Assembly: GCF_004136015.1 (NCBI RefSeq)
Contig: NZ_CP024866.1
Coordinates: 1,241,236-1,305,235, forward strand
Direction of reading: 5' to 3'
DNA: 64,000 nt
Origin: Pseudomonas sp. ACM7
GTDB lineage: Bacteria > Pseudomonadota > Gammaproteobacteria > Pseudomonadales > Pseudomonadaceae
Position 1 is the stretch's first letter, and every line of letters begins with the position of its first letter. Positions 1 through 64,000 of this stretch are shown here, in pieces. The notes under the pieces were generated by a model. The model ran no database searches. It worked only from the letters and a program-made list of their open reading frames with translations, and was not told the DNA's origin. A program made the translations under genes and the position numbers.

Positions 1-3000
1 TCGGGCCGAAAAAGACTGAGAGCTGGCCGTCGATAAACTGTCGCGCCACAATCTGATGCGGTCCAACAGTCAGCACAGGCAGACGAACCGACCACATGCC
101 CTGTGCATCCACGATGGCGCTGGCTTCGACCTGCGTCAGGTTGTTGTGTTTATGCACATCGATACGGGCACCCGGCATGCCAGTACCGCTGATCAGTGGC
201 TGCACTTCGACTTGTTCGTTCATCTGCGGCCCGATAATGACGGGGCCTGGAAAATTGGCGGGTACCTGAACCACAGTCAACGCCTGATTCGACAGCCGCA
301 AGGCCGACGACACATCATCCCGGAGCTGACGAACAGAACAGGTAAACGCCCCTACCGGCAACGCTGCCGTGAAACTGGCCGTCCAACGCCCCTCGCGGTC
401 CACGAAACCACCGGCCAATTCGGTGAGGACGCCTGCTTTAAAAATCTGAACATACGCCCCTGGCACACCACTGCCCGACATCACCGGCTTGCGCCCCACG
501 CGGTCACCTGGCTTTGGATAATCGATCGTCGGTGCCGTGAAGTCCCTGGGCAATTTCTCCACCATAAAACGCCCGCTTTCGACCCGCTCCGATACGACGC
601 CCCCAGAGATTTGTTGCACCACGACCCGGCAAGCCCCCTCCGGCAACGTCTGCGAACTCTGTATCTCCCATCGCCCGTAGGCATCGGCAGTTGTGGACGC
701 CAGCACCTGCGCAGGGTTGAAGCAGGAGGCAACGGTGATCGCCGCCCCCGGCGTGGCCAGCCCCCGGTAAAACGGTTGGGCGCCCACCCAGTCACCGGCG
801 GCCGGTTCGTAAAGGGTCGGCCCGGCAGCGAGCAACGTCACGCTGGCGACACTCCAGTCCGACACCACGGCATTAAAGGTACTGAGTGCACGATACAAGT
901 AAGGATCTGCCCCTCCCAGCACATGGGTCAATTTGCCAGACCAGTAACCCTGCGGATCCACCACAAAACTACCGATGACCTCCGTGTAACCATCCCGCGT
1001 CACGCTCACCGTATCGCCGGGATAACCCGCCCCGGACGCCACTACCCACGCTGGCGTGACGAATTCGCCCCCGCTCGGGCTTTCGATCACCGGCGCATTC
1101 GGCACGACGGTGAACACACGATTGATACTGGGCCGCATCCCGCCCCTGTAACTCTGCTCGGCCACCATTGTTGTCGAGCCCACAGTCGGCAGGTTGACAG
1201 TCCGGCGCCATTGGCCATTCGCGCCCACCGGAATGTCGGATGCAATCACCGTGTTGCCAATCTTCAGCGTGACCGACGCTCCGGGTATACCGGTGCCCAC
1301 CACCTCGCTGCTGCGAGCAAACCGGGCATTGGCAGCGGGCGTGGTGATGACCGGCAACCCCACCTTGACGTTGAAGACTATCGCGGCACTGGGTTCGGAT
1401 GGATACGTCCCGAACTGTTGCACGACATAGATAACCTGCTGCCCCTCTTTCTCGAACTCCTTGTCGAGCTCAACCGCCCAGGCACCCGTGGTCGATACGG
1501 TCGTTTGCCCCAACACCTTGTTGCTGCTCGTTGCGTCGAACACTTTGATCGTGCTGCCCGGGAAAGCGTTCGTGCCCCGGACGATGAGTTTGAAACCCAC
1601 CTCGTTATTGTTCTGCGGGTAAGTAATGCCCGGCACCGGGGTTTTGACCGTGAAGGTGTGATCCTTCCAGGTGGATGCCTGTCCGCCAAACGTCGCTTCT
1701 ACCTGAACGGTGATCGAGCCGGGAGACTTCAGCGTGGCGTTAAAACCCCAATACCCTGTCGTGGCGTTGGACTTGAACGCGTGGATCTGCGCGCCATCCT
1801 TGTAGCGCACGACGACATCGGCATTCGGCCAGGTGGTGCCGTTGAACTCTGTCGTTAGCTCCACGGGCGCGCTGCCGGGTTTGGTGACGAGCGACGGGTC
1901 AGGTTTGATGATCAGATTGGGCGCTGTTGCCGCAGTGGACCAGACGTTGTTCATCAACTGAAAGACAGTGACCACGTAAGTACCGGGGGCCAACTTGGCA
2001 GTAGCCCTGACGGTCCACGTACCGCCAGCGGCCACATTTGCTTGCCCCAGAAGGGCATGAGTGCTGCCGTTGAGCCGGACTTCGATCCTGGCAGCGGCCT
2101 GCCCCGTCCAGACGTTGCCTCGCCCGGTGAACGTAGGGATCTGTCCGCTCAGAGTGGGAGTATTGAGGATCGGCTCGGGCGTAATCATCGTCACTACTGC
2201 CGTGGTCCAACTCGCGTTCTTGATCCGACCACCGATGCCGTCAGTAACGCTCTGCTGTGCGTCGAACGTGTATGGAGAGTTACGTGGCAAGAGACCCATG
2301 ATGTCCCTTGTCCAGCTTCCGCTTGAGGCATCGACATCCGGCAAGGTCGGCGCACTAGGCTGCCTGTAATGAATGTGGACCTTCGTATCCGCGCCCACAG
2401 CGTTATATGCCGTGCCTGACAAACGCACGGTGGTCTCGTTGGGGTACGTGACAGTGATTGGCGGTAACTGGGGGGGTCGGATGTTGAATCCGCGCGGAGC
2501 ACCTCGCTGTGACTGTTTCCCGCTATGGTTTTGTAACGCAACCAGAGATTGGTTCCCCGGGTCCACAGTGACCTGAGCGGTCCAGTTCGCACTCGTCAAC
2601 ACGCCACTTTCGCCGACCTTCGTGGTTCCCAAATCCTTGAATATCTCGACCTTGGCGCCGAGAAGCCCCTGGTTACCGGAAAGGGTGAACGTCTGGTTCT
2701 GTTGGCTACCGGAAGCAGGGGCGGCGATGACTGGAGTGCCCAGTACACGAAAGGTCAGTGGGTCGGAAAAAGTGTATGAGCCTCCCAAAAGATACCGGGA
2801 TCGCACAGTTATAACGCCACTAGGCAGACGCGGCGTTTCTTTGGCAGCAGCTTCCCAGAGTTTGGTCTCTTGGTCCGGCTCCGCAACGACGCTCACTACT
2901 TCGTTAAGGTCTTTCTGATTCACCACTGTGACGGGAAAAGTGAACAAGGAGCTTGTCCGGCCCTTGAAGACGATCTTATCGCTGCGCACAACTTCATTCG

Positions 3001-3634
3001 ACGTGGGTGAGGTGAATACAAGACCCGAAACCCATAGAACAACCCTTTCAGAGTAAACAGGCGGGTAAGTGCCGAAAGACATCTGCGCAATAATCCCGTT
3101 GCCCGGGGTCTGGGGTATATATTGGTTCAGCTCGACTTCCCAGGTACCTAAGCTAGATACGTCGACAAAATCGCTCAAGACAACGTTCAGATTATCGGAC
3201 CGGACGATTCTAATCTTCGCGCCTGGTGCCCCCTCTCCTTTGACTCGCAGAGGATTCATTACCGACTGAAGGCTCAACGGCTCCGTGATGCGTACGGGCT
3301 TTCCTGCCCAGCACTCCCTCCGTAAGCGCTCACGGGGATAACCACTCCTGAAACCTTCAAACAACAATGGCGTTGCGTGGGTGTAATCCAGACTCCCCGC
3401 AGAGGGAAAGTCGAATCGCAAACCGGCTAACAAAAGCAGCCCATCCACCTTGGCAACTTCTGAGCCAGCTGCCTTCAGAGACAGCCATACTTTATCCGGC
3501 AGAATCCCGCCTAAACTCCAGACAAAGTGGGGGTTGCGTCCTGTAAACGACATACTTTCGGGACCATGTAGTTGCATGCCAAAAATCTCGTCGTCCCCTT
3601 CGGAAGTCATCTCAGTGCGTTCTTCGTCTGCCAT
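1..3634 (-). CDS. Large Ig-like repeat protein, C-terminus outside window
   Basis: An open frame of 1211 codons reads without a stop from an ATG at 3634 to the left edge, so the protein is partial. After about 120 residues without a signal peptide it consists of about ten tandem bacterial Ig-like repeats of 85-100 residues. Each has a core such as GTGMPGARIDV, GSGVPGAYVQI, GTGIPGASVTL or GTNAFPGSTIKV, followed by a G-x-W-s strand. Such repeats are usual in surface or secreted adhesion-type proteins; the function here is not known. The one-domain protein at 5771-6049 is built from the same repeat, and both genes share an upstream palindrome with the Tc toxin gene. The start is the first ATG of the frame; its ribosome site is weak, and ATG codon 9 is an alternative. 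The N-terminal third appears less GC-rich than neighbouring core genes. Confidence 0.8.
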   Translation of the reverse strand, partial: MADEERTEMTSEGDDEIFGMQLHGPESMSFTGRNPHFVWSLGGILPDKVWLSLKAAGSEVAKVDGLLLLAGLRFDFPSAGSLDYTHATPLLFEGFRSGYPRERLRRECWAGKPVRITEPLSLQSVMNPLRVKGEGAPGAKIRIVRSDNLNVVLSDFVDVSSLGTWEVELNQYIPQTPGNGIIAQMSFGTYPPVYSERVVLWVSGLVFTSPTSNEVVRSDKIVFKGRTSSLFTFPVTVVNQKDLNEVVSVVAEPDQETKLWEAAAKETPRLPSGVITVRSRYLLGGSYTFSDPLTFRVLGTPVIAAPASGSQQNQTFTLSGNQGLLGAKVEIFKDLGTTKVGESGVLTSANWTAQVTVDPGNQSLVALQNHSGKQSQRGAPRGFNIRPPQLPPITVTYPNETTVRLSGTAYNAVGADTKVHIHYRQPSAPTLPDVDASSGSWTRDIMGLLPRNSPYTFDAQQSVTDGIGGRIKNASWTTAVVTMITPEPILNTPTLSGQIPTFTGRGNVWTGQAAARIEVRLNGSTHALLGQANVAAGGTWTVRATAKLAPGTYVVTVFQLMNNVWSTAATAPNLIIKPDPSLVTKPGSAPVELTTEFNGTTWPNADVVVRYKDGAQIHAFKSNATTGYWGFNATLKSPGSITVQVEATFGGQASTWKDHTFTVKTPVPGITYPQNNNEVGFKLIVRGTNAFPGSTIKVFDATSSNKVLGQTTVSTTGAWAVELDKEFEKEGQQVIYVVQQFGTYPSEPSAAIVFNVKVGLPVITTPAANARFARSSEVVGTGIPGASVTLKIGNTVIASDIPVGANGQWRRTVNLPTVGSTTMVAEQSYRGGMRPSINRVFTVVPNAPVIESPSGGEFVTPAWVVASGAGYPGDTVSVTRDGYTEVIGSFVVDPQGYWSGKLTHVLGGADPYLYRALSTFNAVVSDWSVASVTLLAAGPTLYEPAAGDWVGAQPFYRGLATPGAAITVASCFNPAQVLASTTADAYGRWEIQSSQTLPEGACRVVVQQISGGVVSERVESGRFMVEKLPRDFTAPTIDYPKPGDRVGRKPVMSGSGVPGAYVQIFKAGVLTELAGGFVDREGRWTASFTAALPVGAFTCSVRQLRDDVSSALRLSNQALTVVQVPANFPGPVIIGPQMNEQVEVQPLISGTGMPGARIDVHKHNNLTQVEASAIVDAQGMWSVRLPVLTVGPHQIVARQFIDGQLSVFFGP

Positions 3635-3711
3635 GAGGAAATTACCTATCAGCCTGGTAAGGAGAGTTGATTTCTTGACTCCTGTTCTACAACGCCTCCA
3701 ACAGACCTTCA

Positions 3712-3731
3712 ACCTGTAAAAACTGACAGTC
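3712..3731 (-). promoter_or_regulatory. Imperfect copy of the tcB palindrome, before the Ig-like gene
   Basis: ACCTGTAAAAACTGACAGTC on the + strand matches the perfect palindrome before tcB (12917-12936) at 15 of 20 positions and keeps both half-sites (ACCTGT and CTGACAG). It lies 77 nt upstream of the start at 3634. Inferred to be an operator or activator site; no regulator is identified. Confidence 0.5.
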
Positions 3732-3734
3732 CCG

Positions 3735-3977
3735 ACGAACGGCAAGCCCCTTCGCCAACTCATTCGCAGTGATTCTTCAGCAGTCGGCGAGTGACTACAC
3801 CGCCTTGCGTAACGGACTACAGATCCGCCAGAATCCGCCGGCTTGTGCGCCTTGGTATTGCCCCGTAACTTGATCCGCGTCGCTGCCAATCAGCGGCCGG
3901 GTTTAGTCGCCTGGGTAGGTATTGCGAAAGGTGCATAAGCGTCATCCAGTCGGGTATTCCCTATCCCCGCACTCGAT
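3735..3977. other. Intergenic region, no gene seen
   Basis: No convincing coding frame. The only pattern noted is the 10-mer GTTTAGTCGC near 3900, which recurs at 4064-4073 inside the leader of the next gene. The region should hold the promoter of the downstream DUF6124-type gene. Confidence 0.4.
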
Positions 3978-4108
3978 GGTGGCTGTGCGCAGGGCGCCCT
4001 CGGGCGCGCCGGTTTTTTCGTAATCCTCCCGGTCGACTAACCTGCGTACAGCCGCCACCCCTCGTTTAGTCGCGAGACGGTGGTAGCCCCATTAGAGGAT
4101 TTACGTTT
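3978..4108 (+). promoter_or_regulatory. Structured 5' leader, pseudoknot-capable, copy 1
   Basis: The leader can form a long helix P1 between 3978-3993 (GGTGGCTGTGCGCAGG) and 4041-4059, with a 3-nt bulge. Inside it is a hairpin GCGCC-CTCG-GGCGC (3994-4007) followed by GCC, GG and six T. A second helix pairs CGACTAA (4034-4040) with TTAGTCG (4066-4072); its arms straddle the 3' strand of P1, so the two helices interlock as a pseudoknot or exclude each other. The same architecture, with different helix sequences, precedes the gene at 50245-50496. The ribosome site AGAGGA follows directly. Inferred to be a cis-regulatory RNA; I do not recognise it as a named family. Confidence 0.6.
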
Positions 4109-4480
4109 ATGTTCAAACCAACACCGAATCCCCCCGAAACCAACCCGGTTTCCCCCTACTCCACCCTCGATTCAAAAAAGCTCCACGCCGCTGCCGACAA
4201 GGCGCTGGACCATTACCTCAAACCCGACATCAACCACCTCCGCTCTTCCCAGGACCGCGCCATGAAAATGTTCACCGTTGTCCCCGATGCCAATCCCGAA
4301 GCCTTGACCATCGAGACCTACGAGGCCTTTTCGACCGTCAGCATTCTGCTGCTCGACCTGGCTGAAAGCCTGGACGACAGACCGCGTCACCTGGCGATGG
4401 CGATTTATCGGATGAGTGAGTTGGGGTTGATGCTGGTGGAGCGGTCACTGGCGAACGAGATGGCGATCAAGACGACGTAG
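4109..4480 (+). CDS. DUF6124-type small protein
   Basis: A 123-residue protein starting MFKPTPNPPETNPVSPY, with a proline-rich N-terminus and a helical remainder (around residues 26-120). It resembles the Pseudomonas-specific DUF6124/DUF3077 family, present in many copies per genome and of unknown function. The start is fixed by AGAGGA about 10 nt upstream. No signal peptide or membrane segment, so cytoplasmic location is likely. The gene stands alone between its structured leader and a REP pair. A paralogue with a similar leader lies at 50245-50496 on the other strand. Confidence 0.8.
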   Translation: MFKPTPNPPETNPVSPYSTLDSKKLHAAADKALDHYLKPDINHLRSSQDRAMKMFTVVPDANPEALTIETYEAFSTVSILLLDLAESLDDRPRHLAMAIYRMSELGLMLVERSLANEMAIKTT

Positions 4481-4519
4481 CATTTCAGCCGTTGGTTCTT
4501 TGTTGTTTGCGCTGACGTC

Positions 4520-4615
4520 ATCGCGAGCAAGCTCGCTCCCACAGGAGATCGTTGCTGGGCACAAATCTTGTGGATCAACACCGAGCCCCTGTGGGAGCGA
4601 GCTTGCTCGCGATGG
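4520..4615. repeat. REP doublet (REPIN)
   Basis: Two inverted REP copies, ATCGCGAGCAAGCTCGCTCC at 4520 and the reverse complement of the same unit ending at 4613, separated by about 46 nt. This is the typical fluorescens-group REPIN between two transcription units. Confidence 0.9.
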
Positions 4616-4638
4616 CTATCGCCAAGATTGCGTAGATT

Positions 4639-4998
4639 TCAGGCAGAGGCAGGCAACGACTGAAAACTGAAGTATCGCTTCAAGGCGCTGATCAGTTGCC
4701 CATACTCCGGCGGGGCCCGTTGCAGGCTGAACCCGGCGTCATAGTGGTGAGGGGTCGTGTCTTCATGGCACCACAGGCAACACGCCTGAAGATCAATGAC
4801 CTGCATGCAGCCATCGCTGGCAGGGATTTTCAGGCGCAAATCGAAATCGGCGCCGATCATCATCGGCAACTGACTGATCAGCATCAGCCCGTCTTCGGAC
4901 ACGTTGCCCAGAAAGCCGATGGGTTTGTCGGTGACGCTGTTGAACACTCTTAGAAAATACGGCAGTTGATGCCGCTCGATCCGGCGGTCAGTGAACAT
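4639..4998 (-). CDS. PilZ domain protein
   Basis: A small single-domain PilZ protein of 119 residues beginning MFTDRRIERHQLPYFLRVFN. The R-x3-R motif near the start (RRIER) and the later N-V-S-E-D-G-L motif (following the D/N-x-S-x2-G pattern) are the two c-di-GMP binding signatures of PilZ domains. It is therefore likely a cytoplasmic c-di-GMP receptor with no attached output domain. I chose the ATG at 4998 because the domain starts there; the frame extends to a GTG at 5037, which would add 13 residues without obvious homology. The window also encodes a cyclase (9685-10803) and a phosphodiesterase (51586-53637) for the same messenger. Confidence 0.8.
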   Translation of the reverse strand: MFTDRRIERHQLPYFLRVFNSVTDKPIGFLGNVSEDGLMLISQLPMMIGADFDLRLKIPASDGCMQVIDLQACCLWCHEDTTPHHYDAGFSLQRAPPEYGQLISALKRYFSFQSLPASA

Positions 4999-5239
4999 GC
5001 GCAAATGGCCCAGCAAGGCCCTTAAGCAGAGCCGCACTAATGCTTCGGAACGGGCCTGCTTCTTTTATACAGAGGCATGGGCGCGCTCTCCCCGATCCCG
5101 GTGCGACAGTCCATAAAGCTGCTGCCGCTTACTCCTGCCGATCACAGGTGTTGCGTCGATTAGAGGCAAGGCTCTAAATCGATCTATTCGACTATAGCTC
5201 ACCACCGCCGGTGAGCCAGTCTTTGAACAACTACGGCAA

Positions 5240-5626
5240 TCAGAACTGCGTCGGGCGCACGACCGCAGCCGCACTGCGCAGCGGGTAGTGGCCCAGCGAC
5301 TGCAAGGTTTCCAGGCGGGCGCGGGCGCGGTAGGCGTATTCACTTTGCGGGTACGAGGCCATGATGAACTGGTAGGTTTGCGCCGCATCGACAAACAGTT
5401 TCTGCCGTTCCAGGCACAAGCCGCGCAACATCGACACCTCCGGCCACACATACGGCCGCGCGCGGCTGGCGCGTTCGACTTTGGACAGTTCGAGCGTTAC
5501 TTGCTCGCAATTGCCACGGTCATAGGCGCTGTAGGCGTTATTCAAATGATGGTTCATCGACCAACGGGTGCAGCCCGTGACGCTGAGGGCACTGATGGCA
5601 AGGGCGGCAATGAGCACGAATCGCAT
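5240..5626 (-). CDS. Small TPR-like lipoprotein
   Basis: A 128-residue protein with a signal peptide ending in a lipobox: L-S-V-T-G-C with the lipidated Cys at 19. The mature part is helical and TPR-like, for example NNAYSAYDRGNCEQVTLELS and AAQTYQFIMASYPQSEYAYR, which resembles a tetratricopeptide pair. It is probably a periplasm-facing outer-membrane lipoprotein; its partner is unknown. The ribosome site upstream of the ATG is GGAG in AGGAGAACCCCC. It stands between the PilZ gene and the one-domain Ig-like gene, both on the same strand but well separated. Confidence 0.75.
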   Translation of the reverse strand: MRFVLIAALAISALSVTGCTRWSMNHHLNNAYSAYDRGNCEQVTLELSKVERASRARPYVWPEVSMLRGLCLERQKLFVDAAQTYQFIMASYPQSEYAYRARARLETLQSLGHYPLRSAAAVVRPTQF

Positions 5627-5718
5627 GGGGGTTCTCCTGTCTTGAGCTCTGTATCGACCCGCTGGCGGAAATCTTCAGGGAACCCATATTGAAATAACGC
5701 TGCGCCAAAATCTGTACA

Positions 5719-5746
5719 TAAAAAGCGCCGACCTGGGTCGGCGCTT
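5719..5746 (-). terminator. Rho-independent terminator of the Ig-like gene
   Basis: On the minus strand, AAGCGCCGACC and GGTCGGCGCTT form a strong stem followed by TTTTTAT. It lies about 25 nt after the stop of the gene at 5771-6049. Confidence 0.8.
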
Positions 5747-5770
5747 GTTCACCGCGACTAAAACGCCGGA

Positions 5771-6049
5771 TCAATCGACTGTGAATGCTCGATCGGGTGA
5801 CCAGGCCGAAGCAAAACCATCACGCCGCTGACGTGCAGTAATGCTGTGCACACCTTTCAGCAATTTGGCCGACCCCTGCCAAGTGCCAGCAGCACTCACG
5901 GTCGAAATCAGCAGAGCACCGCCTGCGACTGCGACCTCAACAGTCGCGCCAGGCTCTCCACTGCCCGTGATATTGAACGGATCGGAAACCGTTGAACCCT
6001 CTACCGGTTGCACGATGACTGGAATGGAAATCTGAGTCTGTGTTGTCAT
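5771..6049 (-). CDS. Single Ig-like domain protein
   Basis: A 92-residue protein that is almost entirely one bacterial Ig-like repeat, with the core GSGEPGATVEVAVAGG, then a G-T-W-Q-G strand, ending AFTVD. The repeat matches those of the large protein at 1-3634. No signal peptide is visible, so export, if any, would need another route. The ATG at 6049 is preferred over 6055 because AAGGAG lies 6 nt before it. The gene has its own terminator and carries at 6119-6138 a variant of the palindrome found before tcB and the large Ig-like gene. It could be an accessory subunit or a detached copy of the large protein. Confidence 0.7.
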   Translation of the reverse strand: MTTQTQISIPVIVQPVEGSTVSDPFNITGSGEPGATVEVAVAGGALLISTVSAAGTWQGSAKLLKGVHSITARQRRDGFASAWSPDRAFTVD

Positions 6050-6118
6050 CTTCATCTCCTTGGTGCGTCACCTGTTGACGACATCCAGAGAATACAAACA
6101 CCTCCGCCTGCCAAACGT

Positions 6119-6138
6119 ACCTGATAGAAATGACAGTT
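6119..6138 (-). promoter_or_regulatory. Imperfect copy of the tcB palindrome, before the small Ig-like gene
   Basis: ACCTGATAGAAATGACAGTT on the + strand matches the tcB palindrome at 15 of 20 positions. It lies 69 nt upstream of the start at 6049, close to the 77 and 87 nt of the other two copies. Confidence 0.5.
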
Positions 6139-6335
6139 CAGACAAACGGCCGACGTAGCGCATTGTCGGACGCCTGCGCATCGCGACTTGCCTTCAACTC
6201 TGCAATCTGGCGCCCGAAAGAAAAACTGCCCCCACTCACGTTCAATAAAGAAAGCAATAAGTAGTGCAAACGAACAATGACTACACCCGCAGAGCATAGT
6301 AGCCTCACTCAGCGCTTGAACTCAGGAGTCTATGC

Positions 6336-7787
6336 ATGTCCGTCCGTCGCACCAAAATCGTCGCTACCCTTGGCCCGGCCAGTAACTCGCCGGAAGTTCT
6401 CGAACAGCTGATTCTGGCTGGCCTGGACGTCGCCCGCCTGAACTTCTCCCACGGCACCCCCGACGAGCACAAGGCTCGCGCGAAGCTGGTGCGTGACCTC
6501 GCTGCCAAGCACGGCCGCTTCGTCGCCCTGCTGGGTGACCTGCAAGGCCCGAAAATCCGTATCGCCAAATTCGCCAACAAGAAGATCGAGCTGAAGATCG
6601 GTGATCAATTCACCTTCTCCACCAGCCATCCTCTGACCGAAGGCACCCAGACCGTCGTCGGCATCGACTACCCGGATCTGGTCAAGGACTGCGGCGTAGG
6701 CGACGAGCTGCTGCTCGACGACGGCCGCGTGGTCATGCGCGTTGATACCGCCAATGCCACCGAGCTGAACTGCACCGTGCTGATCGGCGGCCCGCTGTCG
6801 GACCACAAAGGCATCAACCGTCGCGGTGGCGGCCTGACCGCACCGGCCCTGACTGAAAAAGACAAGGCCGACATCAAGCTCGCTGCCGAGATGCAAGTCG
6901 ACTACCTCGCCGTGTCCTTCCCGCGAGACGCCGCCGACATGGAATACGCCCGTCAACTGCGCGACGAAGCCGGCGGTACTGCCTGGCTGGTGGCGAAGAT
7001 CGAACGCGCCGAGGCCGTGGCCGATGACGAAACCCTCGACGCGCTGATCAATGCATCCGACGCCGTCATGGTGGCTCGTGGTGACCTGGGTGTGGAAATC
7101 GGCGACGCCGAGCTGGTGGGCATTCAGAAGAAAATCATTCTGCACGCGCGCCGCCACAACAAGGCTGTGATCGTGGCGACCCAGATGATGGAGTCGATGA
7201 TCCAGAACCCGATGCCAACCCGCGCCGAAGTGTCCGACGTGGCCAACGCCGTGCTCGACTACACCGACGCCGTGATGCTCTCGGCTGAAAGTGCTGCCGG
7301 TCTGTACCCGCTGGAAGCCGTGCAAGCCATGGCGCGCATCTGCATCGGCGCTGAAAAGCACCCGACCAGCAAGACCTCCAGCCACCGCATCGGCAAGGTC
7401 TTCGAAAGCTGCGACCAGAGCATCGCCCTGGCGGCCATGTACACCGCCAACCACTTCCCGGGCGTGAAGGCGATCATCGCGTTGACCGAAAGTGGCTACA
7501 CGCCGTTGATCATGTCGCGTATCCGTTCCTCGATACCGATCTACGCGTTCTCCCCGCACCGCGAAACCCAGGCCCGTGCGGCCATGTTCCGCGGTGTCTA
7601 CACCGTACCGTTCGACCCGGCATCGCTGCCGCCTGAGCAAGTCAGCCAGGCCGCGATCGACGAGTTGCTCAAGCGCGGTGTTGTGGAGAAAGGCGACTGG
7701 GTCATCCTGACCAAGGGCGACAGCTACCACACCATCGGCGGCACCAACGGGATGAAAATCCTCCACGTTGGCGACCCGATGGTCTGA
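6336..7787 (+). CDS. pykA: Pyruvate kinase
   Basis: Pyruvate kinase converts phosphoenolpyruvate and ADP to pyruvate and ATP, the last step of glycolysis/Entner-Doudoroff, in the cytoplasm. The 483-residue protein has the full fold: N-terminal TKIVATLGPASNSPEVL, GDLQGPKIRI, catalytic-loop KIERAEA, metal-binding MVARGDLGVEIG, and ATQMMESMIQNPMPTRAEV. Length and sequence fit the PykA (type II, AMP/sugar-phosphate activated) branch. CAGGAGT lies 9 nt before the ATG and a strong terminator follows. It begins the block that continues with enoyl-CoA hydratase, ferredoxin reductase, diguanylate cyclase and fumarase, as around PA4329 in P. aeruginosa. Confidence 0.97.
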   Translation: MSVRRTKIVATLGPASNSPEVLEQLILAGLDVARLNFSHGTPDEHKARAKLVRDLAAKHGRFVALLGDLQGPKIRIAKFANKKIELKIGDQFTFSTSHPLTEGTQTVVGIDYPDLVKDCGVGDELLLDDGRVVMRVDTANATELNCTVLIGGPLSDHKGINRRGGGLTAPALTEKDKADIKLAAEMQVDYLAVSFPRDAADMEYARQLRDEAGGTAWLVAKIERAEAVADDETLDALINASDAVMVARGDLGVEIGDAELVGIQKKIILHARRHNKAVIVATQMMESMIQNPMPTRAEVSDVANAVLDYTDAVMLSAESAAGLYPLEAVQAMARICIGAEKHPTSKTSSHRIGKVFESCDQSIALAAMYTANHFPGVKAIIALTESGYTPLIMSRIRSSIPIYAFSPHRETQARAAMFRGVYTVPFDPASLPPEQVSQAAIDELLKRGVVEKGDWVILTKGDSYHTIGGTNGMKILHVGDPMV

Positions 7788-7808
7788 TTGACCGGTTGCT
7801 GAAAAACA

Positions 7809-7841
7809 AAAGCCCCGCCATGTGAATGGCGGGGCTTTTTT
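7809..7841 (+). terminator. Rho-independent terminator after pykA
   Basis: AAAGCCCCGCCA and TGGCGGGGCTTT form a perfect stem followed by a T run. Confidence 0.9.
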
Positions 7842-7879
7842 GTTTCTGATCCAGAAGAGGTGTTGCCTGGGCTGACGCT

Positions 7880-7955
7880 ATCGCGAGCAAGCTCGCTTCC
7901 ACATTGGATCTCAAGTGTTCACAAATCCCCTGTGGGAGCGAGCTTGCTCGCGATG
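7880..7955. repeat. REP doublet (REPIN)
   Basis: Inverted REP copies TCGCGAGCAAGCTCGCTTCC (from 7881) and AGCGAGCTTGCTCGCGATGG (to about 7956), between convergent pykA and the enoyl-CoA hydratase gene. Confidence 0.9.
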
Positions 7956-7978
7956 GGGCCCGCCCAGTCACCGCAGAA

Positions 7979-8728
7979 TCAATGGCGTTTGATGAACCCG
8001 GTCAACGCCGCAATCGCTTCCGGCGAGCGCAACCGTTGGGTGAACTGTGCGCTCTCTTCTTCTATTGCCTTGCGCAGTTGTTCGCGGTCCGGGGCTTTCA
8101 TCAATTGCTTGCTGATACGCACCGCTTCCGAAGGCAGCGACTCGAAACGCAACGCCATCTCCCGTGCCTTGGCCAACGCCGCTTCGCCACTGTCCAAGGC
8201 TTCGGTTGCAATGCCCCACCGCGCGGCTTGTTCACCACTGAAACCTTCGCCCAGCAGCAACAACTCGGCGGCTTTGGCCTGCCCGAGCAACCGCGGCAGA
8301 AGCAGGCTGGAGCCGAACTCCGGGCATAACCCAAGATTAACGAACGGCATGCGAAGGCGCGCATCGCGACTGACATACACCAGATCGCAATGCAGCAGCA
8401 TCGTCGTGCCAATGCCCACCGCCGCGCCGGCCACGGCAGCGATCACCGGTTTGCGGCATTCGAGCAGGGTGAGCATGAACTGAAACACCGGGCTGTCGAG
8501 GTTGCTCGGTGGTTGCTGGATGAAATCGGCGATGTCGTTGCCAGCGGTGAAGCACTCGGTAGAACCGGTGATCAGCACGGCGTTGATTTCCGGGTCGGAA
8601 TCCGCCAGTTTCAGCGCTTCGGCCAAGTGGCTGTACATGGCGCGGGTCAGGGCGTTTTTCTTGTCGGGGCGGTTGAGGCGCAGGATCAGCAGGCCGCGCT
8701 CACGTTCAAATTGGATGGCATCGCTCAT
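7979..8728 (-). CDS. Enoyl-CoA hydratase/isomerase family protein
   Basis: A 249-residue crotonase-fold protein. It shows the N-terminal LNRPDKKNAL motif, the oxyanion-hole segments AGNDIADF and AVAGAAVGIG, and LGLCPEFGSSLLLPRLLG. The last motif, with a single acidic residue in PEFGSS, looks more like the delta3-delta2 enoyl-CoA isomerase branch than a classical two-glutamate hydratase, so an isomerase role in fatty-acid oxidation is possible. Substrate is not deducible. It is the third gene of a minus-strand operon: the stop of the ferredoxin reductase lies 28 nt before its ATG. Confidence 0.88.
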   Translation of the reverse strand: MSDAIQFERERGLLILRLNRPDKKNALTRAMYSHLAEALKLADSDPEINAVLITGSTECFTAGNDIADFIQQPPSNLDSPVFQFMLTLLECRKPVIAAVAGAAVGIGTTMLLHCDLVYVSRDARLRMPFVNLGLCPEFGSSLLLPRLLGQAKAAELLLLGEGFSGEQAARWGIATEALDSGEAALAKAREMALRFESLPSEAVRISKQLMKAPDREQLRKAIEEESAQFTQRLRSPEAIAALTGFIKRH

Positions 8729-8756
8729 GGTGGTCTCGGTGTCTGAAAATCAGCGC

Positions 8757-9692
8757 TCAACCACGGAGAACAAAGACATCCGCCAGCAGTTGATTGCGCG
8801 GCAATCCCGCCAGGTACAAGCGCCGGGCAAAGGCGTCGACGCTGTCAGGGGCCCCGCAGAGTAAGGCCAGGGTTTGCCGGGAGACAAGCCGCAGTTGCGC
8901 CAAAGCCTCTGGCAACTCGGCCGCTGTCCACAGCTCAATGCTCAGGTTCGGGTGGCTGGCTGCCATGGCTTGCAGGGGTTTGGCCAGGTAATGTTCCTCG
9001 CCATCATGGGCCAGGTGAATGACACGAATGGCACCTTGGTGATCTTGCCGTAGCGCTTCACGCAAGATACCGAACAACGGCCCCAAACCCGTGCCGGCGG
9101 CCATCAGCCAAAGCGGTCGGGTGTTCCAGTCCAGGTCGTAATGCAAGGCCCCACCGCGCAACTCGCCGAGGCGGATCGAATCGCCGATTTTCAGCTGGCG
9201 GGCCGCGTCGCTGAATTCCCCCGACTGGCGACAATCGAGATGGAACTCCAGAAAGCGGTCTTCTTCCGGCAGGCTGGCCAATGAATACGGGCGCGCCACG
9301 TTGCCCGCCCACAACACCAGATGCTGCCCGGCGCTGTAGCGCAAAGGGCTTTGAGGGGTCAGGCGCAAACGCAACACGCTGGCGCTCAGCCAATCGACAG
9401 CCGCCACCTCGGCCGGGCGGCCATCCTGCTGAGGATCGAAGGTGTGCACCTGCAAGTCCTCGACCACCTGACACTGACACGCCAGGCGCCAGCCTTGCTG
9501 ACGCTGGTCTGCGCTCAGGGCGTCGGGGCGGCTGTCACTCGGCAGCCCTTGGACACATTGCACCAGACAGGCATGGCAACTGCCGGCGCGACAGCTGTAG
9601 GGCACAGACACGCCGTTCTGATTCAACGCATCGAGCAGGTTGCTGCCCGCCGCCACCGACCATTGGCGTTCGCCGACCCGTAACTCAGGCAT
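8757..9692 (-). CDS. 2Fe-2S ferredoxin-NAD(P)H reductase fusion
   Basis: A 311-residue electron-transfer protein. The N-terminal plant-type ferredoxin has the cluster pattern C34-x4-C39-x2-C42-x29-C72 (PYSCRAGSCHAC ... RLACQC). It is followed by an FAD domain with RPYSLAS and an NAD domain with MAAGTGLGPLFGI. The architecture is that of reductase components of oxygenases and of CDP-6-deoxyglucoseen-type reductases; the partner oxidase is not in the window. The ATG at 9692 overlaps the end of the diguanylate cyclase gene by 8 nt, which argues for translational coupling. A longer frame to 9779 lies inside the upstream gene and is not needed. Confidence 0.88.
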   Translation of the reverse strand: MPELRVGERQWSVAAGSNLLDALNQNGVSVPYSCRAGSCHACLVQCVQGLPSDSRPDALSADQRQQGWRLACQCQVVEDLQVHTFDPQQDGRPAEVAAVDWLSASVLRLRLTPQSPLRYSAGQHLVLWAGNVARPYSLASLPEEDRFLEFHLDCRQSGEFSDAARQLKIGDSIRLGELRGGALHYDLDWNTRPLWLMAAGTGLGPLFGILREALRQDHQGAIRVIHLAHDGEEHYLAKPLQAMAASHPNLSIELWTAAELPEALAQLRLVSRQTLALLCGAPDSVDAFARRLYLAGLPRNQLLADVFVLRG

Positions 9693-10803
9693 CGACGTTC
9701 TCCCACGCGGCCGCGCAACGATTGCGGCCGTCACGCTTGGCGCGATAAAGCGCCTGGTCGGCGCGCTGCAAGGCTTCATCGAGATCGTCGCCCAGTTCGA
9801 GCAATGTCATGCCCGCCGACAAGCTGAGATGGGCGACGTTGAGTCCGATCAGTTCTACATCGGTGAACGCAATGCGCAGCCGCTCGCAACAGGAGGTCAA
9901 GCGCTCGGCGTTGCAATCGGGCAACAGCACGACGAATTCTTCGCCACCGTAACGGGCCAGCACATCGCCATCGCGCAAGCAGGCGGTGGCCACGGCGGCA
10001 AAAGCTTGCAGCACCTGATCACCGGCGGCATGGCCGTGCACATCGTTGATCCGTTTGAAATGGTCGAGGTCGATCAGCGCCAGGCCATGCATGACACCGG
10101 CGTCCATGGCCTTCAGCTCACGGGAGGCCAGGCGCAGGAAATGCCGGCGATTAAACAGCCCGGTCAGTTCGTCGGTGGCCACCAGGTCTTCGAGCTGGCG
10201 CATCATCCCGCGCAGGGTGTCCTGATGCGCCTGCAAGGCGAATCGGCGCTGGCGCATGCGTTGACGGGAGGTCTGGACGTGACGGGCATAAAGTTCCAGC
10301 CAGACCAACACGATGAGCAACACGCACACCTGCAATGCGGCCAGTGCCGGGTCGGGTAACTGGAAGTGGTAGCCCTCCCACAGCGTGATCGCGCTGAAAC
10401 TGAAAAACACCAACAGCGCGCACCGCAAAAAGGCCATGCGCGAAAGATGGAACAACCCGAACAGCAGAATCAGCACGTAGAACACCAGGAACGCGCCGCG
10501 TGCTTCATCCAGATTGGCGATCAGCCAGGTTTGCCAACCCAGCCCCAGCAACACTTGCGCTTCAGTCAGGCTGGGGTCGGAAAAACGCAGGTTGCAGCCA
10601 CTGTAAAACACCGCAAACAACGCGGCCTGACTGATGACCACCAGCGCACTGCCGATGGCCACGTTGGCCAGGGATTCATCGTAATGACCGGTGAAAAACG
10701 CCAGCCACAACAGCAACAAAGCCAGGGCGTAGGTGCCGGCTGCGAGGGCAAAGCGTTTGAGCAACAAGCGTTGGATGGCGTTATGGGTCAATCGTTGACT
10801 CAC
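9685..10803 (-). CDS. sadC: Membrane diguanylate cyclase, SadC-like
   Basis: A 372-residue inner-membrane protein: about five or six hydrophobic segments in residues 15-175, then a GGDEF domain that makes c-di-GMP from two GTP. The active-site motif is intact (GGEEF, residues 286-290, in ARYGGEEFVVLLP) and an inhibitory I-site RDGD lies five residues before it. Gene order (enoyl-CoA hydratase, ferredoxin reductase, cyclase, then divergent fumarase) is that of PA4330-PA4333, where the cyclase is SadC. This protein appears shorter than the SadC I remember, so the symbol rests mainly on position. The start is a GTG with a weak ribosome site. It heads the operon with the reductase and the hydratase. 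Confidence 0.82.
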   Translation of the reverse strand: MSQRLTHNAIQRLLLKRFALAAGTYALALLLLWLAFFTGHYDESLANVAIGSALVVISQAALFAVFYSGCNLRFSDPSLTEAQVLLGLGWQTWLIANLDEARGAFLVFYVLILLFGLFHLSRMAFLRCALLVFFSFSAITLWEGYHFQLPDPALAALQVCVLLIVLVWLELYARHVQTSRQRMRQRRFALQAHQDTLRGMMRQLEDLVATDELTGLFNRRHFLRLASRELKAMDAGVMHGLALIDLDHFKRINDVHGHAAGDQVLQAFAAVATACLRDGDVLARYGGEEFVVLLPDCNAERLTSCCERLRIAFTDVELIGLNVAHLSLSAGMTLLELGDDLDEALQRADQALYRAKRDGRNRCAAAWENVDA

Positions 10804-10940
10804 CGTGCGAAGGGAGGCTGCTTGAGTGTCCTACTCTACAGACCGAATGCCACTTTAGTAGCGTGCCTGATAAATGACCATTCAATTTTAAGGGCGGAAA
10901 ACTGGCGTCAGAACGCTGACTGACTTCCCCTTGTAAACGC

Positions 10941-11045
10941 TGTGTAGGAGCTGTCGAGTGAAACGAGGCTGCGATCTTTTGACTTTGCTTTTTAAAGACA
11001 AGATCAAAAGATCGCAGCCTCGTTTCACTCGACAGCTCCTACACA
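10941..11045. repeat. Long perfect palindrome, family B
   Basis: Two perfectly complementary 42-nt arms (10941-10982 and 11004-11045), beginning TGTGTAGGAGCTGTCGAGTG and ending in GATCTTTTGA, with a 21-nt spacer. A second CAGCTCCTACA stub follows directly. Further family members are at 27757, 32079, 39363, 40444 and 53641. It lies between the divergent sadC and fumarase genes. Confidence 0.9.
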
Positions 11046-11185
11046 GCTCCTACAGGGATCGGGTTCACACGACCGACTTGCGTATGCGACCAACGATTGA
11101 CTACCGGCGGGTGTGCCCGGAACCGAGGCGCGTTATACTGCCGCGCCTTTTTAGCGTCGCGCCAGCAGCCCCGGCGTGCCTTGTA

Positions 11186-11229
11186 AAGGTGCTTGCAACC
11201 GACCGATGCACCCAAGCTGCAAGCACCTT
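11186..11229 (+). promoter_or_regulatory. Inverted repeat in the fumarase leader
   Basis: AAGGTGCTTGCA (11186-11197) and TGCAAGCACCTT (11218-11229) are perfectly complementary with a 20-nt loop. They lie 36 nt before the fumarase ATG and just upstream of its ribosome site GAGGAGCG. This could be an mRNA stem-loop or a protein site. No T run follows, so it is not a simple terminator. Confidence 0.5.
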
Positions 11230-11264
11230 ATTGAATGTTCCCGTCTTTTAGAGGAGCGCGACTC

Positions 11265-12788
11265 ATGACCGTGATCAAGCAAGACGACCTGATTCAGAGC
11301 GTTGCCGACGCCCTGCAGTTCATTTCCTATTACCACCCCGTTGACTTCATCCAGGCGATGCACGAAGCCTACCTGCGCGAAGAATCGCCAGCAGCCCGTG
11401 ACTCCATGGCGCAAATCCTGATCAACTCGCGGATGTGCGCCACAGGCCACCGCCCGATCTGCCAGGACACCGGCATCGTTACCGTGTTCGTTCGCGTGGG
11501 CATGGACGTACGTTGGGATGGCGCCACCATGGGCCTGGACGACATGATCAACGAAGGCGTGCGCCGGGCTTACAACCTGCCGGAAAACGTCCTGCGTGCC
11601 TCGATCCTCGCCGACCCGGCGGGCGCTCGTAAAAACACCAAGGACAACACCCCGGCCGTTATCCACTACTCCATCGTTCCGGGTAACACCGTGGAAGTGG
11701 ACGTGGCGGCCAAGGGCGGCGGTTCCGAGAACAAGTCGAAAATGGCCATGCTCAATCCGTCTGATTCGATCGTCGACTGGGTGTTGAAGACTGTTCCGGA
11801 AATGGGCGCCGGCTGGTGCCCACCGGGCATGCTGGGTATCGGTATCGGCGGCACCGCCGAGAAAGCCGCCGTCATGGCCAAGGAAGTGTTGATGGAATCC
11901 ATCGACATTCACGAACTGAAAGCGCGTGGCCCACAGAACCGTATCGAAGAGATGCGTCTGGAGCTGTTCGAGAAGGTCAACCAACTGGGCATCGGCGCCC
12001 AGGGCCTGGGTGGCCTGACCACCGTGCTCGACGTGAAGATCATGGATTACCCGACCCACGCCGCTTCGTTGCCGGTGTGCATGATCCCGAACTGCGCCGC
12101 CACCCGTCACGCGCATTTCGTGCTCGACGGTTCCGGCCCGGCCTCGCTGGAAGCGCCACCGCTGGACGCCTACCCGGAAATCGTCTGGGAAGCCGGCCCG
12201 TCGGCCCGTCGCGTGAACCTCGACACCCTGACCCCGGAAGACGTGCAGAGCTGGAAGCCGGGCGAAACCGTGCTGCTCAACGGCAAGATGCTCACCGGTC
12301 GCGACGCTGCGCACAAGCGCATGGTCGAGATGCTGAACAAGGGTGAAACCCTGCCGGTTGACCTCAAAGGTCGCTTCATCTACTACGTCGGCCCGGTTGA
12401 TCCGGTGCGCGAAGAAGTGGTGGGCCCTGCCGGTCCGACCACCGCGACGCGGATGGACAAGTTCACTCGCCAGATCCTCGAGCAAACCGGCCTGTTGGGC
12501 ATGATCGGCAAATCCGAGCGCGGCCCGACCGCGATCGAAGCGATCAAGGACCACAAAGCCGTTTACCTGATGGCAGTCGGCGGCGCGGCTTACCTGGTGG
12601 CGCAAGCCATCAAGAAATCCCGCGTGGTGGCTTTCGCCGAACTGGGCATGGAAGCAATCTACGAGTTCGACGTGAAAGACATGCCGGTTACCGTTGCGGT
12701 CGACAGCAAGGGTGAGTCGGTACACATCACCGGTCCTGCCATCTGGCAGAAAAAGATCAGTGAAAGCCTGGCGGTAGAAGTGCAGTAA
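11265..12788 (+). CDS. fumA: Class I fumarate hydratase (4Fe-4S)
   Basis: Hydrates fumarate to malate in the TCA cycle using an oxygen-sensitive [4Fe-4S] cluster. The 507-residue protein has the two-part class I layout: N-terminal domain with NSRMCATGHRPICQDTG (Cys58, Cys66), KGGGSENKSKM and PEMGAGWCPPGMLGIGIGG, and C-terminal beta domain with GPTTATRMD and VGGAAYLVAQAIK. The ATG at 11265 has GAGGAGCG 9 nt upstream; the frame extends 10 codons further but without a ribosome site. It is monocistronic with a strong terminator. The position next to the sadC operon matches PA4333. The symbol follows E. coli usage. Confidence 0.94.
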   Translation: MTVIKQDDLIQSVADALQFISYYHPVDFIQAMHEAYLREESPAARDSMAQILINSRMCATGHRPICQDTGIVTVFVRVGMDVRWDGATMGLDDMINEGVRRAYNLPENVLRASILADPAGARKNTKDNTPAVIHYSIVPGNTVEVDVAAKGGGSENKSKMAMLNPSDSIVDWVLKTVPEMGAGWCPPGMLGIGIGGTAEKAAVMAKEVLMESIDIHELKARGPQNRIEEMRLELFEKVNQLGIGAQGLGGLTTVLDVKIMDYPTHAASLPVCMIPNCAATRHAHFVLDGSGPASLEAPPLDAYPEIVWEAGPSARRVNLDTLTPEDVQSWKPGETVLLNGKMLTGRDAAHKRMVEMLNKGETLPVDLKGRFIYYVGPVDPVREEVVGPAGPTTATRMDKFTRQILEQTGLLGMIGKSERGPTAIEAIKDHKAVYLMAVGGAAYLVAQAIKKSRVVAFAELGMEAIYEFDVKDMPVTVAVDSKGESVHITGPAIWQKKISESLAVEVQ

Positions 12789-12806
12789 GCGCTTCAGCTT
12801 GCCAAT

Positions 12807-12845
12807 ACGGCCGGGTCGTCTTTTAGATGACCCGGCCGTTTTTTT
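12807..12845 (+). terminator. Rho-independent terminator after fumarase
   Basis: ACGGCCGGGTC and GACCCGGCCGT pair around a 12-nt loop and are followed by eight T. Confidence 0.92.
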
Positions 12846-12916
12846 GCGTGTCTCTTTTACTATTCGCTATATAACGCAGCGTTTCCCACGGTATTCGGTC
12901 TAAAAAAACCGGCCTC

Positions 12917-12936
12917 ACCTGTCAGATCTGACAGGT
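12917..12936 (+). promoter_or_regulatory. Perfect 20-bp palindrome before tcB
   Basis: ACCTGTCAGATCTGACAGGT is a perfect palindrome lying 87 nt upstream of the tcB start. Two 15/20 matches lie 77 and 69 nt before the two Ig-like genes. A dimeric regulator is inferred; none of the regulators in the window is adjacent. Confidence 0.6.
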
Positions 12937-13023
12937 CACGCCTTCCCCTGATTTTGTTAGCGTCGCTCTATCACGCGACACCGTTGCTACGGGAGAGCGC
13001 AAAGCCGACACAGGATCAGCCCC

Positions 13024-16000
13024 ATGGAAGAGCAAGCCTCTCTGAGCATTACTGAACCCTCCATCGCCAAGAGTGCTTCCATTGCCACGATTGGCAAAAG
13101 CTGGGGATCGGTCGGCGTGACGGGCAGTGCCTCGTTCGAGTTGCCGCTGCCCCTCTCAGCAGGGCGCGGTTTCGATCCCGCCATGGCGCTGAGTTATGAC
13201 AGCCAGGGCGGTAACGGTCCGTTTGGCATTGGCTGGCGTTTGGGCACCAGTGCTATCACTCGCCGGACCAGCAAGGGGGTGCCCGATTACCTAGACGTCG
13301 ACATCATGGTCGGTCCTGGTGGCGAGGAGTTGATGCCCGAGCTGGATGACAAGGGCAAGCCAACGTCCAGAGAGGAACTCCTCTATCGTGGCCTCCCCAT
13401 TGGTAAGCACGATGTTGTGCGCTACAGGCCACGGGTCGAGAGTTCGTTCGATCTGTTCGAGCTGTGGCAACCGGATGAAAAAAAACCATCTTTCTGGTTG
13501 GTGCACGGGGCCAACGGCAGTCTTCACGTCTATGGCAAGACCGACGCTTCGCGCCGTGCCGAACCTGTCGACCCGAACAACGCTGACGCGCCGCAGCGTA
13601 TCGGTGTGTGGCTACTGCTCGAAAGCATGAACCCCCACGGCGAACACATTTGTTTCGACTACAAGCCCGAAGATCAGGCACACACCCCGAATGACAAACA
13701 CGACTATCGTGCCCAGCGTTACCTGCACCGGGTGTGTTACGGCAATGCCCGGGCCAGCAAAGACTTGTACGCCTGGACGGTGGAAAACCCGGCGAGCCTG
13801 GACTGGCATTTCCACTTGGTGTTCGACTACGGCGAGCGGACCCTCGATCTGGAAAAAAAACCGCTCTACGGACCGCCATTTGATGCGCCCGGCGAGGGTT
13901 ATGGTGAGTGGCAACTGCGCAGCGACCCCTTCCACAGCTACACCTACGGATTCGAACTGGGCACCCGACGTCTGTGCCATCAGGTATTGATGTTTCACCA
14001 CTTCCCCGAGCAGTTGGGCCCCAAACCGGTACTCGTACGACGTTTGCTGCTGCAATACCAAACGACTCCCCTGGCATACACCCAACTGGCAGCAGCGCAC
14101 TATCAGGCGTATGACGCCAGCGGCACCGTGGAAAACATGCCACCGGTGGAGTTCGACTATTCAGGCTTCGAACTCAATAAGGAGTCGAGCCCGTTCTTCC
14201 CCTTCGAAAACATGCCCGGCATCGAGGACGGCGCGCACCACCAATGCGTGGATCTGTTCGGTGAAGGCGTGCCCGGATTTATCTGTCGTTACGACCAGAG
14301 TTGGTATTACCGCGAACCCTTACGCGCACTGACGGGGGGCGATGACATCCACTATGGCCCATGGACAGAACTGGCCCGCATCCCCGTGGCCGATCGCAAT
14401 CAGCCGACCTATCAGGCGCTGACCGATCTGACCGGCGACGGCCGGCTCGACTGGATCCTCGCCTCGCCCGGCGTGAGCGGTTTCCACACCCTGAATCCCG
14501 ATCGCAGCTGGTCAGGGTTCATTCCCTTTTCGGCGTTCCCGGTGGAGTTCTTCCACACGCTTTCACAATCTGGCGACTTGATAGGCGACGGGCTCAGTTC
14601 GATGGCGCTGATCGGCCCGCGGAGCGTGCGCCTGTACGCCAATCGGCGTGAGGACGGTTTCGCCCCGGGCCAGGACGTCGAGCACACACCGGCCACCGAC
14701 CGCCTGCCACTGTTCAGCAACTCCCGCACCGAACTGGTGATGCTGGGCAACTTGCTGGGCAGCGACATGACCGAGCTGTGCCGCATCCGGTACGACGAAA
14801 TCAAATGCTGGCCGAACCTCGGTCACGGTCGGTTCGGCGAGGGTATTGTCATGAGTGCCCTGCCCTTCGATTACGCGACATTCGACGCGGCGCGAGTGCG
14901 GATTGCCGACCTCGACGGCTCTGGCGCACCGGCACTGATTTATCTGAAGTCCGACTGTTTCGAGATCTATTTCAATCACGGCGGCAATGGTCTGGAGCAA
15001 ACCCCCGTAACGGTCCCGTGGCCCGAAGAAATCCGCTACGACAACCTGTGCCAGGTCACCCTCGCCGACTTGCAAGGCCTGGGTTGCGCGAGCCTGATCC
15101 TGACCGTGCCGCATATGAAGCCACGGCACTGGCGCTACGATTTCGTCAGCGCCAAGCCTTACATGCTCATCGCCAGTAACAACAACATGGGTTGCAGTAC
15201 GCAGGTGGTGTATCGCAGTTCGGCACAGGAATGGCTGGATGAAAAGAATCGGATACTCAAGCTCAAACGCTTGCCGATTTGCTACCTGCCGTTCCCGGTA
15301 CCGGTGGTCAAGCAACAAAGCCAGCTCGATGAAATCACCGGCAACTGCCTGAACCAGTTTCTCCAGTATTTGCACGGTTACTACGATGGCCGAAACCGCG
15401 AGTTTCGCGGCTTCGGGCTGCTGTGCCAGACCGACAGCGAAACCAGCGCAAGTGAAGACGACATCGGCTTTACCGCCCCGGCGCTGGTCTGCACCTGGTT
15501 TCACACCGGACGGCAAATCGACCTGCCACGCGATGGCTATTTCAACCGTGACTCCGAAGCGTGTGATTTGAAACCCACGCTGTTCTGCCAGTATCACCGC
15601 AACGACGCTTTCGATGACCCAGTCCCGCCGCCCGACGAAGCCACCACCCACGAAATCGCCCGCGCCCTCGCAGGTTCAGTGCTGCGTGTGGAAACCTACG
15701 CCGCCGACGATGACCTGGCCATGGCGGTGCCTTTCGCAGTGGAGGAAAGTCGTTACAAGGTCCGCGAACTGCGCAAAAAGGGAGACCATGACGCTTACCC
15801 CATCATGCTGCCCTTGCCGCTGGAAAAGATCAGCTATCAGTACGAACGCTTCGTGAATGACCCGCTGTGCCGACATGAAATCACGTTGGGCCATGACGAG
15901 TTCGGTCTGCCTGTGCATGCCATCACGGTCAGTTATGCACGGCGCAGAAACCCGGATGATGACGAACCACCGTTCGATGACGTTGATGAAAACCAATGGT

Positions 16001-17571
16001 GGACGGATGCTCACGATCCGGCCCAACAGTCCTACTACCTGAGTGAATCCCGCGCCGAGTTCATTCACTTGAAGGAGGACCTGCAAGGCTGGCGACTGGG
16101 CCTGCCTTATCTGCAACGTGGCAATGCGTTGGTACTGCCCAAGAAGCCAGCATCCGGGGGGCTCGCCCCCGCAGACATTTCCTATGAAGGATTTATCGAT
16201 CTGTACGCCTCGCCCGAATGGGTCGCTCAGAGGCTACTGACCACGCAGTCGGTCTATCGCTACCTCAAGACTGCCGATCAAACACCGCTCGCCGATGGCA
16301 AAGCCGAGTTCGAGGCACTGCAGGCACCGCTGGAAATTGCCCAACTGGACAAGACAGCACTGCAAGCCTACGACACGGTGCCGTCGCTCGTTATTCGGGA
16401 CGAACTGGAAAAAATCGGCTATTCGGCCATGCCTCTGGTTCTAGGGGTAGACGAGGAGGAGGACAAGGAGAGGAATCTATGGTCGTCCCGGTATGGTTAT
16501 GCCAAGTACGGCGAGCTCGACAGTTTTTACAAAGTGATGGAGTACAACGAAACGCCCAGTTACGGCATCACGACAGCCCGCTACGACGCCTACTGTCTGC
16601 TGCCGAAAAGCATCACGCAGCCGGACGGGTGCGAAACCCGCTTCGAATATGACTATCACGCGCTACAACTCATGCGCAGCATCGATGCCAATGACAATGT
16701 CGAGGAAGCCCTTTACGAGCCGTCCGGACAACCCCTTGCCATCAGTTTTTATGGCACTGAAGACGGCGAAGAAATGGGTTTTCGCCCCCTCGACGAACAC
16801 GAACGTCCTGCGGACCATCGTCCAGACCCTGCCATCGAAGATCCGCAACGCGCCCTGCAAAAAGCGGCCAGCGTATTGCGCAAGGACCTGTTCAGCTGGA
16901 TGGGCGAACTCCCCCATTCCGTCAGGCAGACACCTGACTGGCTGACCACCTGGATTGCGCAAGGTTACGTGCTACCCACCCTGCATATTCGCGCCAGCGC
17001 CAGACGTAGACTGTCTCGGCTCAAGTCCCTGACCGGGCCTGAACAAGCGCTGCTCGACCTGATCCACTCGATTCCCCGAGAACCGGTGCACAGCGTCGTC
17101 CTCACCGCTGACCGCTATTGGGATGATGAGCTGCAGCAAATCCAGATCGTCAAAGCTTTCGTGGATGGTTTCGGCCGGCCACTGCAGACCAAACAGTTGG
17201 TCGAGCCGGGACAGGCTTTTGTGGTGGAAAACGGTGAGCTGGTGATTGAAGACGGCAAGCCAAAGGTCGCGCACGCCGATCCGCGCTGGCGCGTCAGCGA
17301 ACGTGTGGAATACAACAACAAAGGCCTGGCTGTTCGGGTATTTCGCCCTTACTTCGCCAATGGGCACCGCTATATCAATGACCATTCCTTCCGTGAGTTC
17401 GGCCATCACGATCAGAACTTTTACGACGTGCTGGGTCGCCAGAAAAAAGTCATCAACGCCAAAGGAGATGTCGCGCTCGAGGTCATCCATCCCTGGTACT
17501 CCACTAGCCTGGACTTTAATGACACCCATGTTGCACCGATTGAAGGTGAGCTGAAGGCAGGCAAGCCATGA
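13024..17571 (+). CDS. Insecticidal toxin complex protein TcB
   Basis: A 1515-residue TcB-type subunit. Residues about 25-330 form an SpvB-like domain (GSASFELPLPLSAGRGFDP, GNGPFGIGW). FG-GAP/VCBS-like segments follow around residues 410-680 (DLTGDGRLDWI, DLDGSGAPALIYL). The TcdB middle regions come next, with YHGYYDGRNREFRGFG-like and SRAEFIHLKEDL segments, and the tail has YD-repeat character (DGFGRPLQTKQLVEPGQ). In Tc toxins TcB and TcC close into a hollow cocoon that holds the toxic C-terminus of TcC and docks on the TcA pentamer. The gene ends in an ATGA overlap with tcC, so they are co-translated. No TcA lies in the window. The palindrome at 12917 lies just upstream. Confidence 0.93.
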   Translation: MEEQASLSITEPSIAKSASIATIGKSWGSVGVTGSASFELPLPLSAGRGFDPAMALSYDSQGGNGPFGIGWRLGTSAITRRTSKGVPDYLDVDIMVGPGGEELMPELDDKGKPTSREELLYRGLPIGKHDVVRYRPRVESSFDLFELWQPDEKKPSFWLVHGANGSLHVYGKTDASRRAEPVDPNNADAPQRIGVWLLLESMNPHGEHICFDYKPEDQAHTPNDKHDYRAQRYLHRVCYGNARASKDLYAWTVENPASLDWHFHLVFDYGERTLDLEKKPLYGPPFDAPGEGYGEWQLRSDPFHSYTYGFELGTRRLCHQVLMFHHFPEQLGPKPVLVRRLLLQYQTTPLAYTQLAAAHYQAYDASGTVENMPPVEFDYSGFELNKESSPFFPFENMPGIEDGAHHQCVDLFGEGVPGFICRYDQSWYYREPLRALTGGDDIHYGPWTELARIPVADRNQPTYQALTDLTGDGRLDWILASPGVSGFHTLNPDRSWSGFIPFSAFPVEFFHTLSQSGDLIGDGLSSMALIGPRSVRLYANRREDGFAPGQDVEHTPATDRLPLFSNSRTELVMLGNLLGSDMTELCRIRYDEIKCWPNLGHGRFGEGIVMSALPFDYATFDAARVRIADLDGSGAPALIYLKSDCFEIYFNHGGNGLEQTPVTVPWPEEIRYDNLCQVTLADLQGLGCASLILTVPHMKPRHWRYDFVSAKPYMLIASNNNMGCSTQVVYRSSAQEWLDEKNRILKLKRLPICYLPFPVPVVKQQSQLDEITGNCLNQFLQYLHGYYDGRNREFRGFGLLCQTDSETSASEDDIGFTAPALVCTWFHTGRQIDLPRDGYFNRDSEACDLKPTLFCQYHRNDAFDDPVPPPDEATTHEIARALAGSVLRVETYAADDDLAMAVPFAVEESRYKVRELRKKGDHDAYPIMLPLPLEKISYQYERFVNDPLCRHEITLGHDEFGLPVHAITVSYARRRNPDDDEPPFDDVDENQWWTDAHDPAQQSYYLSESRAEFIHLKEDLQGWRLGLPYLQRGNALVLPKKPASGGLAPADISYEGFIDLYASPEWVAQRLLTTQSVYRYLKTADQTPLADGKAEFEALQAPLEIAQLDKTALQAYDTVPSLVIRDELEKIGYSAMPLVLGVDEEEDKERNLWSSRYGYAKYGELDSFYKVMEYNETPSYGITTARYDAYCLLPKSITQPDGCETRFEYDYHALQLMRSIDANDNVEEALYEPSGQPLAISFYGTEDGEEMGFRPLDEHERPADHRPDPAIEDPQRALQKAASVLRKDLFSWMGELPHSVRQTPDWLTTWIAQGYVLPTLHIRASARRRLSRLKSLTGPEQALLDLIHSIPREPVHSVVLTADRYWDDELQQIQIVKAFVDGFGRPLQTKQLVEPGQAFVVENGELVIEDGKPKVAHADPRWRVSERVEYNNKGLAVRVFRPYFANGHRYINDHSFREFGHHDQNFYDVLGRQKKVINAKGDVALEVIHPWYSTSLDFNDTHVAPIEGELKAGKP

Positions 17572-20405
17572 CAGCCACAGTTCATTGGCGGACCCCGAAT
17601 GTGACGGCCATTGATAGCCGGGGCTTACCGATTCGCCAGATCGCGTACTTGCGCAAGGTCGCTGCCGGCCCAGTGGAACACCTGATCACCCGCCAGCACT
17701 ACGACGCTGCCGGGCGATTGCTCGAACAATGGGACCCGCGACTGTTCGGCGTCGTCCCCAACCTGGCCACGGTCTACCGCCTGTCCGGTGAACCGCTGAA
17801 AGTCGACAGCGTCGACGCTGGCTGGCGTCTGAGCCTGCCAGGGTTGGCCGGAGAAGCGCTGCAGCGCTGGGACCAACGTGGTAGTCATTGGCGCATCACC
17901 TACGACGCTCTGTTGCGCCCGATTGCCATCGAGGAAAACGGTGAGCCGAATGTCGAAACCTTTACCTACGTCGATGCCTCCGCCGATCCTGCTTTCAACC
18001 GGCGCGGCCAGTTGACCGAACAGCTCGACCGTGCCGGCACCTTGAGTCTCGACAGTTACAGCTTATTGGGGCAATCACTGCGCGAAACCCGAACCCTGGC
18101 CGAGGGCAAGCCCTACCGCAGCAGCTGGATTTACAGCCCACTCGGCACACTGCTGAGCCAGACCGATGCCGGTGATCACCAGCAACAGTTGCGTTATGAC
18201 GTCGTCGGGCAGCTCCAGCAGGTTGAGCTACGGATTAAAGATGGCTTGGGCTGGGAATCGGTTCTGAAAGAAGCGCAGTACAACGCCGCCGGCCAGATCA
18301 TCGAACAACGCGCCAGCAACGAAGTGCTCGGCACTTGGACCTACGACCCGGCCGATGGGCGCCTGTCTACGCAGCGCGCGCAAAAAAATGCCGAGACAGC
18401 GCTGCAAGATTTCGAATATTTCTACGACCGCGTTGGCAACATCATCCGGCTCGCAGACCACGCCTTCCAGCCAACTTTTTTCGCCAACCAGCTAATCGAC
18501 GGCCACCGCGACTTCACCTATGACTCGCTGTACCGGCTGACCAGTGCCACCGGTTACGACGATGCCCAGCCGTCGGATATTCCGGGCCGGCCCCTGCCCG
18601 ACGATCCGAACAATCGGCTCAATTACACTCAACACTATGAGTACGATTCTGGTGGCAACCTGATCAAACTGCGTCACGTACGTGCGGGCGCCTCACTGAC
18701 CCGCGAGATGTTCATCGACCCTGCCAGCAACCACGGTGTGCGCTGGAAACCTGATGATCCGGTCCCTGATTTCGAAAAATTGTATGACCGCCATGGCAAT
18801 CTCCAGAACTTGCAGCCGGGCAAAGCCTTGCAGTGGAACTGCCTGGACCAACTGGAATCGGTAACGCTGGTCAAACGCACCAACGGCCCGGATGACGAAG
18901 AGTTCTACCGCTACAGCCAGGGCGTGCGCGTGTACAAACGCCACGAAACCCACACGTCGTCACTCAGCCATTTCCAGGAAGTGATCTACCTGCCGGGCCT
19001 GGAAATCCGCACCCGCGACAACGGCGAAGAATTGCACGTAATCACCCTGCCTGGCGGGCACGGCAGCGTGCGTTGCCTGCACTGGGTCAGCGGCAAACCC
19101 GCCAACATCGCTGCCGATCAATTGCGCTACAGCCTCGATGACCACTTGGGTTCCTGTGCGCTGGAGCTCGATCAAAATGCGCAGGTGATCAGCGAAGAAG
19201 GTTATTACCCGTTCGGAGCCACGGCCTGGTTCGCGCGGGGAAGTGAGGTGGACGTCGACTACAAAACCGTCCGCTATTCCGGCAAGGAAATGGATGACAG
19301 CGGGCTGTATTACTACGGCGCGCGTTACTACGCGCCGTGGTTGCAACGTTGGGTCAGTGCCGACCCGGCGGGGGATGTGGACGGGCTGAATCTGTACGCG
19401 ATGGCGGGTAACAATCCGATCGTTTTTACAGACACCGATGGACAGACTTTTGGCAACTTCCTGGACGGGTTCGTTGAAACGAACGAGCAGCGAACCAGCA
19501 GAAAAAGTCAGAGTGCAGCAGATCAAATTCAATACAGAGCCAATATGAGCTTATCGGGAGCTATCGTACGACATACGAAAATCCTGGAGCTCACCACCCG
19601 AAGAGCCCAGGAAGCTGAGACACAAATTCTCAACCACCAGTCAGCGACGGCACATGGACAATCCGCAGCGATAAGGACGGTGGCGCACATCGGAGGACAA
19701 GCCATCAGTTACGCAGCGGGTATCGGCATCGGCACCGCAACAGCAGCACTGGGAAGCGTCGCAGGACCTGTTGGTATCGCCGTTGGCATCTTTCTTGGGT
19801 TCGTGGCAAAAAAAGCGGTGAGTATGGGGGTAGATTTTGCTTCAGAACGCTTGAGCCTCGGCGCCTCGGTTAAATTCAAGGCAAGCAAACTGGACCCAAA
19901 CCGAATAGTGGCCAAAGGCGAATACAAGGCCATGAATTATGGTTCATACGCTATTAACAAATTCAGGGGAATGGGCCGCGGCATCATTGAACTGAACAAG
20001 AAGGGGTGGCTAAAGGGTGGTAAGGAAGCAGTGAACGTTGGCGCAAGCATCGGTATGAAGGCTGCCGGCACTCCCTTTGCCAGTGAAATCGGCGCTGCGC
20101 TCAGTACCGTGACAGGCACATTTGAGGTACTGCATGAAATCGCAGGAGCAGGTGCTGAGCTCACGCAGGAGAAAATAGACAGAGCGGACGCACACATCAG
20201 CGGGATGATCGAGCTATTGAACGCAGGGGTAAGTGAACTTGAAAGCCTGTTTGACCAAGCCGGACGCAGTTCAATTCATACCTATAGTCCGCTCAGTAAA
20301 ATTTTCGGGAAGTCTCCCGGCGACACGCGCGCAAGCGTGAGGAGCGCTACAGACGCAACCATTGCACAATTGAGGCGGACACAAACCATGCTCAGGGCGG
20401 CCTGA
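17568..20405 (+). CDS. Insecticidal toxin complex protein TcC with unknown effector tail
   Basis: A 945-residue TccC-type protein. The first about 625 residues are YD/RHS repeats ending in the Rhs-associated core GLYYYGARYYAPWLQRW and DPAGDVDGLNLYAM (D599-M612), then NNPIVFTDTDG (to G625). This core is the self-cleaving aspartyl protease that frees the effector inside the TcB-TcC cocoon. The remaining about 320 residues are the hypervariable toxin. They contain a glycine/alanine-rich hydrophobic stretch near residues 717-755 (YAAGIGIGTATAALGSVAG ... FLGFVAKKA), a second one near 815-855, and a helical end. I do not recognise the domain; a membrane-active or pore-forming effector is a guess. 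The DNA from about 19440 on is less GC-rich than the core, as expected for an exchanged module. Confidence 0.92.
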   Translation: MTATVHWRTPNVTAIDSRGLPIRQIAYLRKVAAGPVEHLITRQHYDAAGRLLEQWDPRLFGVVPNLATVYRLSGEPLKVDSVDAGWRLSLPGLAGEALQRWDQRGSHWRITYDALLRPIAIEENGEPNVETFTYVDASADPAFNRRGQLTEQLDRAGTLSLDSYSLLGQSLRETRTLAEGKPYRSSWIYSPLGTLLSQTDAGDHQQQLRYDVVGQLQQVELRIKDGLGWESVLKEAQYNAAGQIIEQRASNEVLGTWTYDPADGRLSTQRAQKNAETALQDFEYFYDRVGNIIRLADHAFQPTFFANQLIDGHRDFTYDSLYRLTSATGYDDAQPSDIPGRPLPDDPNNRLNYTQHYEYDSGGNLIKLRHVRAGASLTREMFIDPASNHGVRWKPDDPVPDFEKLYDRHGNLQNLQPGKALQWNCLDQLESVTLVKRTNGPDDEEFYRYSQGVRVYKRHETHTSSLSHFQEVIYLPGLEIRTRDNGEELHVITLPGGHGSVRCLHWVSGKPANIAADQLRYSLDDHLGSCALELDQNAQVISEEGYYPFGATAWFARGSEVDVDYKTVRYSGKEMDDSGLYYYGARYYAPWLQRWVSADPAGDVDGLNLYAMAGNNPIVFTDTDGQTFGNFLDGFVETNEQRTSRKSQSAADQIQYRANMSLSGAIVRHTKILELTTRRAQEAETQILNHQSATAHGQSAAIRTVAHIGGQAISYAAGIGIGTATAALGSVAGPVGIAVGIFLGFVAKKAVSMGVDFASERLSLGASVKFKASKLDPNRIVAKGEYKAMNYGSYAINKFRGMGRGIIELNKKGWLKGGKEAVNVGASIGMKAAGTPFASEIGAALSTVTGTFEVLHEIAGAGAELTQEKIDRADAHISGMIELLNAGVSELESLFDQAGRSSIHTYSPLSKIFGKSPGDTRASVRSATDATIAQLRRTQTMLRAA

Positions 20406-20470
20406 TCGGGCGGCAACACGTCACGCTTTGCGTGCTATCGTGCTCGCCCTGTCTTTCGCCTGATACTTCC

Positions 20471-22237
20471 ATGCTTGCGACTTCACGTTCCTTGCGTTTG
20501 ATGCTTTATACCCTTCTGATTGCCGCCGGTGCCGCGCTGGTTGCGGGCTTCGCCATGCGTCACGCCGAGCGCCAGGCCCTCGTGGAAGACGCCGCCCGCG
20601 CCAATCAGCAATTGGCTCTCTATGCCAATTCCCTGCACACCCTGATCGACCGCTACCGCGCCCTGCCCGCCGTGCTCGCGCTGGACCCCGAATTGCGCGC
20701 CGCGCTCAAGGGTTCGGTATCCGCTGAACAGCAGGACGCACTGAACCGCAAACTGGAAAAGATCAACGGCGCAGCGCAATCCTCGACCCTGGAACTGCTC
20801 GACCACACCGGTCTGGCGGTGGCCGCCAGCAATTGGCGTTTGCCCAGCAGTTACGTCGGCCACAACTACGGTTTCCGTCCCTACTTCAGCGAAACACGCA
20901 CCCAAGGCACCGGGCGCTTTTACGCGGTGGGCGTGACCAGCGGGATTCCCGGTTACTTCCTGTCCAGCGCGGTCACCGATGACAACGGCCAGTTCCTCGG
21001 AGCGATGGTGGTGAAACTCGAGTTTCCGGAACTGGAGCGCGAGTGGCGTCAGGGCAGCGACACACTGCTGGTCAGCGATGCACGCGGGATCATCTTCATC
21101 GCCAACCAGCCGGGCTGGCGCTATCGGCTGTTGAAACCGCTGAGTGACAGCGATCACGCCGAACTCAAGGTCACCCGCCAATACGACAAACAACCGCTGA
21201 CACCGCTCGAGTATCAATCGGTGCGGCGCTTCGACGACAACAGTGATCTGACGCGGGTCGTGGGTCCTGACGGGACGGCGAATTACCTGTGGGAATCGCT
21301 GCCGCTGAGCACTGAAGGCTGGACGTTGCACCTGCTGCGCCGCCCGCAAGTCGCGTTCGAAGACAGCCGCAACGCCGGGCTCGCCGCCGCCGGGTTGTGG
21401 CTGGCCGTGGTGTTTTTGTTGCTGTTCCTCAATCAGCGTTGGCGTCTGGCCAAGCTGCGCCAGCGCAGTCGCGAAGAGCTCGAACAACTGGTGGAAGAAC
21501 GCACTCGCGACCTGCGCACCGCTCAGGACGGTCTGGTGCAATCGGCCAAACTCGCCGCCCTCGGCCAGATGTCTGCCGCGCTGGCCCATGAAATCAACCA
21601 GCCGTTGACCGCCCAACGCATGCAGCTTGCTACTCTGAGGCTGCTGCTCGATCACGGCCGGGTCGACGACGCCTACAAAGCACTCAGACCGGTGGATGAG
21701 ATGCTGACGCGCATGGCCGCCCTCACCGGTCACCTGAAAACCTTCGCCCGCAAAAGCCCCAGCGGTTTACGCGAACGCCTGGACCTGGCGGCGGTGGTGG
21801 ACCAATCGTTGCAGTTGCTCGACACACGGTTGCGCGATGAACAGGTCAGCACGGTGCTGCACCTGACGCGCCCGGCCTGGGTGCGTGGCGATGCGATTCG
21901 CCTGGAACAGGTGCTGATCAATTTGCTGCGCAATGCCCTGGACGCCATGCAGGACAAACCCTGCAAACGCCTGGAAATCCGTCTCGAAGCCGACGAACAA
22001 CTCTGGCGCCTGACGGTCACCGACAACGGTGGCGGCATTGCCGAAGAGCATTTGGCCAACGTGTTTGATCCGTTTTTCACCACCAAACCGGTGGGTGATG
22101 GCCTGGGCCTCGGGCTGGCCGTATCCTTTGCCATCGTTCACGAATCGGGCGGTCGCCTGAGCGCCGACAATCATGCAAACGGCGCGGTGTTCACCGTGAC
22201 TTTGCCCATCGATCTGGAGGCTCCTGGCTCATGCTGA
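20471..22237 (+). CDS. mifS: Sensor histidine kinase, MifS/DctB type
   Basis: Membrane sensor of a dicarboxylate/2-oxoglutarate two-component system, 588 residues. A transmembrane helix near residues 8-30 and another near 305-325 bracket a periplasmic double-PAS/Cache domain with the DctB-like GHNYGFRPYF segment. The kinase core follows: H-box ALAHEINQPLTAQRM (His about 373), N-box LLRNALDAM, DNGGGIA and GLGLGLAVSFAI. The ATG at 20471 (MLATSRSLRLML) puts the first helix directly at the N-terminus; an in-frame GTG at 20432 would add 13 residues. It overlaps the response regulator gene by 7 nt. The permease gene behind the pair suggests the MifS/MifR system for 2-oxoglutarate use, of the DctB/DctD family. 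Confidence 0.88.
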   Translation: MLATSRSLRLMLYTLLIAAGAALVAGFAMRHAERQALVEDAARANQQLALYANSLHTLIDRYRALPAVLALDPELRAALKGSVSAEQQDALNRKLEKINGAAQSSTLELLDHTGLAVAASNWRLPSSYVGHNYGFRPYFSETRTQGTGRFYAVGVTSGIPGYFLSSAVTDDNGQFLGAMVVKLEFPELEREWRQGSDTLLVSDARGIIFIANQPGWRYRLLKPLSDSDHAELKVTRQYDKQPLTPLEYQSVRRFDDNSDLTRVVGPDGTANYLWESLPLSTEGWTLHLLRRPQVAFEDSRNAGLAAAGLWLAVVFLLLFLNQRWRLAKLRQRSREELEQLVEERTRDLRTAQDGLVQSAKLAALGQMSAALAHEINQPLTAQRMQLATLRLLLDHGRVDDAYKALRPVDEMLTRMAALTGHLKTFARKSPSGLRERLDLAAVVDQSLQLLDTRLRDEQVSTVLHLTRPAWVRGDAIRLEQVLINLLRNALDAMQDKPCKRLEIRLEADEQLWRLTVTDNGGGIAEEHLANVFDPFFTTKPVGDGLGLGLAVSFAIVHESGGRLSADNHANGAVFTVTLPIDLEAPGSC

Positions 22238-23565
22238 ATTCAGTGATGGTGGTCGACGACGAGAGCAGCATTCGCAGCGCCGTCGAACAATGGCTGAGCC
22301 TCTCGGGGTTCGAGGTGCAATTGTTCAGCCGCGCCGATGAATGCCTGGCGCAGCTGCCGAAGCATTTCCCCGGGGTGATCCTCAGCGACGTGCGTATGCC
22401 GGGCATGACCGGCCTGGAACTGCTGGCCGAGGTTCAGCGCCGCGACGCCGACTTGCCGGTGATTCTGCTGACCGGTCACGGCGATGTGCCGATGGCGGTC
22501 GAAGCCATGCGCGATGGCGCCTACGACTTCCTTGAAAAACCCTTCAGCCCCGAAACCCTGCTCGGCAGTCTGCGCCGTGCACTGGACAAGCGGCGGCTGG
22601 TGCTGGAGAACCGCGCCCTGCACGAGCAGGCGGACAACCGCGCCAAACTCGATGCGACGCTGCTGGGGGTGTCCCGTGGTTTGCAGACGCTGCGTCGGCA
22701 AGTGCTGGACCTGGCGACGCTGCCGGTCAATGTGTTGATCCGCGGTGAAACCGGCAGCGGCAAGGAATTGGTTGCCCGTTGCCTGCACGACTTTGGTCCG
22801 CGTGCCGACAAACCGTTTGTGGCGCTGAACTGCGCGGCGATTCCCGAGCAGTTGTTCGAGGCCGAGTTGTTCGGTCACGAGAGCGGCGCGTTCACCGGCG
22901 CCTCGGGCAAACGCATCGGCAAGCTCGAATACGCCGATGGCGGCACGCTGTTTCTCGATGAAATCGAAAGCATGCCGCTGGCCCAGCAGGTGAAATTGCT
23001 GCGGGTTTTGCAGGAGCAGAAGCTGGAGCGGTTGGGCTCCAATCAGAGCATCCGCGTGGATTTGCGGATCATTGCAGCGACCAAACCCGATTTGCTCGAC
23101 GAAGCCCGGGCCGGACGCTTTCGCGAAGACCTCGCCTATCGGTTGAACGTGGCCGAGTTGCGGCTGCCGCCGTTGCGCGAGCGGCGTGAAGACATTCCAT
23201 TGTTGTTCGAGTCGTTTGCGCACAATGCCGCCGAGCGTTTGGGGCGGACTTTTCCACCGCTGAGCGGCCCGCAGTTGAGCCACCTGCTGAGCCACGACTG
23301 GCCAGGCAATGTGCGTGAATTGGCGAACGTTGCTGAGCGGCAAGTGTTGGGGCTGGGCGAGCCGGAACCGGTGGGGATCGATCCTGGGCAATCGCTGGCG
23401 GCGCAGCAGGAAACCTTTGAAGCGCATTGTCTGCGCGCGGCGTTGACCCGGCATAAGGGCGATGTGAAAGCGGTGCTTGAAGAGCTGCAACTGCCGCGCC
23501 GGACGTTCAATGAAAAGATGCAGCGGCATGGCCTGACCCGCGAGATGTTTTTGCAAGACAGCTGA
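22231..23565 (+). CDS. mifR: Sigma-54 response regulator, MifR/DctD type
   Basis: A 444-residue NtrC-family activator. The receiver domain has phospho-acceptor D53 (ILSDVRMPG), with D9/D10 and K103 region LEKPFSPE. The AAA+ domain has Walker A GETGSGKE, an intact sigma-54 contact loop GAFTGA, Walker B GGTLFLDEIE and an arginine finger segment FREDLAYRLNV. A Fis-type helix-turn-helix ends the protein (KAVLEELQLPRRTFNEKM). It should activate RpoN-dependent transcription from upstream sites when phosphorylated by the kinase encoded just before it. The gene after it carries a -24/-12 promoter and two matching palindromes, making that permease its evident target. Confidence 0.92.
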   Translation: MLNSVMVVDDESSIRSAVEQWLSLSGFEVQLFSRADECLAQLPKHFPGVILSDVRMPGMTGLELLAEVQRRDADLPVILLTGHGDVPMAVEAMRDGAYDFLEKPFSPETLLGSLRRALDKRRLVLENRALHEQADNRAKLDATLLGVSRGLQTLRRQVLDLATLPVNVLIRGETGSGKELVARCLHDFGPRADKPFVALNCAAIPEQLFEAELFGHESGAFTGASGKRIGKLEYADGGTLFLDEIESMPLAQQVKLLRVLQEQKLERLGSNQSIRVDLRIIAATKPDLLDEARAGRFREDLAYRLNVAELRLPPLRERREDIPLLFESFAHNAAERLGRTFPPLSGPQLSHLLSHDWPGNVRELANVAERQVLGLGEPEPVGIDPGQSLAAQQETFEAHCLRAALTRHKGDVKAVLEELQLPRRTFNEKMQRHGLTREMFLQDS

Positions 23566-23590
23566 TTTTTGTGGTGCCTGAACTGGCCTC

Positions 23591-23686
23591 TTCGCGAGCA
23601 AGCCCGCTCCCACAGTTGATTCGAGGTGTAGGCAAATTCTGTGTTCACCGTAGATCCAATGTGGGAGCGGGCTTGCTCGCGAAGGG
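23591..23686. repeat. REP doublet (REPIN)
   Basis: TTCGCGAGCAAGCCCGCTCC and its inverted partner GGAGCGGGCTTGCTCGCGAA about 50 nt apart, between mifR and the permease promoter. Confidence 0.9.
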
Positions 23687-23712
23687 GCCAGCACTGACGA
23701 AGCAATCCCACG

Positions 23713-23768
23713 CCTGAATAAGCGGTTTTCCGCTCGCACCCGATCCTGAATAAGCGGATTACCGCTCA
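23713..23768 (+). promoter_or_regulatory. Two upstream activator palindromes of the permease gene
   Basis: The unit CCTGAATAAGCGG-TTTTCCGCTCG (23713-23736) recurs as CCTGAATAAGCGG-ATTACCGCTCA (23745-23768), 32 bp apart, i.e. three helical turns on the same DNA face. The cores AGCGGTTTTCCGCT and AGCGGATTACCGCT are inverted repeats. Position about 40-95 bp before a -24/-12 promoter is typical for an NtrC-family activator; MifR is the obvious candidate. Confidence 0.75.
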
Positions 23769-23807
23769 ATAAAACTCGCTACCCCCTCTAAACCGGCCCT
23801 CCTCCCT

Positions 23808-23823
23808 TTGGCACATCTCCTGC
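23808..23823 (+). promoter_or_regulatory. Sigma-54 (-24/-12) promoter
   Basis: TTGGCACATCTCCTGC has GG at 23810-23811 and GC at 23822-23823 with exactly 10 nt between, the RpoN spacing, and the TTGGCAC -24 element is consensus. The permease start lies 62 nt downstream. Confidence 0.8.
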
Positions 23824-23885
23824 TATAGCCCAAGCAGGCTGCGTTTCAACGCGCTCCACAAAAACAATTAAATGAAGGATCCGTC

Positions 23886-25205
23886 ATGGATAACTCACAA
23901 ACCCTGCCTCTTGGGTCGACCGCTTCGCCTGCCAAAGAAAGAACCACTGCCAGTCGCATCAAATCGATCTTCAGCGGCTCTGTCGGCAACATGGTCGAGT
24001 GGTACGACTGGTACGTCTACGCTGCCTTCTCCCTGTACTTCGCCAAAGCCTTTTTCCCCAAAGGCGACACCACCGCACAACTGCTGAACACCGCCGCGAT
24101 CTTCGCCGTGGGTTTCCTGATGCGCCCGATCGGTGGCTGGCTGATGGGCCTCTACGCCGACAAGGCCGGTCGCAAGAAAGCACTGATGGCTTCGGTGTAC
24201 TTGATGTGTTTCGGCTCGCTGCTGATCGCCCTGAGCCCAGGTTATGAAACCATTGGCATCGGCGCACCGATCCTGCTGATTTTCGCCCGTTTGCTGCAAG
24301 GTTTGTCGGTCGGTGGCGAGTACGGCACCTCAGCAACGTACCTCAGTGAGATGGCGACCAAGGAACGTCGCGGCTTCTACTCCAGCTTCCAGTACGTGAC
24401 CCTGATCTCCGGCCAGCTCATCGCGTTGGCGGTGCTGATCGTGCTGCAACAAACCCTGACCACCGAGCAGCTGTATGCCTGGGGCTGGCGCATCCCGTTC
24501 GCCATCGGCGCACTGTGTGCCGTGGTCGCGCTGTACCTGCGTCGTGGCATGGAAGAAACCGAGTCGTTCACCAAGAAAGAGAAGGCCAAGGAAAGCGCGA
24601 TGCGCACCTTGATGCGCCATCCGAAGGAACTGATGACCGTGGTCGGCCTGACCATGGGCGGCACCCTGGCGTTCTACACCTACACCACGTACATGCAGAA
24701 ATACCTGGTGAACACCGTCGGCATGAGCATCTCCGACTCCACCACCATTTCCGCCGCCACGCTGTTCCTGTTCATGTGCCTGCAACCGATCATTGGCGGG
24801 CTCTCGGATAAAGTCGGTCGCCGGCCAATCCTGATTGCCTTCGGTATTCTCGGGACGCTGTTCACCGTGCCGATCCTGACCACCCTGCACACCGTGCAGA
24901 CCTGGTGGGGCGCGTTCTTCCTGATCATGGCGGCGCTGATCATTGTCAGCGGCTACACCTCGATCAACGCGGTGGTCAAAGCCGAACTGTTCCCGACCGA
25001 AATCCGTGCGCTGGGCGTCGGCCTGCCGTACGCGCTGACCGTGTCGATCTTCGGCGGCACCGCTGAATACATCGCGCTGTGGTTCAAGAGCATCGGCATG
25101 GAAACCGGTTACTACTGGTATGTCACCGCGTGTATTGCCGTGTCGTTGCTGGTCTACGTGACCATGAAAGACACCCGCAAACATTCGCGGATCGAGACTG
25201 ACTGA
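23886..25205 (+). CDS. kgtP: MFS 2-oxoglutarate/dicarboxylate permease, KgtP-like
   Basis: A 439-residue, 12-helix major facilitator of the metabolite:H+ symporter family. Signatures are SGSVGNMVEWYDWYVYA, the loop motif GLYADKAGRKKAL, RLLQGLSVGGEYGTSATYL and SDKVGRRPIL. This family includes KgtP (2-oxoglutarate) and related dicarboxylate carriers. The promoter evidence and position directly after mifSR agree with the 2-oxoglutarate permease controlled by MifR in P. aeruginosa (PA5530, recalled). The ribosome site GAAGGA lies 7 nt before the ATG. Substrate is inferred from family and context. Confidence 0.88.
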   Translation: MDNSQTLPLGSTASPAKERTTASRIKSIFSGSVGNMVEWYDWYVYAAFSLYFAKAFFPKGDTTAQLLNTAAIFAVGFLMRPIGGWLMGLYADKAGRKKALMASVYLMCFGSLLIALSPGYETIGIGAPILLIFARLLQGLSVGGEYGTSATYLSEMATKERRGFYSSFQYVTLISGQLIALAVLIVLQQTLTTEQLYAWGWRIPFAIGALCAVVALYLRRGMEETESFTKKEKAKESAMRTLMRHPKELMTVVGLTMGGTLAFYTYTTYMQKYLVNTVGMSISDSTTISAATLFLFMCLQPIIGGLSDKVGRRPILIAFGILGTLFTVPILTTLHTVQTWWGAFFLIMAALIIVSGYTSINAVVKAELFPTEIRALGVGLPYALTVSIFGGTAEYIALWFKSIGMETGYYWYVTACIAVSLLVYVTMKDTRKHSRIETD

Positions 25206-25233
25206 CAGGCACATCGAGGTCGGCTGTACCGGC

Positions 25234-25336
25234 CTCTTCGCGAGCAAGTCGAATCGTCGCACCGCCGCTCCCACATTCGACCGCATTCTTCTGAAAGAAC
25301 TCGGTCAACCTGTGGGAGCGGGCTTGCTCGCGAAGG
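25234..25336. repeat. REP doublet with one interrupted copy
   Basis: The right copy is normal (GGAGCGGGCTTGCTCGCGAA). In the left copy the usual CC of GCAAGCCCGCTCC is replaced by a 17-nt segment TCGAATCGTCGCACCGC (25247-25263). The identical 17 nt, inverted, sit in a REP at 44764-44780. Confidence 0.85.
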
Positions 25337-25349
25337 CCGCGACTCGGTT

Positions 25350-26105
25350 TCAAGACAACTCGGCAACTTCCGGTTTCGTGAACTTGTTCTGCGCATACGA
25401 AGCCCCCGCAATCATCACCACCAATATCCCCGCCAACACCAACGACGAACCGATGGTGCCGAAATCCAGACCTCCCTTTTCATGGGGCTTGGTCAGGAAG
25501 TCGCCCAGCGTCGCGCCGAACGGCCGCGTCAGCACAAACGCCACCCAGAACAGCAGCACCGACGAAATCTTCGTGAAGCATTTGAGCAACACCACCACCG
25601 CAATTGTCGAGCCAATCAACAGCGCGCCACCGGCAAATCCCAGGCCTGAATCATCGGCCAGGTAATCGCCAAGCGCAGTGCCCAAGGTGTTGGAAAACAG
25701 TATCGCCATCCAATAGAACATCTCGCCGCGAAAGGTCTGGACCTTGGTGACGTTCAGCGAATCGCCGCTCAAGCGCCACGCAGCAAAAATCCCTATCAAA
25801 ATCGCAATCAGGATCATCGAGCCCGCGGCATAGCCCAACCCAAGGGTGCGGTCCATGAAATCAGACATGGTGGTGCCGGCCGTGCTGGTCGACAAAATCA
25901 CGATCCAGTACAGCACCGGCTTGTAGGTTTTGGACATCAACTGCGTGATCAGCGTCAGTACGAACACGCTGATCAAAATCAGCGAGCTGATGGCATAACC
26001 GACGTTGAGAGTCATCGACAGCAAATCTCCCGCGGTTTCCCCCAGGGTCGTCGCGCAGATTTTCATCACCCAGAACGCCAGGGTGATTTGAGGAAGTTTG
26101 TTCAT
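25350..26105 (-). CDS. DUF347-type membrane protein
   Basis: A 251-residue inner-membrane protein with about eight hydrophobic helices. Four internal repeats share the pattern (T)LG-x-T-x-x-D followed by G-L-G-(Y/F): TTLGETAGDLL, TAGTTMSDFMDRTLGLGY, TLGTALGDYLADDSGLGF and FGATLGDFLTKPHEKGGL. This is the DUF347 repeat of COG4705-type proteins, whose function is unknown; the conserved acidic and threonine residues in helices suggest transport. The ATG at 26105 is preferred because TGGAG lies before it, while the ATG at 26129 has no ribosome site. It is convergent to the permease and stands alone. Confidence 0.82.
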   Translation of the reverse strand: MNKLPQITLAFWVMKICATTLGETAGDLLSMTLNVGYAISSLILISVFVLTLITQLMSKTYKPVLYWIVILSTSTAGTTMSDFMDRTLGLGYAAGSMILIAILIGIFAAWRLSGDSLNVTKVQTFRGEMFYWMAILFSNTLGTALGDYLADDSGLGFAGGALLIGSTIAVVVLLKCFTKISSVLLFWVAFVLTRPFGATLGDFLTKPHEKGGLDFGTIGSSLVLAGILVVMIAGASYAQNKFTKPEVAELS

Positions 26106-26317
26106 CGAGGATAAATCTCCAGTGTTCATGGCGGCCGTTTATCAGGCTTTTGGCCGGTGCGTAGACTGGAGGTGGGGCAGTGAAAAATAGGTAAGTGCTT
26201 TATGAAAAATCTGTCACACATGCAAAAGAGCCAGATTAATCGCCGCGCTGGAAATTGCTGGCCACCGCTTGCACTATGGCCCTCTTCGCTACAAACCGAA
26301 CTCAGGAACCCCGCGCC

Positions 26318-26947
26318 ATGCCCGACGACATCCATTTCTACGAACCCGCCAACGGCCACGGCCTGCCGCATGACCCGTTCAATGCCATCGTCGGCCCGCG
26401 TCCCATTGGCTGGATTTCCTCTCAGGATGCCGATGGTCGCTTGAACCTGGCGCCCTACAGCTTCTTCAACGCGTTCAACTACATTCCGCCGATCATTGGT
26501 TTTTCCAGTGTCGGGCGCAAAGACAGCCTGAATAACATCGAGCGAACCGGCGAATTCGCCTGGAACCTGGCGACCCGTCCGCTGGCCGAGCAGATGAACC
26601 AGTGCTCGGCCATGGTCGGGCCTGAGGTCAACGAGTTCGAGCTGTCCGGGCTGACGCCGGCAGCGTCGAAAGTCATTCAGGTGCCGCGCGTCGCCGAAAG
26701 CCCGGTGTCCTTCGAGTGCAAGGTCACGCAGATCATTCAGTTGCAGCGGGCTGACGGGAACGTGGTGCCGAGCTGGCTGATTCTCGGCGAAGTGGTCGCC
26801 GTGCATATCGCCAAATGGCTGTTGAAGGATGGGGTGTACGACACCGCCGCGGCAGAACCGATCCTGCGCGGCGGCGGGCCAGCGGATTATTTCCAGCTGG
26901 GGCCTGAGGCGTTGTTCAAGATGTATCGCCCGGGGGCGGTCAAGTAA
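26318..26947 (+). CDS. Flavin reductase family (FMN-binding) protein
   Basis: A 209-residue flavin-reductase-like split-barrel protein. GPRPIGWISSQDADGRLNLA followed by PYSFFNAFNYIPPIIGFSS is the FMN-binding signature, and later SFECKVTQIIQL and LILGEVVAVHI continue the barrel. Members reduce or bind FMN and often serve flavin-dependent monooxygenases; no partner is adjacent. The start at 26318 (MPDDIHFYEP) fits the domain; the frame runs back to 26255 without support. It converges with the small gene at 26948, whose stop abuts its own. Confidence 0.87.
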   Translation: MPDDIHFYEPANGHGLPHDPFNAIVGPRPIGWISSQDADGRLNLAPYSFFNAFNYIPPIIGFSSVGRKDSLNNIERTGEFAWNLATRPLAEQMNQCSAMVGPEVNEFELSGLTPAASKVIQVPRVAESPVSFECKVTQIIQLQRADGNVVPSWLILGEVVAVHIAKWLLKDGVYDTAAAEPILRGGGPADYFQLGPEALFKMYRPGAVK

Positions 26948-27178
26948 TTACCAGATCAGGTCGCCGTCTTCGCTGACGTCCCTGAGGCGGGTCAGTTCTT
27001 TGGCTGCGGCCTCATCGGCCTCATGGGCAGTTTTAAAGGTCTGTTCTTCGAGCAGCTTGTGAAAGCGCGGCGCACCCGAACCACCGATGGCCTTGGTGGC
27101 GATTGCGGCGTGATAGCCGCCTTCACGGGGTACTACGGCAGATACGGCTTCGAAGGTTTCAAAGGCTTTGCGTGCCAT
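26948..27178 (-). CDS. Conserved small protein of unknown function
   Basis: A 76-residue soluble protein beginning MARKAFETFEAVSAVVPREG with GGYHAAIATKAIGGSGAPRF and an acidic helical end. CAGGATCC before the ATG offers AGGA at 9-10 nt spacing. I do not recognise a named family with confidence, though the sequence has the look of a conserved Pseudomonas protein rather than random ORF. No signal peptide or membrane helix. It follows the monooxygenase-type gene at 27220 by 41 nt on the same strand and may be co-transcribed. Confidence 0.65.
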   Translation of the reverse strand: MARKAFETFEAVSAVVPREGGYHAAIATKAIGGSGAPRFHKLLEEQTFKTAHEADEAAAKELTRLRDVSEDGDLIW

Positions 27179-27219
27179 GTCGCGGATCCTGGCTAATGGA
27201 GAATTGAGCCATTAAACCC

Positions 27220-27573
27220 TCAACCCGCCATTTTGTGTACCCACGACTGGGACTGTCCCAGCGCCTGGGCGGCCGACACGTCCTTGAAGGTATGAAAATC
27301 CAGGCTGTTGACCACCAGGTCTTGCACCAACCCGGCAAAAATCTGCATGGCCGGGGTGCTGAAATAAGCGGTCATGGCCTGCTGGTTCATCCAGAAACCG
27401 GACACCAGCCACAACTCGGGATCGCATTGCGAATGTTGCAGGGCAAAATTCAGGCAACCCGGTGCGCTGCGGGACGGCTCGATCAAGGCGCTGAGGCGCG
27501 CACCGAGTTCCGCCGAACGCCCGGCGCGGGCGCGGACAAAGGCCATATGACTGACGGGGATCTGCGTAGACAT
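27220..27573 (-). CDS. Antibiotic biosynthesis monooxygenase (ABM) domain protein
   Basis: A 117-residue ferredoxin-like-fold protein of the ABM/quinol monooxygenase group. Signs are AFVRARAGRSAELGARLSAL, then PGCLNFALQHSQCDPELWLVSGFW (split here as PGCLNFALQ and LWLVSGFW), then AMTAYFSTPAMQIFAGLV. Members act on small aromatic or quinone substrates without cofactors, but the substrate here is unknown. GGGAGG lies 7-8 nt before the ATG at 27573, which decides the start over a TTG two codons earlier. It likely shares a transcript with the small gene that follows. Confidence 0.83.
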   Translation of the reverse strand: MSTQIPVSHMAFVRARAGRSAELGARLSALIEPSRSAPGCLNFALQHSQCDPELWLVSGFWMNQQAMTAYFSTPAMQIFAGLVQDLVVNSLDFHTFKDVSAAQALGQSQSWVHKMAG

Positions 27574-27756
27574 GTTCAACCCTCCCAGGTACTCGAGTGG
27601 CAGCCGTGGGACGGGCTGCGACAGGATCCAAGGTTAAGCGCGCCCCTTCCATCGCGGTTAGTCGATTCCTGCCGGCTTGTTGCACAATCCTGCGCAGCTT
27701 GGCTCAACACCTGTAACAACCGGTAAAACCCGTCATACCACTGTCACACGAGCTTT

Positions 27757-27837
27757 GTGTAGGAGCTGCCGAAGGCTGCGATCTTTTGACTTCTGTTTTC
27801 AAGATCTAGAGATCGCAGCCTCCGGCAGCTCCTACAG
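27757..27837. repeat. Palindromic repeat, family B
   Basis: GTAGGAGCTGCCGAAGGCTGCGATC-type left arm and the inverted right arm GATCGCAGCCTCCGGCAGCTCCTAC, with a short spacer. The about 420-bp gap from 27580 to 28001 holds this repeat and presumably the promoters of the two divergent genes; nothing else is evident. Confidence 0.88.
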
Positions 27838-28001
27838 GGGCAGGCTTGCGTCAGCCGTTGCCCATCTGCATCACGTCATGACGGGGCGGCACACGAAGCC
27901 CATGCAGAATCAGGCAAGCTTGAGGCAGGATGTGTCTAGCGCTTCGTCTTGCACAAACTTAAGCTCAACTCATTACCAACGCCTTGCCGAGGATGCCTTG
28001 C

Positions 28002-28931
28002 ATGTCGTCGCTCGATCATTTTCAAGCCCCGCTGGACGCCGACATGGAGAAACAGCGCGCGGAACTGGCCGCCATCATTCGCCACAACACGGCGGAGGAT
28101 GGCACTTATGCGACTGCCGTCGGCTCGCTGTTCATGTCTCGCCACAGTAAGTCCCATGAGTTTGCCCCGGTACTGGCGCAACCCGCGCTGTGCATCATGG
28201 CGCAGGGCCGTAAAGAGGTCAGGCTGGCCGATGAATACTTCAATTACGATCCGCTGAATTACCTGGTGGTGTCGGTTTCGATGCCACTGAGCGGGCGCGT
28301 GGTGAACGTCACGTCTGAAGAACCGATCCTCGCGGTGCGGCTGGATATCGACCCGGCAGAAATCACCGCGCTGATTGCCGACGCCGGTCCTCTCGGTGTG
28401 CCCACCCGGCCGACGGGACGCGGCTTGTATGTCGAACGGATCGACACCGCGATGCTTGACGCGGTGTTGCGTCTGGCACGTTTGCTGGATGCGCCGAAAG
28501 ACATCGCCATGCTCGCACCGCTGATTCGCCGGGAAATCCTGTATCGACTATTGCGCAGCCAGCAGGGCCATCGGCTGTACGAAATCGCTATCGCCAACAG
28601 CCAGAGCCATCGCATCAGCCAGGCGATCAAATGGCTCAACGGCAACTATGAACAGCCGCTGCGCATCGATGATCTGGCGAAGGAAGTGAACCTGAGCGTG
28701 TCGACGTTGCATCACCGGTTCAAGGCGATGACGGCGATGAGTCCGTTGCAGTATCAGAAGCAACTGCGCCTGCAAGAAGCGCGGCGGTTGATGCTGGCGG
28801 AAGGGCTGGAGGCTTCGGCAGCGGGGTATCGAGTGGGGTATGAAAGCCCCTCGCAATTCAGCCGGGAGTACAGCCGGTTGTTTGGGGCTCCGCCGTTAAG
28901 GGATTTGGCGCGGTTGCGGTTGATGGTCTAG
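28002..28931 (+). CDS. AraC family regulator with AraC_N domain
   Basis: A 309-residue transcription factor. The N-terminal AraC_N cupin-like half shows HEFAPVLAQPALCIMAQGRKEV and LVVSVSMPLSGRVV; the C-terminal two-helix-turn-helix domain includes IDDLAKEVNLSVSTLHHRFK and GYRVGYESPSQFSREYSRLFG. Members usually activate a neighbouring oxidoreductase gene, but none is adjacent here, so the target is unknown. The ATG at 28002 is preceded by GAGGATGCC, giving good ribosome spacing; the frame runs back to a TTG at 27984. Confidence 0.9.
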   Translation: MSSLDHFQAPLDADMEKQRAELAAIIRHNTAEDGTYATAVGSLFMSRHSKSHEFAPVLAQPALCIMAQGRKEVRLADEYFNYDPLNYLVVSVSMPLSGRVVNVTSEEPILAVRLDIDPAEITALIADAGPLGVPTRPTGRGLYVERIDTAMLDAVLRLARLLDAPKDIAMLAPLIRREILYRLLRSQQGHRLYEIAIANSQSHRISQAIKWLNGNYEQPLRIDDLAKEVNLSVSTLHHRFKAMTAMSPLQYQKQLRLQEARRLMLAEGLEASAAGYRVGYESPSQFSREYSRLFGAPPLRDLARLRLMV

Positions 28932-28956
28932 CTGAATCTTGTGTTGTTTGTGCCGG

Positions 28957-29036
28957 CCCCTTCGCGAGCAAGCCCGCTCCCACAGGGGTCTGGTGTACAC
29001 CGGTCCAATGTGGGAGCGGGCTTGCTCGCGAAGAGG
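28957..29036. repeat. REP doublet (REPIN)
   Basis: TTCGCGAGCAAGCCCGCTCC and GGAGCGGGCTTGCTCGCGAA separated by about 30 nt, between the convergent AraC and ABC ATPase genes. Confidence 0.9.
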
Positions 29037-29062
29037 CCGGTACAGTCAATCCACCTCTAATG

Positions 29063-30118
29063 TCAGGCACCGAGTACGCGACAAGCCTCAGCCGGCAATG
29101 TCACCGACACCGGATTGCCAATGCTCAACCCAAACCCCTGACACGGCGTGCTCAACGCCGTAAACGACACCCCGGAACACTCCACGGTCGTCTCAATCGT
29201 CGCGCCAATATCACGCACAAACGTCACCTTACCGAGCAACCGATTCCCCGCCGTCGCCTGTGGATGCGACAGTTGCAGGTCCTCAGGGCGAATCAGCATC
29301 TTCACTTTCTCACCCACCACGATGCTGCTGCAGATCGGCACTTCCAGCGCCTCGCCACCCGGCAGCCCAATCTTGCCGTTGCCCAGTGCCGTGGCCGGGA
29401 AGATATTCCCCGAGCCGATGAAGTCCGCAACAAATTCATTGGCCGGGTGACGATAGATTTCAATCGGCGTGCCCACTTGCTGCACGCGATGTTCACCCAA
29501 TACCACAACGATATCCGCCATGGTCATGGCTTCACGCTGGTCGTGGGTCACCATGATGGTGGTGATGTTCAAGCGTTGTTGCAGTTGACGGATTTCCACC
29601 TGCATCGACTCGCGCAGCTTGGCGTCGAGCGCCGACAGCGGCTCATCCAGCAGCAGGATTTTCGGCCGCGAGGCAATCGCCCGGGCAATCGCCACGCGCT
29701 GACGTTGACCGCCGGAGAGTTTGGCCACCGGGCGATCAATCATCTCGCTCAGCTGAATCAGCTCGAGCAACTCCACCACCCGCGCCTGCTGATCAGCCTT
29801 GCTGACCCCGCGCAGTTTCAGCGGATAGGCGATGTTCTCCCCCACCGTCATGTGCGGAAACAGCGCCAGTGATTGAAACACCATGCCGAAATTGCGTTGA
29901 TGCGCCGGGGTGTGGCCGATGTCTTCACCGTCCAGGCGAATCTCGCCGCCGCTCAGGGTTTCGAGCCCTGCAATCATTCGCAGCAACGTGGTTTTACCGC
30001 AGCCCGACGGGCCGAGAAAACACACCAGTTTGCCCTCAGGCAAATGCAGGTTTACATCCTTTACCGCGCAGGCCGAGCCGTAATGTTTCTCGACGTTTTC
30101 CAGAATCAGACCAGTCAT
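29063..30118 (-). CDS. ABC importer ATPase, spermidine/putrescine class
   Basis: A 351-residue PotA-type ATPase that powers the importer encoded upstream. Walker A is GPSGCGKTT, Q-loop FQSLALFPHMTV, signature LSGGQRQRVAIARA, Walker B ILLLDEPLSALD and switch His in VTHDQREAM. A TOBE domain occupies the last about 100 residues. The start MTGLILENVEKHYG at 30118 is the beginning of the domain; the 20 extra residues of the longer frame are not needed. A 155-nt gap without a gene separates it from the permease gene, but strand and content make it the last gene of the transporter operon. Confidence 0.92.
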   Translation of the reverse strand: MTGLILENVEKHYGSACAVKDVNLHLPEGKLVCFLGPSGCGKTTLLRMIAGLETLSGGEIRLDGEDIGHTPAHQRNFGMVFQSLALFPHMTVGENIAYPLKLRGVSKADQQARVVELLELIQLSEMIDRPVAKLSGGQRQRVAIARAIASRPKILLLDEPLSALDAKLRESMQVEIRQLQQRLNITTIMVTHDQREAMTMADIVVVLGEHRVQQVGTPIEIYRHPANEFVADFIGSGNIFPATALGNGKIGLPGGEALEVPICSSIVVGEKVKMLIRPEDLQLSHPQATAGNRLLGKVTFVRDIGATIETTVECSGVSFTALSTPCQGFGLSIGNPVSVTLPAEACRVLGA

Positions 30119-30273
30119 GTTGCACCTCAAGAATAAGGTTCTGGCTGGAGGTCGCCGAGCGAAGATCAGGCAAGGCAAAAGTCTGCGAAGAAGCAGAGTT
30201 GACTTTAGTCAATGAGCATTCTGAGCGGACTTTTAACGCAGCATGATCGAGCGCAGGCACCTCCAGGCAGAAG

Positions 30274-31122
30274 CTAGAACGAAACGCCACCTTCACCAAC
30301 CAGCTTCTCCAACGCCCATATAAGGACGAAGTCGATCAGCACGATCAGCACGGCAAACGAAAATACGGTTGGGTCGAGCGATGACACGGTGCGGCTGTAC
30401 ATCCAGATCGGCACGGTCATGACGTCGATGGTGTAAAGGAAGTAGGTCACGGTGAATTCGTTGAACGAGACGATGAACGCCAGCAGCATCCCCGCCAGAA
30501 TCCCCGACTTCATCAGCGGCACCACCACATCGATAATCGCCCGGGTCGGTGAAGCGCCAAGCATCTGCGCGGCTTCTTCGACTTCGCTGCCAATGGAGAG
30601 CATCGCGGCGGTGCAGTTTTTCACCACGAACGGCAGCGCCAGGATCACGTGGGCAATCACCAGCCGCGAGGTGGTCATCTGGAACGGCAGGCTGTCGAAC
30701 ACCAGCAGCAACGCCAGGCCCAACACCACCATCGGAAACACCAGCGGCAGCGACATCAATTGCAGCGCCACGGCTTTGCCGCGGAACTCGCAACGGGTCA
30801 GGGCATAAGCGGCCGGCACCGCAATGATCGTTGCAAACACCATGGTCAGGCACGCCACCATCAGGCTGGTGGTCATGGCCTTGCCGAGGCTCAGCACATC
30901 GCTGGCATCCGGCGACACGAAGGTGTGCCAGGCAGCCTTGTACCATTGCAGGCTGTAGCTGCTCGGCGGGAAGTCGAGGTTCGACGCACCGCTGAACGAC
31001 ATCACGATCATGGTCAGGATCGGCAACACCGCCAGCAGCAGGATGAAGCCCGACAGGATGCCGGCAAACTTGCCGGTCTCGCCGGGCAGCAGCCCATAAC
31101 GTTTCTTGATCAGAGTGCTCAT
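30274..31122 (-). CDS. ABC importer permease, PotC-like
   Basis: A 282-residue inner-membrane permease with about six helices and the EAA loop EEAAQMLGASPTRAIIDVVVP that contacts the ATPase. It belongs to the PotC branch of the polyamine/thiamine/iron type (2-oxo acid and polyamine) importers. Its ATG overlaps the stop of the PotB-like gene by 4 nt (31119-31122). Substrate is not evident from sequence; the linked decarboxylase and aldehyde dehydrogenase suggest a guanidino or amino compound. Confidence 0.91.
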   Translation of the reverse strand: MSTLIKKRYGLLPGETGKFAGILSGFILLLAVLPILTMIVMSFSGASNLDFPPSSYSLQWYKAAWHTFVSPDASDVLSLGKAMTTSLMVACLTMVFATIIAVPAAYALTRCEFRGKAVALQLMSLPLVFPMVVLGLALLLVFDSLPFQMTTSRLVIAHVILALPFVVKNCTAAMLSIGSEVEEAAQMLGASPTRAIIDVVVPLMKSGILAGMLLAFIVSFNEFTVTYFLYTIDVMTVPIWMYSRTVSSLDPTVFSFAVLIVLIDFVLIWALEKLVGEGGVSF

Positions 31123-32027
31123 TGGGAAGCCTCCAGCATGCGCCGACGACGGCCAGTGATGTATTCGGACAAGGTCATGATTGCGAGCGTGGTGACAATC
31201 AGCACCACACCGGCAGCGGAGGCGGCGGGCCAGTTCATCAGCGGGGCGATCTGGTCATGCACCATCACCGCCAGCATCGGCACGCGTCGGCCACCGAGCA
31301 GCAATGGCACCACGAAGCTGCTGGCGTTGTAGGCGAATACCAACGTCGCGCCAGTGATGATCCCCGGCATGCTCATCGGCAACACCACCTGACGGAACAC
31401 CTGAAAACGGCTGGCACCCAGGGTTGCAGCGGCTTCTTCATAAGTACGGGCGACGCCGCGCATGGCGCTGGCAATCGGCAGCACGGCCAACGGGAACGCG
31501 GTTTGCACCAGGCCCATCAGTACGCCGTTCTGGTTGTAGAGCAGCATGATCGGACGCTTGATCAGGCCCAGGCCCATCAGCGCCTGGTTGAGCATCCCGC
31601 CCGGGCCCAGAATCACCAGCCAGCCGTAGCTTTGCAGCAGCAGGTTGACCAGCAATGGCAGCAGCACCGCGGCGAGGAAGATCCGTCGCACAAACGGTGA
31701 GGTCAGCCGCGACATGGTGTAGGCCACCGGGATCGCCAATACGACCGCAATCACTGCGCTGATCAGGGCCAGACGCAGGGTCAGCAGCAAGGATTTGAGG
31801 TAATACGGTTCCAGCAGTTGGGCGTAACTGGCCAGGCTGAACCCGGTCCATTCCGCGCCTTTGGTGCCCACGCTCATGCGCAGAACCAGAAGGCTGGCGG
31901 CGATCAATACGCCCAGAAACAGCATCGACGGCGAGAGGAAAAACCAGGCACGCGTCGTCGGCGAAACACCCCGATTGGTGCGCACTGGAGCGACGGCGAC
32001 CGGATGAGTCAGAGGTTGGTGTTCCAT
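31119..32027 (-). CDS. ABC importer permease, PotB-like
   Basis: A 302-residue inner-membrane permease. A first helix (about residues 28-50) is followed by a periplasmic loop and the transmembrane core, with the EAA motif YEEAAATLGASRFQVFRQVV. It pairs with the PotC-like permease, to which it is translationally coupled. A palindromic repeat (32079-32166) sits in the 142-nt gap between it and the upstream binding-protein gene. Confidence 0.91.
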   Translation of the reverse strand: MEHQPLTHPVAVAPVRTNRGVSPTTRAWFFLSPSMLFLGVLIAASLLVLRMSVGTKGAEWTGFSLASYAQLLEPYYLKSLLLTLRLALISAVIAVVLAIPVAYTMSRLTSPFVRRIFLAAVLLPLLVNLLLQSYGWLVILGPGGMLNQALMGLGLIKRPIMLLYNQNGVLMGLVQTAFPLAVLPIASAMRGVARTYEEAAATLGASRFQVFRQVVLPMSMPGIITGATLVFAYNASSFVVPLLLGGRRVPMLAVMVHDQIAPLMNWPAASAAGVVLIVTTLAIMTLSEYITGRRRRMLEASQ

Positions 32028-32078
32028 AGCAAGGGTCTCGTCAATGGCAGATCAGGAATATCTCGCGCCCGGCCCTGT

Positions 32079-32166
32079 AGGAGCTGCCGAAGGCTGCGAT
32101 CTTTTGATCTTTTTCAGAGCCACCGAAGAGCAGGATCAAAAGATCGCAGCCTTCGGCAGCTCCTAC
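32079..32166. repeat. Palindromic repeat, family B, inside the ABC operon
   Basis: TGTAGGAGCTGCCGAAGGCT and its inverted copy AGCCTTCGGCAGCTCCTACG enclose a spacer; inner arms are GCGATCTTTTGATC and GATCAAAAGATCGC. It lies between the binding-protein stop and the first permease start, in a single-strand gene series. Confidence 0.9.
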
Positions 32167-32169
32167 GGA

Positions 32170-33273
32170 TCAGGAAGAAAAGATTTCCGTGTAACGACGA
32201 ATCCATTGGTCATGCACGGTGGCCAGGAAGGCGTTGTCGTGCATGATCGCCTTCTCGGTAATCTGCTCTGGCGTGAGGATGAACGGGCTCTTGCGCGCTT
32301 CGGCGGAGATGATCGCCTTGGCGTTGACCGGGCCGTTGTAGATGTCTTCAGCCATCTTGCCCTGCACCAACGGGTCCAGAGAGTGGTTGATGAAGGCGTA
32401 CGCCATGTCGGTGTCGCCCGGACGGTTCTTCGGCATCACCGATTGCATCAAGTCGGTGTAGAAACCTTCCTTCATGCCAAAGGTTGCACTCAGACCGTAG
32501 GCCGGATCGCGGATCTGTTTCGGGAAGAATGCCGGCGCGTACAGGCCGCCCATGTCCAGGGAACCGGTGCGGAACAGCTCGGCGATCTGGTTCGGGTTTT
32601 CACCCAGGGTTACCACGCGATCTTTCAGCTCGGCGAGTTTCTTGAAGCCCGGCTCAATGTTGTGTTCGTCACCACCGGCCAGTTTGGCGGCGATGATGAT
32701 CAGGTCCATGGCCTCGGTCCAGTTTGGCGGCGGCAGGAAGATGTTCGGTGCCAAGTCCGCGTCCCACAGGGCGGCGTAGCTGTCCGGCGCTTCTTTCTGA
32801 GTGCGCGTGCTGTAGACCAGGCTGTTGCACCAGAGCAGGTAACCGATACCGTGGCCATTGGCGCCGGTGCGGTATTTTTCCGGTACATCGACCAGGTTCG
32901 GGATGCGGTTGAGATCGGGTTTTTCCAGCAGGTTGGCCGCGGCCAGACCTTCGGCGCCGACGCCTGCCAGGGTGATGATGTCGTACTGCGGACGATCACC
33001 GCCGGCCTTGAGTTTGGCGACCATTTCCGAGGTACTGCCGGTGCGGTCAGCGATGACCTTGCAGCCGTACTTGTCTTCGAAGGTCGCGGCGATGTTGCGC
33101 AGGGCTGCCAAGCCGGTGTCATCGGACCAGGTCAGCAAACGCAGGGTCTTGCCCGCAAAGCGTGTGTCGCTGGCGTTAGCCTTGATGAACGGCATGCTCA
33201 TGGCGGCCGCTGCCACCGAGGCTACGCCCACGGTTTTGATGAATTGACGTCTGTTCAGATCATGCTCGCCCAT
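32170..33273 (-). CDS. ABC importer substrate-binding protein, Tat-type signal
   Basis: A 367-residue periplasmic binding protein of the PotD/PotF class (KTLRLLTWSDDTG at the mature start). The N-terminus carries a twin-arginine signal: LNRRQFIKTVGVASVAAAA followed by a cleavable A-N-A-S site near residue 34, so export through Tat is likely. This is less usual than Sec for this family. AGGGAG lies 8 nt before the ATG at 33273; a longer frame to 33324 lacks support. First gene of the transporter, about 170 nt after the aldehyde dehydrogenase gene on the same strand. Confidence 0.91.
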   Translation of the reverse strand: MGEHDLNRRQFIKTVGVASVAAAAMSMPFIKANASDTRFAGKTLRLLTWSDDTGLAALRNIAATFEDKYGCKVIADRTGSTSEMVAKLKAGGDRPQYDIITLAGVGAEGLAAANLLEKPDLNRIPNLVDVPEKYRTGANGHGIGYLLWCNSLVYSTRTQKEAPDSYAALWDADLAPNIFLPPPNWTEAMDLIIIAAKLAGGDEHNIEPGFKKLAELKDRVVTLGENPNQIAELFRTGSLDMGGLYAPAFFPKQIRDPAYGLSATFGMKEGFYTDLMQSVMPKNRPGDTDMAYAFINHSLDPLVQGKMAEDIYNGPVNAKAIISAEARKSPFILTPEQITEKAIMHDNAFLATVHDQWIRRYTEIFSS

Positions 33274-33445
33274 TACGGACTCCCTTTGTTTTTGTAGGTA
33301 TGAGGCTGGTCGCAACCGTTGCATCTGCGCCGCCAGATCTGCTCCAAGCCCCCGTATTCACGGGGTTTGCGCTGAGCCGACGGGTTCATCCTGAGGTCGT
33401 GCAAAAAACCTGACTATCGATAAAAACTCATTGAAGCCATGACGC

Positions 33446-33476
33446 CAGCGCATGCCTCATCACGAGGCATGCGCTG
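33446..33476 (-). terminator. Strong stem-loop between dehydrogenase and transporter genes
   Basis: CAGCGCATGCCTC (33446-33458) and GAGGCATGCGCTG (33464-33476) form a perfect 13-bp stem with a 5-nt loop. On the minus strand no T run follows, so it may attenuate, process or stabilise the message rather than terminate it fully. Confidence 0.5.
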
Positions 33477-33491
33477 ACCCTTTTCGAGCCG

Positions 33492-34940
33492 TCAGACCGC
33501 TCGAATCACGTGTTTGATTTCCTGGAAAGCCTGCAAACCCCACGGCCCCAATTCGCGGCCGATGCTGCTCTGTTTGTAGCCACCCCAAGCGGTCTGCGGG
33601 AAGATCACTTGCGGCGCGTTGATCCACACAAGCCCCGCCTGCAAAGCGTTGGCGACCCGATCTGCCGCTTCGGCGTCGCGGGTGACCACGCTGGCCACCA
33701 GACCGAACTGGCTGTCATTGGCCAAGGCAATCGCCTCGGCCTCGGTGGCAAAACTGCGTACGCAGATCACCGGACCGAAAATCTCTTCACACCACAGCGC
33801 ACTGTCGAGGGGCACTTCGGTGAAAATCGTCGGCTGCAAAAAATAACCGCGCGACAAGTCCGCCGGGCGATTGCCGCCGCAAACCAGCTTGGCGCCAGCA
33901 CTCAAACCACGATCAATGTGGCCCAGCACGCGCTGGTATTGCGCCTGATTGACCAGCGCGCCCATTTCCACGTTCGGGTCGAACGGGTCGGCCACGCGAA
34001 TGGCTTCGGCGCGGGCCTTCAAACGGATGAGGAATTCGTCGGCCAGTTCATCGGCGATCAGCACGCGACTGGTGGCCGAACACATCTGCCCGGCATTGAA
34101 GAAACCGCCACCACAGGCCACTTCGACGGCCAGTTCGAGGTCGGCGTCTTTGAGCACCAGCAGCGAGGATTTGCCGCCAAGTTCCAGGCTCACGCCCTTC
34201 ACGGTTTCTGCGGCGCGTTGCATGACCTGCACGCCGACGGCGTTGCTGCCGGTGAAGGAGATTTTGGCGATGCGCGGATCAGCGGACAACGGCGCGCCGA
34301 CCGCCAGGCCGGTACCGCAGACCAGGTTGAACACACCCTTGGGCAGACCGGCCTCGGCGATGATCGTCGCCAATTCCAGTTCTGGCAGCGGTGTCACTTC
34401 GGACGGCTTAAGCACCACGCAGCAACCGGCGGCCAAGGCCGGGGCGAGTTTCCAGGCGGTGGTAACCATCGGAAAATTCCACGGCACGATCAGGCCGACC
34501 ACACCGCAGGGTTCGCGGCGCACACGAGCGCTGAAGTCATCGGTTGGCAGCTCCACATTGCTGTCTTGCTTGGCATCGAGACCTTCGGCTAAACCTGCGT
34601 AGTACTCGAAGGTGGCGATCACGTCGTCGACATCGATGGCGGCTTCAAACAGCGGCTTGCCGTTGTTGCTCGACTGCAAATGCATCAACTGTTCGCGACC
34701 GGCCTGCACGCCCGCAGCAATTTTGCGCAGGATCGCACCGCGCTCGGCGCCGGTGGTTTTCGACCATTCCTTGAAGGCATTGGATGCGGCAGTGACGGCT
34801 TGATCGACTGCATGTTCATCGCCACCGTTCACGGTGGTCAACAGGGCTTCGGTCGCCGGGTTGATCACGCGCAGGTGTTCGTTGCCGGCGGACCATTGGC
34901 CGTCGATGAACAGGCCGTCGAGTGTCGTAGGGAAACTCAT
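33492..34940 (-). CDS. Aldehyde dehydrogenase (NAD-dependent)
   Basis: A 482-residue enzyme oxidising an aldehyde to its acid. It has the Rossmann VPWNFPMVTTAWKLAPALA and SFTGSNAVG, the catalytic Glu in SLELGGKS and the catalytic Cys in FFNAGQMCSATSR. It resembles betaine-, aminobutyraldehyde- and guanidinobutyraldehyde-type enzymes. Coupled by an ATGA overlap to the AruI-like decarboxylase, it would logically oxidise that enzyme's aldehyde product, for example 4-guanidinobutyraldehyde. The start at 34940 is fixed by the overlap; seven further upstream residues lie inside the neighbour. Confidence 0.92.
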   Translation of the reverse strand: MSFPTTLDGLFIDGQWSAGNEHLRVINPATEALLTTVNGGDEHAVDQAVTAASNAFKEWSKTTGAERGAILRKIAAGVQAGREQLMHLQSSNNGKPLFEAAIDVDDVIATFEYYAGLAEGLDAKQDSNVELPTDDFSARVRREPCGVVGLIVPWNFPMVTTAWKLAPALAAGCCVVLKPSEVTPLPELELATIIAEAGLPKGVFNLVCGTGLAVGAPLSADPRIAKISFTGSNAVGVQVMQRAAETVKGVSLELGGKSSLLVLKDADLELAVEVACGGGFFNAGQMCSATSRVLIADELADEFLIRLKARAEAIRVADPFDPNVEMGALVNQAQYQRVLGHIDRGLSAGAKLVCGGNRPADLSRGYFLQPTIFTEVPLDSALWCEEIFGPVICVRSFATEAEAIALANDSQFGLVASVVTRDAEAADRVANALQAGLVWINAPQVIFPQTAWGGYKQSSIGRELGPWGLQAFQEIKHVIRAV

Positions 34941-36574
34941 TTCGACACCGCCTTCATCCACACAGTCTGATCGATTTCAATCAGGGTCGGTCCCTGGCGA
35001 TCGGCAGCGGCGCGCAGAGCGCTGCGCAGTTGCTCGACACCGCAGACGGCTTCGGCTGCACAGCCCAGCGCCTTGGCCACACCAATGAAGTCCGGGGTGT
35101 AGATGTCGACGCCAACCGGCTCGATGGCGCGGTTGACCATGTATTTCTTGATCTCTTCGTAGCCCTGGTTATTCCACAGCAGGACGATCACCGGGGTGCG
35201 CGCTTCAACGGCGCTGGCCAGTTCCGGCAAGGTAAATTGCAGGCCGCCGTCGCCGATCAGGCACACCACTGGAGGACGCGCGCCGTTTTCAACGCTGCCG
35301 CCGAGCCAGGCGCCAATCGCTGCCGGCAAGGCGTAACCGAGGGTGCCGTAACCGGTGGACGAGTTGAACCAGCGACGCGGGCGTTCCGGGTTGAACGTCA
35401 GGTTGCCGGTGTACACCGGTTGGGTCGAATCGCCGACGAAGACTGCGCTTGGCAGTTCGTGCAAGACGGTTTCCAGGAAGCGGGTCTGGGCCAGGGTCGG
35501 AGCATCCCAGGTGGCAGCCAGTTCGTCGCGCAAGCGTGCGGCACGGACCTGGCCCCAATCGTTACGGCGCTCGGCCAACGACTTGTGGGACAGCGCGCTC
35601 AGCAAGGACTGGGCAGCGTTACGGGAGTCGGATACCAGCGCCACTTGCGGCGGATAGTTGCGCACGGTCTGGTCCGGATCGATGTCTACGCGCAGCAGTG
35701 CGCCGGGAATTTCGAACCCACCGGCGAAGGTCACGTCGTAGTCGGTCTCGGCCAGTTCGGTGCCGATCGCCAACACCACGTCAGCTTCAGCCACCAAAGC
35801 GCGAGTCGCGACCAGGCTTTGGGTTGAGCCGATCAGCAACGGATGGTTGGATTCGAGCATGCCTTTGGCATTGATGGTCAGGGCTACCGGGGCGTCCAGC
35901 AGTTCGGCCAGTTCAGTCAACTCGGCCGCGGCATCGATGGCGCCGCCACCGGCGAGAATCAGTGGGCGCTTGGCACCGGCCAGCAGCGCGGTCATGCGGC
36001 TGATTGCGCTCGGCGAGGCACCGGCGCGGTCGATGTTCACCGGTACGCTGGCGAGCAGGTCATCGGCCTCTTCTACCAGCACGTCCAACGGAATTTCGAT
36101 ATGCACAGGGCGCGGACGGCCGGCCTGGAACAGTGCAAAGGCACGCGCCAGGACGCCCGGCAATTCAGCCGCCGACATCAAGGTGTGGGAGAACGCCGCC
36201 ACGCCACCGACCAATGCGCTCTGGTTTGGCAGCTCGTGCAGCTTGCCGCGACCGCCGCCCAACTGGCTGCGCGATTGCACGCTGGAGATCACCAGCATCG
36301 GGATCGAGTCGGCGTAGGCCTGGCCCATGGCAGTGGTGATGTTGGTCATGCCTGGGCCGGTGATGATGAAGCACACACCCGGTTTGCCGCTGGTGCGAGC
36401 GTAACCGTCGGCCATGAAACCGGCGCCCTGTTCGTGGCGCGGAGTGACGTGGTTGATGCTCGAACGGGCCAGCCCGCGGTACAGCTCCACGGTGTGAACC
36501 CCGGGAATGCCGAACACCTGCTCAACCCCGTAATCTTCGAGTAACTTGACCAATACTTCGCCGCACGTCGCCAT
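34937..36574 (-). CDS. aruI: Thiamine-diphosphate decarboxylase, AruI-like
   Basis: A 545-residue acetolactate-synthase-fold protein. The Pyr domain has FGIPGVHTVELYRGL, the catalytic Glu in TPRHEQGAGFMADGYAR and GPGMTNITTAMGQAYADSIP; the PP domain has the Mg-ThDP motif GDGGLQFT ... NN. The HTVELYRGL segment resembles AruI, 5-guanidino-2-oxopentanoate (2-ketoarginine) decarboxylase of the arginine transaminase route, as I remember it. The coupled aldehyde dehydrogenase fits that route. No aruH transaminase is present, so the 2-oxo acid may be imported or made elsewhere. The start MATCGEVLVKLLEDYG at 36574 fits the family; a divergent LysR gene lies 160 nt away. Confidence 0.82.
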   Translation of the reverse strand: MATCGEVLVKLLEDYGVEQVFGIPGVHTVELYRGLARSSINHVTPRHEQGAGFMADGYARTSGKPGVCFIITGPGMTNITTAMGQAYADSIPMLVISSVQSRSQLGGGRGKLHELPNQSALVGGVAAFSHTLMSAAELPGVLARAFALFQAGRPRPVHIEIPLDVLVEEADDLLASVPVNIDRAGASPSAISRMTALLAGAKRPLILAGGGAIDAAAELTELAELLDAPVALTINAKGMLESNHPLLIGSTQSLVATRALVAEADVVLAIGTELAETDYDVTFAGGFEIPGALLRVDIDPDQTVRNYPPQVALVSDSRNAAQSLLSALSHKSLAERRNDWGQVRAARLRDELAATWDAPTLAQTRFLETVLHELPSAVFVGDSTQPVYTGNLTFNPERPRRWFNSSTGYGTLGYALPAAIGAWLGGSVENGARPPVVCLIGDGGLQFTLPELASAVEARTPVIVLLWNNQGYEEIKKYMVNRAIEPVGVDIYTPDFIGVAKALGCAAEAVCGVEQLRSALRAAADRQGPTLIEIDQTVWMKAVSK

Positions 36575-36733
36575 GTCTTTGCCCTTCTTGTTCGTTTGAG
36601 ACGCCGGACCTGCGCAGTGTTTATGATGAGTGGGCAGGTCCAGGGATGACCTCATTGGAACGGGCGACACGTAGCCGCAACAATGGATAAAAAGTCATAC
36701 TAGCCATGTCCTCACGTCATACCTTGGATCCCA

Positions 36734-37615
36734 ATGAAACGATTGCCTCCCCTGCCGGCGCTGCACACTTTTCTGATTACCGCGCAGTGCTGCAACTTCA
36801 CCCGTGCTGCTGAACAGCTGTACATCACCCAAGGTGCGGTGAGTCGGCAGATCGCCGGGCTGGAAGAACATCTGGGTTATGAACTGTTCATTCGCCAGGC
36901 CCGGGGCCTTGACCTGACTGCCGAAGGACGGGAATGGCTGCCACGGGTCCAGCAGATTTTCGGCTTGATCGACGAGGCGGTGGAGCAGATCGGCGAGAAG
37001 CGCGAAACCCTGCAACTCAAGGCCCCGACGTGCGTCATGCGCTGGCTGTTGCCACGGTTGTTGCAGTGGCAACGGGAGCGCCCGGATGTGCCGGTGGAAT
37101 TGACCACCACGGTCAAACACGGCGTGGATTTTCATCGCGAGCAGTTCGATGCCGCGGTGATGTACGGCGCACCGCCGGACAGCTCATTGGTGTCTCAACA
37201 TTTGTTTGATGAACAGCTGACGCCGGTCTGTTCCAAGCCGTTGCTCGAAGGTCCGGTGCCGCTGCTGGCGCCGGAGGATCTGGAGCAGCACATGCTGCTG
37301 CACCCGACCCGGGATGAACGAGACTGGAAGGCCTGGCTGGCCACCGCCGATATTCGCTTGAGCAATGTCGCCAAGGGTCAACATTTCGAAACGCTGGACC
37401 TGGCGATGTCGATGGCATCCCAAGGGACAGGCGTGGCGATCGGGGATTGGTCGCTGATTGGCGACGATTTGAGTGCGGGGCGGCTGGTCATGCCGTTTGA
37501 ATTGAAGGTGAAGACCGGGTTGGCGTATTACCTGGTTTTCCCCGAGAAACCCGGACCTTCGCCGAAGTTGCGCGAGTTGATGGGGTGGTTGGTGGAGCAG
37601 GCTCAGGCGCGGTGA
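36734..37615 (+). CDS. LysR family regulator, GcvA-like
   Basis: A 293-residue LysR regulator. The N-terminal winged helix includes FTRAAEQLYITQGAVSRQIAGLEEHLG; the effector domain follows with LLPRLLQWQRERPDVPVEL and a GVAIGDWSLIGDDLSAGRLV end, as in GcvA/AmpR-like members. It is divergent from the aruI-like/dehydrogenase/ABC cluster with a 160-bp shared promoter region, the standard arrangement for control of that cluster. Confidence 0.92.
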   Translation: MKRLPPLPALHTFLITAQCCNFTRAAEQLYITQGAVSRQIAGLEEHLGYELFIRQARGLDLTAEGREWLPRVQQIFGLIDEAVEQIGEKRETLQLKAPTCVMRWLLPRLLQWQRERPDVPVELTTTVKHGVDFHREQFDAAVMYGAPPDSSLVSQHLFDEQLTPVCSKPLLEGPVPLLAPEDLEQHMLLHPTRDERDWKAWLATADIRLSNVAKGQHFETLDLAMSMASQGTGVAIGDWSLIGDDLSAGRLVMPFELKVKTGLAYYLVFPEKPGPSPKLRELMGWLVEQAQAR

Positions 37616-37624
37616 GTCGAAACC

Positions 37625-37759
37625 CTGTAGCAGCTGGCGCAGCCTGCGTTCGGCTGCGAAGCAGTCGTAAAACCATCCACCGCGGTGTGTCAGAAAAACT
37701 GTGGATACCGGGTTTACGACTGCTGCGCAGCCGAACGCAGGCTTCGCCAGCTGCTACAG
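37625..37759. repeat. Palindromic repeat, family C
   Basis: Left arm TGTAGCAGCTGGCGCAGCCT, continuing GCGTTCGGCTGCGAAGCAGT CGTAAA, and an inverted right arm ending AGGCTTCGCCAGCTGCTACA; arms about 45 nt, spacer about 40 nt. Other members are at 45206 and 59135. Confidence 0.88.
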
Positions 37760-37778
37760 GTTTGTGGTGTTACGAGGA

Positions 37779-38393
37779 TCAGTACCCGACTGCAAACCTC
37801 TGCCGAGGATGCTTTGGCACTTCCACTTCATCCAGCATCGCAATCGCATAGTCAGCAAAAGCAATCCAGCTCCGCCCTTCGCTACTCACCAGCAAATCAT
37901 CCTTGCCGATCCGAAACGTCCCCGTGCGCTCACCTTCGACAAACTCTGCCGACGGCGACACAAAGGTCCAGTCCAGCTCTTTTTCCTGCCGAAGGTTTTC
38001 CAGAAACAGCGCACCCGCGCTGGCCTCAGCCTTGTACGCCTGCGGAAAACCCTCGCTGTCGATGACGCGGGTTCCGTCCGGCAGCAACAGCGAACCGGCA
38101 CCGCCCACCACCAACAGACGTTTTACGCCGGCCTTCTGCACCGGCTCGATGACGGCGCTGGCGGGAAGGGTCGCGAAGTGCGCAGCGCTGATCACTACGT
38201 CATGGCCCGCAACGGCCGCTTGCAAGGCTTCGGCGTCGAGCGCATCCACATTTTTGCTGACCACACCAGCACGCTGGCCGATCTTCGACGTGTCGCGGGC
38301 GATGGCGGTGATGCTGTGACCACGACGCAGGGCTTCTTCCAGCAGTTGGCTACCGGCACGACCGGTGGCACCAATGATTGCGATCTTGCTCAT
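37779..38393 (-). CDS. NAD(P)-binding oxidoreductase (atypical SDR, NmrA-like)
   Basis: A 204-residue Rossmann protein. The N-terminal dinucleotide site is IAIIGATGRAGSQLLEEAL, followed by VVISAAHFA and RLLVVGGAGSLLLPDG. It lacks a classical YxxxK catalytic pair in the expected place, like other short YwnB/NmrA-type proteins, which reduce flavins or quinones or sense the NADP redox state. It follows the Vmh gene by 46 nt on the same strand, so the two probably form an operon facing the LysR gene at 39540. Confidence 0.88.
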   Translation of the reverse strand: MSKIAIIGATGRAGSQLLEEALRRGHSITAIARDTSKIGQRAGVVSKNVDALDAEALQAAVAGHDVVISAAHFATLPASAVIEPVQKAGVKRLLVVGGAGSLLLPDGTRVIDSEGFPQAYKAEASAGALFLENLRQEKELDWTFVSPSAEFVEGERTGTFRIGKDDLLVSSEGRSWIAFADYAIAMLDEVEVPKHPRQRFAVGY

Positions 38394-38439
38394 GACGTTC
38401 TCCAGTTGGCTTAGGTGTACTTGATCGAGTTACGACGGG

Positions 38440-39321
38440 TTACCACTTCATCTCGCCCTTGGCGACTTTGGCGCTCAGTTCAAGCGAGCTTTCTTCACCC
38501 AGCTTCGGGTAGCGTTTTTTCATCGCTGCGATCAGCGCGGCAGCGTCCTTTGCCTTGGCGGTTTCCTCGTCGAACGCCTTGATGTAAACGGCGGTGAACT
38601 GCACGGCGGCCAGCGAACGGGCGCTCTCACCGAGGTAATGACCCGGCACGATGGTTTTCGGTTTCAGGGTTTCGATGGCGTGCAGCGTGGTCAACCAATC
38701 GGCGTGGGATTGCGGCGTCTGGGTGTCGGCCATCCACACGTGGATGTTTTCTGCGACGACGACGCCACCGACCACAGCCTTGATCGACGGAATCCAGACA
38801 AAGGTGCGATCCGGCTGCTTGCCCTCAAGCCCCACTACCTGCAACTTCTGCCCTTCGAGCATCAGGCTGTCGCCTTTTAGTACATCCGGCACGATGGTTT
38901 TGGCAGGCACGTCGGCGCCCATTTTCGGCCCCCAGAACGCCAGTTTGCCGTCGACGGTTTTCTGGATGTGATCCACGGTCGGCTGCGAGGCGAGCACTTT
39001 GGCGTTGGGGAATGCGGCGGTCAGGGTGTCGAGGCCGAAGTAGTAATCCGGGTCACCGTGGCTGATGTAGATGGTGGTCAGTTGCTTGCCGCTGGCGCGG
39101 ATCTTCTCGACCACTTGCTCGGCCTGGGATTTGCCAAATTGTGCATCCACCAAAATCGCGTCTTTCTCGCCGCTGACCAACACCGAGGTCACCGGGAAGA
39201 TCGCCTTGTCGCCCGGGTTGTAGACGTCCAGGGTCAGGCTCGATGCAGCCGCTGCGTGGGCGGCGAAACCGAGGGTGGCGGTGGCCAGCAAAATACGTTT
39301 AAGCGAGGTGAAGCCGATCAT
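38440..39321 (-). CDS. Vmh family MBL-fold metallo-hydrolase, exported
   Basis: A 293-residue beta-lactamase-fold protein with a Sec signal peptide (LLATATLGFAAHAAAASS). The metal site departs from HxHxDH: the sequence is IYISHGDPDYYFGLDTL, keeping one His and the Asp, as in the Vmh subgroup; a downstream His is in IVPGHYLGES. The periplasmic substrate is unknown. It leads a two-gene unit with the oxidoreductase and is divergent from a LysR gene. Confidence 0.86.
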   Translation of the reverse strand: MIGFTSLKRILLATATLGFAAHAAAASSLTLDVYNPGDKAIFPVTSVLVSGEKDAILVDAQFGKSQAEQVVEKIRASGKQLTTIYISHGDPDYYFGLDTLTAAFPNAKVLASQPTVDHIQKTVDGKLAFWGPKMGADVPAKTIVPDVLKGDSLMLEGQKLQVVGLEGKQPDRTFVWIPSIKAVVGGVVVAENIHVWMADTQTPQSHADWLTTLHAIETLKPKTIVPGHYLGESARSLAAVQFTAVYIKAFDEETAKAKDAAALIAAMKKRYPKLGEESSLELSAKVAKGEMKW

Positions 39322-39362
39322 CTGTTGCTCCGTTGTCGATGGCCAGGGTTGGCCGATGGCTC

Positions 39363-39463
39363 TGTAGGAGCTGACGAGTGAAACGAGACTGCGATCTTGT
39401 GACTTTGCTTCTTAAAGGCAAGATCAAAAGATCGCAGCCTCGTTTCACTCATCAGCTCCTACA
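39363..39463. repeat. Palindromic repeat, family B
   Basis: TGTAGGAGCTGACGAGTGAA left arm and inverted TTTCACTCATCAGCTCCTACA right arm (shown in part), inner GATCGCAGCCTCG, spacer about 25 nt. It lies in the divergent promoter region of the Vmh and LysR genes. Confidence 0.9.
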
Positions 39464-39539
39464 GGGGACAGAGCTTAGTTGCATGACTCAGTACAAAAAA
39501 TGCGATGCTGGGACATAGTTTGTTTCTGAAAGTGAGCAA

Positions 39540-40448
39540 ATGATGGATCGTCTACAAGCAATGCGGGTGTTCGTCACAGTGGTTGACCTCGGCAGCCAGT
39601 CGGCCGCCGCCGATCACCTGGACCTGTCACGGCCCGTGGTTTCGCGCTATCTGGCGGAGCTGGAGGATTGGGTCGGCGCACGCCTGATGCACCGCACCAC
39701 GCGCAAGCTGAGCCTGACCGCTGCCGGCAGTGAAATCCTGCCCCGTTGTCGGCAGATGCTCGACCTGTCCACGGACATGCAAGCCGCCGTCAGCGAACCG
39801 GACGAGGCACCACGCGGCCTGTTGCGCATCAGCGTCAGCACTTCGTTCGGTCAGGCACAACTGGCGGATGCCATGGCCGCTTACGTCAAACGTTACCCTG
39901 GTGTGAGCATCGATATGCAGATGCTCGACCGCACGGTGAACCTGGTGGATGAGCGCATCGATCTGGCGATCCGCACCAGCAACGACCTGGACCCGAACCT
40001 GATCGCGCGGCGGTTGACCGTCTGCCGCTCGGTGATCTGCACCTCCCCCGCTTATCTGCTCGAACACCCGACACCGCGGCGGGTCGAGGATCTGAGCCAG
40101 CACAATTGCCTGACCCACTCCTACTTCGGCAAAAGCCTCTGGCATTTCGAGGAGGACGGTGAGCAGGTGTCAGTGCCGGTGCAGGGCAACATCAGCGCCA
40201 ACGAAGCCAGCACGTTGTTGCGCGCGACGATGGCTGGCGCCGGGGTGGCGATGCTGCCCAGTTATCAGGCGGGCGTGCATATCCACAGCGGCGAACTGAT
40301 CCGCCTGCTGCCCCACGCCGAACCCCGGCAAATGAACATTTACGCGGTGTATGCCTCACGCAAACACATGCCGGCGGCGTTGCGCAGCATGCTGGATTTT
40401 CTGGTGCTCAGATTCCCGGAAGAACCGGCGTGGGATGCAAACCTGTAG
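39540..40448 (+). CDS. LysR family regulator
   Basis: A 302-residue LysR protein with MDRLQAMRVFVTVVDLGSQS and a winged helix AADHLDLSRPVVSRYLAELE. The effector domain includes GLLRISVSTSFGQAQLADAM and GVAMLPSYQAG; this is the CrgA/DsdC-like branch that often controls an adjacent oxidoreductase. Two successive ATGs (39540, 39543) are possible starts. It is divergent from the Vmh-oxidoreductase pair, the likely target. Confidence 0.91.
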   Translation: MMDRLQAMRVFVTVVDLGSQSAAADHLDLSRPVVSRYLAELEDWVGARLMHRTTRKLSLTAAGSEILPRCRQMLDLSTDMQAAVSEPDEAPRGLLRISVSTSFGQAQLADAMAAYVKRYPGVSIDMQMLDRTVNLVDERIDLAIRTSNDLDPNLIARRLTVCRSVICTSPAYLLEHPTPRRVEDLSQHNCLTHSYFGKSLWHFEEDGEQVSVPVQGNISANEASTLLRATMAGAGVAMLPSYQAGVHIHSGELIRLLPHAEPRQMNIYAVYASRKHMPAALRSMLDFLVLRFPEEPAWDANL

Positions 40449-40551
40449 GAGCTGCCGAAGGCTGCGATCTTTTGATCTTGATCTTTTCAGAGCCACAGAA
40501 GATTAAAAACAAGATCAGAAGATCGCAGGCTTCGCCAGCTCCTACACAACT
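40444..40551. repeat. Palindromic repeat, family B (imperfect)
   Basis: TGTAGGAGCTGCCGAAGGCT at the left and inverted AGGCTTCGCCAGCTCCTACA at the right; the arms differ in the middle and the spacer is longer than in other copies. It begins inside the LysR stop region. Confidence 0.85.
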
Positions 40552-40611
40552 CACAGGCGCTGACCTATGCTCAAAGTAATACCGAAGGGTATTCGTTCAG
40601 AGGTCAACGCC

Positions 40612-40788
40612 ATGAACATCAAAACAAGAAGATACCTCGCGATTTTCATCACCTGCGCGGCCACGCTTGCGCTGTATGGCACGGCGGCCTGGCGCGTCGA
40701 GCAGTTGCGACAACTGCCCCGTGAATTCGCGAGCTGTAACTTCGAACGCTGCATTCCCCACAACGCGACCCTCAATGCCCTCAAGTAA
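40612..40788 (+). CDS. Small single-helix membrane protein
   Basis: A 58-residue protein, MNIKTRRYLAIFITCAAT and onward, with one N-terminal hydrophobic helix (residues about 8-27) and a short tail with two Cys (FASCNFERCIPH). AGAGGT lies 8 nt before the ATG at 40612; the frame to 40567 is unsupported. Just upstream AATACC-GAAG-GGTATT (40578-40593) forms a small hairpin. No family recognised; coding support comes from ribosome site and a membrane-protein layout. It converges with pobR, whose stop is 9 nt beyond. Confidence 0.55.
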   Translation: MNIKTRRYLAIFITCAATLALYGTAAWRVEQLRQLPREFASCNFERCIPHNATLNALK

Positions 40789-40797
40789 CGAAGGGGA

Positions 40798-41694
40798 TCA
40801 GGCCTCGTTGTCCTGATCGGCCTTCAAGCGGTCGCGAAATGCCTTCGGCGAGATCCCCACTCGACGCCGGAACAGGCGCGTGAAGTTGGTCGGATCAGAG
40901 AACCCCAACACGTCGGACATCTCATAAATGGTCATGCTGGTGTAGGTCAGCAAGCGCTTGGCCTCCAGCAATTGACGTTCGTGCATGATCTGCAACGCCG
41001 GTTGTCCCGCCAGCTCACGGCAGGTGCCGTTGAGGTGGGACACGGAAATCCCCAGCCGATGGGCCAGGTCCTCGACCTTGACGTGTTGGCGATAGGTCTC
41101 TTCCACCAGTTGGATAAAACCGTTCAGATATTCCCGGGCACGCTGCGGACGCTGGCTGGCGTTGCGACGGCAAATCACCTGGCGGCTGACCCACACCATG
41201 ATCACGCTGACTAGCGAATGCATGAGCATTTCGCGAGCCGGCTGGTGGCCGGTGTATTCGTCTTGCAGCGCTGAAAACAGGCTGTTGAGGTATTCGCCTT
41301 GCTTGCCCGCCGGATAACTTTCGGCTTGGGCCAGGGCGTTCACCGAGTTGCCCAGTTGCGCCTGAAGATGGGCGACCAGCGGCGCGGCAAGGGTCACGAC
41401 AAACCCTTCGACGTCCTCGGAAAACCGATAGCCATGCACCGATAACGGCGGCAGGATCAGGATCGCCGGCTCAGTCAATTGCGTGCGTTTACCTTCGATT
41501 TCAAGCTCTGCCTGACCTTTGAATACGAAGAGCAGCTGGCACACATCGGCGTGGCGGTGGGGTTTGATTTCCCATTGGTGTTCGCGGCTGCGTTTGGAAA
41601 TGGTTTCACAGTGCAGCAAGTCCGGGGTCGGCCAATCCAGGCTTTCACCGTAGAGCTTGAACACTGGAATCGAAGGTAGGTCAGGCTTGTTCAT
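40798..41694 (-). CDS. pobR: AraC family regulator PobR
   Basis: A 298-residue AraC/XylS protein with an N-terminal cupin (HQWEIKPHRHADVCQLLFVF) and a C-terminal DNA-binding domain (VEDLAHRLGISVSHLNGTCR; SDVLGFSDPTNFTRLFRRRVG). Divergent from pobA, it is the expected 4-hydroxybenzoate-responsive activator PobR. The start MNKPDLPSIPVFKLYGE at 41694 suits the family; 47 further upstream codons would run into the intergenic region. Confidence 0.9.
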   Translation of the reverse strand: MNKPDLPSIPVFKLYGESLDWPTPDLLHCETISKRSREHQWEIKPHRHADVCQLLFVFKGQAELEIEGKRTQLTEPAILILPPLSVHGYRFSEDVEGFVVTLAAPLVAHLQAQLGNSVNALAQAESYPAGKQGEYLNSLFSALQDEYTGHQPAREMLMHSLVSVIMVWVSRQVICRRNASQRPQRAREYLNGFIQLVEETYRQHVKVEDLAHRLGISVSHLNGTCRELAGQPALQIMHERQLLEAKRLLTYTSMTIYEMSDVLGFSDPTNFTRLFRRRVGISPKAFRDRLKADQDNEA

Positions 41695-41852
41695 CACTTC
41701 AATCCAGGCCTCGGGGGTAGGCGGGCGATAATCGCACCGATTGGCAGAATGTACAGGTATCGGCTCAGTTTTCCCCTTCAATTGACAGACTCGCGAGAGA
41801 AAAATGCAAGCACTCGATCCATAAAAATTATTCACCGGCCCTGGTTGCGTGA

Positions 41853-43067
<1,215 letters not shown>

Positions 43068-43147
43068 CCTGCTATCGACTTACACTGGCGAGCATCCCCG
43101 CTCGCCTTGCTCCTTGCGGGTCAATCACTGTCCGCAGGTTCTAACCC

Positions 43148-44665
43148 GTGACCAATCTCAACCAGCCTGAAACGCCCAAACCAGCCATTCGCAGCGTGTT
43201 GATCGCCCTGATGCTGGCAATCTTTCTGGGCGCGCTGGACCAGACCATCGTCGCGGTGTCGATGCCGGCCATTTCCGCACAATTCAAGGACGTCAGCCTG
43301 CTCGCCTGGGTGATTTCCGGCTACATGGTGGCGATGACGGTGGCCGTGCCGATCTACGGCAAATTGGGCGATCTGTACGGTCGCCGCAAGTTGATGCTGT
43401 TTGGCATGGGGCTGTTCACGGTCGCTTCGCTTTTCTGTGGCATGGCCCAGAGCATGGAGCAGCTGGTGCTGGCGCGGATTCTTCAAGGCATCGGCGCCGG
43501 CGGGATGATTTCGGTCAGCCAGGCGATCATTGGCGACATCGTGCCGCCCCGGGAACGCGGCCGCTATCAAGGCTATTTCAGCAGCATGTACGCCGTGGCC
43601 AGCGTGGCCGGCCCGGTACTCGGCGGTTACATGACCGAGTACCTGTCGTGGCGCTGGGTGTTCTTGATCAATCTTCCGTTGGGCCTCGGTGCCTGGCTGG
43701 TGGCCAATCGAACGCTGGTGGGTTTGCCAGTGCCACAACGCAAACCGATCATCGATTACCTCGGCACGTTGCTCATGATCATCGGCTTGACCGCCTTGTT
43801 GCTGGGCATCACCCAGGTCGGTCAGGGCCATTCGTGGCGCAGCGCCGAAGTGCTGGGCCTGCTCGGTTGTGCGGTGTTGGTACTGGCGCTGTTCGTCTGG
43901 CATGAACGCCGGGCGCGGGAGCCGCTGCTGCCGATGCATTTGTTTGCCAATCGCAATGCGATCCTGTGCTGGTGCACGATTTTCTTCACCAGTTTCCAGG
44001 CGATCTCGCTGATTGTGTTGATGCCGCTGCGCTTCCAGAGCGTTACCGGCGCCGGGGCCGACAGCGCCGCGTTGCACCTGTTGCCGCTGGCAATAGGTTT
44101 GCCGATTGGCGCGTATTTCGCCGGCCGCCGAACCTCGGTGACCGGGCGCTACAAACCCATGATTCTGACCGGGGCCCTAATCATGCCGATCTCGATTCTC
44201 GGTATGGCGTTCAGTCCTCCCCAGGCCTTTGTGCTCAGTAGTCTGTTTATGTTGCTCAGCGGGATCGCTAGCGGCATGCAGTTCCCGACTTCCCTGGTTG
44301 GAACGCAGAATTCGGTGGCACAACGGGACATCGGTGTCGCCACCAGCACCACCAACCTGTTCCGCTCACTGGGCGGCGCGGTGGGTGTGGCCTTGATGTC
44401 AGCCCTGCTGTTGGCGTTGTTACAGGACTCAAGTTTTGCCCACCTGGCCGGCTCTTCGATGATTGCCGAGGGCAGTTCGGGGAACGTCTTGCTCGATGGT
44501 TTGAACGCCGCGCCGGGGGATGCGCAGAACGCCTTGCGCGCCGAGCTGCTGCTGACCTTTCAACATTTGCTGATGGTCAGCGCGGCGGTATCGCTGCTGG
44601 GGCTGGCGGCGGCGGTTGCCATGCCGAATATGGTGTTGCGGGGGCGCGAGGATAAGGTTCGATAG
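43148..44665 (+). CDS. EmrB/QacA-type MFS efflux transporter (DHA2)
   Basis: A 505-residue, 14-helix drug:H+ antiporter. Motifs are LGALDQTIVAVSMPAI (motif D1), GKLGDLYGRRKLML (motif A), RILQGIGAGGMISVSQAII (motif B) and SVAGPVLGGYM (motif C). Substrate unknown; the place after pobA makes export of aromatic acids conceivable. The start is a GTG at 43148 preceded by GCAGGT. No EmrA-type partner is adjacent. Confidence 0.9.
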   Translation: MTNLNQPETPKPAIRSVLIALMLAIFLGALDQTIVAVSMPAISAQFKDVSLLAWVISGYMVAMTVAVPIYGKLGDLYGRRKLMLFGMGLFTVASLFCGMAQSMEQLVLARILQGIGAGGMISVSQAIIGDIVPPRERGRYQGYFSSMYAVASVAGPVLGGYMTEYLSWRWVFLINLPLGLGAWLVANRTLVGLPVPQRKPIIDYLGTLLMIIGLTALLLGITQVGQGHSWRSAEVLGLLGCAVLVLALFVWHERRAREPLLPMHLFANRNAILCWCTIFFTSFQAISLIVLMPLRFQSVTGAGADSAALHLLPLAIGLPIGAYFAGRRTSVTGRYKPMILTGALIMPISILGMAFSPPQAFVLSSLFMLLSGIASGMQFPTSLVGTQNSVAQRDIGVATSTTNLFRSLGGAVGVALMSALLLALLQDSSFAHLAGSSMIAEGSSGNVLLDGLNAAPGDAQNALRAELLLTFQHLLMVSAAVSLLGLAAAVAMPNMVLRGREDKVR

Positions 44666-44687
44666 ACGGACCGAGTCGCCTGCATTC

Positions 44688-44792
44688 GCGAGCAAGCCCG
44701 CTCCCACATTGGATCTCCGTCGTACACAAATGCTGTGATCACTGAAGATCTACTGTGGGAACGGCGGTGCGACGATTCGACTTGCTCGCGAA
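44688..44792. repeat. REP doublet with one interrupted copy
   Basis: Left copy TTCGCGAGCAAGCCCGCTCC is normal. The right copy has TGTGGGAACG, then the 17-nt GCGGTGCGACGATTCGA (44764-44780), then CTTGCTCGCGAA. The insert is the reverse complement of the one at 25247-25263. Confidence 0.85.
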
Positions 44793-44815
44793 AGCGGTGT
44801 GTCAGGCACCGCCAT

Positions 44816-45120
44816 TCAAGGGCTGTAATACCCGACAGCCACCAGAAAATGCCCGACCTTTTTCAGGTAGGCATGCTTGTCCTCGACCTTGCCGTCGGAC
44901 CAGTTCTGCCAGCGGTATTCGGCCCGAGCATCACGCCCTTGGTGTCGACCACGAACACGTAACGATCCTTGTCGACAAACTCGCCCTGACGGCTGAAAGC
45001 AGCGAAGGCCTTGTCGCCATTGTCGTGGTAGTACGCCAGGGCTTTTTCCAGCAGGGCTTTGGCAGCCTGGCTGTCGTCCTTTTCCGTGCCGGCAGCTGAA
45101 CCTGGCCTCGTTCTTGTTGG
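44816..45120 (-). pseudogene. Decayed cache-domain protein gene
   Basis: One frame reads AKALLEKALAYYHDNGDKAF, AAFSRQGEFVDKDRYVFVV and DTKGVMLG; after that the homologous continuation YRWQNWSDGKVEDKHAYLKK, VGHFLVAVGYYSP is found only in another frame, directly adjacent. Exported cache-domain proteins of Pseudomonas have about 25-35 residues between these parts, so an internal deletion with frameshift has occurred. The signal peptide and start are also missing: the 5' side ends near a family C palindrome and a stray half-copy of it (45177-45204). The 453-nt open frame over this area is a mixture and not a functional gene. Confidence 0.75.
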
Positions 45121-45205
45121 TGTTCAAGAGCGTAGACGGCTTGGGATTTGTACGAATATTCAGGAAAGCACAGAGCGAGCAGCTGTCGAAGGCTGCGTTC
45201 GGCTC

Positions 45206-45356
45206 TGTAGCAGCTGTCGAGCCCCAGCGAGGCTGCGTTCGGCTGCGAAGCAGTCGTAAATCAATCAACGCGGTGCTTCAGGTAAACCGAGTTAATTGAA
45301 TTGACGACTGCTGCGCAGCCGAACGCAGCCTCGCTGGGGCTCGACAGCTGCTACAC
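45206..45356. repeat. Palindromic repeat, family C, with adjoining half-copy
   Basis: TGTAGCAGCTGTCGAGCCCC and inverted GGGGCTCGACAGCTGCTACA form arms of about 60 nt around a spacer of about 40 nt. A partial copy GCAGCTGTCGAAGGCTGCGT lies just before it (45177-45204). The whole separates the cache pseudogene from the coiled-coil gene. Confidence 0.88.
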
Positions 45357-45371
45357 AGGCCGGTTGAAGGC

Positions 45372-46247
45372 TCACTGCCTTGCGCGCAGCTGCTGCTGCA
45401 AATTCTGGATCTGCGCCTGAAGGGTGTTGATGTTGCGGGTGACCTGGCTACGGAAGGCGTCGAACTCGGCGGTATTGGTCCCGCCTGGCGTCGCGGCCGG
45501 GCGATTGTCCTGTTGGCTTTTGAGGACAATGACTTCCTGCTCCAGACGCTCGATGGCGGCGCTCGGGTTGCCTTGTTTCTTCAGTGCAACGATGTCAGAG
45601 CCAAGGCTTTTTAGCTGTGCGTCGAATTTGTCTGTGTCCGCCGGGTTGCTTTTCAGCACGGCTACATCGCTGTTCAAGACTTTGACCTGAGCCTGCAATT
45701 GAATGGTGGCGGCCTGTTGTTCGGTGCCTTGCGCGGTTATCTGCGCCAAGCGCTTATCCAGATCGGTGGTCTGTGCACTCATCTGCGCCAGGCGTTTGTC
45801 CAGATCGGTGGTCTGGCCGACAACGCCTTGCTGTTGTTTGCTTTGATCCTGGAGCTTGCTTTCCAGCTGTTTGATTTGCAGCTTCAAGGCCTCGCTGTCG
45901 CTGCTGACGTTGGTCTGACTGGCGACAACCTTGCCGGAAATGTCCTGCAAGCGCCCCGCCGCATCCTCACTGATACGCGCGAAACTTTCCTGGGTCGCCA
46001 CCAATTGCTGTTCCATCAGCGAGAGCTGCTGGAAGCTCCACCAGGCAAGGCCTGCAAAAGCAAAGAACAAGGCGCCAACCAGCGCCCACAGCGGGCCGGT
46101 GCTCGCGCTTTTGACTTTGACGACTGGCGCGGGCCGCGAATGCACGGTGGTACGAGCAGTGGGCACAAAATCATCGTCGTCGAGGCTGTCGGCACGCAGG
46201 CTCGGTACATCGTCGAAGTCGTCGTTGGCATCGTTACGCATGGACAT
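45372..46247 (-). CDS. Membrane-anchored coiled-coil protein
   Basis: A 291-residue protein. Residues 1-45 are acidic and polar (DDFDDVPSLRADSLDDDDF), a single membrane helix follows near 51-72 (LWALVGALFFAFAGLAWWSF), and the rest is a long coiled coil facing the periplasm. Two adjacent 14-residue units, TTDLDKRLAQMSAQ and TTDLDKRLAQITAQ, are a recent tandem duplication. Such proteins are sometimes labelled 'ATPase' in databases, but no nucleotide motif is visible. AAAGG lies 9-10 nt before the ATG at 46247, chosen over ATG 46241 and an upstream unsupported extension. Confidence 0.8.
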   Translation of the reverse strand: MSMRNDANDDFDDVPSLRADSLDDDDFVPTARTTVHSRPAPVVKVKSASTGPLWALVGALFFAFAGLAWWSFQQLSLMEQQLVATQESFARISEDAAGRLQDISGKVVASQTNVSSDSEALKLQIKQLESKLQDQSKQQQGVVGQTTDLDKRLAQMSAQTTDLDKRLAQITAQGTEQQAATIQLQAQVKVLNSDVAVLKSNPADTDKFDAQLKSLGSDIVALKKQGNPSAAIERLEQEVIVLKSQQDNRPAATPGGTNTAEFDAFRSQVTRNINTLQAQIQNLQQQLRARQ

Positions 46248-46365
46248 TGAGTCAACCTTTGTGGAACGCGGTGATGGCTTGATGCGGCGCAGTATAACCC
46301 CCACTGCCGCATCGATTGACCCTCAACCCTGAACTCGGTTCAGTGTGGCGGCGCTAACCCGCGCG

Positions 46366-47358
46366 TCAGCGGATGTCCTGGGCCTTCCACCAGCCGCAGA
46401 ATTCATCGAGGGCGGTCCAGAGACTGACTTTCGGATCGTAGTCCAGATAATGCCGGGCGCGGCTGATGTCCAAGGTGAAATTTTTGTTCATCACCTGCAT
46501 GCCCAGGCGCGACAGGGTCGGTTCGGGACGACCCGGCCACAACTTGCACACCCCCTCGTTGAGCGCCGCTACGGTGTAGGCCAATCCGTAGGAACGGTAG
46601 CGCGTGACCTGTGGGACTTCCATCTTGCGCATCACGTAATTGACCACGTCCCACAACGGCACTGGCGTGCCGTTGCTGATGTTATAGGCCTTGCCCAAGG
46701 CCGAACCACTGGCCAGCAAACTGCTGAGCAACGCTTCATTGAGGTTTTGCACGCTGGTGAAATCAACCTTGTTCAGGCCGTTGCCGATGATCGCGAGCCG
46801 TCCTTTACGCTGCATTTTCAGCAGCCGCGGAAAGATGCTCATGTCACCAGCCCCCGTCACGAAACGCGGGCGCAGGGCCAGGGTTTCGAGGCCGAACTCC
46901 TGAGCGCCGAAAACCTTTTGCTCGGCCAGGTATTTGGTCGCGGCGTAGGGATGCTTGAAGCGCTTGGGCACCTGTTCTTCGGTCAGACCCAGATGATCGC
47001 GGCCATCGAAGTAGATCGACGGCGACGACAAGTGAACCAGTCGCCGAACCCGCTGTTTCAGGCAGGCCTCGACCACGTTTTCCGTGACCTGCACGTTGCC
47101 TTGATGGAAGTCCTGATAACGCCCCCACAAACCGACCGCACCGGCGCAATGCACCACGGCTTCGACGTCTGAGCACAGGTCGCGTGCCAGTTCCGGGTCG
47201 CTCAAGTCACCCTGGGTGAACTCGGCGCCACGGCGCACCAGATGCTCCACACTTTCGGCCCGGCGACCGTTGACCCGCACGTCCAGGCCCTGCTCCAGGG
47301 CAAAACGCGCAAAGCGCCCGCCAATGAAGCCGCTTGCGCCGGTAACCAGAATCTTCAT
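46366..47358 (-). CDS. NAD-dependent epimerase/3beta-HSD-like oxidoreductase
   Basis: A 330-residue extended short-chain dehydrogenase: ILVTGASGFIGGRFARFALE nucleotide site, catalytic Ser near VHLSSPSIYF and the YxxxK pair in HPYAATKYLAEQ. The C-terminal half resembles sterol-dehydrogenase and 2-alkyl-3-oxoalkanoate reductase-like members. Substrate unknown. It lies 54 nt downstream of the argP-like gene on the same strand and could be co-transcribed with it. Confidence 0.9.
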   Translation of the reverse strand: MKILVTGASGFIGGRFARFALEQGLDVRVNGRRAESVEHLVRRGAEFTQGDLSDPELARDLCSDVEAVVHCAGAVGLWGRYQDFHQGNVQVTENVVEACLKQRVRRLVHLSSPSIYFDGRDHLGLTEEQVPKRFKHPYAATKYLAEQKVFGAQEFGLETLALRPRFVTGAGDMSIFPRLLKMQRKGRLAIIGNGLNKVDFTSVQNLNEALLSSLLASGSALGKAYNISNGTPVPLWDVVNYVMRKMEVPQVTRYRSYGLAYTVAALNEGVCKLWPGRPEPTLSRLGMQVMNKNFTLDISRARHYLDYDPKVSLWTALDEFCGWWKAQDIR

Positions 47359-47412
47359 GAATTGCTCCGAATATTTCGTTTTGCGTATTTCGTCAGGTCT
47401 TGACGCTGCCCG

Positions 47413-48306
47413 TCAGTCCAACGGCACCAGCCATTGCTTCGACGAACGCACCAACTGATCGGTGAGTAACCCCAGCAACTGACCGCCATTGCGCCAATGA
47501 TGCCAGTACAGCGGCACATCGATCGGCTTATCGGGCAAAAGCTCCACCAATGCGCCGCGCTCCAGTTGCTCGCGCACCTGCAGTTCAGGCACCAGGCCCC
47601 AACCGAGTCCCGCTTCCGTGAGACGGATGAAGCCTTCGGACGAGGGGCATAAATGGTGTTCGAATCCGCCATCGACGCCGAGGGACGCGAGGTAGCGATG
47701 CTGTAGGAAATCGTCCGGGCCAAACACCAACGCGGGGGTTTTCGACAACAGATCGGCGCGTACACCTTCAGGAAAATGCCGGGCGATAAATGCCGGGCTG
47801 GCCAGCGCACGGTAGCGCATGGCCCCCAGCAAAACGCTGCGCGCGCCGGCCACCGGGCGCTCGCTGGCGCAGACGCACGCCGCGACTTCACCGGCGCGCA
47901 TGCGTTTGAGGCCGACGGTCTGGTCTTCGACCACCAGATCCAGCAGCAGATGCTGTTCCGCGCAAAAATCCCCGACCGCCACGGCCCACCACGTGGCGAG
48001 ACTGTCGGCATTCAAGGCGATGCGCAGACGCTCCGGCAGGCCTTCTTCGTCGAGTGCCGGCACCAGTGTTTGCAAGTCCCGTTCAAGTAAACGCACCTGC
48101 TGCACATGGTTGAGCAGCCGTCGGCCGATTTCGGTCGGGGCCGGCGGTGTCACCCGCACCAGCACCGGCTGGCCGACCCGCGCCTCGAGCAATTTGATGC
48201 GCTGGGAGATCGCCGATTGCGACAAACCGAGCACCTGAGCCGCACGTTCGAACCCGGCCTGCTCGACCACCGCGGCCAAGGCAGAAAGCAATTTATAGTC
48301 GAACAT
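47413..48306 (-). CDS. argP: LysR family regulator ArgP (IciA-like)
   Basis: A 297-residue LysR regulator: MFDYKLLSALAAVVEQAGFE, winged helix AAQVLGLSQSAISQRIKLLE, then an ArgP-type effector domain (ALNADSLATWWAVAVGDFC). ArgP senses lysine/arginine and controls the basic-amino-acid exporter LysE/ArgO, which is encoded just across the divergent promoter region (48812-49414) behind an ACT-domain gene. The order argP, ACT protein, lysE, sodB, bifA matches PA4363-PA4367. The start at 48306 is the domain start; the 18-residue extension is unsupported. Confidence 0.91.
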   Translation of the reverse strand: MFDYKLLSALAAVVEQAGFERAAQVLGLSQSAISQRIKLLEARVGQPVLVRVTPPAPTEIGRRLLNHVQQVRLLERDLQTLVPALDEEGLPERLRIALNADSLATWWAVAVGDFCAEQHLLLDLVVEDQTVGLKRMRAGEVAACVCASERPVAGARSVLLGAMRYRALASPAFIARHFPEGVRADLLSKTPALVFGPDDFLQHRYLASLGVDGGFEHHLCPSSEGFIRLTEAGLGWGLVPELQVREQLERGALVELLPDKPIDVPLYWHHWRNGGQLLGLLTDQLVRSSKQWLVPLD

Positions 48307-48402
48307 CAGTTTTCCTAATGAGCGATCAGCATGATTGGTTTTTCTTATACAGCCTGACACCGGAGAATGGCCAGCAAGAACTCTTGAACAAGGATCATCG
48401 AC

Positions 48403-48804
48403 ATGGCTGGCGAAACTTCATTAGCAACCTTGCTGCGCAGCATGAGCCCGCAACTCAACGTCGGCGAATACGTGTTCTGCACCCTGCGCGACGGCCAGCT
48501 GCCAGCAGGCCTTGAGATTGTCGGCAGCTTTCGCGAGCAGGAAGGTCTGACGGTGATTCTGGAACGTTCCCACGCCGAGAAGGCGGGTTTCAGTTTCGAT
48601 TACGTCGCGGCCTGGATCACCTTGAACGTGCACTCGGCCCTCGAAGCCGTCGGCCTGACCGCCGCGTTCGCCACGGCATTAGGCCAGGCGGGCATCAGCT
48701 GCAACGTGATCGCCGGCTATTACCACGACCATTTATTCGTCGGCCAGGCCGATGCCGAACGCGCCCTGCACGTGCTGCGGGATCTGGCGGCCAACGCGGA
48801 GTAA
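48403..48804 (+). CDS. ACT domain protein
   Basis: A 133-residue protein of the COG3602 type: LNVGEYVFCTLRDGQLPAGL, then SFREQEGLTVILERSHAEKAG, and an ACT-like second half (ITLNVHSALEAVGLTAAFAT; GISCNVIAGYYHDHLFV). It likely binds an amino acid. It is 7 nt upstream of the lysE start, so a role linked to lysine/arginine export is likely. The start ATG follows AAGGATC. Confidence 0.88.
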   Translation: MAGETSLATLLRSMSPQLNVGEYVFCTLRDGQLPAGLEIVGSFREQEGLTVILERSHAEKAGFSFDYVAAWITLNVHSALEAVGLTAAFATALGQAGISCNVIAGYYHDHLFVGQADAERALHVLRDLAANAE

Positions 48805-48811
48805 ACACCTT

Positions 48812-49414
48812 ATGTGGCAAAGCTATGTGAACGGCCTGTTAGTGGCCGCGGGGCTGATCATGGCGATCGGCAGTCAGAATGCGTTTGTGTTGGCTCAGAG
48901 CCTTCGGCGTGAACATCACCTGCCCGTGGCAGCACTCTGCGTGACCTGCGATGCCTTGCTGGTGGCCGCCGGAGTATTCGGCCTGGCGACGGTGTTGGCG
49001 CAGAACCCGACGTTGCTGGCAGTCGCCCGCTGGGGTGGCGCGGCGTTTCTGATTTGGTATGGCAGCCTGGCGTTGCGTCGGGCCTGCTCGAAACAGAGCC
49101 TGCAACAGGGCGAAAACCAAACGGTGCGCTCGCTGCGCGCGGTGATGCTCAGCGCTTTGGCCGTAACGCTGCTTAACCCGCACGTTTATCTGGATACCGT
49201 GTTGCTGATCGGCTCTCTCGGTGCCCAACAAACAGAGCCCGGCGCTTATGTGGTGGGCGCGGCCAGTGCGTCATTGCTGTGGTTTTTCACCCTGGCGCTG
49301 GGCGCGGCGTGGTTGGCGCCATGGTTGGCTCGGCCAAGTACCTGGCGAATTCTCGATATGCTGGTGGCGGTCATGATGTTCACAGTGGCCTTTCAATTAA
49401 TCGTCGCCAGCTGA
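48812..49414 (+). CDS. lysE: LysE/ArgO family amino acid exporter
   Basis: A 200-residue, six-helix exporter of basic amino acids: [20 protein letters not shown] is the family signature, followed by [20 protein letters not shown]. The ATG at 48812 lies 7 nt after the ACT gene stop; the longer frame starts inside that gene. Regulation by the divergent ArgP-type protein is expected from the family. Confidence 0.93.
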
Positions 49415-49590
49415 TTATTCCAAAAGGCTCTGGAACCTCTATTCCACACAGTTGTTGCGTGGTTATGCCGCACCCCCGGTGCTATGATCCGATCCGATGC
49501 GCCGCAAAGAGTACAAACTCCCCGGCGCTTGTCTGGCCGCCCGTGATCGGCCTTGCGCTCACCGCAACTGACCTGATTAGGAGAATCATC

Positions 49591-50187
49591 ATGGCTTTCG
49601 AATTGCCGCCGCTGCCTTACGCACACGATGCCTTGCAGCCGCACATTTCCAAGGAAACTCTGGAATACCACCACGACAAGCACCACAACACCTATGTCGT
49701 GAACCTGAACAACCTGGTGCCAGGCACCGAGTTCGAAGGCAAGACTCTGGAAGAAATCGTCAAATCTTCCTCGGGCGGTATCTTCAACAACGCCGCTCAG
49801 GTCTGGAACCACACTTTCTACTGGAACTGCCTGGCGCCAAACGCCGGCGGTCAACCAACCGGCGCACTGGCTGACGCGATCAACGCAGCCTTCGGTTCGT
49901 TCGACAAGTTCAAGGAAGAATTCAGCAAGACTTCCATCGGCACCTTCGGTTCCGGTTGGGGCTGGCTGGTGAAAAAGGCTGACGGTTCCCTGGCCCTGGC
50001 CAGCACCATCGGCGCCGGCAACCCGCTGACCAACGGCGACACCCCGCTGCTGACCTGCGACGTCTGGGAGCACGCTTACTACATCGACTACCGCAACCTT
50101 CGTCCAAAATACGTCGAAGCGTTCTGGAACCTGGTCAACTGGAAATTCGTGGCTGAGCAGTTCGAAGGCAAAACCTTCACCGCTTAA
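49591..50187 (+). CDS. sodB: Superoxide dismutase (Fe)
   Basis: Converts superoxide to O2 and H2O2 in the cytoplasm. The 198-residue protein begins [20 protein letters not shown]. Metal ligands are visible: H27 in [11 protein letters not shown], the His of [10 protein letters not shown], and D-x3-H in [12 protein letters not shown]. The [13 protein letters not shown] and [11 protein letters not shown] segments are Fe-type. TAGGAGA lies 8 nt before the ATG. Monocistronic with its own terminator; it sits between lysE and bifA as in P. aeruginosa. Confidence 0.97.
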
Positions 50188-50201
50188 GATCGACGCCAGT
50201 C

Positions 50202-50229
50202 AAAAAACCCGGCTTTGGCCGGGTTTTTT
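50202..50229 (+). terminator. Rho-independent terminator after sodB (bidirectional)
   Basis: AAAAAACCCGGC and GCCGGGTTTTTT pair around TTTG; the A/T flanks make it usable from both strands, so it may also end the convergent gene at 50245. Confidence 0.92.
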
Positions 50230-50244
50230 ATTGCCTGGAGAATG

Positions 50245-50496
50245 TCAGGTCGCCTGCGGATCGACGATATCCAACGCCCGATTAACGGCTAAGTCCGCCA
50301 ACATGACGATCTGCGCAATGGCCAACGCCGTACTGCGCTGGGAGCCGGTCAGGTAGGTGGCGAAATCACTGGCCAAGACGTTGGCTGAAGCCAATGACTC
50401 ACAGGCGTGAGCCAGGAGGGATTCGGTATCCATGTCTGGGGCAATCATGAACATGGGATCGGGTTTGTAGGGTGGGTCTGGGATTAATTTATCCAC
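50245..50496 (-). CDS. DUF3077/DUF6124-type small protein
   Basis: An 83-residue protein, MDKLIPDPPYKPDPMFMIAP, then a helical part (LLAHACESLASANVLASDFA). It belongs to the same Pseudomonas-specific small-protein group as 4109-4480; function unknown. The start is a GTG at 50496, supported by AAAAGGAAA 6-8 nt upstream; the first ATG is codon 15, beyond the proline-rich start typical of the family. The structured leader at 50497-50630 precedes it. Confidence 0.8.
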   Translation of the reverse strand: MDKLIPDPPYKPDPMFMIAPDMDTESLLAHACESLASANVLASDFATYLTGSQRSTALAIAQIVMLADLAVNRALDIVDPQAT

Positions 50497-50630
50497 TTAC
50501 ATTTCCTTTTGAGGTGTGCGCCATCGATTCCCGATCTCACTCGAAGAAGAGGTGGCAGCTATGTGCAGGGTGAGATCACCGGCAAAAGGAACCCGGCCGG
50601 ACCGAAGTCCGCCCGCACACAGCCGCCATA
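50497..50630 (-). promoter_or_regulatory. Structured 5' leader, pseudoknot-capable, copy 2
   Basis: In the sense direction, helix P1 pairs 50627-50612 (GGCGGCTGTGTGCGGG) with 50569-50551 (CCTGCACATAGCTGCCACC), with the same 3-nt bulge as copy 1. The inner hairpin is GGAC-TTCG-GTCC. The second helix pairs GATCTCAC (50577-50570) with GTGAGATC (50540-50533), where copy 1 has CGACTAA/TTAGTCG: the sequence differs but pairing is kept. CCGGT precedes the first arm of that helix in both copies. Confidence 0.6.
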
Positions 50631-50844
50631 AAACATCGCTGACAGCCTCAAGCTGCCGGCAATTATGGAGGGCCTTGCACTGGTTTCCAATTGCTTAGTC
50701 TGGGATCTCACACCCGGTCGCAGATTTTTTCAGCGACCCCCAAAAGGTTATTGAACCCACTTCCTACGGGCAACCTGAAAACCTCGTGGGAAAGGTCTGG
50801 TTTTTTTACCGCTGTTTAAACGGGCGCATCCGTTGCCTGTGCGG

Positions 50845-50875
50845 CCGCCATCGCGAGCAAGCTCGCTCCCACAAT
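50845..50875. repeat. Single REP element
   Basis: CATCGCGAGCAAGCTCGCTC then CCACA, preceded by GGCCGC; no inverted partner nearby except the distant copy at 51259. Confidence 0.85.
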
Positions 50876-50929
50876 GGATCGGGCACGCCTTTCGCTTCTC
50901 ACCACTCAACAGGCCGAGCGTTAGCTCGC

Positions 50930-51235
50930 CTGCAGCTCTTGATCTTGATCCACCCGCCCCTTCGGGAGGCTGAGTGGAGGTGTTCATCTGGGGGGCAGGC
51001 GCGCAGCGCCGTTCGACGAAGTCGAACACATCGAGAGGAGGTCGAAGCGAAGCCGGCCGGAGGCGATGCCCCCAGATGAATGCCGGAACGAAGGAACGCC
51101 GAGCCTAAGCGAGGGGCCGGACGCTTGGGGCGAGACCTTTGGTTACTTTGGGGCGTTTGCCAAAGTGACACGCCGTAAGGGCGGAACCATAGGTGGCCGT
51201 TACCGCAGAAATGGATATGTACTCGGTCAACCAAC
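50930..51235. repeat. Putative 300-bp dispersed element with inverted repeat
   Basis: TTCATCTGGGGGGCA (about 50978-50992) and TGCCCCCAGATGAA (about 51066-51079) are inverted. Downstream follows GTTACTTTGGGGCGTTTGCC and AAAGTGACACGCCGTAAGGG, a sequence I remember from many intergenic sites in Pseudomonas genomes. Frames across it give low-complexity Arg/Gly/Pro proteins typical of spurious annotation. The rest of the 50631-51406 gap shows no gene. Confidence 0.55.
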
Positions 51236-51255
51236 AGCTTGGTCGGCTGACAGGC

Positions 51256-51286
51256 CGCCATCGCGAGCAAGCTCGCTCACACATTC
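51256..51286. repeat. Single REP element
   Basis: GCCATCGCGAGCAAGCTCGC then TCACACATT, in the same orientation as the copy at 50845. Confidence 0.85.
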
Positions 51287-51406
51287 AAAACGTGTACATC
51301 CGCAGAAACCAGGGCGATTTCCCACGATGAAACCAGCCTTCAGCCCCTTGCCCCAACGCCACAGCCGTCTAACATCAACCAAACGGAAAATATGTCCAAA
51401 TCCCCC

Positions 51407-51434
51407 TCAAGTTGAAGGACTCAACAACCGACAC
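51407..51434 (+). promoter_or_regulatory. Candidate FliA (sigma-28) promoter of bifA
   Basis: TCAAGTTG (51407-51414) and ACCGACA (51427-51433) resemble the flagellar sigma -35 (TAAAGTTT/TCAAG) and -10 (GCCGATAA) elements, with 12 nt between them, one more than ideal. About 150 nt before the bifA start. Weak -10 match; a candidate only. Confidence 0.35.
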
Positions 51435-51585
51435 AGTACAAATAGCGCAAATACTCCCAACGACAGCATTTCGGCCAAGCTACAGGCAAAACCCCATGTG
51501 ATTGATTGTCCCTTTGACTGCCATCACCGGATTGCCAATACTCACGGCAACTTGACGCTACCCGCACGGAACAAGGAATGACTCT

Positions 51586-53637
51586 TTGAAGCTGGAACTC
51601 AAGAACAGCTTGTCGGTGAAGTTGCTTCGGGTCGTGCTCCTCTCGGCATTGATCGTCGGTGTGGTCTTGAGCTGCGCGCAGATCGTTTTCGATGCCTATA
51701 AAACACGCCAGGCCGTGGCCAGCGATGCCCAACGCATCCTCGACATGTTCCGCGACCCCTCGACCCAGGCCGTCTACAGCCTGGACCGGGAAATGGGCAT
51801 GCAGGTGATCGAAGGCCTGTTTCAGGACGACGCTGTGCGCAAGGCCTCCATTGGCCATCCCAACGAAGCCATGCTCGCGCAAAAGTCTCGCGAGCTGCAG
51901 CATTCCGACAGTCGCTGGCTGACCGACCTGATCCTCGGCAAGGAACGCACCTTCACCACCCAACTGGTGGGTCGCGGCCCTTACAGCGAGTATTACGGCG
52001 ACTTGAGCATCACCCTCGACACAGCCACCTACGGCCAGGGTTTCATCGTCAGTTCGGTGATCATCTTCATCTCCGGCGTGTTGCGTGCGATGGCCATGGG
52101 GCTGGTGCTGTACCTGGTCTATCACTGGCTGCTGACCAAGCCGCTGTCGCGGATCATCGAACACCTCACGGAAATCAATCCGGATCGCCCCAGCGCACAC
52201 AAAATCCCGCTACTCAAGGGGCATGAAAAGAACGAACTGGGGATCTGGATCAACACCGCCAACCAGTTGCTCGAGTCCATCGAGCGCAACACCCATTTGC
52301 GCCACGTAGCGGAAAACAGCCTGCTTCGCATGGCTCAGTACGACTTCCTCACCGGTCTGCCGAATCGCCAGCAATTGCAGCAGCAACTGGACAAAATCCT
52401 GGGAGACGCCGGCAAGTTGCAACGTCGGGTCGCGGTATTGGTGGTCGGCCTGGACGATTTCAAAGGCATCAACGAACAATTCAGCTACCAGACCGGTGAC
52501 CAACTGCTGCTGGCCCTCGCCGATCGCCTGCGAGCTCACAGCGGACGCCTTGGCGCCCTCGCCCGCCTTGGCGGCGACCAGTTCGCCCTGGTTCAGGCCG
52601 ACATCGAACAACCCTACGAAGCGGCCGAACTGGCCCAAAGCATTCTCGATGACCTGGAAGCGGCATTTGCCCTCGATCATCAGGAGATTCGCCTGCGCGC
52701 CACCATCGGCATCACCCTGTTCCCCGAGGACGGTGACAGCACCGAGAAACTGCTGCAAAAAGCCGAGCAGACCATGACCCTGGCCAAGACTCGCTCGCGC
52801 AACCGTTATCAGTTCTATATCGCCAGCGTCGACACCGAAATGCGCCGCCGTCGGGAGCTGGAAAAAGACCTGCGCGACGCCTTGGCCCGTGACCAGTTGT
52901 ACCTCGTCTATCAGCCGCAGGTCAGCTATCGCGATCACCGGGTGGTGGGTGTCGAGGCGCTGATTCGCTGGCAGCATCCCGAGCACGGGCTGGTCCCGCC
53001 GGACTTGTTCATCCCCCTGGCCGAGCAGAACGGCACCATCATCGCCATCGGCGAATGGGTGCTGGATCAGGCGTGCAAGCAATTGCGCGACTGGCATGAC
53101 CAGGGTTTCGTCGACCTGCGCATGGCGGTGAATCTGTCCACAGTGCAGCTGCACCACGCCGAGTTGCCACGGGTGGTCAACAACCTCCTGCAGATGTACC
53201 GCCTGCCACCGCGCAGCCTGGAGCTGGAAGTCACCGAAACCGGCCTGATGGAAGACATCAGCACGGCCGCACAGCACCTGCTGAGCCTGCGCCGCTCCGG
53301 TGCGCTGATCGCGATCGACGACTTCGGCACCGGTTACTCGTCATTGAGCTATCTGAAAAGCCTGCCGCTGGACAAGATCAAGATCGACAAAAGCTTCGTT
53401 CAGGACCTGCTCGATGACGACGATGATGCGACCATCGTTCGGGCCATCATCCAGCTGGGCAAGAGCCTGGGCATGCAGGTGATTGCCGAAGGCGTGGAAA
53501 CCGCCGAGCAAGAGGCCTACATCATCTCCGAGGGCTGTCACGAAGGTCAGGGCTATCTCTACAGCAAGCCGCTGCCGGCGCGGGAATTGAGCGCGTATCT
53601 GAAACAGGCCCAGCGCAGTAACGCGGCTATTTTGTAG
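51586..53637 (+). CDS. bifA: c-di-GMP phosphodiesterase BifA
   Basis: A 683-residue inner-membrane enzyme that degrades c-di-GMP. N-terminal helix about residues 10-32, periplasmic region, second helix about 150-180 and a HAMP-like linker. The GGDEF domain is degenerate (GGDQF, residues 329-333) and the EAL domain intact: EAL at 457-459 in GVEALIRWQHPEHG, LEVTETGLMED and IDDFGTGYSSLSYLKSLPLD. The GGDQF-EAL pair and the place next to sodB identify BifA (PA4367). The start is a TTG at 51586, backed by AAGGA 8-9 nt upstream; the first in-frame residues MKLELKNSLSVKLLR fit the family as I remember it. Confidence 0.93.
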   Translation: MKLELKNSLSVKLLRVVLLSALIVGVVLSCAQIVFDAYKTRQAVASDAQRILDMFRDPSTQAVYSLDREMGMQVIEGLFQDDAVRKASIGHPNEAMLAQKSRELQHSDSRWLTDLILGKERTFTTQLVGRGPYSEYYGDLSITLDTATYGQGFIVSSVIIFISGVLRAMAMGLVLYLVYHWLLTKPLSRIIEHLTEINPDRPSAHKIPLLKGHEKNELGIWINTANQLLESIERNTHLRHVAENSLLRMAQYDFLTGLPNRQQLQQQLDKILGDAGKLQRRVAVLVVGLDDFKGINEQFSYQTGDQLLLALADRLRAHSGRLGALARLGGDQFALVQADIEQPYEAAELAQSILDDLEAAFALDHQEIRLRATIGITLFPEDGDSTEKLLQKAEQTMTLAKTRSRNRYQFYIASVDTEMRRRRELEKDLRDALARDQLYLVYQPQVSYRDHRVVGVEALIRWQHPEHGLVPPDLFIPLAEQNGTIIAIGEWVLDQACKQLRDWHDQGFVDLRMAVNLSTVQLHHAELPRVVNNLLQMYRLPPRSLELEVTETGLMEDISTAAQHLLSLRRSGALIAIDDFGTGYSSLSYLKSLPLDKIKIDKSFVQDLLDDDDDATIVRAIIQLGKSLGMQVIAEGVETAEQEAYIISEGCHEGQGYLYSKPLPARELSAYLKQAQRSNAAIL

Positions 53638-53640
53638 AAA

Positions 53641-53709
53641 ATCAAGAGATCGCAGCCTCGTTTCACTCGACAGCTGCTACAGAGTGAAACGAGGCTGCGA
53701 TCTCTTGAT
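53641..53709. repeat. Palindromic repeat, family B, inside-out form
   Basis: Perfect 27-nt arms (53641-53667 and 53683-53709) reading ATCAAGAGATCGCAGCCTCG onward, with the CAGCTGCTACA end in the loop instead of at the outer ends. All other family B copies have the opposite layout. Confidence 0.88.
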
Positions 53710-53763
53710 CTACGACACAACTCCCGCCTGAATAAGAAATATTTCCAGGTACAGCCCTTTACA

Positions 53764-53787
53764 GATAATGCGAAAGATTTGCATTAT
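53764..53787 (+). promoter_or_regulatory. Fur-box-like site before icmP
   Basis: GATAATGCGAAAGATTTGCA followed by TTAT is an inverted repeat (ATAATGC ... GCATTAT) of the Pseudomonas Fur-box kind. It lies 59 nt before the start at 53846, where a promoter would be. Imelysin-family proteins are iron-regulated in other bacteria, which agrees. Confidence 0.65.
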
Positions 53788-53845
53788 GTCGCAGTTTTGC
53801 GCGCTTGCTGCGCCATTCCACCCTTCTCGAAGCAGGATGTTCGCC

Positions 53846-55192
53846 ATGATTCGTATGCCTCTGGCTACCGCCAGTCTGTTGGCCATCGCTATTTCCCTCG
53901 CCGGTTGTGGCGAAGGCAAAGACAAAGCTGTCGCTGCGCAAGCACCGACTCCGGCCGCCAGCACCACGGCCCCGGCGGCTGCACCTGCCGCTGCCAGTAA
54001 AGTCGATGAAGCCGCGGCCAAAGCCGTTGTCGCGCATTACGCCGACATCGTCTTCGCCGTTTACAGCGATGCCGAATCCACCGCGAAGACCCTGCAAACC
54101 GCCGTCGACGCCTTCCTCGCCAAGCCGAACGCCGACACCCTGAAAGCCGCCAAGGCTGCCTGGATCGCCGCCCGCGTTCCTTACCTGCAGAGCGAAGTGT
54201 TCCGCTTCGGCAACACCATCATCGACGACTGGGAAGGTCAGGTGAACTCTTGGCCACTGGACGAAGGCCTGATCGACTACGTCGACAAATCCTACGAGCA
54301 CGCACTGGGTAACCCGGGCGCCACGGCCAACATCATCGCCAACACCCAGGTTCAGGTCGGCGAAGACAAGGTCGATGTGAAAGACATCACCCCGGCAAAA
54401 CTTGCCAGCCTGAACGAGCTGGGTGGTTCCGAGGCCAACGTCGCCACCGGCTACCACGCGATCGAATTCCTGCTCTGGGGCCAGGACTTGAACGGCACCG
54501 GCCCTGGCGCCGGCAACCGTCCAGCTTCCGACTACCTGGAAGGCAAAGGCGCAACCGGCGGTCATAACGATCGTCGTCGCGCTTATCTGAAGTCCGTGAC
54601 CCAACTGCTGGTCAGCGACCTGGAAGAAATGGTCGGTAACTGGAAGCCGAACGTGGCCGACAACTACCGCGCCACCCTGGAAGCCGAGCCAGCTGAATCC
54701 GGCCTGCGCAAAATGCTGTTCGGCATGGGCAGCCTGTCCCTGGGCGAACTGGCGGGCGAGCGCATGAAGGTTTCCCTGGAAGCCAACTCCCCGGAAGACG
54801 AACAGGATTGCTTCAGCGACAACACCCACAACTCGCACTTCTACGATGCCAAAGGCATTCGAAACGTGTACCTGGGCGAATACACCCGCGTCGACGGCAC
54901 CAAAATGACCGGCGCCAGCCTGTCGTCCCTGGTGGCCAAAGCCGACCCGGCTGCCGACACCGCGCTCAAAGCCGACCTGGCGGCGACCGAAGCCAAGTTG
55001 CAGGTCATGGTCGATCACGCCAACAAGGGTGAGCACTACGACCAACTGATCGCCGCCGGCAACACCGCTGGCAATCAGATCGTCCGCGACGCTATCGCTT
55101 CCCTGGTCAAGCAGACCGGTTCGATCGAAGCCGCCGCTGGCAAACTGGGCATCAGTGACCTGAACCCGGACAACGCTGATCACGAGTTCTGA
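53846..55192 (+). CDS. icmP: Imelysin family (M75) lipoprotein
   Basis: A 448-residue exported protein. A signal peptide ends in SLAGC (Cys about 21), so it is a lipoprotein, followed by an Ala/Pro linker. The imelysin domain has the GxHxxE motif in ATGYHAIEFLLWG (H204, E207), LKAAKAAWIAARVPYLQSEV and GPGAGNRPASDYL. The position after bifA matches icmP (PA4370), described as an insulin-cleaving outer-membrane protein; the family is also linked to iron uptake (IrpA, EfeO). The start at 53846 has AGGATG upstream; 26 codons of longer frame are unsupported and run over the promoter. A Fur-box-like site precedes it and a terminator follows. Confidence 0.9.
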   Translation: MIRMPLATASLLAIAISLAGCGEGKDKAVAAQAPTPAASTTAPAAAPAAASKVDEAAAKAVVAHYADIVFAVYSDAESTAKTLQTAVDAFLAKPNADTLKAAKAAWIAARVPYLQSEVFRFGNTIIDDWEGQVNSWPLDEGLIDYVDKSYEHALGNPGATANIIANTQVQVGEDKVDVKDITPAKLASLNELGGSEANVATGYHAIEFLLWGQDLNGTGPGAGNRPASDYLEGKGATGGHNDRRRAYLKSVTQLLVSDLEEMVGNWKPNVADNYRATLEAEPAESGLRKMLFGMGSLSLGELAGERMKVSLEANSPEDEQDCFSDNTHNSHFYDAKGIRNVYLGEYTRVDGTKMTGASLSSLVAKADPAADTALKADLAATEAKLQVMVDHANKGEHYDQLIAAGNTAGNQIVRDAIASLVKQTGSIEAAAGKLGISDLNPDNADHEF

Positions 55193-55208
55193 TCAACGCT
55201 GGCTGAAT

Positions 55209-55239
55209 AAAAAGGCGACCTTCGCAGGTCGCCTTTTTT
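55209..55239 (+). terminator. Rho-independent terminator after icmP
   Basis: AAAAAGGCGACC and GGTCGCCTTTTTT pair around TTCGCA, with A and T runs on either side. Confidence 0.92.
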
Positions 55240-55275
55240 ATCCCTGCCCAAAATAGGGTTTCACACCGGTCAAAA

Positions 55276-55373
55276 TGTGGGAGCGGGCTTGCTCGCGAAG
55301 GGGCCATCACAGACAACATCTCCAGTGCGGCAAACACCACTTTCGCGAGCAAGCCCGCTCCCACAGGGGATTG
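55276..55373. repeat. REP doublet (REPIN), outward form
   Basis: TGTGGGAGCGGGCTTGCTCG at the left and CGAGCAAGCCCGCTCCCACA at the right, about 50 nt apart; orientation is the reverse of the other doublets in the window. Confidence 0.88.
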
Positions 55374-55488
55374 CGGTTTTCCAGAAAAACCCTGCTCCAC
55401 ATCAACCAAACGATAATTCCTCTTATTCAATCTCCCCTGCCCTGTTAGACTTTGCGCCCCTTGTTTTGCTCGTCCTGCAGGATGTCCG

Positions 55489-56916
55489 ATGCCCTCGCTG
55501 CCTCTTCGCTTGTCCGCACTGTTTCTGGCCCTGGGCCTGAGTGCCTGCGATGACGCCCCGCGCTTTACCCAAGCCGAACCCGGTGAAGCCCGGTCCGGTG
55601 GCAGCGCAACCGTGCGCAAGACCGATCAGAACTCATTTTCCCTGCCGTCCGCCAATCTGCCGCCGTCACGGCGCGTGGACTTCAGTGTCGGCAACAGTTT
55701 TTTCCGTAATCCCTGGGTGATCGCGCCGTCGACCACCACCGCCCGGGATGGCCTCGGGCCGTTGTTCAACACCAACGCGTGCCAGGGCTGCCACATCAAG
55801 GATGGCCGCGGTCATCCGCCCACGCCTGATGCGCAGAACGCCGTGTCGATGCTGGTGCGCCTGTCGATTCCCGATACGCCGGCGTATGCCAACGTCATCA
55901 AGCAACTCGGTGTCGTCCCGGAGCCGGTCTACGGCGGACAATTCCAGGACATGTCCGTGCCGGGTGTCGTGCCGGAAGGCAAAGTGCGCGTCGATTACAC
56001 GCCCGTTCCGATTCGCTTCAAGGACGGCACCGAAGTCGAGTTGCGCAAACCGACGTTGCAGATCACCCAGCTCGGCTATGGCCCGATGCACCCTGACACC
56101 CGTTTCTCGGCCAGGGTTGCACCGCCAATGATTGGCCTCGGCCTGCTCGAAGCGATTCCCGACGAAGCGATCCTTGCCAATGCCGAGGCTCAGGCAAAAG
56201 ACAAAAACGGCATCGCCGGACGCCCGAACCGGGTCTGGGATGACGCGCAGCAAAAAACCGTTCTCGGGCGATTTGGCTGGAAGGCCGGCCAACCAAACCT
56301 CAATCAACAGAATGTTCATGCGTTTTCCGGTGACATGGGCCTCACCACAAGCCTAAGACCCGTTGATGACTGCACCGACGCGCAAACCGCTTGCAAGCAA
56401 GCGCCCAACGGCAATGGCCCGGATGGCGAGCCGGAAGTCAGCGATAACATCCTGCGTCTGGTGCTGTTCTACAGCCGTAACCTTGCCGTACCGGCCCGCC
56501 GCAATGTCAGCGTCCCCGAGGTGCTGGCCGGCAAGACTCTGTTTTTCCAGGCCGGATGCCAGTCCTGCCACACCCCGAAATACACCACCGCCGCCAACGC
56601 CGCAGAACCTGAACTGGCCAATCAAGTGATTCGCCCTTACAGCGATCTGCTGCTGCATGACATGGGCGACGGTCTGGCCGACAACCGTAGCGAATTCCAG
56701 GCCAGTGGCCGCGACTGGCGCACCCCGCCGTTGTGGGGCATCGGCCTGACACAGGCGGTCAGTGGCCACACCCAGTTTTTGCACGATGGCCGCGCCCGCA
56801 ATCTGCTCGAAGCCGTGCTCTGGCATGGCGGCGAAGCAACAGCGGCGCAACAACAGGTTTTGTCTTTCAATGCCGAGCAGCGCGCTGCGTTGCTGGCGTT
56901 TTTGAATTCTCTCTAA
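55489..56916 (+). CDS. Di-heme thiol oxidoreductase-type lipoprotein
   Basis: A 475-residue exported di-heme protein. The signal peptide ends in a lipobox LGLSAC. Two c-type heme sites are present: CQGCH near residue 98 (NTNACQGCHIKDGRGHPP) and CQSCH near 357 (AGCQSCHTPKYTT). The fold is that of the DUF1111/di-heme oxidoreductase family, related to MauG and bacterial cytochrome c peroxidases. Together with the imelysin-type neighbours it may handle iron oxidation state in the periplasm; this is inference from context. It starts a three-gene unit with the imelysin and DUF1513 genes. Confidence 0.9.
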   Translation: MPSLPLRLSALFLALGLSACDDAPRFTQAEPGEARSGGSATVRKTDQNSFSLPSANLPPSRRVDFSVGNSFFRNPWVIAPSTTTARDGLGPLFNTNACQGCHIKDGRGHPPTPDAQNAVSMLVRLSIPDTPAYANVIKQLGVVPEPVYGGQFQDMSVPGVVPEGKVRVDYTPVPIRFKDGTEVELRKPTLQITQLGYGPMHPDTRFSARVAPPMIGLGLLEAIPDEAILANAEAQAKDKNGIAGRPNRVWDDAQQKTVLGRFGWKAGQPNLNQQNVHAFSGDMGLTTSLRPVDDCTDAQTACKQAPNGNGPDGEPEVSDNILRLVLFYSRNLAVPARRNVSVPEVLAGKTLFFQAGCQSCHTPKYTTAANAAEPELANQVIRPYSDLLLHDMGDGLADNRSEFQASGRDWRTPPLWGIGLTQAVSGHTQFLHDGRARNLLEAVLWHGGEATAAQQQVLSFNAEQRAALLAFLNSL

Positions 56917-56946
56917 ACACTTTTCGATAAGAACCGGGAGCCCGAC

Positions 56947-58011
56947 ATGTTCCGTCCCAAATTGTTGTTCACCAGCCTTGCCGCGCTAGCCTTGGGCGCC
57001 TGTTCGCCTCAGGATCCGCAGGCCGTCACGTCGGCGGCCATCGCCAAGTCGGTGATCCTGCCGACCTACACGCGTTGGGTTGAAGCCGACCGCCAATTGG
57101 CCGTCAGCGCCCTCGCCTACTGCGAAGGCAAGGAAAACCTCGACACCGCCCGCGCCGACTTCCTGCACGCGCAGAAAGCCTGGGCCGAGCTGCAACCGCT
57201 GCTGATCGGGCCGCTGGCCGAGGGCAATCGCGCCTGGCAGGTGCAGTTCTGGCCGGACAAGAAAAACCTCGTCGGCCGTCAGGTCGAGCAACTGGTCACC
57301 GCACAGCCGCAGATCGATGCCGCTGCCCTGGCCAAGTCCAGCGTTGTGGTTCAAGGCCTTTCCGCCTACGAATACATCCTGTTCGACAGCAAGCCAGACG
57401 TGGCCAACGACGTGCAGAAAGCCAAATACTGCCCGCTGCTGAAAGCGATTGGCGAGCGTCAGAAACAGCTGGCCGAAGAGATCCTGAAAACCTGGAACAA
57501 CACCGACGGCATGCTCGCGCAATTGAGCAAATTCCCGAACCAGCGCTACGCTGATTCCCACGAAGCCATCGCCGATCTGTTGCGCGTGCAAGTCACCGCC
57601 CTCGACAGCCTGAAGAAAAAACTCGGCACGCCGATGGGCCGTCAGACAAAGGGTGTGCCACAACCGTTCCAGGCCGATGCATGGCGCAGCCAGTCGTCCC
57701 TGACCGGCCTCGAAGCCAGCCTCGCCGCCGCCAAAACGGTATGGGAAGGCGTCGACAACAAAGGCCTGCGCGGCCTGTTGCCGAGCGAGCAAAAACCTTT
57801 AGCCGACAAGATCGACGCCGCTTACGCCGCGTCCCTGAAACTGTTCGCCAGCAACCAGCGCTCGCTGACCGAGATGCTCAACGACGATGCCGGTCGCCAG
57901 CAACTCAACGACCTCTACGACAGCCTCAACGTCGTCCACCGCCTGCACGAAGGCGAACTGGCCAAGGCGCTAGGCATTCAACTGGGCTTCAACGCCAACG
58001 ACGGTGACTGA
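56947..58011 (+). CDS. Second imelysin family lipoprotein
   Basis: A 354-residue lipoprotein (LALGACSPQ lipobox, Cys about 19) with an imelysin-like helical domain (DFLHAQKAWAELQPLLIGPL). The GxHxxE motif of imelysins is not kept: the matching segment is QGLSAYEYILFD, with Ser-Ala-Tyr where the His is expected. It probably lacks the metal site of its paralogue IcmP and may act as a partner or scaffold. GGGAGC lies before the ATG; it follows the di-heme gene by 30 nt and its stop overlaps the next in-frame ATG by one base. Confidence 0.87.
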   Translation: MFRPKLLFTSLAALALGACSPQDPQAVTSAAIAKSVILPTYTRWVEADRQLAVSALAYCEGKENLDTARADFLHAQKAWAELQPLLIGPLAEGNRAWQVQFWPDKKNLVGRQVEQLVTAQPQIDAAALAKSSVVVQGLSAYEYILFDSKPDVANDVQKAKYCPLLKAIGERQKQLAEEILKTWNNTDGMLAQLSKFPNQRYADSHEAIADLLRVQVTALDSLKKKLGTPMGRQTKGVPQPFQADAWRSQSSLTGLEASLAAAKTVWEGVDNKGLRGLLPSEQKPLADKIDAAYAASLKLFASNQRSLTEMLNDDAGRQQLNDLYDSLNVVHRLHEGELAKALGIQLGFNANDGD

Positions 58012-58025
58012 TGAGGGCAAGTTCC

Positions 58026-59123
58026 ATGCTGCGACGCCAGGCTCTGACGTTAGGTAGTTTGCTGCTGGGTGCGATGACACTGGGCGGCTGGACGCTGTTC
58101 AAGCAAAAGGACAAAAGCCCGCTGCTGCTCTCGGCGCGGGACGACACCGACGGCAAACACTACGCCGTCGGCTATCGGCTGGACGGCACCCGGGTGTTTG
58201 CCACCCAGGTCGGCCAGCGTTGCCACGACATCATCAACCACCCGACGCTGCCGATTGCGCTGTTCGTCGCCCGTCGTCCTGGCACCGAGAGTTACCTGAT
58301 CGACCTGAGCGACGGCACGCTGCTGCAAACCGTGACCTCGCTGCCGAATCGGCACTTCTACGGTCACGCGGTGATTCACAAGAGCGGCGACTGGCTGTAC
58401 GCCACCGAGAACGATACCTCCGATCCGGGTCGAGGCTTGCTCGGTGTGTATAAGTTCGAAGGCGAGCGACTGGTACACAGCGGCGAGATTTCGACCCACG
58501 GCGTCGGCCCGCATCAGGTGTCGTGGATGCCCGATGGCGAAACCCTGGTGGTGGCCAATGGAGGCATTCGCACCGAGGCCGAAAGCCGCGTCGAGATGAA
58601 CCTCAATGCCATGGAGCCAAGCCTGGTCCTGATGCATCGCGATGGCACCCTGCTGAGCAAGGAAACCCTCGCCCAGCCGATGAACAGCGTGCGTCATTTG
58701 GGGATTGCCAGCGACGGCACCATCGTCGCCGGTCAGCAGTTCATGGGGCCGTCTCATGAGTCTTCGGAGCTGCTGGCGATCAAGCGTCCCGGCCAGCCGT
58801 TCGTGGCCTTCCCGGTGCCTGAGCATCAGTTGCAGGCTATGGGGCATTACACCGCCAGTGTCGCGGTGCACAGCGAACTTCGCCTGGTCGCGTTGACCGC
58901 GCCACGGGGCAACCGCTTTTTCATCTGGGACCTGGACAGCGGTGAAGTGCGCCTGGACGCACCGCTTCCCGATTGCGCCGGAGTCGGCGCGGTAGCCGAT
59001 GGCTTTGTCGTGACCTCGGGGCAAGGACGCTGCCGGTTCTACGATTGCCGCCAGACAGATCTGGTTGCAAAACCGCTGGAGCTGCCGGCAGGGCTCTGGG
59101 ACAACCACCTTCACCTCATCTAA
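58026..59123 (+). CDS. DUF1513 beta-propeller protein
   Basis: A 365-residue protein with a twin-arginine-like signal (LRRQALTLGSLLLGAM) followed by a WD/YVTN-style beta-propeller: HYAVGYRLDGTRVFATQVG, PHQVSWMPDGETLVVANGG, RHLGIASDGTIVAG and FIWDLDSGEVRLDAP. The DUF1513 family has no assigned reaction. It is always the last gene of this imelysin/di-heme cluster in the P. aeruginosa order. The ATG at 58026 has GAGGG 8-9 nt upstream; an ATG at 58011 overlapping the preceding stop is the alternative. Confidence 0.85.
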   Translation: MLRRQALTLGSLLLGAMTLGGWTLFKQKDKSPLLLSARDDTDGKHYAVGYRLDGTRVFATQVGQRCHDIINHPTLPIALFVARRPGTESYLIDLSDGTLLQTVTSLPNRHFYGHAVIHKSGDWLYATENDTSDPGRGLLGVYKFEGERLVHSGEISTHGVGPHQVSWMPDGETLVVANGGIRTEAESRVEMNLNAMEPSLVLMHRDGTLLSKETLAQPMNSVRHLGIASDGTIVAGQQFMGPSHESSELLAIKRPGQPFVAFPVPEHQLQAMGHYTASVAVHSELRLVALTAPRGNRFFIWDLDSGEVRLDAPLPDCAGVGAVADGFVVTSGQGRCRFYDCRQTDLVAKPLELPAGLWDNHLHLI

Positions 59124-59134
59124 ACACGGACCTT

Positions 59135-59268
59135 TGTAGCAGCTGGCGAAGCCTGCGTTCGGCGGCGAAGCCGTCGTGAGATCCGACGACGCGGTGTATC
59201 AGACAAACCACGTTGCATGGATTTGCGACGGCTTCGCAGCCGAACGCAGGCTGCGCCAGCTGCTACAG
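59135..59268. repeat. Palindromic repeat, family C
   Basis: TGTAGCAGCTGGCGAAGCCT at the left and AGGCTGCGCCAGCTGCTACA at the right, inner arms GCGTTCGGC and GCCGAACGC, spacer about 45 nt; between the DUF1513 and mexV genes. Confidence 0.88.
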
Positions 59269-59372
59269 GTCGGGGTGACGCCTACCTGTAAGTTCTGCCA
59301 GTTGGAATCCCCGCCACACTCGGAGTAATGTGCCCGACTGTCTCACCTGATTTTCTCCAAGGAAGTGGAAAT

Positions 59373-60521
59373 ATGCTGCGTCGCCGCATGCTGATCATGT
59401 TGGGTGTTGTTTTGCTGATCGTGCTGGTCCTGGCCGGTTACAAAGCCTTCTCCATCTATACGATGATTCAGGGCTTTGCTGTGCCGAAACCGGCGATCAG
59501 TGTTGCTGTGGCCACTGCTACCGAACGGCCGTGGCAAGCCCGCCTGCCGACCGTCGGCACCCTCAAGGCACTGCAAGGCGTCGACCTGAGCCTGGAAATC
59601 GCCGGCACCGTCACGGATGTGCAGTTCGAGTCGGGGCAGAAGGTTAAGGCCGGTCAGCCGATCGTCCAACTCGATAGCGCCGTGGAAACCGCCCTGCTGG
59701 AAACCGCCCTCGCCGACCTCGGACTGGCCCAAGTGGATTACAACCGTGGCAGCCAGCTGGTGGGCAGCCAGGCGATTTCCAAAGGCGAGTTCGACCGACT
59801 CTCGGCGGTATTCAAAAAGAACAAGGCCACGGTCAATCAGCTCAAGGCTTCGCTTGAGAAAAAACGCATCGTCGCGCCGTTCAGCGGAACCATCGGCATT
59901 CGTCAGGTGGACGTCGGTGACTACGTGGCCAGCGGCACCATGATCGCCACCCTGCAAGACCTCAGCAGCCTCTATGTAGACTTCTTCGTGCCCGAACAGG
60001 CGATACCGAAGATCGCCCTTGGCCAGCCGGTACAGATCGTTGTCGCGGCCTACCCGACACAAACCTTCCCCGGCACCATCAGCGCGATCAACCCGAAAGT
60101 CGAAAACAGTACGCGCAATGTCCAGGTCCGCGCGACCCTGGCCAACCCCGACGGCAAACTGCTGCCGGGGATGTTCGCCAGCCTGCAAGTGTTGTTGCCC
60201 GACCCGCAGCCGCGCATCGTCGTGCCGGAAAGCGCGATCACTTACACGCTGTACGGCAACTCGCTCTATGTCGTCGCGCAGAAAAAAGCCGAAGACGGCA
60301 GCCTGGAAAAAGACGACAAGGGCCAACCGATCCTGATCGCCGAACGGCGTTTCATCGAAACCGGTGAGCGCCGCGATGGGCAAGTGATGATCACCAAAGG
60401 TGTGCAGAACGGCGAAAAAGTGGTCACGGCCGGCCAGATCAAACTGGACAACGGCGCACACATTGCGATCAGCGACGACAAGACCTTAGCCGAGAAGAAC
60501 AGCCCGCCGCGCGCGGACTGA
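59373..60521 (+). CDS. mexV: RND efflux periplasmic adaptor, MexV-like
   Basis: A 382-residue membrane-fusion protein. An N-terminal membrane anchor (LIMLGVVLLIVLVLAGY), lipoyl/barrel-sandwich halves (VQFESGQKVKAGQPIVQLDS; RIVAPFSGTIGIRQVDVGDY), a short helical hairpin and a beta-barrel. It links the RND pump to an outer-membrane channel. The gene is 13 nt before the pump gene; position after the DUF1513 gene matches PA4374 (MexV). No channel gene follows, which agrees with MexVW borrowing OprM. Start at 59373 has AAGGAAGTGG upstream. Confidence 0.9.
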   Translation: MLRRRMLIMLGVVLLIVLVLAGYKAFSIYTMIQGFAVPKPAISVAVATATERPWQARLPTVGTLKALQGVDLSLEIAGTVTDVQFESGQKVKAGQPIVQLDSAVETALLETALADLGLAQVDYNRGSQLVGSQAISKGEFDRLSAVFKKNKATVNQLKASLEKKRIVAPFSGTIGIRQVDVGDYVASGTMIATLQDLSSLYVDFFVPEQAIPKIALGQPVQIVVAAYPTQTFPGTISAINPKVENSTRNVQVRATLANPDGKLLPGMFASLQVLLPDPQPRIVVPESAITYTLYGNSLYVVAQKKAEDGSLEKDDKGQPILIAERRFIETGERRDGQVMITKGVQNGEKVVTAGQIKLDNGAHIAISDDKTLAEKNSPPRAD

Positions 60522-60534
60522 TCAAGGAACCCCC

Positions 60535-63500
60535 ATGGCTTTTACCGACCCGTTCATCCGCCGCCCGGTGCTCGCCACCGTGGTCAGCCTGTTGATTGTG
60601 CTGCTGGGCTTCCAGGCCTGGAGCAAGCTGCCGCTGCGCCAATATCCACAAATGGAAAACGCCCTGATCACGGTGACCACCGCTTATCCCGGGGCCAACG
60701 CCGAAACCATTCAGGGCTACATCACCCAACCGATGCAGCAAAGTCTGGCCAGTGCCGAAGGTATCGACTACATGACGTCGGTCAGTCGCCAGAACTTCTC
60801 GGTGATCTCGATCTACGCGCGCATCGGCTCCAACAGCGACCGCTTGTTCACCGAACTGCTGGCCAAAGCCAACGAGGTGAAGAACCAACTGCCTCAGGAC
60901 GCCGAAGACCCGGTGCTGAGCAAGGAAGCCGCCGACGCCTCGGCACTGATGTACATCAGCTTCTTCAGCAAGGAGCTGAGCAACCCGCAGATTACTGACT
61001 ACCTGTCGCGGGTCATCCAGCCAAAACTGGCGACCCTGCCGGGCATGGCCGAAGCCGAGATTCTCGGCAACCAAGTATTTGCCATGCGTCTGTGGCTGGA
61101 TCCGGTCAAGCTGGCCGGTTTCGGCCTGAGTGCCAGCGACGTGACCGATGCAGTGCGCAAATACAACTTCCTCTCCGCCGCCGGCGAAGTGAAAGGCGAG
61201 TACGTCGTCACCAGCATCAACGCCAATACCGAGCTCAAGTCCGCCGAAGCCTTTGCCGCGATTCCCCTCAAGGTCGAGGGTGACAGTCGCGTGCTGCTCA
61301 GCGATGTGGCGCGGGTTGAAATGGGTGCGGAAAACTACAATTCGATCAGCTCCTTCGGCGGGACCCCTTCGGTGTACATCGGCATCAAGGCCACGCCCGG
61401 CGCCAACCCGCTGGACGTGATCAAGGAAGTGCGCAAGATCATGCCGGACCTGGAAGCCCAACTGCCGCCGAACCTCAAAGGTGAAATCGCCTACGACGCC
61501 ACGCTGTTTATCCAGGCCTCGATCAACGAGGTGATCAAAACATTGTTCGAAGCGGTGCTGATCGTCATCGTGGTGGTGTTCCTGTTTCTCGGCGCGCTGC
61601 GTTCGGTGGTGATCCCGGTGGTCACCATCCCGTTGTCGATGATCGGCGTGATGTTCTTCATGCAGATGATGGGCTACTCGATCAACCTGCTGACGTTGCT
61701 GGCGATGGTATTGGCCATCGGCCTGGTGGTGGACGACGCCATCGTCGTGGTGGAAAACATCCACCGGCACATCGAAGAAGGCAAGACGCCGCTGGATGCG
61801 GCCATCGAAGGCGCTCGGGAAATCGCCATGCCGGTGGTCTCGATGACCATCACCCTGGCGGCGGTCTATGCGCCGATCGGCTTCCTGACGGGGCTCACGG
61901 GGGCGCTGTTCAAGGAGTTCGCCCTGACCCTGGCCGGGGCGGTTGTGATCTCCGGCATCGTCGCCCTGACCCTGTCGCCGATGATGTGCGCCTTTTTACT
62001 GCGTCACGACGAAAACCCCAGCGGTCTCGCCCATCGCCTGGACCTGATTTTCGAAGGCCTCAAGCGCCGTTACCAAAGCATGCTGCACGGCACCCTGAAC
62101 ACCCGGCCGGTGGTGCTGGTGTTTGCGGTAATCGTGCTGTGCCTGATCCCGGTGCTGCTCAAGTTCACCAAGTCGGAACTGGCGCCCGATGAGGACCAGG
62201 GCATCATTTTCATGCTGGCCAACGCCCCGCAACCGGCGAACCTCGATTACCTGAGCGCGTACACCGACGAGTTCGTCGAGATCTTCAAGACGTTTCCCGA
62301 GTACTACTCCTCGTTCCAGATCAATGGTTTCAACGGCGTGCAATCGGGAATCGGCGGCTTCCTGCTCAAACCGTGGAACGAACGCAGCCGCACTCAGATG
62401 CAAATCCTGCCCGAGGTCCAGCGCAAACTGGAGAGCATTTCCGGGCTGCAGATCTTCGGTTTCAACCTGCCTTCCCTGCCCGGTACCGGTGAGGGGCTGC
62501 CGTTTCAGTTTGTCATCAACTCAGCCAACGATTACGAGTCGCTGCTGCAGGTGATGGACCGAGTGAAAAAACGCGCGATGGAGTCCGGCAAGTTCGCCTT
62601 CGTCGACGTCGACCTGGCCTTCGACAAACCTGAAGTGGTGGTGGATATCGATCGCGCCAAGGCCGCACAGATGGGGGTTTCCATGCAGGACCTGGGCGGG
62701 ACGCTCGCGACGTTGCTGGGTGAGGCGGAGATCAACCGTTTCACCATTGAAGGTCGCAGCTACAAAGTCATCGCGCAGGTCGAACGACCTTTCCGAGACA
62801 ACCCTGACTGGCTGAACAATTACTACGTCAAGAACACCCAAGGCCAACTGCTGGCCTTGTCGACCCTGATCACCGTGACCGACCGGGCGCGTCCACGGCA
62901 GTTGAACCAGTTCCAGCAACTCAACTCTGGCATCCTGTCCGGGGTGCCGCTAGTCAGCATGGGTGAAGCCATCGACACCGTGCGCCAGATCGCTCGGGAA
63001 GAGGCGCCGGTGGGTTACGCCTTCGACTATGCCGGCGCATCACGGCAATACGTCCAGGAAGGCAGTGCGCTGTGGGTCACCTTCGCCCTGGCGCTGGCAA
63101 TCATTTTCCTGGTACTGGCGGCACAGTTCGAAAGCTTCCGCGATCCGCTGGTGATTCTGGTGACGGTGCCGCTATCAATCTGTGGCGCGCTGATCCCGCT
63201 GTTCCTGGGCTGGTCGAGCATGAACATCTACACCCAGGTCGGCCTGGTGACGTTGATCGGGCTGATCAGCAAGCACGGAATCCTGATCGTCGAATTTGCC
63301 AACCAGTTACGCAAGGACAAAGGCCTGACGCCGCGCGAGGCCGTGGAGGAAGCGGCGGCCATTCGTCTGCGTCCGGTGTTGATGACCACTGCCGCGATGG
63401 TGTTCGGCATGGTGCCGTTGATCATCGCCACGGGGGCGGGAGCCGTCAGCCGGTTCGACATCGGCACGGTGATCGCCACGGGGATGTCGATCGGGACGTT

Positions 63501-63561
63501 GTTTACGTTGTTTGTGCTGCCGTGCGTGTACACCCTGTTGGCTAAACCCGATAAACCCTAG
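60535..63561 (+). CDS. mexW: RND multidrug efflux pump, MexW-like
   Basis: A 1008-residue, 12-helix HAE1-type proton/drug antiporter. It has FIRRPVLATVVSLLIVLLGF at the start, the GLVVDDAIVVVENI helix-4 motif with the two proton-relay aspartates, the duplicated periplasmic porter domains and a second half with NIYTQVGLVTLIGLISKHGI. This GLISKHG variant marks the MexK/MexW-like branch rather than MexB (which has GLSAKNA). It is coupled to the adaptor upstream and ends the conserved block. Drug range is not predictable from sequence. Confidence 0.92.
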   Translation: MAFTDPFIRRPVLATVVSLLIVLLGFQAWSKLPLRQYPQMENALITVTTAYPGANAETIQGYITQPMQQSLASAEGIDYMTSVSRQNFSVISIYARIGSNSDRLFTELLAKANEVKNQLPQDAEDPVLSKEAADASALMYISFFSKELSNPQITDYLSRVIQPKLATLPGMAEAEILGNQVFAMRLWLDPVKLAGFGLSASDVTDAVRKYNFLSAAGEVKGEYVVTSINANTELKSAEAFAAIPLKVEGDSRVLLSDVARVEMGAENYNSISSFGGTPSVYIGIKATPGANPLDVIKEVRKIMPDLEAQLPPNLKGEIAYDATLFIQASINEVIKTLFEAVLIVIVVVFLFLGALRSVVIPVVTIPLSMIGVMFFMQMMGYSINLLTLLAMVLAIGLVVDDAIVVVENIHRHIEEGKTPLDAAIEGAREIAMPVVSMTITLAAVYAPIGFLTGLTGALFKEFALTLAGAVVISGIVALTLSPMMCAFLLRHDENPSGLAHRLDLIFEGLKRRYQSMLHGTLNTRPVVLVFAVIVLCLIPVLLKFTKSELAPDEDQGIIFMLANAPQPANLDYLSAYTDEFVEIFKTFPEYYSSFQINGFNGVQSGIGGFLLKPWNERSRTQMQILPEVQRKLESISGLQIFGFNLPSLPGTGEGLPFQFVINSANDYESLLQVMDRVKKRAMESGKFAFVDVDLAFDKPEVVVDIDRAKAAQMGVSMQDLGGTLATLLGEAEINRFTIEGRSYKVIAQVERPFRDNPDWLNNYYVKNTQGQLLALSTLITVTDRARPRQLNQFQQLNSGILSGVPLVSMGEAIDTVRQIAREEAPVGYAFDYAGASRQYVQEGSALWVTFALALAIIFLVLAAQFESFRDPLVILVTVPLSICGALIPLFLGWSSMNIYTQVGLVTLIGLISKHGILIVEFANQLRKDKGLTPREAVEEAAAIRLRPVLMTTAAMVFGMVPLIIATGAGAVSRFDIGTVIATGMSIGTLFTLFVLPCVYTLLAKPDKP

Positions 63562-63574
63562 GGAACACACATAA

Positions 63575-63682
63575 CCTGTGGGAGCGAGCTTGGTCCGGGC
63601 GGCGTTCCGACGATAGCGGTGTAACAGTCACCTCATCGCTGAATGTGCCACCGTCATCGCGAGCAAGCTCGCTCCCACATGG
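63575..63682. repeat. REP doublet with divergent left copy
   Basis: The right copy CATCGCGAGCAAGCTCGCTC is normal. The left one starts TGTGGGAGCGAGCTTG but continues GTCCGGGCGGCGTTCCGACG instead of CTCGCGATG. The group II intron end lies 24 nt to the right. Confidence 0.8.
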
Positions 63683-63705
63683 ACGGTGCAAGGCTCGAAA
63701 GTCGG

Positions 63706-63779
63706 ATCGAGTAGGAGGCGGCTTTACAGCCGCCGTCCTCTCACACCACCGTACGTACGGATCCGTATACGGCGGTTCA
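63706..63779 (-). mobile_element. Group II intron 3' end (domains V-VI)
   Basis: On the minus strand, right after the maturase stop, GAACCGCCGTATACGGATCC pairs with the following GTACGTACGGTGG to give a domain V-like hairpin, then GGACGGCGGC-TGTAAA-GCCGCC forms a domain VI-like stem and the intron would end at CCTACTCGAT near 63706. The order RT C-terminus, domain V, domain VI is diagnostic. The 5' end is outside the window. Confidence 0.75.
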
Positions 63780-64000
63780 AGCTATGCGGCTAAGCCGGTT
63801 TATCGTATCCAGTACCGAAACTAACCCAAGCTGACCCCATAGTTTCTTCGGCAGCGCCTGATTCATATGAGATGCGCCTGAGCTCCACCATGGGCCTCGG
63901 CCATTGAAGGCTGATTTGCAGGCGCGAGCTTCGCTAAGCCCCAGGCGCATCAAGTTACGTGCCCTCGTTGAGGGCCGCTTCCATTGTCGCCAGACGACGC
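63777..64000 (-). CDS. ltrA: Group II intron reverse transcriptase/maturase, C-terminal part
   Basis: The frame enters from the right edge and ends with TGA at 63777-63779: 74 codons of the C-terminal region. It reads WRQWKRPSTRARNLMRLGLS, then KSAFNGRGPWWSSGASHMNQ, then ALPKKLWGQLGLVSVLD. This matches the conserved C-terminal end of LtrA-type intron proteins (GRGPWW-x-x-GASHMN), downstream of the RT domain. The protein promotes splicing and retrohoming of its intron. Only this part is in the window; whether the intron is intact cannot be told. It was absent from simple start-to-stop listings because its start is outside. Confidence 0.85.
   Translation of the reverse strand, partial: VVWRQWKRPSTRARNLMRLGLSEARACKSAFNGRGPWWSSGASHMNQALPKKLWGQLGLVSVLDTINRLSRIA

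Follow-up and report, generated by a model that had tools for sequence, protein, structure and literature searches.

Multi-copy C4 antisense RNA cassettes in Pseudomonas carry two-part addresses that fit mainly their own small-protein genes

C4 is an antisense RNA of phages P1 and P7 and belongs to textbook phage biology, yet we found it in tens of copies per Pseudomonas chromosome, with addresses that point each copy to the neighbouring gene. Two such cassettes lie on opposite strands of the window, a stretch of 64,000 nucleotides of the Pseudomonas sp. ACM7 chromosome, and each comprises a predicted promoter, an upstream target copy (a1), the C4 RNA with its addresses a' and b', the downstream targets a2 and b2, and a gene for a small DUF6124 protein (Table 1). 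We consider it highly likely that these are domesticated and amplified cassettes of the c4-icd type, in which the processed C4 would repress the small protein encoded next to it and would itself be antagonised by the upstream target copy. What is new here appears to be the scale and the wiring of C4, not the RNA itself.

Table 1. Features of the two C4 cassettes, in window coordinates
Cassette	Feature	Position	Strand	Details
First	Operator-like block CTAC-N4-CCTTGCG-N4-TGCCTAC	3795..3820	+	2 mismatches here
First	Predicted sigma-70-like promoter	3843..3871	+	TTGTGC 3843-3848, 17 nt, TAACTT 3866-3871
First	5' hairpin, predicted transcript start	3879..3897	+	
First	a1, upstream target copy TTAGTCG	3903..3909	+	Loop of a GGG..CCC-type hairpin; exact complement of a'
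First	b1-like stretch	3921..3929	+	Pairs with P3 loop: 8 Watson-Crick + 1 G-U
First	C4 antisense RNA P1/P2/P3 (RF01695)	3972..4062	+	75.9 bits (Rfam cut-off 45)
First	P1	3977-3993/4041-4057	+	
First	P2 and P3		+	GCGCC/GGCGC and GCCGG/CCGGT
First	b', P3 loop	4013..4028	+	AATCCTC 4022-4028 pairs with b2
First	a', 7-nt address CGACTAA	4034..4040	+	Between P3 and P1 3' strand
First	a2, downstream target TTAGTCG	4066..4072	+	Arm of the second helix of the sequence-only reading
First	b2 GAGGATT over Shine-Dalgarno	4095..4101	+	-14 to -8 of ATG (ATG 4109)
First	DUF6124 small protein, 123 aa	4109..4480	+	PF19619, 63 bits
Second	Predicted promoter	50745..50773	-	TTGCCC, 17 nt, TAACCT
Second	a1 GTGAGATC	50704..50711	-	Exact copy of downstream arm
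Second	C4 antisense RNA (RF01695)	50548..50633	-	76.2 bits (Rfam cut-off 45); P2 CGGAC/GTCCG
Second	b' TTCCTTTTG in P3 loop	50583..50591	-	
Second	a' GATCTCAC	50570..50577	-	
Second	a2 GTGAGATC	50533..50540	-	
Second	b2 CAAAAGGAA over Shine-Dalgarno	50503..50511	-	-15 to -7 of GTG (GTG 50496)
Second	DUF6124 small protein, 83 aa	50245..50496	-	PF19619, 84.7 bits

Both leaders were identified as C4 in an Rfam scan, with scores far above chance (E values of 4e-13 to 5e-13 with the whole window searched). Since RF01695 matches both, the RNA structure is not new; a sequence-only reading of this DNA, which had itself proposed a comparison with Rfam, had considered it a possible novelty. A new RNA family or riboswitch was ruled out on the same grounds. 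Between positions 3900 and 4200, C4 was the only match when riboswitches and other Rfam cis-regulators were searched up to E 1, and no Rfam family but C4 reached its cut-off in the second leader. A REP element or simple inverted repeat was ruled out as well, by covariation in three helices and by the address pairing.

In the C4 plan, a long stem, P1 (17 pairs), encloses the hairpins P2 and P3; b' is the P3 loop, and a' is the 7-nt joint that follows P3 and precedes the 3' strand of P1. This Rfam-type structure forms 27 of 27 pairs in the first leader and 26 of 27 in the second. Inspection of the sequence bore out that two leaders with one common plan lie where the sequence-only reading had placed them, and that the inner hairpin, P2, differs between them yet stays paired; the 3-nt bulge that it had drawn in P1 is unneeded. 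Its CCGGT element is present, but had been recorded alone and is really the 3' arm of P3. The arms of its second helix do pair, as a' with a2, although this is the antisense-target pairing of C4 and not a stand-alone pseudoknot switch. Two elements had been overlooked, namely the upstream copy a1 and the ability of the P3 loop to pair with the Shine-Dalgarno region; the proposed switch between two folds is plausible as far as competing folds are concerned, but the competing partner would be a1.

The claim of a conserved, covarying structure was upheld by an alignment of the 30 C4s of this genome and the C4 of phage P1 (31 rows), which was built from sequence only. In this alignment, 16 of the 27 pairs were altered on both sides and 94.6% of cells were paired; none of 500 shuffles reached that number of double-sided changes or any of the five measures used, and slid structures paired only 35-45%. 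A model-fitted alignment of 80 loci selected by their protein was 99.0% paired, with 11 pairs changed on both sides. All 31 rows had an invariant GG at the base of P1, and the GGT at position 3978 is consistent with the RNase P site published in PMC5320573. Judging from the sequences, a conserved RNA structure very probably controls the small protein.

The a' address was compared with its targets in 130 loci, 30 from this genome and 100 from the genus, the latter hand-picked among the best matches listed and leaning to strong C4s. It was exactly complementary to a2 in 118 loci and to a1 in 119, and complementary at six or more of seven positions in 128 and 129 loci, respectively. Exact matches occurred in only 0.17% (a2) and 0.43% (a1) of non-cognate pairs with different a', and in 0.25% and 0.72% of comparisons with shuffled targets; over all non-cognate pairs, where many loci have a common address, the figures were 6.3% and 6.4%. 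Among the 80 protein-selected loci, a2 was exact in 67 and matched at six or more positions in all 80, while a1 was exact in 65 and matched at six or more in 79, the sole miss being masked upstream sequence. These loci are related and are not independent events, and the count of different addresses is therefore the safer measure. There were 29 different a' 7-mers over the 130 loci in a fixed frame, 21 of them among the 30 loci of this genome; merging frame shifts of 1-2 nt left 24 addresses overall and 20 in this genome. Fourteen of its loci had an a' 7-mer unique to themselves, three to four Watson-Crick pair types were seen at each a' position, and a2 started 1-8 nt past the C4 end.

The P3 loop supplies the second part of the address. 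Runs of at least seven Watson-Crick pairs joined b' to b2 in 95 of the 130 loci, compared with 5.4% of non-cognate and 1.6% of shuffled comparisons, and joined b' to b1 in 72 loci (3.8% and 2.0%, respectively), the latter being the weakest element of the plan; no clear b1 was found in the second window locus when complementarity to its P3 loop was looked for. Among 110 qualifying loci, defined by a start codon 40-62 nt past C4 and a b2 run of at least six pairs, the b2 run lay over positions -14 to -6 of the start codon in 103. Taken singly and in a strict fixed frame, a' matched a2 at 7/7 in 23 of the 30 loci of this genome, and 19 non-cognate pairs also had a 7/7 match in a'. A b' run of at least six told these apart: the two-part match was found in 20 of 30 cognate pairs, whereas none of the 870 non-cognate pairs had it. 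When six of seven a' positions and a b' run of five were accepted, 27 of the 30 cognate pairs were recovered, but also 23 of the 870 non-cognate pairs. At the level of sequence complementarity, these comparisons show that addresses and targets have varied in step, with each C4 matching mainly the gene that it precedes.

Upstream of a1, we observed a pattern of TTG, about 17 nt and TANNNT. In the 109 of 129 a1-bearing loci that were alignable on the first hairpin, TANNNT began 12 nt (70 loci) or 13 nt (32 loci) before that hairpin. With the promoter at a fixed place, transcripts should therefore start just before a1; a start downstream of P1, which the sequence-only reading would have counted against its own proposal, looks unlikely in view of the predicted sigma-70-like promoter. 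The position of the 26-nt operator-like block relative to a1 was likewise constant; the block was present in 30 of 130 loci and in none of 608 control windows, and in this genome it lay at a constant distance ahead of the promoter. All 12 of its matches in this genome with up to two mismatches lay before C4 cassettes (12 of 30; L001, L002, L004, L008, L012, L016 and L018-L023), and seven further matches with three mismatches were at control level. A regulator common to these cassettes may bind the block, by analogy with the C1 operator before c4 of P1.

Folding of full leaders gave a probability of approximately 0.90 for a'-a1 pairing in both window loci. Over 129 leaders, the mean was 0.51, with values above 0.5 in 72. 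The a'-a2 pairing exceeded 0.5 in none of the 129, and nested folding cannot show this pseudoknot, which is formed with P1. When C4 was folded alone, a' was unpaired (mean 0.92). For slightly more than half of the loci, the models thus support two states, one in which a1-b1 of the long transcript sequesters C4 and one in which processing has set C4 free. A T-run preceded C4 in 63 of 130 loci, compared with 9.7% of control windows, and in neither window locus. The candidate intrinsic terminator before C4 was rejected after folding eight loci of this genome, in which the folds were not clean terminators. Because of these unconvincing folds and the lack of a T-run, it is doubtful that the window cassettes make a short RNA of the IsrK type.

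The genome of this strain (6.60 Mb, one contig) contains 30 C4 matches, 29 of them over the cut-off. Among 59 Pseudomonas genomes, including this one, at least 54 had C4 and at least 53 had it over the cut-off; five gave no match at the filter used. At E up to 0.001, these genomes held at least 1007 matches (median 17, maximum 54). Stricter filters make these counts, and those for the class below, lower bounds, and a deeper search of the top-count genome found 55 C4s versus 54. Class-wide, C4 was present in at least six of 143 genomes (one per genus), namely the window genome and five others with 1-3 copies each, and DUF6124 was found in the window genome alone.

Within Pseudomonas, C4 accompanies these genes closely. 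We examined this genome together with three other complete ones, picked as single-contig and C4-rich. Of their 122 DUF6124 matches, 103 were preceded by a same-strand C4 no more than 450 nt away, compared with 0.2 expected at random places. The remaining 19, two of which were below the Pfam cut-off, had none, so the DUF6124 protein does not need C4. Over the 59 genomes, the C4 count rose with the combined count of DUF6124 and DUF3077 genes (Spearman 0.93) and was correlated with genome size (0.72). When loci were picked by their protein, C4 stood ahead of the gene in 80 of 80; these were the best 80 of 385 relatives, close to each other but with 60 distinct C4 sequences, and 25 of them adjoin sodB.

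Behind the 30 C4s of this genome, we found DUF6124 in 15 cases, DUF3077 in three, a Bro-N antirepressor domain in three and other small proteins in nine, of which five were scanned with Pfam and had no named family and four were judged by eye. Both window genes, which the sequence-only reading had assigned to DUF6124/DUF3077, belong to DUF6124 and neither to DUF3077. Scanning of 98 ORFs from the genus gave DUF6124 in 48, DUF3077 in 26 and Bro-N in five; L070 and L119 were excluded, as they had no 60-aa ORF before the contig end. An ORF of at least 60 aa followed 128 of the 130 C4s. The three chromosomal Bro-N genes (L005, L024 and L030) are of the classical kind of C4 target.

Six DUF6124 or DUF3077 loci of this genome had no listed C4 (L032-L037). 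An Rfam search up to E 0.1 revealed no hidden C4 in them, and a purpose-built C4 model found nothing beyond a 10.8-bit match in L036. L035 carries a weak c4-a1b1 match (770-821, minus strand, 24.2 bits) upstream of a DUF6124 gene without detectable C4 and is perhaps a decayed cassette. In L033 (G000:C1:473000-474400, 1043-1191), a gene that matches both DUF6124 and DUF3077 has no C4 and lies near the sRNA PrrF (RF00444, 156 bits). L001 is a broken copy behind the top-scoring C4 of the genome: its start-proximal DUF6124 frame is only 22 codons long, and a different frame encodes the domain.

The second window protein was predicted to be a helical hairpin of two long helices (mean pLDDT 81.3). 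When the DUF6124 model was searched against the PDB with Foldseek, the best E value was 0.95, so that nothing matched at the threshold of 0.001, and no sequence relatives were found in the PDB up to E 1. NCBIfam had no match for the two window proteins or for eight further proteins that were scanned. The first window protein matched nothing in 50,697 phage records, and a search of 72,556 plasmid records with the second gave a single weak match. The literature searched mentions DUF3077, and DUF6124 was not found there; the address rule of C4 provides a first handle on both families. Between C4 and the next ORF, several loci (L044, L050, L051, L057, L065 and others, as well as IMG/VR contigs) had a conserved leader ORF of 52-54 codons (..NPSKIRAAAHRAMALAALHANSSLATRLSRYNAH..) that overlaps the start of the latter; two copies of it were scanned and matched no PHROG or NCBIfam entry.

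The genes scanned on either side of the window cassettes are of an ordinary chromosomal kind (superoxide dismutase, GGDEF-EAL, LysE, pyruvate kinase and PilZ). At the sodB site, C4 adjoined the gene in 2 of 19 Pseudomonas loci; L219 ends 141 nt past sodB and cannot be judged. The gap between sodB and the GGDEF gene is 1401 nt here, and in 14 other loci it was 205-485 nt in 12 and 817 and 1026 nt, both without C4, in two. C4 copies thus come and go, since the sodB site is mostly empty. Elsewhere in the window, a Group II intron match (RF00029, 49.5 bits) was found at 63706-63777 on the minus strand, and REP-like palindromes (GTGGGAGCGAGCTTGCTCGCGATGG) were noted by eye near both cassettes, at about 4525-4620, 50870 and 51270.

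C4 also occurs in phages of Pseudomonas. Phage phiAH14b has a C4 scoring 89 bits, and PAJU2 has c4-a1b1 (57.4 bits), isrK (55.2 bits) and C4 (69.6 bits) directly before its annotated anti-repressor Ant. In IMG/VR, one C4 pattern picked out at least 120 contigs. From 80 of these we took 85 C4 matches, and we analysed the 79 that remained once six weak or truncated ones were set aside. The gene behind them, typed by home-made profiles on contigs that may show phage genes or host flanks, was DUF6124-like in 28, DUF3077-like in 24, both in one, Bro-N-like in four and none of these kinds in 22; the a' 7-mer of 57 of the 79 is also present in this genome. The natural reading is that C4 would have been domesticated from a phage.

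On the preferred reading, the cassette would work much as immI of P1 does, with promoter, a1-b1, C4, a2-b2 and the small ORF on one transcript. RNase P would release C4 by cutting the transcript at the GG that begins P1, as suggested by the cleavage site described in PMC5320573. Two addresses would be exposed as single strands in free C4, namely the 7-8 nt of a' next to P3 and the P3 loop, b', which could then bind a2 and b2 on another copy of its own mRNA and cover the Shine-Dalgarno sequence. By complementarity and by analogy with P1, translation of DUF6124 would thereby be blocked. As long as the transcript is not processed, or if a short RNA were made by termination, as with IsrK of Salmonella, a1-b1 would instead bind a' and b' and inactivate C4. 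Since a1-b1 would take C4 out of action, it would serve as a built-in antidote; this is the least certain step, with which folding agrees in the above 72 of 129 loci only. In Pseudomonas, the module has multiplied to tens of copies, whose addresses have, at sequence level, shifted along with their targets.

Four other explanations were considered. The RNA might be a purely cis-acting leader, in which a' and a2 form a pseudoknot within their own transcript and a ligand or temperature perhaps chooses the fold. Such pairing is sterically conceivable with a2 only 1-8 nt past C4, and the whole window leaders fold better than their shuffles (z -4.4 and -2.5). Nevertheless, the RNA matches a family known to act in trans, a1 is kept as strongly as a2 though it would be superfluous to a cis pseudoknot, the address is variable (29 7-mers, or 24 after merging), unlike a conserved ligand pocket, and the P3 loop matches the ribosome site too in most loci; we regard this explanation as very improbable. 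It is still harder to believe that the cassettes are functionless debris spread via prophages or repeats. C4 is phage-borne elsewhere, the sodB site is empty in most genomes and the start-proximal frame of L001 closes after 22 codons, all of which would fit, but debris would not account for the compensatory changes seen both in the stems and in the addresses, the constant position of the promoter, an ORF of at least 60 aa after nearly every C4 (128 of 130) or the ordinary chromosomal genes scanned beside the window loci.

An antisense RNA over a small ORF, in many copies and with a patchy distribution (the sodB site being filled in 2 of 19), also recalls a type I toxin-antitoxin pair, in which the small protein would be toxic and C4 its RNA antitoxin; many toxins of this type enter membranes. 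Icd of P1, the first ORF behind the P1 C4, inhibits growth and Z-ring formation according to PMC11897509. The 19 of 122 DUF6124 matches without C4 and the predicted fold, a plain helical hairpin, speak against such a pair, which we think rather improbable. A somewhat better but still low chance is given to an anti-phage guard, in which C4s would silence antirepressor mRNAs of incoming phages that bear the same address and the small gene would be a passenger or decoy. This is favoured by the full a1b1 and C4 plan before Ant in PAJU2 and by the address 7-mers that IMG/VR C4s share with this genome, although common 7-mers may reflect shared descent only; superinfection immunity was suggested for Acinetobacter in PMC5320573. 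It is disfavoured by the matching target that the cassettes retain alongside, with a strict two-part match in 20 of 30 cognate and in no non-cognate pairs. Repression of the neighbouring small protein by its own C4 is the explanation that we retain. Our wider proposal is more tentative, and its chances are a little short of even: that Pseudomonas holds a bank of tens of largely orthogonal, two-part-address C4 switches with their own decoys, controlling a superfamily of small helical proteins. A circuit that serves immunity in phages would then have been domesticated, and would act throughout the host as an array for regulation or against phages. The address rule would make the C4s a ready natural collection of antisense switches, largely orthogonal to one another.

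The closest known system is c4-icd-ant (immI) of phages P1 and P7. The P1 record annotates a1, b1, C4, a2, b2 and icd in that order, with the a1/b1 pair upstream of C4, a2 just behind it and b2 at the icd ribosome site, and RF01695 also recognises the C4 of P1, at 68.8 bits. The order a1-b1, C4, a2-b2 over a ribosome site and small ORF is thus common to both, and the second exact target copy typical of immI, a1, is present in both window loci. In contrast to the single phage copy before icd and ant1/ant2, there are about 30 chromosomal copies here, half of them before DUF6124; icd and ant genes were not found behind the window C4s, where DUF6124 stands in both. PAJU2 resembles the cassettes in having c4-a1b1, isrK and C4 in series, all over their cut-offs, but has its anti-repressor, and not DUF6124, directly behind. 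The c4-a1b1 model (RF03163, cut-off 46.7 bits) corresponds to the upstream a1/b1 element; it was over the cut-off in three of the 20 loci of this genome that were scanned (L001, L003 and L009) and below it in the a1 regions of the first (37.3 bits) and second (23.7 bits) window cassettes.

The isrK-orf45-anrP region of Salmonella Gifsy-1, as presented in PMC4825925, likewise has an upstream RNA partner, two competing folds and a leader ORF, orf45, coupled to the downstream gene anrP. The isrK model aligned slightly under its cut-off to L003, L009 and L014, and in L015 and L016, the loci of the two window leaders, Gifsy isrK (RF01394) was not found even at E values up to 1; unlike Gifsy-1, the window loci have no antirepressor behind. 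The CI RNA of P4, with seqA and seqC, is also a processed antisense RNA with complementary sequences on both sides, but acts on transcription termination; this likeness is one of description, as cited in PMC4825925.

C4 and c4-a1b1 are in the list of Weinberg 2010 (PMC2864571), the supplement of which may include Pseudomonas copies, and PMC5320573 cites that work for C4 in Pseudomonadales. Our search of the literature on C4 antisense RNA gave no paper on Pseudomonas or DUF6124/DUF3077 by title, which does not imply absence in print. The Group 1 C4-like sRNAs of Acinetobacter baumannii are similarly chromosomal and multi-copy, with 21 similar sequences, a variable a' and RNA-seq ends at GGW (PMC5320573). 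The passages of that paper considered here name no adjacent target gene and treat the upstream Region 1 hairpin as auxiliary, whereas in the Pseudomonas cassettes the target, the address pairing and the upstream copy have been identified.
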